A DNA stretch of 33,952 nucleotides from Bryobacterales bacterium. Lineage in GTDB: Bacteria; Acidobacteriota; Terriglobia; Bryobacterales; Bryobacteraceae. Both the position numbers and the translations under genes were made by a program. The DNA is taken from contig PLDO01000477.1 of assembly GCA_003136215.1 (NCBI GenBank), forward strand, positions 1-33,952. Direction: 5' to 3'. Shown piece after piece: positions 1-33,952 of this stretch. The stretch's first letter is position 1. Each line of letters opens with the position of its first letter. The notes under the pieces were generated by a model that searched no databases, was not told where the DNA came from, and was given only the letters and a program-made list of their open reading frames with translations.

Positions 1-292
1 CCTTGTACCACTCCATGCCGAAAATTTCCGTCAGCATGCGCTCGATCAGATGATGGCGGTTCAATAGGCGGTTGGCGATGTCGCGGCCGGCCGCGGTGAG
101 CGCGATCTGGCCTTCCTCGCCCACCTGGATCAAGGCGTCGCGGCGCAGGCGCCTGATCGCCATGGTGACCGCCGGGGCGGATACGCGCAGCCAGCGCACC
201 AGGGTCACGGCCTTGACGGTTTCGCCCTCACTCTCGGCCTCGGCAATGGCCTTCAGGTAATTCTCTTTGGAAATGGTGAGGCGGGGGGGCAA
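1..292 (-). CDS. DtxR/MntR-family metal-dependent transcriptional regulator (partial, runs off the left edge; TTG start proposed)
   Basis: Minus-strand reading gives LPPRLTISKENYLKAIAEAESEGETVKAVTLVRWLRVSAPAVTMAIRRLRRDALIQVGEEGQIALTAAGRDIANRLLNRHHLIERMLTEIFGMEWYK, a typical DtxR/MntR winged-helix N-terminus. Not listed in the ORF track because it is truncated and lacks an ATG. Confidence 0.85.
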   Translation of the reverse strand, partial: MPPRLTISKENYLKAIAEAESEGETVKAVTLVRWLRVSAPAVTMAIRRLRRDALIQVGEEGQIALTAAGRDIANRLLNRHHLIERMLTEIFGMEWYK

Positions 293-301
293 GCGATTGG
301 C

Positions 302-1444
302 CTAGAGTTCCTCGAAGGTCTTGCCATCGAACCAGTAATTGCGTTCGTCGATCTTCGCTGTCTGCCCGTCGCCACCCTCGCCCTCCAGGCGGACGCGGTA
401 GGCGCCCGGCGCCAGCAAGGGCAGTTTGGTGCGCGCGGTCAGCGGGCTCCCGGTTTGCGGCGCCGGTTTCGGGTTGGGCAGCGCCGATTGTCCCAACGCG
501 CGTTCGGTTGCGTATCTGCCGGTGGGCCGCACGTAGCCGGCGAGTTCGCTCCAACTGACGGTCACCTTGCGGTAACTCTTGTCCACCCGGAAGCGGATGG
601 CATACTGGCCGGTGGCCGCCGCCAGCCGTTTGACCATTTCCGGCTCCGCCCGGACCCGTCCTTCCAGGTACTTCTCGTCCATGTTCGGAATGGACAATGC
701 CTGCGGTGTGGTGACGCCGGCGGCGGCCGACCTCCCGTCTGCCAGGTCCCGGACCTCCTGGTCCAGCTCCACCGCCTCGGAGTAGGCGCCGCAGATGCCG
801 GGTCTGAAGACGCCCTGCGTCAGTCTGGCCAGGAGTTGTTTGGCCGCCACGGCGCTTTCCGTGGACACGGTGACGTGGTGGATGCCGCGCAGGCCCGCGG
901 GCGACAACACTACCGAGGTCAAGGGCGCCGCCGACACGATCACCCCGGCGTGCTCCCAGGTGGCGAGAAGCTTCATGGAAGTTCCTGTCCCCAGCGCCCG
1001 CGCCAGGTCGGCGGCCGATGCGTAGATGTCGCCGCTTGCCTGGTGCAGCGCCGGTTCTTCGTGGAACTCGAGCGGCATGGCGGCATCCAGGCGGCCGGCC
1101 AGGTCCACCATCCAACTCTTCACCAGGCCGGTGCCGACCCCATCGGCGGGGCGTTTGAGCGTGACCACGGTCCGCCCGCCGGCGGGCTCGAAAAACACCC
1201 ACATGTCGTGCCATACCTCGTAATGGCAGTGCGGCGCGATTTCCGGGAACGCCACGGGGAGAATCCGGCCCACTTGTTCCTGGTAGTAATTGCCCAGCCG
1301 CGTCAGGGCGGCTTCGTAAGTGAGCGCGGTAGGAAAGCGTGTGGACAGCACCGTGCCCGGCGCCTGTGGGCTGACCAGCGGCTGAGCCCGGCTCCAGCCC
1401 CCCAGCACCAACGCCAGCACCAACGCGCGCTTCGCCTGGCTCAT
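302..1444 (-). CDS. Hypothetical secreted protein
   Basis: 380-aa ORF with N-terminal hydrophobic signal-like segment (MSQAKRALVLALVLGGWSRAQP); same strand as and close to neighbouring minus-strand genes; no family recognised. Confidence 0.7.
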   Translation of the reverse strand: MSQAKRALVLALVLGGWSRAQPLVSPQAPGTVLSTRFPTALTYEAALTRLGNYYQEQVGRILPVAFPEIAPHCHYEVWHDMWVFFEPAGGRTVVTLKRPADGVGTGLVKSWMVDLAGRLDAAMPLEFHEEPALHQASGDIYASAADLARALGTGTSMKLLATWEHAGVIVSAAPLTSVVLSPAGLRGIHHVTVSTESAVAAKQLLARLTQGVFRPGICGAYSEAVELDQEVRDLADGRSAAAGVTTPQALSIPNMDEKYLEGRVRAEPEMVKRLAAATGQYAIRFRVDKSYRKVTVSWSELAGYVRPTGRYATERALGQSALPNPKPAPQTGSPLTARTKLPLLAPGAYRVRLEGEGGDGQTAKIDERNYWFDGKTFEEL

Positions 1445-1459
1445 GCGGTTCTCCTTCGG

Positions 1460-2146
1460 CTACTTCCTCGCCACCAGCACGCGCGAGGGATAAAAGGTCT
1501 GCCGGATCATGCGGTCCTGCACGATCTCAAACCGTGCCGATTCGATCAGTTCCGGAACCCGCCGTTCCACCTGGCGTCCCCAGAATGCCGGAGCCAGCTT
1601 GCCCAGAACTTCATATACCGCGTTGAACGAAGGCTTGTTTTGCCCGATCAGCACCAGCGTCAGGTTGCCGCGATCGCGTAGAATCCGGCGGAATTCGCCA
1701 AGCGTGCCCACGATATCTTCCGTCGAAAGCAGTTCCAGCAGGTAGCAGCAGAAGATGGCGTCGAAAGCTTCGTTGCGGAAGGGCATGTGACGCGCATCCA
1801 CAGCCTGGCAGTGCGCCTTTGCCGCCGGGTATCTGTGGCGCGCGGTGCGCTGGGTGCGCGCCGCCATGTTCGGGGAAAGATCCACCCCCAGGGTGGTGCC
1901 CTTGCCGTTGGCGCGCACCAGTCGGCGGAACATCTCCCCGCTGCCAGTGGCCACTTCCAACACTTTCATCCCGTCGTGAAGCCCGCTCGCCCCGAGCGCG
2001 TAGCGATGCGCCCGCGAGTGGAAGAACATGGTCGATACCGGGTATACCGCCGCCAGCCGGTCGTACACGCGCCGGGTCCGATCCGCCAGCGTATGGGGCA
2101 TGCCGTTCACCGGCCAGGCGATCGTGGTTTCTTCCAGTCTGTTCAA
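1460..2146 (-). CDS. Class I SAM-dependent methyltransferase
   Basis: Motif I VLEVATGSGEMFRRL, GVDLSPNM, and post-I motif AFDAIFCCYLLELL; 228 aa; starts 9 bp after the upstream histidine kinase gene ends. Confidence 0.85.
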   Translation of the reverse strand: MNRLEETTIAWPVNGMPHTLADRTRRVYDRLAAVYPVSTMFFHSRAHRYALGASGLHDGMKVLEVATGSGEMFRRLVRANGKGTTLGVDLSPNMAARTQRTARHRYPAAKAHCQAVDARHMPFRNEAFDAIFCCYLLELLSTEDIVGTLGEFRRILRDRGNLTLVLIGQNKPSFNAVYEVLGKLAPAFWGRQVERRVPELIESARFEIVQDRMIRQTFYPSRVLVARK

Positions 2147-2155
2147 AATCGCTCC

Positions 2156-3457
2156 TTAGACAGTCTGCGCACTCTGCAACTCCGGCACTTCGATCTGGAT
2201 GCGCGCGCCCTTGCCCGGCTCGCTGTCGATCCACATGCGGTAATCCGTGCCGAACAGGACTTTCAGCCGTTCGTGCACATTATTCACGCCGATTCCCCGG
2301 TCCAGGAGCGTGGCCAGTTTTTCTTCCGGGATGCCCACTCCGTCGTCCTCCACCAGCAGATGCAACCGGCTCCCCGTGCGATAGGTCCGAATCCGGATGG
2401 TACCTCCCTCCACCTTACTCCTTAAACCGTGCTTGATGGAATTCTCCACCAGCGGTTGCAGGAGCATGCTGGGGACCAGCATATCCAAGGTATCCTCCGC
2501 CACGTCCCGTTCAAAGCGGAGTTTGTCGCCGAAACGCACTACCTCGATCGCCAGGTAGTCGTCAATGAAGCTCAGTTCGTCGCGCAGTGTGCTGAAATTC
2601 TCGTGTTTGCGAAGCAGGCGTCGCAGGACTTTGCTGAGCCGCACCACCATGACACGCGCCTGGCTGGGGTCCGTGCGGATCAACGAAGACACCGAGTTCA
2701 GCGTGTTGAACAGAAAATGGGGGTTGATCTGGCTGGTCAGCGCGGCCAACCGCGCTTCCGCCAGCAACCGCTCCTGCTCCTCAAGTTTTTTTTCGTTGCG
2801 GGTGTTATTCCAGATTTTCAGCGGGATGGCCACGGCGAACAGGGCGGATGCGTAGATCGCCGCCCAGGTTAAGGCGGGCAGATGGCTTCCGGGCGGGTTC
2901 AGGGAGAAGATTCTCCAGCCATCCATCAACTGCCGCAGGAACTCCGCCACCAGAATCCCGGCGGTGAATTCCAGGTGAAATGCCGTGCGCCGGTGATTGC
3001 GCTTCTCTTTGAAGAAACGGTAGACGTTGAGATCGAAGAACGGAGTGAATCGCCAGATCTCATCGGTATCCGGCGCCAGGTCGCGCAGCACCCCGCCGAG
3101 CACGCCTACCGCGGCGAGGAGGGGCATGGTCATCTGTTCGCCGCCGGAAGGGTTGAGCATGGCCGGCAGCGATATCAGGACACCCGACGTCAGTCCGGTG
3201 ACATATCCGCCGAGGATGCCGGCGATCAGGGAGCCTTCCAGGCCGAGGTCGGCCGCCGGGTAGCTTTTGCTGAAGACGCGGATGGCCACGCTCAATCCGA
3301 AGGCGCTGCCCAGCCACAGGGAAAGGACCACCCGCTGGCGCAGCGTCCGCGTCTCCCCCATGAGAAGATTCTTGAAGCTGTTGGACCGCGCCAGCACGCT
3401 CGCCAGGGAGGCCATGGCGGCGAGTTTGACCAGCAGGGGGAAGTAGCTTTCCAGCAT
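2156..3457 (-). CDS. LytS/YehU-type sensor histidine kinase (multi-TM N-terminus, His_kinase and HATPase_c domains)
   Basis: QINPHFLFNTLNSVSSLI H-box, LLQPLVENSIKHG N-box, VEDDGVGIP G-box; hydrophobic N-terminus compatible with a 5TM-LYT sensor domain. Confidence 0.9.
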   Translation of the reverse strand: MLESYFPLLVKLAAMASLASVLARSNSFKNLLMGETRTLRQRVVLSLWLGSAFGLSVAIRVFSKSYPAADLGLEGSLIAGILGGYVTGLTSGVLISLPAMLNPSGGEQMTMPLLAAVGVLGGVLRDLAPDTDEIWRFTPFFDLNVYRFFKEKRNHRRTAFHLEFTAGILVAEFLRQLMDGWRIFSLNPPGSHLPALTWAAIYASALFAVAIPLKIWNNTRNEKKLEEQERLLAEARLAALTSQINPHFLFNTLNSVSSLIRTDPSQARVMVVRLSKVLRRLLRKHENFSTLRDELSFIDDYLAIEVVRFGDKLRFERDVAEDTLDMLVPSMLLQPLVENSIKHGLRSKVEGGTIRIRTYRTGSRLHLLVEDDGVGIPEEKLATLLDRGIGVNNVHERLKVLFGTDYRMWIDSEPGKGARIQIEVPELQSAQTV

Positions 3458-3470
3458 TCAGTGCCGGAAA

Positions 3471-3480
3471 CTATTATAAT
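3471..3480. promoter_or_regulatory. Possible shared, symmetric -10 element (ctaTTATAAt) between divergent genes
   Basis: TATAAT reads on + (3475-3480) and on - (3478-3473) in the 52-bp gap between the kinase and ribA starts; no clear TTGACA -35 on either side. Confidence 0.3.
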
Positions 3481-3509
3481 AAAAGCAGTAAGGGTTCCTA
3501 ACAGTCAGC

Positions 3510-4139
3510 ATGAACAAATCCCCTTCGCCGAAGCTCACGAAAGTGGCTGAAGCGGACTTTCCCACTGAATTCGGCGTATTCCGGATCTTCGGTTTCGAAG
3601 CCCCAGCCGGCGACGGCACGGGCACCGAGGAAGCCGTGGTGCTCAAAATGGGCGACTTCACCGATGCGGCCCCCCCGCTGGTGCGTATCCACTCGCAGTG
3701 CCTCACCGGGGACGTGTTCCACAGCCTGCGCTGCGATTGCCGGGCGCAGCTCGAAATCGCCATTACCAGCATCGCCCGGGAAGGCGGCGGCCTGCTGATC
3801 TACGAACTCCAGGAAGGCCGCGGCATCGGCCTGCTCAACAAACTCCGCGCCTACGAACTGCAGGATCAGGGCGCCGACACCATCGAAGCCAACCAGCAAC
3901 TCGGCTTCGATAGCGACCTGCGCAATTACGAACTTCCGGGCGCCATCCTCCAGTTCTTCGGCCTGAAAGCGGTCCGCCTGATGTCGAACAACCCCGAAAA
4001 AGTGGAAGCCGTGGAGAAGGCCGGCGTGCAGGTGGTGGAACGCGTTCCCTGCCTGGCGGATGTGGTGGATACGCGCCTCGCCTATCTCCGCACCAAGCGG
4101 GAAAAGATGGGGCACCTGCTGGAATTCGACGATCTCTGA
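3510..4139 (+). CDS. ribA: GTP cyclohydrolase II
   Basis: RIHSQCLTGDVFHSLRCDCRAQLE Zn-binding motif, YELQEGRGIGLLNKLRAYELQDQGADTIEAN, and RLMSNNPEKVEA. Confidence 0.95.
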   Translation: MNKSPSPKLTKVAEADFPTEFGVFRIFGFEAPAGDGTGTEEAVVLKMGDFTDAAPPLVRIHSQCLTGDVFHSLRCDCRAQLEIAITSIAREGGGLLIYELQEGRGIGLLNKLRAYELQDQGADTIEANQQLGFDSDLRNYELPGAILQFFGLKAVRLMSNNPEKVEAVEKAGVQVVERVPCLADVVDTRLAYLRTKREKMGHLLEFDDL

Positions 4140-4232
4140 GAGGGGCGGGAAACGCCGGCACTGGGGACGCCTGGCTACAGCGGTTGCGGCCCTCAAAGTG
4201 CCTCGTTGCAGCGCCGGTGATATGCTTGAGGC

Positions 4233-4442
4233 ATGCCGGCCCGCATCACGATCGAGCCAGGGAAACGCTCCGGCCAGCCGTGTGTCCGCGGGTTGCGCAT
4301 CACGGTATGGGATGTGTTGAGTTGGCTCGCCGCGGGCATGACGGAACGGCAGATCCTCGATGACTACCCGGAACTGGAAGCGGATGATTTTCGTGCGGTT
4401 TACGAGTTCGCCGCCAGGATGGGCCGGCGCGTGGCTCTGTGA
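4233..4442 (+). CDS. DUF433 domain protein (putative antitoxin)
   Basis: 69 aa: ...GQPCVRGLRITVWDVLSWLAAGMTERQILDDYPELEADDFRAVYEFAA, the DUF433 signature; overlaps the next gene by 4 bp. Confidence 0.88.
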   Translation: MPARITIEPGKRSGQPCVRGLRITVWDVLSWLAAGMTERQILDDYPELEADDFRAVYEFAARMGRRVAL

Positions 4443-4777
4443 AACTGCTATTTGACGAGAATCTCTCGCGCAAACTGGTCGTAAGGCTCGCTGAGCTATA
4501 TCCGGCGTCGGCTCACGTTGCAGAGGCCGACTTGCTGGAAAGTCCGGATCGCGAGATATGGGAGTTTGCCAAGGCGGGGAACTTCGTCATCGTGAGCACC
4601 GACTCCGACTTCTACGAACTCGCCACAACAATCGGGCCCCCTCCCAAGGTGGTGTGGCTCCGGCGCTGGACGCACCCGACGAGGGATGCCGAGCGGGTCC
4701 TGCGGCGCGAGGCCGTCCGGATTACGGAATTCGTGGCCGATCCCGAACTCGGCGTCCTGGTCCTGGACCGCGACTGA
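4439..4777 (+). CDS. DUF5615 PIN-like protein (putative toxin; GTG start)
   Basis: MKLLFDENLSRKLVVRL...SPDREIWEFAKAGNFVIVSTDSDFYELA...PPKVVWLRRW, typical of DUF5615/Mut7-C-like PIN proteins; GTGA overlap with the DUF433 gene. Confidence 0.88.
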   Translation: MKLLFDENLSRKLVVRLAELYPASAHVAEADLLESPDREIWEFAKAGNFVIVSTDSDFYELATTIGPPPKVVWLRRWTHPTRDAERVLRREAVRITEFVADPELGVLVLDRD

Positions 4778-4975
4778 AGTCCGCGGCGCCGGCCGGTGGG
4801 CGGGCACAAGCCGGCTTGTATCGTTCCCGATCCGTTTCCGTGCGGCTTGGCCAACCACCAGGCTTCCGATGGTTGCCGACCCCACAGCCGCCTGTTTGGC
4901 ACTGCGAGGCGCACTTGCGGACCGCCTGCCACCCCGGAGGATAATGGCAAGAGGCTCGTTTTGGATCGCACTCGG

Positions 4976-7957
4976 ATGCGGCGTCTGATCATCGCGTTTC
5001 TCGCCGCCGGCATGCTTACCGCCGGCGAGCATCGAGGTGTGGTCAAGCTCGGGACGCTGCCGGTGCCCGGAGCCGCCGTAACGGCGCGGCAGGGCGACAA
5101 GACGGTCGCGACGCTTACCGATCTGCAAGGCGCCTACGTATTTCCCGATCTCGCCGATGGCAAGTGGACCATCAAAGTGGAAATGCGCGGGTTCGCTTCC
5201 GCCGAGCGCGAGGTGCAATCGCCCGGCTCCGTGGAATGGAACCTGGCGATCTTGCCGCTGGCCAAGATCACCGATGCGGGCGCGAATGCGGAGGTGCGCG
5301 CGGCCGAGTCGCCGAAGGCCGCCATCAAGCATCCGCCGAAGGTCGCGCTGCCCCCCGCCACCAACACAACGTCGGGGTTTCAGCGTGCGGAAGTCAGCGC
5401 ATCGAACGCTCCGGTGGCCGAGACGGAAATCTCCGCGGACGTTTCCCGGCGCGCCGCCGACGGCTTCCTGGTCAACGGAAGCGCCAATAACGCGGCCAGT
5501 TCACCCTTCAGCCAGGTGCCGGCTTTCGGCAACAACCGCGCGCCCGGAAAGTGGCGCTACAACGGCAACTTCGGGTTCATTCTGGACAACTCGCGCACCG
5601 ATGCGCGCCCATATTCGCTCACCGGGCAGGACACTCCGCGCCTCGGGTATAACCGATTTACGGGACTGGCCACGCTGGGCGGCCCCATCCGCATCCCCGG
5701 CCTGCTGCGCAACGGGCCGCAGTTCACGCTGAACTACCAATGGACGCGCAACTCCAACGTAGCCACGCAATCCGCGCTCATGCCCACGGCCGCCGAACGC
5801 CAGGGCGATTTTTCGCAGACCCTCACTCCACAAGGTCAGCCCGTACCGGTGATCGACCCGGCGACGGGCATCCCGGTGCCGGGCAATCGAATCCCGCAGA
5901 GCAGCATCAGCCCGCAGGCGCAAGCGCTGCTCAACCTCTATCCCCTGCCGAACTTCCCCGGGCAGGCCCGCTACAACTTCCAGGTGCCCGTGGTCAGCCA
6001 TCTTCATCAGGACAGCCTGCAGTTCCGCGCCGTCCGGCAGTTGGGCCGGAAAGACAATCTCTCCGGCACGCTGCAATTGCAGAGCTCGCGCAGCGACAAT
6101 CCCAATCTCTTCGGATTCCTGGCAACCGGCAGCCAGCTGACCGACGCGGCCACGGTCAACTGGCGTCACATCTTCAGCTCGCAATTCTTCGTCAACCTGG
6201 GATACCAGTTCACCCGCAACTCCGCGCGCAACGTGCCGTTCTTCGCGCAGCGCTTCAATGTCTCCGGCGCCGCGGGCATCACCGGCAACTATCAGGACCC
6301 GCTCGATTGGGGTCCGCCTACCCTCAACTTCGCCAATGGCATCGCGGCGCTGGGCGAAGCCCAGTATTCCTCCACGCACAACCAGACGCAGGGGGTTTCG
6401 GCCGAAGTCTTCCGGTCCCGCCGCAGCCACAGCGTCACCACCGGGGTTGAATTCCGCCGCCAGCAATGGAACATACTCTCCCAGCAGGATCCAAGCGGCA
6501 CGTTCACGTTCACCGGAGCCGCGGCCGGCAGCGACCTCGCGGGATTCATGTTCGGCGTGCCGGACACCGCGTCGATTGCATTTGGCAACGCCGACAAGTA
6601 CTTCCGCGCGAACTCGTGGGATGCCTACATCTCCGACGACTGGCGCTTTCGCTCCGGTTTCTCGCTGACCCTCGGCGTGCGCTACGAGTACAACGCGCCG
6701 ATCGCGGAACTCTACGGACGGCTGGTGAATCTGGAGGTGGCGAACCACTTCGCTACGGCCGTTCCGTTGGTGGCGCAAACCGCGGGCCCGCTCATCCAGG
6801 CCGACCGGAACAACATTGCGCCGCGTCTTGGTTTCGCCTGGCGGCCGTTCGCCGCGTCAACCATGATCGTGCGCGGCGGTTATGGCGTCTACTACGACAA
6901 CCCGCTCTATCAGTCCATCGCGACGCAAATGGCCCAGCAGGCTCCGCTTTCCACCAGCCTGCGCGTGCAGAACAGCGCGGAAAATCCGCTGACGCTGGCG
7001 GACGGGTTCCACGGTTCGCCTAACATCCTGGCCACCACCTTCGCGATCGACCCGAGGTTCCGCGACGGTTACGCACAGAACTGGCAGGTCTCGGCGCAGC
7101 GCGATCTGAAATTCGGCCTGCAGATGGTGGCGACGTATTTCGGTATCAAAGGCACTCGTTCCGTGCAGCAGTTCCTGCCGAACACATACCCGGCCGGCGC
7201 GCTGAACCCCTGCGCCGCTTGCCCGAGCGGCTTTTCCTATATGACGTCGAACGGCGATTCCACCCGCCAGGCCGGAACATTCCAGTTGCGCCGCCGCCTG
7301 CGCCAGGGTCTCGCGGCCGAGGTGCAATACACCTGGGCGAAAAGCCTGGACGACGCCGCGTTGGGCGGCAGTGGCTACCTGATCGCGCAGAACTGGCTCG
7401 ACCTGCGCGCCGAAAGGGGACGCTCCAACTTCGACCAGCGCCAGGTGGCCACGTTTCAGGCGCAATACACCACCGGAGCCGGCGCCGGCGGATTCCTGAC
7501 CGGCCGCACAGGAGCTCTTCTCCGCGAATGGACGGTCGTCACCCAGGTTAATTTCGGCACCGGCCTGCCGCTTACTCCAACCTCCTTCTCATCCGTCGAA
7601 GGCACCGGAGTCACCGGCAGCATCCGCGCCAACTACACCGGCGCGGACCCCTATGACGCGCCTGACGGACTCCACCTGAACCCCGGGGCTTTTGCGGCGC
7701 CCGCATCGGGCCAGTGGGGCAATGCGGGGCGCAACTCCATCACCGGCCCCGCGCAGTTCAGCCTGAACGCCTCCGCCGGGCGCACGTTCCGCTGGGGCGA
7801 CCGTCTGACCGCCGATCTACGGGTGGACGCCAGCAACGCGCTCAATCATCCGGTGTTTCCCAGTTGGAACACCGTCATCGGCAGCGCGCAATTCGGCCTG
7901 CCGAATCCCGCCGGGGCGATGCGGACTCTGCAGACAAATCTGCGGGTGAGGTTCTAA
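4976..7957 (+). CDS. TonB-dependent receptor-like (Oar-like) outer-membrane protein with carboxypeptidase regulatory-like domain
   Basis: ATG at 4976 gives signal peptide MRRLIIAFLAAGMLTAG followed by GVVKLGTLPVPGAAVTARQGDKTVATLTDLQGAYVFPDLADGKWTIKVEMRGF (CarboxypepD_reg-like) and a long beta-rich barrel ending LQTNLRVRF. The ORF track start (4796) is upstream of the signal peptide. Confidence 0.87.
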   Translation: MRRLIIAFLAAGMLTAGEHRGVVKLGTLPVPGAAVTARQGDKTVATLTDLQGAYVFPDLADGKWTIKVEMRGFASAEREVQSPGSVEWNLAILPLAKITDAGANAEVRAAESPKAAIKHPPKVALPPATNTTSGFQRAEVSASNAPVAETEISADVSRRAADGFLVNGSANNAASSPFSQVPAFGNNRAPGKWRYNGNFGFILDNSRTDARPYSLTGQDTPRLGYNRFTGLATLGGPIRIPGLLRNGPQFTLNYQWTRNSNVATQSALMPTAAERQGDFSQTLTPQGQPVPVIDPATGIPVPGNRIPQSSISPQAQALLNLYPLPNFPGQARYNFQVPVVSHLHQDSLQFRAVRQLGRKDNLSGTLQLQSSRSDNPNLFGFLATGSQLTDAATVNWRHIFSSQFFVNLGYQFTRNSARNVPFFAQRFNVSGAAGITGNYQDPLDWGPPTLNFANGIAALGEAQYSSTHNQTQGVSAEVFRSRRSHSVTTGVEFRRQQWNILSQQDPSGTFTFTGAAAGSDLAGFMFGVPDTASIAFGNADKYFRANSWDAYISDDWRFRSGFSLTLGVRYEYNAPIAELYGRLVNLEVANHFATAVPLVAQTAGPLIQADRNNIAPRLGFAWRPFAASTMIVRGGYGVYYDNPLYQSIATQMAQQAPLSTSLRVQNSAENPLTLADGFHGSPNILATTFAIDPRFRDGYAQNWQVSAQRDLKFGLQMVATYFGIKGTRSVQQFLPNTYPAGALNPCAACPSGFSYMTSNGDSTRQAGTFQLRRRLRQGLAAEVQYTWAKSLDDAALGGSGYLIAQNWLDLRAERGRSNFDQRQVATFQAQYTTGAGAGGFLTGRTGALLREWTVVTQVNFGTGLPLTPTSFSSVEGTGVTGSIRANYTGADPYDAPDGLHLNPGAFAAPASGQWGNAGRNSITGPAQFSLNASAGRTFRWGDRLTADLRVDASNALNHPVFPSWNTVIGSAQFGLPNPAGAMRTLQTNLRVRF

Positions 7958-7959
7958 CC

Positions 7960-10032
7960 ATGCGCCGACTCCTTCCGCTGTTGCTGTTCGCCGCCCTCCC
8001 CGCTGCCGCGCAGCAGGCCGCGGCGGCGCCTCAAGATCCGGTCGTCTTCCACTCCGAGACGCGGCTGGTAGTGGAACAGGTGACGGTGAAGGATAAGAGC
8101 GGCAAGCCGGTGGAGGGCCTGACCGCGAAGGATTTTACGGTTACGGAGAACGGCATACCCCAAACGGTTGCATTCCTGGAGTTTCAGAAGCTCGAGGAGA
8201 TCCGGCCCGCGCCCACTCTGGTAGACCGGGTGGCTGCCATCCCGCGCCTGGCGCACACGCAGATTGCGGCGGAGCGTCCGCTGGACCTCAAATATGCCGA
8301 CCGGCGCCTGCTGGCGCTGTACTTCGACATGACGGCCATGCCTCCGGCGGACCAGTCGCGCGCGATTGGCGCGGCGCAGAGCTTCATTCGCAAGAGCATG
8401 ACGCCCGCCGATCTGATGGCCATCATGGTGTATGCGGGAGGCGAGGTCATGATCCACCAGGACTTCACGGGTGATCGCGAACTCCTGCTGTCCACGCTGC
8501 AAACCATGATCGTCGGCGAAGACGAAAGCGTGCCCGAGCCGGTGATCGACGGCGCGTTCGGCCAGAGCGGGGGAGAGTTCGCCATCTTTCGCACGGACCG
8601 CCAGCTTTCCGCGCTACAGACAGCCGCCAAGATGCTGGGGACGCTCAACGAGAAGAAGTCGCTCATCTACTTCGCCAGCGGACTTCGTCTGCACGGCACG
8701 GACAATTCCGCGCAACTGCGCGCCACCATCAATGCGGCCACGCGGGCAGGAGTCTCGTTCTTTACGGTGGACGCGCGCGGTCTGGTGGCCTCGGCGCCGA
8801 TGGGTGACGCCACGCGCGCGTCGCCGGGCGGAATTGGCGCGTACACCGGCGCCACGGCGATGACCGCCATTTCCAACCTGCAGCACACGCAGGATACGCT
8901 CTGGACGCTGGCGGCGGACACCGGCGGCAAGGCGCTGCTCGATGCCAACGACCTGAGTCTGGGCATCGTGCAAGCGCAGAAAGCCATCGTCAGCTACTAC
9001 GTGTTGGGCTACTACACTTCCAACGCAGCCCTGGACGGCAGGGTGCGCAAGGTCAAGATCACGCTCAACGGTGAACTCTCCGCCGAACTCGACTACCGCG
9101 GCAGCTACTTCGCCGGCAAAGAGTTCAAGAAGTTCACCGCCACCGACAAAGAGCGGCAGCTGGAAGATGCATTCATGTTGGGCGACCCGATTACGGAACT
9201 TACCATGGCGATGGAAGTGAATTACTTTCAGTTGAATCGCGCCGAATATTTCCTGCCCATCGCCATCAAGATTCCGGGCAGCGAGCTGGTGCTTGCCAAG
9301 CACGGCGGCGCGGAGCATACGCTGATCGATTTCATGGGCGAGATTCGCAGCGGCGGGCCGGCCAACAACGTGCGCGACAAGATCGACATCAAGCTGAGCG
9401 ATGCCACTGCCGCTGAACTTGCCACGCGGCCGATTACCTACGATACGGGCTTCACCGTGATGCCAGGCAACTACCGGATCAAGTTCCTGGCGCGCGACGC
9501 CGAGACCGGACGCATCGGCACCTACGAAACGTCGGTGAATATTCCCAATCTGAACCCCAAGCCCGATGCCGCGGATTCGAAAATCGCCATCAGCTCCGTG
9601 GTTCTCAGCAGCCAGCGCGTCCAGCTGGACGACGCCCTCTTCAATGCAATCAGGGACAAAGAAAAAAGCCAGGTGCTGGACAGCGTCAATCCGCTGGTGC
9701 AGGAAGGCCAGAAGCTGATCCCGAGCGTCACCCGCGTGTTCCGCAAGACCAAACCGATGTTCGTATACCTGCAGGCCTATCAGCAGGGCGCCCAGCCTCC
9801 GCATCCGCTGGCTGCCTTCGTGACGTTCTACCGCGGAGACGCCAAGGCGTTTGAAACCGTGCCGGTAACCGTCGCCGAGCACGTGGCCAGCCGCTTGAAC
9901 ACGATGCCGGTCAAGCTCAGCATTCCGATCGATAAACTGGCCACCGGCGAGTATCGTCTGCAGGTGACCGTGCTCGATCCGAACGCGCAAGCGGCGGCCT
10001 TCTGGCAGACATCCGTGATGCTGGTGCCGTAA
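7960..10032 (+). CDS. VWFA-related acidobacterial domain protein (TIGR03436-like)
   Basis: ATG at 7960, 2 nt after the TonB-receptor stop: MRRLLPLLLFAALPAAAQQ...LVVEQVTVKDKSGKPVEGLTAKDFTVTENGIPQTVAFLEF, then a VWA-like region LLALYFDMTAMPPADQSRAIGAAQSFI. Confidence 0.85.
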   Translation: MRRLLPLLLFAALPAAAQQAAAAPQDPVVFHSETRLVVEQVTVKDKSGKPVEGLTAKDFTVTENGIPQTVAFLEFQKLEEIRPAPTLVDRVAAIPRLAHTQIAAERPLDLKYADRRLLALYFDMTAMPPADQSRAIGAAQSFIRKSMTPADLMAIMVYAGGEVMIHQDFTGDRELLLSTLQTMIVGEDESVPEPVIDGAFGQSGGEFAIFRTDRQLSALQTAAKMLGTLNEKKSLIYFASGLRLHGTDNSAQLRATINAATRAGVSFFTVDARGLVASAPMGDATRASPGGIGAYTGATAMTAISNLQHTQDTLWTLAADTGGKALLDANDLSLGIVQAQKAIVSYYVLGYYTSNAALDGRVRKVKITLNGELSAELDYRGSYFAGKEFKKFTATDKERQLEDAFMLGDPITELTMAMEVNYFQLNRAEYFLPIAIKIPGSELVLAKHGGAEHTLIDFMGEIRSGGPANNVRDKIDIKLSDATAAELATRPITYDTGFTVMPGNYRIKFLARDAETGRIGTYETSVNIPNLNPKPDAADSKIAISSVVLSSQRVQLDDALFNAIRDKEKSQVLDSVNPLVQEGQKLIPSVTRVFRKTKPMFVYLQAYQQGAQPPHPLAAFVTFYRGDAKAFETVPVTVAEHVASRLNTMPVKLSIPIDKLATGEYRLQVTVLDPNAQAAAFWQTSVMLVP

Positions 10033-10042
10033 CCCCAACGTA

Positions 10043-10064
10043 GGACAGGCCTCCCGGCCTGTCC
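10043..10064. terminator. Perfect 9-bp-arm hairpin between convergent genes (bidirectional terminator or REP-like element)
   Basis: ggacaggcc-tccc-ggcctgtcc; sits between the ends of 7960..10032 (+) and 10068..11204 (-). Confidence 0.6.
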
Positions 10065-10067
10065 CTC

Positions 10068-11204
10068 TTAGTTTTCGCTCGGCTTGGCGACCTTATCGAT
10101 CACGAAGACCTCTGCCTGTGCCTTAGTGGATTCGAGCTTCAGACCCAGCTGCTCCTGGAACGCGGTGAACAAATCCGGAGGCGCGGCGGCATTGTTGGCG
10201 GGGGGCGGCGGCGGTTTGACCCCAATGCCGCCGAACTGAAACTCGTCCGGCGTCCAGAGCAGGGTGAAGTCCCACCTCCCTGTAATTCCCGTCTGGTCCA
10301 CTACCGGACGGTCGAGCACGGCGCTCTGCATCACGCCGGCGAAATCCGCCATGGTGGCGTTGATGGCAGGCAGGTTTCCGAGCCCACGGAAGAACAGACC
10401 GGGAAGGTTGCCCGTGCTTTCGCTCTTGGTGAGCTTGGGCCCGTTCTTGCCGACCACAATGGCGTACACCGAGAGTTCTTTCTTATCGCGATGGAAGGCG
10501 AGCTTGAAGCGGTCCGCCAGCAGCTTTTGAACCATGGCCTTCCACTGCTTGTCGTTGGGCTGACCCTCCCCGTTGGGCTGCGCCGCCAAATCGAACTTCT
10601 CCGTGTCGACCCAAGCCGGCGCGCCAATGATCTGCTTGGCATGAATGCCGTAGGCGAAGGTGATGAGATCGGCGAGGGATGTATTGACGGTGGAAAACTG
10701 GCGGCCCCTGACCATGAATCCCTTGCCCTGCCGGTCTGGCGTGGCGGGTTTGATGGTGGCGACTTCGAACTCCGGAGTGGCATCGGCGGCCATCGGTTTC
10801 GGCGGCGGCGGCGGTTCGGGAATCGCCCAGGCGGTGGTGGCTGTGGCACGCTTGAGGTTCAGGGGCAGGGGCGCGGGTCCCTGCTTAAAGCTCCCCGTGA
10901 TCGAGTCGGCGTCGGCTTCCAGCTTTCCCTCATAGGAGCCCCCGATGCCGGGTATCGACATTTTCACGGCCGAGCCTTGCAGCGTGACCGGGTTGACCGG
11001 GATGCTCTGGCCTCCCTGGTCGATACTATAGAAGACGCCGCGCATGGCGCTCCCCTCGCCCTTGGTGACCTTGATGACCAGCCGCACTTCTTTGCCGCCG
11101 GGTACGACCAATGTGCCCTGCCAGGTGCCGGTCAAGTCTTGAGCAGGCTGCGCGTGTCCCGACAACGCAGCCAGAGCTACCATCCAGGGGATGAGCTTCT
11201 TCAT
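10068..11204 (-). CDS. TIGR03435-like (soil-associated) protein with N-terminal beta-rich domain
   Basis: C-terminal EFEVATIKPATPDRQGKG...NTSLADLITFAYGIHAKQIIGAPAWVDTEKFDLAAQ...MVQKLLADRFKLAFHRDKKELSVYAIVVGKNGPKL...LDRPVVDQTGITGRWDFTLLWTPD; preceded by DLTGTWQGTLVVPGGKEVRLVIKV. Confidence 0.88.
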   Translation of the reverse strand: MKKLIPWMVALAALSGHAQPAQDLTGTWQGTLVVPGGKEVRLVIKVTKGEGSAMRGVFYSIDQGGQSIPVNPVTLQGSAVKMSIPGIGGSYEGKLEADADSITGSFKQGPAPLPLNLKRATATTAWAIPEPPPPPKPMAADATPEFEVATIKPATPDRQGKGFMVRGRQFSTVNTSLADLITFAYGIHAKQIIGAPAWVDTEKFDLAAQPNGEGQPNDKQWKAMVQKLLADRFKLAFHRDKKELSVYAIVVGKNGPKLTKSESTGNLPGLFFRGLGNLPAINATMADFAGVMQSAVLDRPVVDQTGITGRWDFTLLWTPDEFQFGGIGVKPPPPPANNAAAPPDLFTAFQEQLGLKLESTKAQAEVFVIDKVAKPSEN

Positions 11205-11336
11205 GACAATCTCCTAAGTACCCTGCCGGATCTGTGTGGCAGAGTCCGCAATGTTTCATTCCGTGAGAGTATTGGAGCCGGAGCCTCCTAACACTCTATC
11301 ACCGCCCGTCGAATTGGCTGAGCTGCGCGTCTTCCG

Positions 11337-13148
<1,812 letters not shown>

Positions 13149-13272
13149 CCTCTTAACAGCATACTTGGATTGCGGCGGGCGTGCGCGCGGCTCGTATCGA
13201 CCCCGCCGTGGCGCTGCGCGGGGAGTAGTGCGCCACCGCCATTTCGGGTGCGCAGGGCGTTACTATGGCGGC

Positions 13273-13896
13273 ATGCTGCTCGCACGCGTTCTATTACTCT
13301 GCTCTCTGGCGACTGCCCTGCTACCGGCCCAGTCCGTCGACCTCCTGCCCGACGAGTCCCTGAAAGGCTGGACCCGCATCGCCATTCCGGCGACGGACGG
13401 GTTGAAGCCCAAGCTGCAATGGCGCGTCGACTCCGCCCAAAAGGCCCTGATCTGCACGGGTGATGGCGGACACGAGTGGCTGCGCTACGACCAGGTGCTC
13501 GGCGATTATATCCTCGAAGTGGACTTCCGCTTCACCCCCAAGGGCGCCGACGTCAAGTACAACAGCGGCATCGGCATCCGGCTCTCGCCGTGGGGCGAGT
13601 TGTGGGTGCAGGCGCAGACCGGCCCCACCGGCGGATACCTGTTCGGCGTCAACTTTGCGGACGGCGCCTTGCAGCGCTTCAATCTCATGAAGGAGATGAA
13701 AGAGAACCGCATCAAGCCGGCGGGCGAATGGAACCACTACGAGATTCGCGTGCAGGGGGACAAGATCACGCTCTCGGTGAATGGCGCCGCGGTCAACGAA
13801 ATCGCCGGAATCGCCTTGCGCAAGGGGCATATCGGGCTCGAGGCCGAGGGCCACGAGATCACGTTCCGGAATATCAAGCTGACGGTGCTCAAGTAG
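13273..13896 (+). CDS. DUF1080 (3-keto-disaccharide hydrolase-like) secreted protein
   Basis: ATG at 13273: MLLARVLLLCSLATALLPAQSVDLLPDESLKGWTRI...LICTGDGGHEWLRYDQVLGDYILEVDFRF...YNSGIGIRL...GEWNHYEIRVQGDKITLSVNGAAVNE...GHIGLEAEGHEITFRNIKL. Confidence 0.87.
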   Translation: MLLARVLLLCSLATALLPAQSVDLLPDESLKGWTRIAIPATDGLKPKLQWRVDSAQKALICTGDGGHEWLRYDQVLGDYILEVDFRFTPKGADVKYNSGIGIRLSPWGELWVQAQTGPTGGYLFGVNFADGALQRFNLMKEMKENRIKPAGEWNHYEIRVQGDKITLSVNGAAVNEIAGIALRKGHIGLEAEGHEITFRNIKLTVLK

Positions 13897-13898
13897 AC

Positions 13899-14028
13899 AG
13901 GTGGGACAGACCATCGCTTGCGTGGTCTGTCATGCTTCGCTCAAGCAGTGCCCCACCATTTTTCATCAGCTTTCGCGGGCCGCAGGCCCATCCCAACAGA
14001 CGACAGAAGGCGATCGTCTGTCCCACCT
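13899..14028. repeat. Intergenic inverted-repeat element (19-bp outer arms, 18/19 paired)
   Basis: aggtgggacagaccatcgc (13899-13917) against gcgatcgtctgtcccacct (14010-14028); lies between convergent genes. Confidence 0.7.
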
Positions 14029-14036
14029 CCTACCGG

Positions 14037-14261
14037 CTATTCCACCGTCACGTGCGTGCCTTTGGACTCTTCACGCGCCAGGTGGGCGATGCGTTCGTCG
14101 AGCAGGCTGCGCAGTCCCTTGAGAAACTCCACGCGCGAATTGCGGAAGTGGTCGCGCGTGGCTTCGCTCACCATGTGTTCCAGCATCGGCATCGCGGTGT
14201 CGCAGAAGAAGCAGCCCTCGGCGTGAGAGTGAGTTCCACTAGCGGCGGTTTTTTCTTCCAT
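14037..14261 (-). CDS. Small conserved-looking protein with HxH...CxxC motif
   Basis: 74 aa MEEKTAASGTHSHAEGCFFCDTAMPMLEHMVSEATRDHFRNSRVEFLKGLRSLLDERIAHL...; begins 1 nt after the ArsA-family stop codon. Confidence 0.65.
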   Translation of the reverse strand: MEEKTAASGTHSHAEGCFFCDTAMPMLEHMVSEATRDHFRNSRVEFLKGLRSLLDERIAHLAREESKGTHVTVE

Positions 14262-14262
14262 C

Positions 14263-15453
14263 TTAGGTCTCCTTCATTTCCACGGTCAGTACCTTATTCT
14301 CTAACTTCGCGTGCCCGGGCGAAAGTCCCGCCATCGAGGCCGGCAGGCCGATGTGGCGGCGCAGGGTGCCAATCTCCACTACCAGTTCGTCGCCTTTCTT
14401 GAACAGGCCGATCTCGCCCTTGGCGGCAAAGGGAAGTTGCAACCGCACCTGGTAGTGGCCGTCGGCGGACTTGGTGAAGGCGAACGGCGCCTCGGTGCGG
14501 GTAACGGCGGCGGGGTCCTCCTTGCCGTCGTAGAGACTGCGCGCCAGTTCCTCCAGGCGTTCGCGGCCCAGCACTTCGTGGGTGAACAGGGGGACGCGCT
14601 TGACCGGCACCGGGGCGAAATACCGGTCGATCTCTTCCAGAATGCGGCCCTGCGAGACGCGCCATTCCTGAAAGTACTGGTCGGTGACTTCCGCCGGCAG
14701 GACGCGGTTGACAATCACGCCGTCCACCGCCAGGCCGTGCAGCGAGAAGTAAACAAACGCTCGCTGGGTCTCGCGCAGCACCATGCGCTCCGGATTGGTG
14801 ACCAGGCGCACGCTGGTGATCCGCGGATCTTCCAGCAGGTCGCCGATGCCGTCCAGCCGTCCGAACAGGTCTTTGACGTTGGCGAAATAGCTGTCGGTGG
14901 GAAGCTCCACGGGGGAGACGCGGTTGGCCAGCGGGCGCACCGCCTTCAACAAGCTGCGCTGGAAGGGGAAGATGTGCTTCATGTACCACTCCAGCGTGGT
15001 CGGCATGCTGACGAAGCGCATCGACTCGGCGGTGGGGGCGCAATCCAGCACGATCACGTCGTAGCGCTCCTCGCGGCGGAACTGGTTGACGTACATCAGG
15101 GCGCTGAGCTCTTCCATGCCGGGCAGGATGGCCAGTTCTTCGGCCTCCACGTCGTTGATCCCGGTGGTGCGCAGCACGCTGGTGACGTAAGCCGAAATTT
15201 CGCGCCAGTGGCGTTTGATTTCCTTTTGGATATTGACCTCGTGAATGGCCAGCTTTTCGTCGATGGAATATGGGTCGCCTGTTTTTTCGTGGAAGAGGTT
15301 GGTTTCGAGGTCGAATGCGTCGGCCAGGCTGTGCGCCGGATCGACGCTCATCACCAGGGTGCGATAGCCCAGGCGGGAAAGCTCCAGGCCGGTAGCCGCG
15401 GCAAGACTGGTTTTCCCGACGCCTCCTTTGCCGCTGAAGAGAAGGATGCGCAT
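14263..15453 (-). CDS. ArsA/Get3-family ATPase with C-terminal HSP20-like domain
   Basis: P-loop FSGKGGVGKTSLAAATG, SVDPAHSLADAFD, YDVIVLDCAPTAESMRF; C-terminus FAFTKSADGHYQVRLQLPFAAKGEIGLFKKGDELVVEIGTLRRHIGLP resembles ArsA_HSP20. Confidence 0.9.
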   Translation of the reverse strand: MRILLFSGKGGVGKTSLAAATGLELSRLGYRTLVMSVDPAHSLADAFDLETNLFHEKTGDPYSIDEKLAIHEVNIQKEIKRHWREISAYVTSVLRTTGINDVEAEELAILPGMEELSALMYVNQFRREERYDVIVLDCAPTAESMRFVSMPTTLEWYMKHIFPFQRSLLKAVRPLANRVSPVELPTDSYFANVKDLFGRLDGIGDLLEDPRITSVRLVTNPERMVLRETQRAFVYFSLHGLAVDGVIVNRVLPAEVTDQYFQEWRVSQGRILEEIDRYFAPVPVKRVPLFTHEVLGRERLEELARSLYDGKEDPAAVTRTEAPFAFTKSADGHYQVRLQLPFAAKGEIGLFKKGDELVVEIGTLRRHIGLPASMAGLSPGHAKLENKVLTVEMKET

Positions 15454-15493
15454 GATTCGATCTTACCGCGCGCTAAGCGGTGGGCGTGGAGCC

Positions 15494-15633
15494 AATCAAG
15501 TTGTGTACTTGACGCGGAGACGCGGAGACGCTGAGGAAAACGCGGAGAAAAGCAAAGGGCAAAACAAGTTCGATGGAAGCCGCCGGACTCGTTCCCTACC
15601 TCCGCGACTCCGCGTCAAGTACACGGCTTGATT
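15494..15633. repeat. 140-bp imperfect inverted repeat (MITE- or REP-like) with cgcggagacgcggag core
   Basis: Left arm aatcaagttgtgtacttgacgcggagacgcggag; right arm reverse complement aatcaagccgtgtacttgacgcggagtcgcggag; only 3 mismatches over 34 nt. Confidence 0.8.
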
Positions 15634-15686
15634 AGTCGGCGTACCCCCGAATGTTAAGATAGAAGTTTCACAGCGGAGGGGATTTC

Positions 15687-16955
<1,269 letters not shown>

Positions 16956-16965
16956 TCGGCCCGAC

Positions 16966-17406
16966 ATGGCGAAACGCTTTACGCTGGCGGAGGCGCAGGG
17001 CCTGATCCCCACGGTGGACCGCCTGCTCCACGAGGCAGTGGACGCCAAAGGCGAATACCAGCATGCCGAACAGGTGATTCACGAGTTCACCGAGCACGTG
17101 ATGATGATGGGCGGGGTGATGGTGGACCGCGACCGCGCGCTCGATGCCCGGGCGCGGCGCGATGACGCGGCTTCCCGGCTGCGTGAGGGTATCGAGGCGG
17201 TGCTGGAGACGGGATGCCTGCTGAAGGACCTGGACATCGGCCTGGTCGATTTCCCGACCCTGTTCCGCGGCGTGGAGGTGTACCTGTGCTGGAAACTCGG
17301 CGAAAGCGGCATTACCTTCTGGCACGGCGTGGACGAAGGCTTCCGCGGCCGCAAGCCCATCGACCAGGACTTTCTCGATAACCATCAGGGTGACCGCCCG
17401 CAGTAA
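16966..17406 (+). CDS. DUF2203 family protein
   Basis: ATG at 16966: MAKRFTLAEAQGLIPTVDRLL...GCLLKDLDIGLVDFPTLFRGVEVYLCWKLGESGITFWHGVDEGFRGRKPID, the DUF2203 signature. Confidence 0.88.
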   Translation: MAKRFTLAEAQGLIPTVDRLLHEAVDAKGEYQHAEQVIHEFTEHVMMMGGVMVDRDRALDARARRDDAASRLREGIEAVLETGCLLKDLDIGLVDFPTLFRGVEVYLCWKLGESGITFWHGVDEGFRGRKPIDQDFLDNHQGDRPQ

Positions 17407-17414
17407 TCATACCC

Positions 17415-17975
17415 ATGTCACAAAGCACGCACGAAACGGAAATCAAGCTGGCGGTGAAGGACACGCGTTCCGCCCGCCGCCTGCTGCGCGAGGCCGGCTT
17501 CGTGGTCTCGCGGCCGCGCGTTTTCGAGGAAAATACGGTATTCGACACGCCGCAACAGATCCTGCGGAATTCTTCCAGCCTGCTGCGCATTCGGCAGGCC
17601 GGCAGGGTCACCACCATCACCTATAAGGGCGTTCCCGAACCCGGCAACTACAAGAGCCGGGAAGAACTCGAGCTCAAGATCGACAACGCAGCGGCCATGC
17701 TGGCGATTGTGGAGCGGCTGGGCTTCCGCGGCGTGTTCCGCTATGAAAAGTACCGCACCGAATTCCGCCAGCCGCGGCGCGCCGGTATAGCCATGCTGGA
17801 TGAGACCCCCCTCGGCGTCTACCTGGAATTGGAGGGCACGCCGCACTGGATCGACCGCACCGCCCGCCGGCTCGGGTTCCAGGCGGCCGACTACATCACC
17901 GCCAGTTATGCGCGCGTGTATCTGGATTGGTGTGCCGCCAACGGGCGCACGCCAGGGGATATGACGTTCACTTAG
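17415..17975 (+). CDS. CYTH-domain protein (class IV adenylate cyclase / thiamine triphosphatase-like)
   Basis: HETEIKLAVKD (ExExK), SSLLRIRQAGRVTTITYKG, KSREELELKI, YEKYRTEFR, YLELEGTPHWIDRTARRLGF, ITASYARVYLDW. Confidence 0.87.
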   Translation: MSQSTHETEIKLAVKDTRSARRLLREAGFVVSRPRVFEENTVFDTPQQILRNSSSLLRIRQAGRVTTITYKGVPEPGNYKSREELELKIDNAAAMLAIVERLGFRGVFRYEKYRTEFRQPRRAGIAMLDETPLGVYLELEGTPHWIDRTARRLGFQAADYITASYARVYLDWCAANGRTPGDMTFT

Positions 17976-18009
17976 CATGCCGTTTCGCCCGCAGGGTTTC
18001 GTGTCCCGA

Positions 18010-18071
18010 GGCAACCGCTCCCTCATGGTCGCGGCTCTGATCGGAGCCGCGACCGTGAGGGAGCGGTTGCC
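18010..18071. repeat. Long near-perfect hairpin (28-bp arms, 6-nt loop), REP-like
   Basis: ggcaaccgctccctcatggtcgcggctc - tgatcg - gagccgcgaccgtgagggagcggttgcc; single non-Watson-Crick position. Confidence 0.85.
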
Positions 18072-18088
18072 CGATACGTTGGTGAACC

Positions 18089-19456
18089 TTGGTGGATAAT
18101 CCGTACGATCAAGTCGCCTATCGCACCTTCCCGCGGCGGCAGACCCATCCCGACCGCCTGGCCGCGATCGCCCTTTTTTTCGGCATGAAGCCCGCGCCCC
18201 CCACCGCCTGCCGTGTGCTTGAAATCGGCTGCGGCGACGGCGCCAACCTGATTCCGCTGGCGTACTATTTGCCGGAAAGCCGCTTCACGGGTATCGATCT
18301 CGCCGCCGGACCCGTCGCCGCCGCCGGCGCCATGGCCGCGGAACTGGCCGTCCACAACATCGATCTGCGCGTGGCCGATCTGCGCCATCTTTCCGCCCGG
18401 GATGGCGAGTTCGACTATATCTTCGCCCACGGGCTCTACTCCTGGATCCCGGCGGATGTGCGCGATCGCCTGCTGGCCGTCTGCCGCCAGTGCCTGGCGC
18501 CGCAGGGTGTGGCGTTCGTCAGCTACAACGTGTATCCGGGACGGTACCCGCGCCAGATGATTCGCGAAATCCTGCTGTATCACACGCGAACCCTGGTTGA
18601 CCCGGCACAGCGCATCGCCGCGGCGCGCCGCCTGCTGGAGCAACTCGACCACCCGGAGGCCCGGTCCCTCATGGAGCAGGGCGACGATGTCCTGTTTCAC
18701 GACGATCTGGCGCCGGTCAACGACCCCGTATGGTTCCGCGAATTCGCGGCGCACGCGCAGCGCCACGGCCTGCAATATCTGGGCGAAGCCGACTCGCATA
18801 ACACCTTCGAGCAAGTGGCAGGGGAAGCCGTGAACGTGATCGAGCGCGAGCAATATGTGGATTTCCTGAACCTGCGCCGCTTCCGCCAGACGCTGCTGTG
18901 CCGCGCGGAGATCCCACTCGATCGCGTGACGGGTGCGGCCCGCATGGACGAATTCCTGTTTTCCGAAAATAAGCGGGCACGCCGCATCCGCGCGCACCAG
19001 CCAGAGCCCGTCTTCGCCGAAGAGCCGGTGGAAGCCATCGCCCAGGCCTTACACGACACCGCGCCATTGCCCGCCCGGTTCGAAGAGCTCATTCCGTACG
19101 CCGGAAACGCGGAGTTGCTGCGCGAGATCCTCTTTGCGCTGCTCTCCTCCGGCTGCGTCAACCTGCACGTCCACGATTTCCCCTGCCAGGAGACGGTGAC
19201 CGAAAGGCCGTGCGCCAGCCGTCTGGCGCGCTATCAGGCGGCGGGCGGAGGCAACGTGACGAACGCATGCCATATCCCGGTGGAACTCGACGCGGTCGCG
19301 CGCCGTCTGGTGGGCCTGCTGGATGGCACGCGCACGCACCAGCAAATCGCGCGCGAACTGTCGCGTACGGCGGGCATGCCGAGTCCGCGGGATGTCCGGC
19401 GGTACCTGCCCGCCAGTCTGGACTGGCTGGCGCGCATGGCGCTGCTGGAAGGCTGA
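18089..19456 (+). CDS. Methyltransferase with methyltransferase regulatory domain (PF10119-like, PKMT-type; TTG or GTG start)
   Basis: NPYDQVAYRTFPRRQTHPDRLAAIALFFGMKPAP...CRVLEIGCGDGANLIPLAYYLPESRFTGIDLA; DYIFAHGLYSWIP; SYNVYPG; HDDLAPVNDPVWFREFAAHAQRHGLQYLGEAD. Confidence 0.88.
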   Translation: MVDNPYDQVAYRTFPRRQTHPDRLAAIALFFGMKPAPPTACRVLEIGCGDGANLIPLAYYLPESRFTGIDLAAGPVAAAGAMAAELAVHNIDLRVADLRHLSARDGEFDYIFAHGLYSWIPADVRDRLLAVCRQCLAPQGVAFVSYNVYPGRYPRQMIREILLYHTRTLVDPAQRIAAARRLLEQLDHPEARSLMEQGDDVLFHDDLAPVNDPVWFREFAAHAQRHGLQYLGEADSHNTFEQVAGEAVNVIEREQYVDFLNLRRFRQTLLCRAEIPLDRVTGAARMDEFLFSENKRARRIRAHQPEPVFAEEPVEAIAQALHDTAPLPARFEELIPYAGNAELLREILFALLSSGCVNLHVHDFPCQETVTERPCASRLARYQAAGGGNVTNACHIPVELDAVARRLVGLLDGTRTHQQIARELSRTAGMPSPRDVRRYLPASLDWLARMALLEG

Positions 19457-19469
19457 GGGAAGGCCCGAC
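19385..19469 (+). repeat. Direct repeat, copy 1 (3' end of the methyltransferase gene plus 13 nt downstream)
   Basis: 81 of 85 nt identical (counted by eye) to 20372..20456. Confidence 0.9.
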
Positions 19470-19647
19470 ACGGTCAACCTAATGGCGGCGCGGTGAAGGT
19501 GGACCCGCCTGCGACTCCCGGACGAGTTTGGATGCCAAGATCGCGGCTGGCAGGTCGGTCACCTACGCATGAAAGACATATTCATCTGGGGCCGTTGTTG
19601 CCAATCAAGAGGCCCACTGCGTAGAATCTTTGGATGGGTGAACCGAT

Positions 19648-20295
19648 ATGACCGGCAGAAACTCACGCGTAAATCAATGCCAGAACCCGACTGGATGGCT
19701 GGGACGATGGGTTCTGCGGAATATGAATTCGCGCCACTCCAAGGTCACAGATTGGGGCTTATCGCGGGCTTCGATAGGGAAACATGACATCATCCTGGAT
19801 GTAGGCTGCGGCGGAGGCAGAACCGTGAGCAAGTTGGCTGCAATCGCCACTCAAGGCAAGGTCTATGGCATCGATCATTCGACGGAGAGCGTGGCTATGG
19901 CCATGCGAACGAACAAGCAATGGATCGATGTCGCACGCGTTGAGGTTCGGGAGGCGTCCGTCTCCCGGTTGCCATTTTCAGACGGCGCCTTTGATGTCAT
20001 CACGGCGGTCGAAACGCACTTCTGGTGGCCTGCTTTGCCAACGGATCTCCGCGAAGTTTTGAGAGTCCTGAAGCCCGGTGGTAGGCTGATCATCATCGCG
20101 GAAGTCTACAAGGGAGCAGAGGCCTTCACTTCAAAAGCTGCGGAGAGATACTCTGAAAAAACAGGTATGGCGCTCCTCAGCGTCGAGGAGCATCGCGAAC
20201 TGTTCACGGATGCCGGTTACTCAGACGTTCAGCTCATTACAGAACCACGCAAAGGGTGGATTTGCTGCATCGGGAGCAAGGCCCCAGTTTCGTAA
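19648..20295 (+). CDS. Class I SAM-dependent methyltransferase, likely horizontally acquired
   Basis: NPTGWLGRWVLRNMNSRHSKVTDWGLSRASIGKHDIILDVGCGGGRTVSKLAAIATQGKVYGIDHSTESVAMA...LREVLRVLKPGGRLIIIAEVYKG; visibly lower GC than flanks. Confidence 0.87.
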   Translation: MTGRNSRVNQCQNPTGWLGRWVLRNMNSRHSKVTDWGLSRASIGKHDIILDVGCGGGRTVSKLAAIATQGKVYGIDHSTESVAMAMRTNKQWIDVARVEVREASVSRLPFSDGAFDVITAVETHFWWPALPTDLREVLRVLKPGGRLIIIAEVYKGAEAFTSKAAERYSEKTGMALLSVEEHRELFTDAGYSDVQLITEPRKGWICCIGSKAPVS

Positions 20296-20371
20296 AGCTC
20301 GGTCATAACTTAATAACGGCTCTTGAAGTACGGATAGGCACCGATTCGTAACCCGCCCATGCTTGCTCTGC

Positions 20372-20456
20372 CCGCGGGATGTCCGCCGCTACCTGCCCGG
20401 CAGTCTGGACCGGCTGGCGCGCATGGCGCTGCTGGAAGGCTGAGGGAAGGCCCGAC
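20372..20456 (+). pseudogene. Direct repeat, copy 2: isolated 3' remnant of a PKMT-type methyltransferase paralog
   Basis: Encodes PRDVRRYLPGSLDRLARMALLEG* against PRDVRRYLPASLDWLARMALLEG* at the end of 18089..19456; no upstream body of the gene. Confidence 0.85.
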
Positions 20457-20495
20457 TTAACAAGGGAGGGGCGGGGTGTACACTGATTGCAGCCT

Positions 20496-21602
20496 ATGGC
20501 CAAAGGGAAGCTTCGCGCGTTCTGGCAACGCACCAGTGACGGCCTCAATGCCGAGCAGCTCTGGTCCCAATTCCGGCGGGAAACCCGCAGCAGCCTCAAC
20601 CTCTATTCAGCCGAAACCGGCCGCAACCTGAGTGAGGAGTGGTCTGCGCGAAAAGGCCGCCGGCGGGTTCTTTCCGCGGTGGCGGGCGCGATGTATAACC
20701 GCCTCACGCCGGTACGGCGCCTGTTACTCCTGCTCGCGGTCGTACTGTTGGTGCTCCCCTCGACTGAGAACTTACCCGGCGCCGGCTTGCGAATCTCATT
20801 CAATTCGACGCCCGCGGCCCTTATCCTCCTGGTGCTGCTGGTGCTGGAGTTGGCCGATCGCGTAGGCCTCAAGCGCGACCTGGAGATTGCGCGCGACATC
20901 CAGCGGATGCTCCTCCCCGAGAGGCCCCCGACGCTCCCCGGCCTCGATATCGCCTTCGCCACCAAAGCGGCCAACACCGTCGCCGGCGATTACTATGACG
21001 CGTTCCTGCGCTCCAACACAAACGATTCCCGGCTGCTGCTGATCGTCGCCGACGTCGCCGGCAAAGGCATCCCGGCAGGTCTGCTGATGGCCGCCGTGCA
21101 GACCGGATTCCATACCCTCGCAGTGGACCCCGTGCCCCTGGTTGAGCTGGCCGCCAGACTCAATCGTGCCATGTGTGAGCGCAGCGGCGGCGGAAGGCAC
21201 TTGATCACGGCGTTCATCGCGGAATTGGACACGTCGACGCGCTCGTTCATCTGGGTGAACGCCGGCCACAACCCTCCCATCCTGCTCCGAAGCGGCGGCG
21301 CCCTGGAGTACCTGAAAGAAGGCGGCCTCCCGCTGGGAGCTTTCACCGTGTCCCGGTACGAGAGTGGGCGCACCGAACTGGGTTCCGGAGATGCCCTGTA
21401 TATCTACACGGATGGCGTCATCGAAGCTCTCGACGAATCGGGTGCCGAGTACGGCGAGGAGCGCCTCGCCCGACAGGTGGCCGCGCTTGCGACGGCCGAT
21501 GCGGCGACCAGCCTGAGCCGCATCTTCGAATCCGTCGACCGGTTTGCCGGCGCCACCCCCCAATACGACGACATCACCTGCCTGGTTCTGCGCGTCGCCT
21601 GA
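20496..21602 (+). CDS. PP2C-type SpoIIE/RsbU serine phosphatase, membrane anchored
   Basis: ARDIQRMLLPERPPTLPGLDIAFATKAANTVAGDYYDAF, LLIVADVAGKGIPAGLLMA, GHNPPILL, GDALYIYTDGVIEA, YDDITCLVLRV; two hydrophobic segments near the N-terminus. TTG at 20487 is an alternative start. Confidence 0.9.
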   Translation: MAKGKLRAFWQRTSDGLNAEQLWSQFRRETRSSLNLYSAETGRNLSEEWSARKGRRRVLSAVAGAMYNRLTPVRRLLLLLAVVLLVLPSTENLPGAGLRISFNSTPAALILLVLLVLELADRVGLKRDLEIARDIQRMLLPERPPTLPGLDIAFATKAANTVAGDYYDAFLRSNTNDSRLLLIVADVAGKGIPAGLLMAAVQTGFHTLAVDPVPLVELAARLNRAMCERSGGGRHLITAFIAELDTSTRSFIWVNAGHNPPILLRSGGALEYLKEGGLPLGAFTVSRYESGRTELGSGDALYIYTDGVIEALDESGAEYGEERLARQVAALATADAATSLSRIFESVDRFAGATPQYDDITCLVLRVA

Positions 21603-21617
21603 GGCGGGCATTCGCGC

Positions 21618-22229
21618 CTATCCCCGCCGCACTAAGAACACCGCCACCTCCGCCATCAGATTGGGCAGAAATTCCCCCTTGTGATGGCCCGCCAGGAAGA
21701 AGCGCCGTTCCACCACCAGCGATTCCAACTCCGCCAGCGCCTCGAAATCGTGCACTGTCAGGAAGTGGATATTGGGCGATTCGTACCACTCATACGGAAA
21801 CAACGAAGTCCGCGGCGCGCGCCCGCTGAAGAGCATGGAGAGCCGCACCCGCCAGTGGCCGAAATTGGGAAACGCCACGATCGCCCGCCGCCCCACGCGC
21901 AGCATCTCGCGCAGCACCGTGCGCGGATGGCGCGTCTCCTGCAGCGTCTGGCTGAGGATCACGTAATCGAAGGCCTGATCCGGATAGTCCGCCAGCCCCT
22001 CGTCGATATCGCATTGGAACACCGACACGCCGCGCGCGATCGCCTTCTGCACTTTGGCGCCGCTGATTTCCACGCCGCGCGCGTCCACGCCCTTGTTGGA
22101 TGCCAGCCACTCCAGCAGCTCGCCTTCGCCGCAGCCCAGGTCGAGCACTTTGGTATCGGGCTCCACGATCTCGCCGATAATCGCGTAATCGCTGCGGCCC
22201 AGCAGCTCGCGGACGAATCCCGCTTTCAT
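21618..22229 (-). CDS. metW: Methionine biosynthesis protein MetW
   Basis: MKAGFVRELLGRSDYAIIGEIVEPDTKVLDLGCGEGELLEWL...YVILSQTLQETRHPRTVLREMLRVGRRAIVAFPNFGHWRVRLSMLFSGRAPRT; ATGA overlap with metX. Confidence 0.93.
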   Translation of the reverse strand: MKAGFVRELLGRSDYAIIGEIVEPDTKVLDLGCGEGELLEWLASNKGVDARGVEISGAKVQKAIARGVSVFQCDIDEGLADYPDQAFDYVILSQTLQETRHPRTVLREMLRVGRRAIVAFPNFGHWRVRLSMLFSGRAPRTSLFPYEWYESPNIHFLTVHDFEALAELESLVVERRFFLAGHHKGEFLPNLMAEVAVFLVRRG

Positions 22230-23332
22230 TGCGCCTTCTCGAACGTGCTGGCCAGAAAGCCGCGCACCAGGTCGGTCTGCTCCGCCACGTCCACCAGGAA
22301 GGAATCGTGCCCGTAGTTGGATTGCAGTTCCACGTACGCCACATCGCGATTGCGCGAGCGCAGCGCGCGCACCAGTTCCTGGGATTGATAGCTGGGGTAG
22401 AGCCAGTCCGAACTGAAGCTGATCACCAGGAAGCGGGCCTGCGTTTTTTCCAGGGCCGCCGCCAGCGTTCCGTGACCGTTGGTCAGGTCGAAGTAATCCA
22501 TGGCCTTGGTGATGTAGAGGTAAGAGTTGGCGTCGAAGCGGTAGACGAACTGGCTGCCGCGATAGCGCAGGTAGCTCTCCACTTCGAAATCCACGTCGAA
22601 GCCGAAGCTGAAGTTCTCCTTGCCGCGCAGGCGGCGGCCGAACTTCTCGCGCATCGAGTCGTCGCTCATGTAGGTGATGTGGCCCACCATGCGCGCCACC
22701 GCCAGCCCGCGCGCCGGGGGCTGCTTGTCGTAGTAGCTGCCCTCGTGGAAATCGGGGTCCGCCATAATCGCCTGACGGCCCACTTCGTTGAACGCGATCT
22801 GCTGCGCGCTGTGGCGCGTGGTGGCGGCGATCGGAATGGCGCTGACCACGCTTTCCGGGTAGGCGGCCGCCCACTCCAGCGCCTGCATGCCGCCCATCGA
22901 TCCGCCGGAAACCGACAGCAGCCGCCGGATCCCGAACGAATCGATCAGCATCTTCTGCAAACGCACCATGTCGCCGATGGTGATTACCGGAAACGACATG
23001 GCGTACGGGCAGCCGGTGGCGGGGTTGAGCGAGGAGGGTCCGGTGGTGCCGCGGCAGCCGCCCAGCACGTTGGAGCAAATCACGAAATACTGGTTTGTGT
23101 CGAACGCCTTGCCCGGTCCGATCATGTTGTCCCACCAGCCGGGTTTGCCGGTTTCGGCGCTGATGCCCGCCGCGTGGGCATCGCCCGAGAATGCGTGCAA
23201 CACCACGATGGCATTGGTTTTCGCGGCGTTCAATTCGCCATAGGTCTCGTATGCCACGTCGACCGGCCCGAGCGTTGTGCCGTTATCGAGAGCCAGGGAG
23301 TCGAACCGTGCGGTATTGGCCTCAACGATCAT
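22226..23332 (-). CDS. metX: Homoserine O-acetyltransferase
   Basis: VAYETYGELNAAKTNAIVVLHAFSGDAHAAG, GPGKAFDTNQYFVICSNVLGGCRGTTGPSS, LSVSGGSMGGMQALEWA. Confidence 0.94.
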   Translation of the reverse strand: MIVEANTARFDSLALDNGTTLGPVDVAYETYGELNAAKTNAIVVLHAFSGDAHAAGISAETGKPGWWDNMIGPGKAFDTNQYFVICSNVLGGCRGTTGPSSLNPATGCPYAMSFPVITIGDMVRLQKMLIDSFGIRRLLSVSGGSMGGMQALEWAAAYPESVVSAIPIAATTRHSAQQIAFNEVGRQAIMADPDFHEGSYYDKQPPARGLAVARMVGHITYMSDDSMREKFGRRLRGKENFSFGFDVDFEVESYLRYRGSQFVYRFDANSYLYITKAMDYFDLTNGHGTLAAALEKTQARFLVISFSSDWLYPSYQSQELVRALRSRNRDVAYVELQSNYGHDSFLVDVAEQTDLVRGFLASTFEKAQ

Positions 23333-23421
23333 TTTGGAGTGTATTCATGATAACAAAGCCGGTCCGTATGCCAGAATGAATGCAGGTACGCGGCGCTTCC
23401 GTGTCCGCCCGAATCGCTCCC

Positions 23422-24462
23422 ATGAAGATCCTGCTGCTGTTCCTCCTGGCCGCGGCGCCGCAGTACCGGCAGGCGTTGCCCGGCTACGCGTACCAGTTTC
23501 CGCGCGACCACTTCGAACACCCCGATTTCCGCACCGAATGGTGGTATTACACGGGCAATGTCCACGCCCGGGACGGTCACCGTTACGGCTTCGAACTGGT
23601 CTTCTTCCGCCAGGGCGATCCCAAGGGTGACCCGGCCAACGCCTCCGTCTGGCGCATCGACGACCTATATCTGGCGCACCTCGCGCTGACCGATATCGAC
23701 GGGCAGCGCTTCCGCTACTACCGGCGCCTCAACCGTTCGGGTCCCGGCGTGGCCGGCGCGCGCGCCGCCCAATCGCGCGTCTGGAACGGCAATTGGGAGG
23801 CGAAGTGGGACCCGTCAACCGGCGCTCAGACGCTCACCGCCGTGGCCGAAGAAATTCGCTTCACGCTGCGCCTCATTCCGCGCACGCCGCCGGTGATTCA
23901 CGGAGAGAACGGTGTCAGCCAGAAGGCCGCCGGCGCGGGCAAGGCATCGTACTACGTCTCCTTCCCGCGCCTCGATGTATCCGGCTCCCTGAACGGCGTC
24001 GAGGTCGCGGGAGCGGCCTGGATGGACCACGAATGGTTCACCCACCAGTTGGAACCCGGCCAGCAGGGCTGGGATTGGTTCAGCGCCCAGTTGGATTCCG
24101 GCGCGGAGCTGATGCTGTTCCAACTGCGCCACGCCGACGGCACGCCCGACAGCTACTCGTCGGGGACCTACATCGCTCCCGATGGCCGCGCCACCCACCT
24201 CAAACACGCGGATTTCCAACTCCAGCCGCTCGACTACTGGACCAGTTCCCAAACCCGCGGACGCTACCCCATCCGCTGGCGCATCACCGTGCCCTCGCTG
24301 CACCTCGCGCTGGAGTGCGCCGCCGCCCTGGACAACCAGGAACTGGTGTCGCAAGACGCGTCGAGCCCCAGCTATTGGGAAGGCGCCGTGACCTACCGCG
24401 GGACTTCGCGCGGCGCGGGCTATCTGGAGATGACGGGCTACCACAAAGCCATGCGGCTGTAG
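23422..24462 (+). CDS. Lipocalin-like / carotenoid 1,2-hydratase-like (AttH/CrtC) secreted protein
   Basis: YQFPRDHFEHPDFRTEWWYYTGNVHARDGHRYGFELVFFRQG; GAAWMDHEWFTHQLEPGQQGWDWFSAQLDSGAELMLFQLR. Confidence 0.87.
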   Translation: MKILLLFLLAAAPQYRQALPGYAYQFPRDHFEHPDFRTEWWYYTGNVHARDGHRYGFELVFFRQGDPKGDPANASVWRIDDLYLAHLALTDIDGQRFRYYRRLNRSGPGVAGARAAQSRVWNGNWEAKWDPSTGAQTLTAVAEEIRFTLRLIPRTPPVIHGENGVSQKAAGAGKASYYVSFPRLDVSGSLNGVEVAGAAWMDHEWFTHQLEPGQQGWDWFSAQLDSGAELMLFQLRHADGTPDSYSSGTYIAPDGRATHLKHADFQLQPLDYWTSSQTRGRYPIRWRITVPSLHLALECAAALDNQELVSQDASSPSYWEGAVTYRGTSRGAGYLEMTGYHKAMRL

Positions 24463-24484
24463 CGCGCGTGCCATAATATTCCCA

Positions 24485-25495
24485 GTGCACCTGTCCGCCG
24501 GCAAGATGAAGCGCATGAAGGCGCTGGCCAACGATCGCGGCGTCATCGCCGCCACCGCCATGGATCAGCGCGGCAATCTCCAGAAGGCCCTGTCCACCTG
24601 GCGCGGCGTCGATGTGCACGAAATCACGCCGGCCATGATGAGCGAATTCAAAGTGGCGGTGAGCCGCATTCTCACGCCGTATGCCAGCGCCATTCTGCTG
24701 GACCCGGAGTTCGGCCTCGAAGCCGGACGCGCGCGCGCCCCCAACGCCGGACTGCTGCTGGCCTACGAACTCTCCGGTTACGACACTACCCACCCCGGCC
24801 GCCTCCCCGATCTGCTGCCGCATGTTTCGGTGAAGCGGCTGGTGGATTGGGGCGCCGACGCGGTCAAGATCCTGATCTATTACTCGCCGTTCGACGACGC
24901 CGCCGTCAACGATGTGAAGCATGCGTTCATGGAGCGCATCGGCGCCGAGTGCGAGACCTACGAGATCCCGTTCTTTTTGGAAATCGTGGGCTACGATCCG
25001 AAGGGCGGCGACGAAAAAGGCCTCGAGTACGCGCGCCAGAAGCCGGAGATCGTCAAGCAGTGCATGCAGGTGTTCTCGCGAGCCGAGTTCCGCGTGGACG
25101 TGCTGAAAGCGGAAGTGCCCATCAATGCGGAATTCGTCGAGGGCTGCGCGGTTTACCGGGGGCAGAAGGCCTACACGCGGGAGGAAGCGCGCCGGCACTT
25201 CCGCGAAGCCGCGGCGATGGCCGCCAAACCGTTCATTTATCTGTCGGCGGGCGTGAGCAATGCCCAGTTCATCGAATCGCTGGCCATCGCCGGCGAGGCG
25301 GGTACGGACTACTCCGGCGTGCTCTGCGGGCGCGCCACCTGGAAAGACGGCATTCCGGTGTACGCCAAGCAGGGGCTAAAGGCCCTGGAAGAATGGTTGC
25401 AGCGCGACGGTGTGCGTAATATCACCGCGGTCAATGCGGCCATACAATCCGCCCACCCGTGGTACGAAAAGCTGGGAATCACGATGACAGGCTGA
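24485..25495 (+). CDS. Tagatose-1,6-bisphosphate aldolase-like (LacD family), GTG start
   Basis: RGVIAATAMDQRGNLQKAL, ILLDPEFGLEAG, KRLVDWGADAVKILIYYSPFDD, PFFLEIVGYDPKG, FIYLSAGVSNAQFIESLAIAGEAGTDYSGVLCGRATWKD. Confidence 0.87.
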   Translation: MHLSAGKMKRMKALANDRGVIAATAMDQRGNLQKALSTWRGVDVHEITPAMMSEFKVAVSRILTPYASAILLDPEFGLEAGRARAPNAGLLLAYELSGYDTTHPGRLPDLLPHVSVKRLVDWGADAVKILIYYSPFDDAAVNDVKHAFMERIGAECETYEIPFFLEIVGYDPKGGDEKGLEYARQKPEIVKQCMQVFSRAEFRVDVLKAEVPINAEFVEGCAVYRGQKAYTREEARRHFREAAAMAAKPFIYLSAGVSNAQFIESLAIAGEAGTDYSGVLCGRATWKDGIPVYAKQGLKALEEWLQRDGVRNITAVNAAIQSAHPWYEKLGITMTG

Positions 25496-25505
25496 CCCGT
25501 GTAGT

Positions 25506-26555
25506 CTAGCCCTTGCGCAGAAACATCGGCGCCGCGCCGATCATGGCTATGCCGCAAAGCAACAGCACCAGCATGAATGTTCCCAGCACCTTCACGCGCA
25601 TGTCGCTGTTCTTGAATTCGCGAAACACCACTATGCCCCACAGCGCCGCCACGACCGGCGATCCCTGAGCCAGCCCGAAGCGCAGCACCGGTTCGCCCTG
25701 AATCGTCTCCGGAACGCTGGCGCACAGCCACGCCGATAGGATGCCGGCGTACCAGATGACGCCGGATACGAGTCCCATCAGGTGCTGCTTCAGACTGACG
25801 TTGAGATATCCGCCGAATTCCACTGGCGTGCCTTCCACCGGCAGATTCATGAAGAAAATATCGTACACGAAGCTTGAAAAAAACACGCCGAACGCAAAAA
25901 TAGCGCCCAACGCGTAGGGTCCCAGCCCCAGGTCGCCCTGCCGCGCCTTGTCCACCAGCGGAGTGAATACGCCAAGGAACATGCCGGCCGCCACGGCAAG
26001 AACGATCCCCTTCAGCGGACTCGGACGCCGTGTGCTCTTGGCAAGCCCGGCACGCGCCTGCGCTTCATGCCGCGCAACCCCCATGATCCGGTAGGATACG
26101 GCGTTGATGATAATCGACGTTAGAATCAACAGGCAACCCAAACCGAGCAGCATCCCATTACCCGCCGGCTGGCCGGCGATGCCAAGGCCACTCCCCAGCA
26201 GCATCGCCATCCCCATTCCCATGGGAAACGCCACCGCCAGGCCGCATACCGAGACCGCCGCTATAAGCAGCATGTTCCCGAGGTTGAAAATCAGGCCGGC
26301 GATAAAGATGTACAGCCACTGCCGCTTTCCGGCGTGCTGCAAGTCGTCGATGAAATTGAAACCGTCGTATCCGATATTGCCCACGGTGAACGCGAAGATC
26401 ACCGAAGCCAACATCAGCCCAAGGGCAAAATCGAGGTAATACAGCTCGAATCGCCACTTTCCAGCGAACTTGAAAAAGCTCGCCCATGATCCCAGGCAGA
26501 ACAAGCTCAGGACCATCAAGAACAAGACCGCGGGATAACTTTGTGGCAGAATCAT
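25506..26555 (-). CDS. GRP/RhaT-like sugar permease (drug/metabolite transporter superfamily)
   Basis: About ten hydrophobic segments; MILPQSYPAVLFLMVLSLFCLGSWASFFKFAGKWRFELYYLDFALGLMLASVIFAFTVGNIG resembles the glucose/rhamnose GRP family. Confidence 0.75.
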   Translation of the reverse strand: MILPQSYPAVLFLMVLSLFCLGSWASFFKFAGKWRFELYYLDFALGLMLASVIFAFTVGNIGYDGFNFIDDLQHAGKRQWLYIFIAGLIFNLGNMLLIAAVSVCGLAVAFPMGMGMAMLLGSGLGIAGQPAGNGMLLGLGCLLILTSIIINAVSYRIMGVARHEAQARAGLAKSTRRPSPLKGIVLAVAAGMFLGVFTPLVDKARQGDLGLGPYALGAIFAFGVFFSSFVYDIFFMNLPVEGTPVEFGGYLNVSLKQHLMGLVSGVIWYAGILSAWLCASVPETIQGEPVLRFGLAQGSPVVAALWGIVVFREFKNSDMRVKVLGTFMLVLLLCGIAMIGAAPMFLRKG

Positions 26556-26631
26556 GAATCAGTTCCGGAAGTGTGAGAGTACACCGTCCGGACAGTGCGG
26601 GTCAACCCTACCCACATTAGGACGCCCCGCA

Positions 26632-28086
26632 CTACGGAACGGATTCCAAATGGGCGCCCCCACCTGGCGAGGGCAGCACCTGGAGCGCCTTCGGCTGTTT
26701 CTCGCAATCCGGAAGCGGGGTGACGGAGTAATAATTCAGCCCGTATCTCCAATCGCGCTTGACACTCCCAATACAAATCTCGCCCGCCCGCCCGCCGATC
26801 TCCCCCCACAAACCGCGGGCGGAGACATGGCGGTCCAGTTCCGGCGTGGCAACGGTCTTCAAATAGGCCATCCCCAGCGCTGCCCCCGCGGCCACCGCCA
26901 GCACGGCAGCCACCCGCTTGCCGCGCGCTTCCAGCAGCCACGCCGCCAGCGCCAACGCCACCGCGGCCAGCCACACTGGCTGAAACGCCGGATATGAGGC
27001 GCGCGAGAGCCCGTTCAGGACCGCGGCCGGCAGCACTTGCGCCGTAATCGGAAAGGCCACCAGCAGCAGGGCGCAGGCGGCTAGCCATGCGCGGGCGTCG
27101 GCCGCTTCGTCCAGCGCCAGCGCCATCAATGCCGCCGCTGCCGGCAGCAGCGGCAGAATATACCCCGGCATCTTATTAATGGAGATGGAAAAGAGTACCA
27201 GCACCGCCAGCACCCACACGGCGAGGAATACGCGCCGCGAGTCCCGGAAGACCCGTCGCCCTGCCGCCAGCCCCAGCAGTGGCGTCCAGGGCAGCAGCCC
27301 CACCACCAGGACCGGCAGGTAGAACCACACCGGCCGTCCATGCATCAGTGCGGGGGAAGTGACCCGCGAGAAATGTTGTACCACGAAGAACTCGTGGATA
27401 AACGTCCACCCGTTCCGCCAGTAGCACAGCGCGTACCACGGGAGCGCCACCAGCAGGAACGGCGCTACCACGCGCCAGTGCAGCCAGTCCCGCACGTGAC
27501 GCCCCATCAGCAGAGGCGCAGCCAGCGCCAGCGGGACCAACCCCTTGGCCAGCACCGCGAACCCGAACATCGCCGCCGCCGCCGGCAGTTGCCGGGTATC
27601 GCGCCGCGCCACCCATGGCAGCGCCAGCAGCATCGCCGCCGAAAAGGTAGCAGTCAGCGGCAGGTCCGTTACGCCATTCTGGCTATACGCCACCCACATG
27701 CCGCTAGAGCCCAGAATCAGGCTGGCCAGCCACGCCGCGCGGCAGCCGAATTCACGCCGCAGCGTCCACCAATAGAAAGCCAGGAACCCCACCGCCGCCA
27801 GCGCGCCCGGCAACCGCGGCGCCAGTTCCGTGCCGAGCCCCAGGCGAAACCCCAGACCGCTCAGCCAGTACAGCAGCGCCGGTTTCTCGAACCACGGCGC
27901 GCCCCAAAGCCGCGGCGTAATCCAATCGCCGGAGCGCGCCATCTCGCGCGCAATCGACGCATACCTTGGTTCGTCCGGCCCGAGCAAACCCGTCGCGCTC
28001 AAGTCGTAGAAGTAGACCAGGTATGCCAGCGGGAGGACCACCCAAAGCAAGCGCGGGATTTTCCGGGGCACCCTCTCAGTATGCAC
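26632..28086 (-). CDS. Glycosyltransferase family 39 (ArnT-like) membrane protein
   Basis: LLGPDEPRYASIAREMARSGDWITPRLWGAPWFEKPALLYWL (GT39 DEpRYA / PWFEKPPL signature); many TM segments. Confidence 0.92.
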   Translation of the reverse strand: MHTERVPRKIPRLLWVVLPLAYLVYFYDLSATGLLGPDEPRYASIAREMARSGDWITPRLWGAPWFEKPALLYWLSGLGFRLGLGTELAPRLPGALAAVGFLAFYWWTLRREFGCRAAWLASLILGSSGMWVAYSQNGVTDLPLTATFSAAMLLALPWVARRDTRQLPAAAAMFGFAVLAKGLVPLALAAPLLMGRHVRDWLHWRVVAPFLLVALPWYALCYWRNGWTFIHEFFVVQHFSRVTSPALMHGRPVWFYLPVLVVGLLPWTPLLGLAAGRRVFRDSRRVFLAVWVLAVLVLFSISINKMPGYILPLLPAAAALMALALDEAADARAWLAACALLLVAFPITAQVLPAAVLNGLSRASYPAFQPVWLAAVALALAAWLLEARGKRVAAVLAVAAGAALGMAYLKTVATPELDRHVSARGLWGEIGGRAGEICIGSVKRDWRYGLNYYSVTPLPDCEKQPKALQVLPSPGGGAHLESVP

Positions 28087-28091
28087 GGTTC

Positions 28092-28180
28092 GCAGGCGAA
28101 ACCGCCTGCGCCACCAACAACAAGTTTCTTGCCTGCAATGGTGGGGCAGGCTTCAGCCTGCCAACGCCCGCCTGCGGGCG
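28092..28180. repeat. Intergenic cluster of three hairpins (GCAGGCGAAACCGCCTGC family)
   Basis: gcaggcg-aaac-cgcctgc (28092-28109), ggcaggct-tc-agcctgcc (28145-28162), cgcccgc-ct-gcgggcg (28165-28180). Confidence 0.75.
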
Positions 28181-28263
28181 CATTGTTTCACAGCTCCTGA
28201 CGGTGCGGCTCGGATTGGGGCGTGAGCGCAGCGCCGCCTCCTTGCGCTAAATTGAAGCTTCCG

Positions 28264-29339
28264 ATGCCAACTCCCGGGAAACCGCTGGACTGCCTGCTGC
28301 TCGCCGACGACCTGACGGGAGCTTGCGACGCCGCCGTGCATTTCGCGGCCACCGTCCTGCTTGTGCCCGGCGCCAACGCCCCCGGCGCGCGCGTGCTCGC
28401 CCTCAGCACGGAGAGCCGCGATCTCCCTCCAGAAGAGATCCGCCGCGCCCTGCTCGCTCTGGCGGCGGAGTTCCCTGCCGGTTCCGCGAATCGCGTCTTC
28501 AAGAAGATCGATTCCACCATGCGGGGCAATACGGGCCTCGAAATCGCCGCCGCCCTCGCGGCGTTCCACTGCGATGCCGCCGTTGTCTGCCCCGCGTTCC
28601 CCTTCATGCATCGCCTCGTCGAAGGTGGAGTTTTGCGCGTCGCCACCGCGCCCGAATTCGCTCCCATCGATGTGGCCGCCCGTCTGCGGACGCAGTCCGG
28701 GCAGGCGTGCGCGCACACTCGTCCGGATGGCATTGCGGCGCTTCTCTCCGCGGGCGCTTCAATCGTGTCCGTGGATGCCGTCTGCGACGCCGATCTGGAT
28801 TCCATTGCCTCCGCTATCCTGCCCATGGGACGCCGCATTCTGTGGGTAGGCTCAGCCGGCCTGGCCTCGGCGATGGCACGCGTGCTCCGCCGGGAGTGCG
28901 CTCCGCCGCCGGCGCCGCCGTGCTCCGGCGCCGCGCTTTTCTGCATCGGGTCCACTCACCCCGTGACCCTCGCCCAGCAGACCGCGCTGCTGGCCGAAAG
29001 ACCTTGCGTGCTGGCCGCCACGCGGGAATCGATCTCCGCCGCGCTCGCTTCCGGCAAACACGTGGTCCTGCCAATTCCACGCGGCCAGGTCCCGGTGGAG
29101 CGGTTGCGCGAATGCATCGCCGGCGTACCGGCCGCGGCTTTGGTGCTCTCCGGCGGCGATACCGCGTCTCTGGTCTGCCGCGCCGCCGGCGCGCAGCGCA
29201 TCGAACTATGCGATGAAATCGTGCCCGGGGTGCCGCGCGGCTTTCTCCACGGCGGAGAATTCGACGGCGTCTGCGTCGTCACCAAGTCCGGCGGGTTCGG
29301 CGATCGCGATACCCTGGTTCAAGTAGCGGATTATCTTAC

Positions 29340-29358
<19 letters not shown>
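28264..29358 (+). CDS. Four-carbon acid sugar kinase (DUF1537/OtnK family)
   Basis: MPTPGKPLDCLLLADDLTGACDAAVHFA, FKKIDSTMRGNTGLEI, ALVLSGGDTASLVCRAAGAQRIELCDEIVPGVPRGFLHG, VVTKSGGFGDRDTLVQ. Confidence 0.92.
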
Positions 29359-30296
<938 letters not shown>

Positions 30297-30311
30297 TACC
30301 ATGCTGGTTCT

Positions 30312-31091
30312 ATGACCAGACGGACATTCCTTCCCACCGCCGCGTCAGTGATGGCGGCGGGTAATGCGGCGGCCGCCGATGCCGCCAAAAGCGTGATTCT
30401 CGAACTCCGCCGCATCCAGTTGCGCAACAGCCCGGACAACCAGCGCCAGCGGAACAACGATTTTCTGAAGCAGCAGGTGGCCGCCTTCGACCGTGCCGGC
30501 GCCGGGCCCACCGGCGTGTTCTCCAGCAATATCGCCTCCGACGGCCCCTTCCTTCTGGTGCTATCGAGCTACCCCTCCCTCTCCGGCATGGAGCAGGTGC
30601 AGGCCAAGCTGGCCGTCGACGCCGAATATCAAAAGGCGCTCGATGCCTACAACGCGCTGCCCGGCCTCAACTACGAGCGCATGGAGAGCAGCCTGCTGCG
30701 CGCCTTCGATGGCTACCCCAAAATCGTGCCGCCACCCAACGATGGCAAGCGGCCGGCGCGCCTGTTTGAATTCCGCCAGTACGAATCGCACAATACCGCC
30801 ACGCTGAAACGTAAGGTCAAGATGTTCAACGATGGCGAAATCGCCGTCTTCGTGCGCGCCGGCGGCCAGCCGGTATTCTTCGGCGAGACCATCGTCGGCC
30901 CTCGCCAACCCAACCTGACTTATATGCTTTCCTACGATGATCTCCCCGGCCACGATAAGGTCTGGAAGGCTTTCGGCGCCGATCCCGAGTGGCAGAAACT
31001 GCGCGCCACCCCGGGACTTTCGGATGTCGAAACAGTATCCAACATCACCAACTATCTGGTGAGCCCGCTCGCGTTTTCGCAGATCCGCTGA
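30312..31091 (+). CDS. NIPSNAP family protein, Tat-like signal
   Basis: TRRTFLP near the N-terminus; two NIPSNAP-like halves (VILELRRIQLRNSPDNQRQRNNDFLKQQVAAFDRAG... and LFEFRQYESHNTATLKRKVKMFNDGEIAVFVRAGGQPVFFGETIVG). Confidence 0.85.
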   Translation: MTRRTFLPTAASVMAAGNAAAADAAKSVILELRRIQLRNSPDNQRQRNNDFLKQQVAAFDRAGAGPTGVFSSNIASDGPFLLVLSSYPSLSGMEQVQAKLAVDAEYQKALDAYNALPGLNYERMESSLLRAFDGYPKIVPPPNDGKRPARLFEFRQYESHNTATLKRKVKMFNDGEIAVFVRAGGQPVFFGETIVGPRQPNLTYMLSYDDLPGHDKVWKAFGADPEWQKLRATPGLSDVETVSNITNYLVSPLAFSQIR

Positions 31092-31098
31092 GAGTGCC

Positions 31099-31181
31099 GG
31101 GCAGCCTATCCAGGCTGCGGACCCGCTTTCCAGCGGGTCCAGCCGGCTGAAAAACCGGCTGCAAGGCAAGATTGCCTGCCC
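31099..31181. repeat. Cluster of four consecutive hairpins between convergent genes
   Basis: gcagcct-atcc-aggctgc (31101-31118), ggacccgct-ttcc-agcgggtcc (31119-31140), agccgg-ctgaaaaa-ccggct (31141-31160), ggcaa-ga-ttgcc (31165-31176); outer arms gggcag/ctgccc. Confidence 0.78.
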
Positions 31182-31189
31182 ACAGGACA

Positions 31190-33337
31190 CTACCGTGAAA
31201 TGATCGTCAGGCCGTGGGCGTCGGCAAACCTCCGAATTTCGGCGGCGGCTTCTTCGGCACCGGTGGCGGTTGTCAGCATGAACTGCGTCCCTTTCGGAAA
31301 CTGGCCCAGCTTCTCTTCGATATCCGCCAGCGATTCGAATTCGTAGCACTGCGCGACGGTCGCGTTCGCCGGGCCGCGCAGTTCCAGTCGCAGCGGCCTC
31401 TGCCACGCGCTCAGATCCTGCCGGGTTTCCTGCACGCAACGCTCCGAAACACACAGCGATTCGATGGTACGCAGGTCCGTCTCGGTGGCCAGCCAGTGCC
31501 GGCCTCGCGCGATCGCTTTGCGCAACTCCATTTCCAGTCCGACGCCCTCGCCGTTCCGCTCCAACTCCGCCGCCTTGCCTTTCCAGTAGTCATGGAAGTA
31601 GCGGAAGGTGTCCCACAGCGGAGGGAGCGCCGCCGGCGATCCGAACCTGCCCAGCGACTGCGCCGCCGTCTTCTTGATACTTACCGTGCGGTGCATGAGG
31701 TACGCCGTCATGTACCTTTCCAGCACCGGCCCCATGGCGATGCGCGGCGTGCGGTCGAAATACATCGCCGTGCAGCGCGGCGGTTCCGCCTGCATGTCCC
31801 AGGGGTGGCTGTGGAAGACGCGGTCGGCATATTCCGGGTCCACGCGCACGAAATACGCCATGAGTTCCGGCTGGCACGAATCCTGCTCCCGTTCGTAGAT
31901 TGCCTTGACGCGCGGCAAGGCTTCGGGAGTGGCGTATTTCGCCAGCGCCGTCATGCTGAGTTGCCTGTTCCAGCCGCCCGGCCGCTGCGCACCGGCCAGC
32001 GCCGCGATCAATTCGTCGTCCGTAATGTGGGCGGCGTCCGGCGGCAGCAGGGCAAGCTGCGGCGCATCCAGCCACGTGCGATCCTTCTTGAGTTCCGCTG
32101 TAATGCGCGCCTGCGCCCGTGCGGGGTCGATCTCATAGAGACCTGCCAGCGCCGCGTGCGGCGCTTCGTAATAGTCTCCGGGCTTCCAGCCATCCAGCAC
32201 CGATTCGAGCAGCGGGATCAGGTCGCGCGATCGCAGGGCGCTCGCGTAGAAGGAGAGCAACTGCCGTTGCCACCGCGCTTCCAGGGTCGGGTAGGACTTG
32301 ATGAACTCACTCTGGAGCGCCGGAACCCATTCGGGACGCGGTTGCGCCTGTTGCACCCGTTCCATCAGGGTTTGGAACGCGACCGCCTTCGCCTCACCCA
32401 CCTTCACTGGCACGCTGGCCGCCAGGGCCGTGCTCGCTTTGTCCATGACGGATTCACGGTAGTCTCCCCATTGCCTCCAGTATTGCGTCTGCTCGGCGCC
32501 CGGCGCGGGCAGGTGCGCGGTGGCGCAGATACGGCCCAGCTGATCGAGGTAGTAGGAGGACACCGCCTGGCCCGGCGCCGCGATGCCCGATTGCATCAGT
32601 TCGCAAACCCGCGCCGGCTGGCGGCTGGCGAGCAATCCTTGCAGCAGGGTGCCCTCTTCCACAGGCAGCAGTTCGAGAGCAGCGCGCCACGCCGCCGGAG
32701 TGTCCAGAAAGCGCAATTGCGCGGCGGCGGCCCTGCGCGCTTCGTACCCCTCATTACGCGTCGGCTCGGGGCCTTTCAGTGTCGCGACGCTGGCGGCGAT
32801 CGTCTGCGCGACCCACGCGGGGGATGCGGCCACGATTTCCAGTTCGACGGTGTTGGAGACGGCGTACTGCGCCGGGTCCGCGTACCCATAGGGCCCTCCG
32901 GCGGAGCGCACCTGCTTGCGCGCCAGCGCCGCCACCCGGTAACGCCCCGGCCGCATCGCAGGCAGCCAGGCGTTCAGCGAAATCACCGGCGAGCGCGGCA
33001 AGAGGCCGCCGAAATCGCCATTCATCATCATGCCGCCGCCCATCGGCGCGGACGGAAAACAGGGGGAGGCCAGGGTTCCGCAAGTCCCCGCCGGGTCGAA
33101 CAGGAAGCCATAAGATGACCAAATCTCCGGGGGCAGGGGCTGGGGCGGCGGAACGCCCGGACCCGGGTCGGTCACTTCGGCGCGGATCAGTTCACTCTGT
33201 CGATAGCTCCCCTCCCGGAGGAGGCGCAGCAGAACCTCAATACCGGGCGGGTTTTTGGCGCGCAGCGCGCTCCACGGATCGGGGCTTTGCTGCGCCAGTG
33301 CAACGGGGAGGTACAAGAGCCAGATCAAGCGGCGCAT
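31190..33337 (-). CDS. Large secreted protein with probable HEAT-like repeats, function unknown
   Basis: 715-aa ORF with signal-like N-terminus MRRLIWLLYLPVALAQQ; alpha-helical repetitive C-terminal region (KKTAAQSLGRFGSPAALPPLWDTFRY). Confidence 0.78.
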   Translation of the reverse strand: MRRLIWLLYLPVALAQQSPDPWSALRAKNPPGIEVLLRLLREGSYRQSELIRAEVTDPGPGVPPPQPLPPEIWSSYGFLFDPAGTCGTLASPCFPSAPMGGGMMMNGDFGGLLPRSPVISLNAWLPAMRPGRYRVAALARKQVRSAGGPYGYADPAQYAVSNTVELEIVAASPAWVAQTIAASVATLKGPEPTRNEGYEARRAAAAQLRFLDTPAAWRAALELLPVEEGTLLQGLLASRQPARVCELMQSGIAAPGQAVSSYYLDQLGRICATAHLPAPGAEQTQYWRQWGDYRESVMDKASTALAASVPVKVGEAKAVAFQTLMERVQQAQPRPEWVPALQSEFIKSYPTLEARWQRQLLSFYASALRSRDLIPLLESVLDGWKPGDYYEAPHAALAGLYEIDPARAQARITAELKKDRTWLDAPQLALLPPDAAHITDDELIAALAGAQRPGGWNRQLSMTALAKYATPEALPRVKAIYEREQDSCQPELMAYFVRVDPEYADRVFHSHPWDMQAEPPRCTAMYFDRTPRIAMGPVLERYMTAYLMHRTVSIKKTAAQSLGRFGSPAALPPLWDTFRYFHDYWKGKAAELERNGEGVGLEMELRKAIARGRHWLATETDLRTIESLCVSERCVQETRQDLSAWQRPLRLELRGPANATVAQCYEFESLADIEEKLGQFPKGTQFMLTTATGAEEAAAEIRRFADAHGLTIISR

Positions 33338-33374
33338 AAGGGACCACCTTCACCTTAGCGCACGGTTCCGGCGC

Positions 33375-33552
33375 GGCAGGCGAAACCGCCTGCCCCACCA
33401 CTGCAAACACGGGTTGTGCACCTTGGTGGCGCAGACGCCTGCCCCACCCACTGCAAAGACACGGGTTGTGCACCTTGGTGGCGCAGGCGCCTGCCCCACC
33501 CACTGCAAAGACACGGGTTGTGCTCCTTGGTGGCGCAGGCGGTTTCGCCTGC
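33375..33552. repeat. Tandem repeat (units of 49-52 bp, third unit truncated) bracketed by inverted GCAGGCGAAACCGCCTGC palindromes
   Basis: gcctgccccac(c)cactgcaaa(ga)cacgggttgtgcaccttggtggcgcag starts at 33388, 33437 and 33489; ends are ggcaggcgaaaccgcctgcc (33375-33394) and gcaggcggtttcgcctgc (33535-33552). Confidence 0.85.
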
Positions 33553-33569
33553 GTGTCGCGATTTGGTAT

Positions 33570-33951
33570 TCAGCGAACTCGTACCAGCAGATTCAGCGCG
33601 GCCTCCAGTTCCGGCTGCCGTTTGACCACGGGGCCGTTGAAGAACACTGCCGGCGGCAGGGCGTCTTTCCATTCGACTCCCGGCGGATAGAGCGCGGCCA
33701 GATCCCACAGGATGTTGTCGTGCAGGCAGCACGCCTGCTTGGGTTGGGGATCGCGCGCGTCGGCGGCCAGGCGCTGGGCCAGCAGATGCCGCGGGTCCCA
33801 ATACTGGCGGGCGCGGGCGTCCTTGAGGCGGGCCAGCACGCCGGCGCTTGGGCTCTGCCAATCGGTGGCAAGCATCGGCTCCCAGACGGCGAAGACCTGA
33901 ATCCGCGCTGCCGGATCTTGCTCTAGAATCTGTTGCACCGCGGAAGACCCC
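33570..33951 (-). CDS. Thioredoxin-like hypothetical protein (partial; likely continues past the right edge)
   Basis: GSSAVQQILEQDPAARIQVFAVWEPMLATDWQSPSAGVLARLKDARARQYWDPRHLLAQRL...NILWDLAALYPPGVEWKDALPPAVFFNGPVV; the frame is open to the window edge, so the GTG at 33938 need not be the start. Confidence 0.6.
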   Translation of the reverse strand, partial: GSSAVQQILEQDPAARIQVFAVWEPMLATDWQSPSAGVLARLKDARARQYWDPRHLLAQRLAADARDPQPKQACCLHDNILWDLAALYPPGVEWKDALPPAVFFNGPVVKRQPELEAALNLLVRVR

Positions 33952-33952
33952 C

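Follow-up and report, generated by a model that had tools for sequence, protein, structure and literature searches.

In homology-facilitated illegitimate recombination (HFIR), known from natural transformation and conjugation, foreign DNA is joined beside a stretch of homology without the help of a mobile element; resident DNA is usually deleted in the products, and one of the two junctions is formed without homology, often at a microhomology of 3–10 bp. Experimentally, HFIR gave insertions of about 1 kb, and in the lacZ gene of E. coli single-crossover products were obtained in which the insert is flanked by duplications of the target-gene end (PMC3240628). HFIR was also proposed for the orphan 3′ regions of Vibrio T6SS arrays (PMC5361080). 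More generally, 10–18% of the variable segments of three well studied species are bounded by direct repeats (PMC2884548).

The locus described here resembles each of these cases in part. As in HFIR, about 1 kb of foreign DNA lies beside a region of homology, with one end presumably joined without homology and no need of a mobile element; however the classical products delete resident DNA, whereas at this locus the end of the resident gene has been retained in duplicate. The single-crossover lacZ products share with our locus an insert placed between direct duplications of a gene end, but these are experimental and measure 109–950 bp, against 85 bp in a natural locus (PMC3240628). In the Vibrio T6SS/Rhs orphan 3′ regions and immunity arrays, the old 3′ end that stays downstream is what remains of a gene displaced by an incoming module (PMC5361080); at our locus there are no toxin or immunity genes and the upstream gene is intact. 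Finally, repeat-flanked variable segments also carry a short variable insert between direct repeats, but those repeats are mostly under 30 bp (PMC2884548) while ours is longer and corresponds to a gene end.

We analysed the 33,952-nt contig PLDO01000477.1 (GCA_003136215.1) of a Bryobacterales bacterium, hereafter the window; it belongs to the 7.1 Mb genome, in 729 contigs, of an uncultured acidobacterium. The upstream gene in question (18089–19456, forward strand like the other parts of the locus below unless indicated) codes for a PKMT-type methyltransferase and is intact, with PKMT_2nd and MethyTransf_Reg domains. From its predicted architecture—methyltransferase core, MethyTransf_Reg and C-terminal winged-helix domains—the product would be a PKMT of the Rickettsia type, and the closest solved structures by sequence are those of protein lysine methyltransferases 1 and 2. 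It is preceded by a CYTH-domain gene (17415–17975), class IV adenylate cyclase-like (Pfam CYTH, 1e-14; TIGR00318 above cutoff). The spacer between the two carries a dispersed REP-like palindrome of 62 nt (18010–18071, no strand assigned) made of two 31-nt arms that are 94% complementary, with about 30 further sites in the genome; a related sequence occupies the same spacer in genome G008. Elsewhere in the window, another family of dispersed repeats, whose arms are inverted, is represented at 15492–15633 and has several further copies in the genome, and a 52-nt unit is repeated three times in tandem at 33407–33562, the third copy being diverged. On the other side of the locus are a SpoIIE-type phosphatase gene (20499–21602; Pfam SpoIIE, 3e-47; the listed ORF starts at TTG 20487) and, on the reverse strand, metW (21618–22226), a conserved neighbour of metX in relatives.

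The 3′ end of the PKMT gene is found twice. Copy 1 (19385–19469) consists of the terminal 72 nt of the gene with its stop codon and of the 13 nt beyond; copy 2 (20372–20456) is an orphan tail without gene body. Repeat search and alignment thus confirm the 85-nt direct repeat reported in the preliminary description, with 81 of 85 positions identical and a spacing of 987. The match is far above chance (E 7e-33 in a search of the own genome, which revealed no third copy). The four differences from copy 1 to copy 2 (G>C, G>C, C>G and T>C) have exactly the coding effects stated there, i.e. the synonymous change of CGG CGG to CGC CGC and two missense changes, Ala to Gly and Trp to Arg. The reading frame of copy 2 is still open, and homology between the copies stops abruptly at both ends, with a sharp 20371/20372 boundary.

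Such a layout could in principle be created by an assembly joining two strains or organisms, and the fragmented state of this genome together with its estimated contamination of 5.5% would favour a chimera. However, the longest exact run common to both copies, about 45 nt, is short for the final assembly k-mers; besides, both flanks are those of the genus, since PKMT and metW-metX match relatives, and the gene lying between the copies is intact and has a near-identical segment on an independent contig of genome G565. We consider a chimera very improbable.

Between the copies, and thus adjoining the PKMT 3′ end on both sides, lies an islet of 902 nt (19470–20371), whose sole reading frame (19648–20295) encodes a class I SAM-dependent methyltransferase, hereafter MT. 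The lower GC of MT had already been remarked, and the GC and codon analysis substantiates it: the islet has 55.5% GC vs 64.1% for the window, MT has 55.4% (63% at third positions) when the PKMT gene reaches 66.5% (81%), and in codon usage MT stands clearly apart from the rest of the 21 window genes, with a mean log relative codon frequency of -1.37 for values of -0.81 to -1.10 in the others. The profile of class I SAM-dependent methyltransferases (Methyltransf_11/25) scores above the Pfam cutoff (5e-22 for Methyltransf_11), from which catalysis is predicted, and among the NCBIfam families listed no cutoff is reached. Judged by sequence, most of its closest solved structures belong to methyltransferases of natural products, sugars, sterols and phospholipid precursors; MT is probably a small-molecule methyltransferase. 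Upstream of it, a promoter-like site TTGCCA-18-TAGAAT (19598–19627) is also present in the related segment of G565, so that MT may be transcribed on its own from this putative promoter.

Neither a transposase nor an integrase was detected in the islet by ORF and domain survey, the repeat search of the window gave no inverted repeats at its ends, and the own genome contains no further copy of it. A transposon or IS insertion in its usual form was rejected on these grounds (no transposase, no terminal inverted repeats) and because of the 85-nt duplication; the earlier opinion that a usual transposon target-site duplication does not reach 85 bp stands. Elements of the integrase type that insert at gene 3′ ends carry an integrase gene, and the attachment-site copies at their borders, which usually lie in a tRNA gene, are nearly identical. 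At our locus there is no integrase, the copies differ at 4 of 85 positions and the target is the PKMT gene; this candidate, in its usual form, was rejected as well.

Where does MT come from? In the eight other members of the genus no homologue rises above the general methyltransferase background, and among 237 genomes of the family the islet is entire in none besides its own. When 396 genomes from the whole phylum were searched, five more showed an MT homologue at E <= 1e-40, at 38–52% identity. A scan of GTDB contigs, whose query-derived patterns bias the sample towards close relatives, yielded 21 MT loci at 55–71% identity, except for a 93% fragment (L114); these nearest loci are from acidobacterial MAGs, mostly of other orders, and from one Gemmatimonadaceae, and the genes around them are mostly unrelated. 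The closest full-length homologues belong to Acidobacteriaceae-type MAGs (70–72% identity) while that of G009, a genome of the same family, is 58% identical. In the tree, MT of the window falls inside a group of genes mostly from other acidobacterial orders with a support of 93/93, and the G009 gene stays outside. A vertical phylogeny of MT among close relatives, which the preliminary description had opposed to a recent insertion, is thus not what we see. Homologues are sporadic across Acidobacteriota, and the conserved neighbours of MT in other genomes amount to pairs among a few related records, none common with the window. Viral relatives were not found, and plasmid or phage carriers gave only distant matches, under 40% identity; a viral, plasmid or phage carrier was rejected for want of a close relative. 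Absence from the genus, deviant composition and non-vertical placement together support the horizontal acquisition of MT, as initially proposed, at a date recent on the scale of the genus.

In the same 237 genomes, DNA matches to MT above 80% exist only as pieces and in other genera. Three genera harbour pieces of 61–435 nt with 87–94% DNA identity: one of 435 nt at 94% in G565 (PMTT01000501.1), a decayed fragment in a different genomic context which corresponds to 19523–19957 of the window; two of 145 and 61 nt at 87–88%, in two places, in G607; and one of 64 nt at 89% in G603. G641 has the ends of a more distant MT copy, cut by contig ends. The fragments have different ends in the different genera, and that of G565 has no flanking repeat. 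The PKMT gene, used as control in the family search, gave no fragment of at least 60 nt above 85% identity outside the genus, which shows that the pattern is specific to MT; the idea that copy 2 stems from gene fragments being scattered generally through the family was rejected by this control. Read most simply, these sequences suggest that the family has repeatedly gained this one gene and let it decay. In G565 (L140, G565:C942, 2309–2900), the MT fragment is joined to an apparent serine/threonine kinase gene piece on the other strand, in a spacer made of gene debris.

These fragments bear on a further explanation, an insertion accompanied by a direct duplication of its target, either through a long staggered break with filled-in 85-nt ends or through an unrecognised element making 85-bp duplications. 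The topology of the locus is exactly the one expected, and spacers in three other genera do contain MT fragments. However their ends vary and the G565 fragment is not bordered by any repeat; the islet is devoid of terminal repeats, transposase and integrase; and 85 nt exceeds the duplications known for transposons. We regard this explanation as improbable.

The surroundings of the locus vary in the genus. The CYTH gene and metW form the left and right edges of an interval which in G001 and G005 is reduced to about 225 bp, the two genes being adjacent with no PKMT, MT or SpoIIE between them. In G002 the interval holds PKMT, then a TonB-type gene, then metW, with neither MT nor a second tail; in G007 unrelated genes come after PKMT. 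The genus members thus lack the islet and differ in other respects too, which makes the interval plastic; the CYTH-metW spacer may be a hot spot for insertions in the genus. Repeat-flanked islets with other cargo, which the preliminary description had envisaged at this site, were not found in G002 and G007. In G008 the match of the PKMT orthologue ends after about 212 codons (L055, G008:C417, 3237–3487) and unrelated sequence, possibly an insertion element, follows up to the contig end. The SpoIIE gene has relatives with 81–85% DNA identity, confined to the gene, in unrelated contexts of three other genera (G454, G028, G649); the proteins are 84–85% identical there, and within its own genus there is just a homologue at 50% amino-acid identity, so that this sporadic gene looks acquired too. 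A broken partial second SpoIIE copy stands beside the full one in G649.

The relatives also inform on the idea, advanced in the preliminary description, that copy 2 is the tail of a once-functional tandem paralogue: PKMT would have been duplicated, its second copy reduced to the last 85 nt, and MT inserted between the two or substituted for the lost body. The open frame of copy 2 agrees with this, and other genera of this family do have neighbouring PKMT-type genes (G017:C418; multiple matches on G525:C573). On the other hand no genus member has tandem copies at the locus, PKMT being present in G002 and G007 and absent between CYTH and metW in G001 and G005; moreover three events (duplication, deletion and insertion) are required. 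At the differing positions the outgroup G002 sides with copy 2 at three sites out of four and with copy 1 at one, although a stump released from selection is expected to hold most of the changes; four sites are weak evidence, but two mixed haplotypes account for this split more readily than a decaying stump does. We find the tandem origin unlikely and not required by the data, and the claim has gained no support.

The second possibility considered initially, in which integration of the islet duplicated part of the gene end, is the better of the two. A geometry of gene tail, islet and gene tail with sharp ends calls for one unusual join, and we give slightly better than an even chance to a recombination scar formed without mobile element, with PKMT as the homologous anchor and one illegitimate join. 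Foreign DNA carrying MT as a lone gene would have been joined behind PKMT through homology of the PKMT sequence, and its other end sealed by an illegitimate junction falling within a PKMT 3′ end, presumably at 20371–20372 (no strand assigned), where the copy homology begins sharply. The last 72 nt of PKMT and the 13 nt beyond would then be left a second time on the far side, copy 1 remaining part of a working gene and copy 2 a functionless relic. The event is most likely of a kind already known, and two routes may lead to it: HFIR, by which a PKMT-MT haplotype would have been joined to a PKMT-SpoIIE haplotype, or the single-crossover integration of a circularised fragment bearing a short PKMT end. 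Among the genomes compared, which are of other species, neither parental layout (PKMT with SpoIIE directly behind it, or PKMT-MT) was encountered. A sliding comparison of PKMT identity with G002 and G007 gave no clear break that would delimit a donor-derived 3′ part.

One might go further and see in MT, in SpoIIE and in the 85-nt PKMT tail the traces of a frequent, transposase-free gene capture between genera of the family, homology-anchored or by end-joining, into a few permissive spacers; to this broad view we attach only a slim probability. The locus otherwise belongs to ordinary genome plasticity. It nevertheless offers a readable case of the probable entry of a single gene into an acidobacterial genome without mobile element, in a CYTH-metW spacer that would lend itself to a direct comparison of parental and derived layouts.
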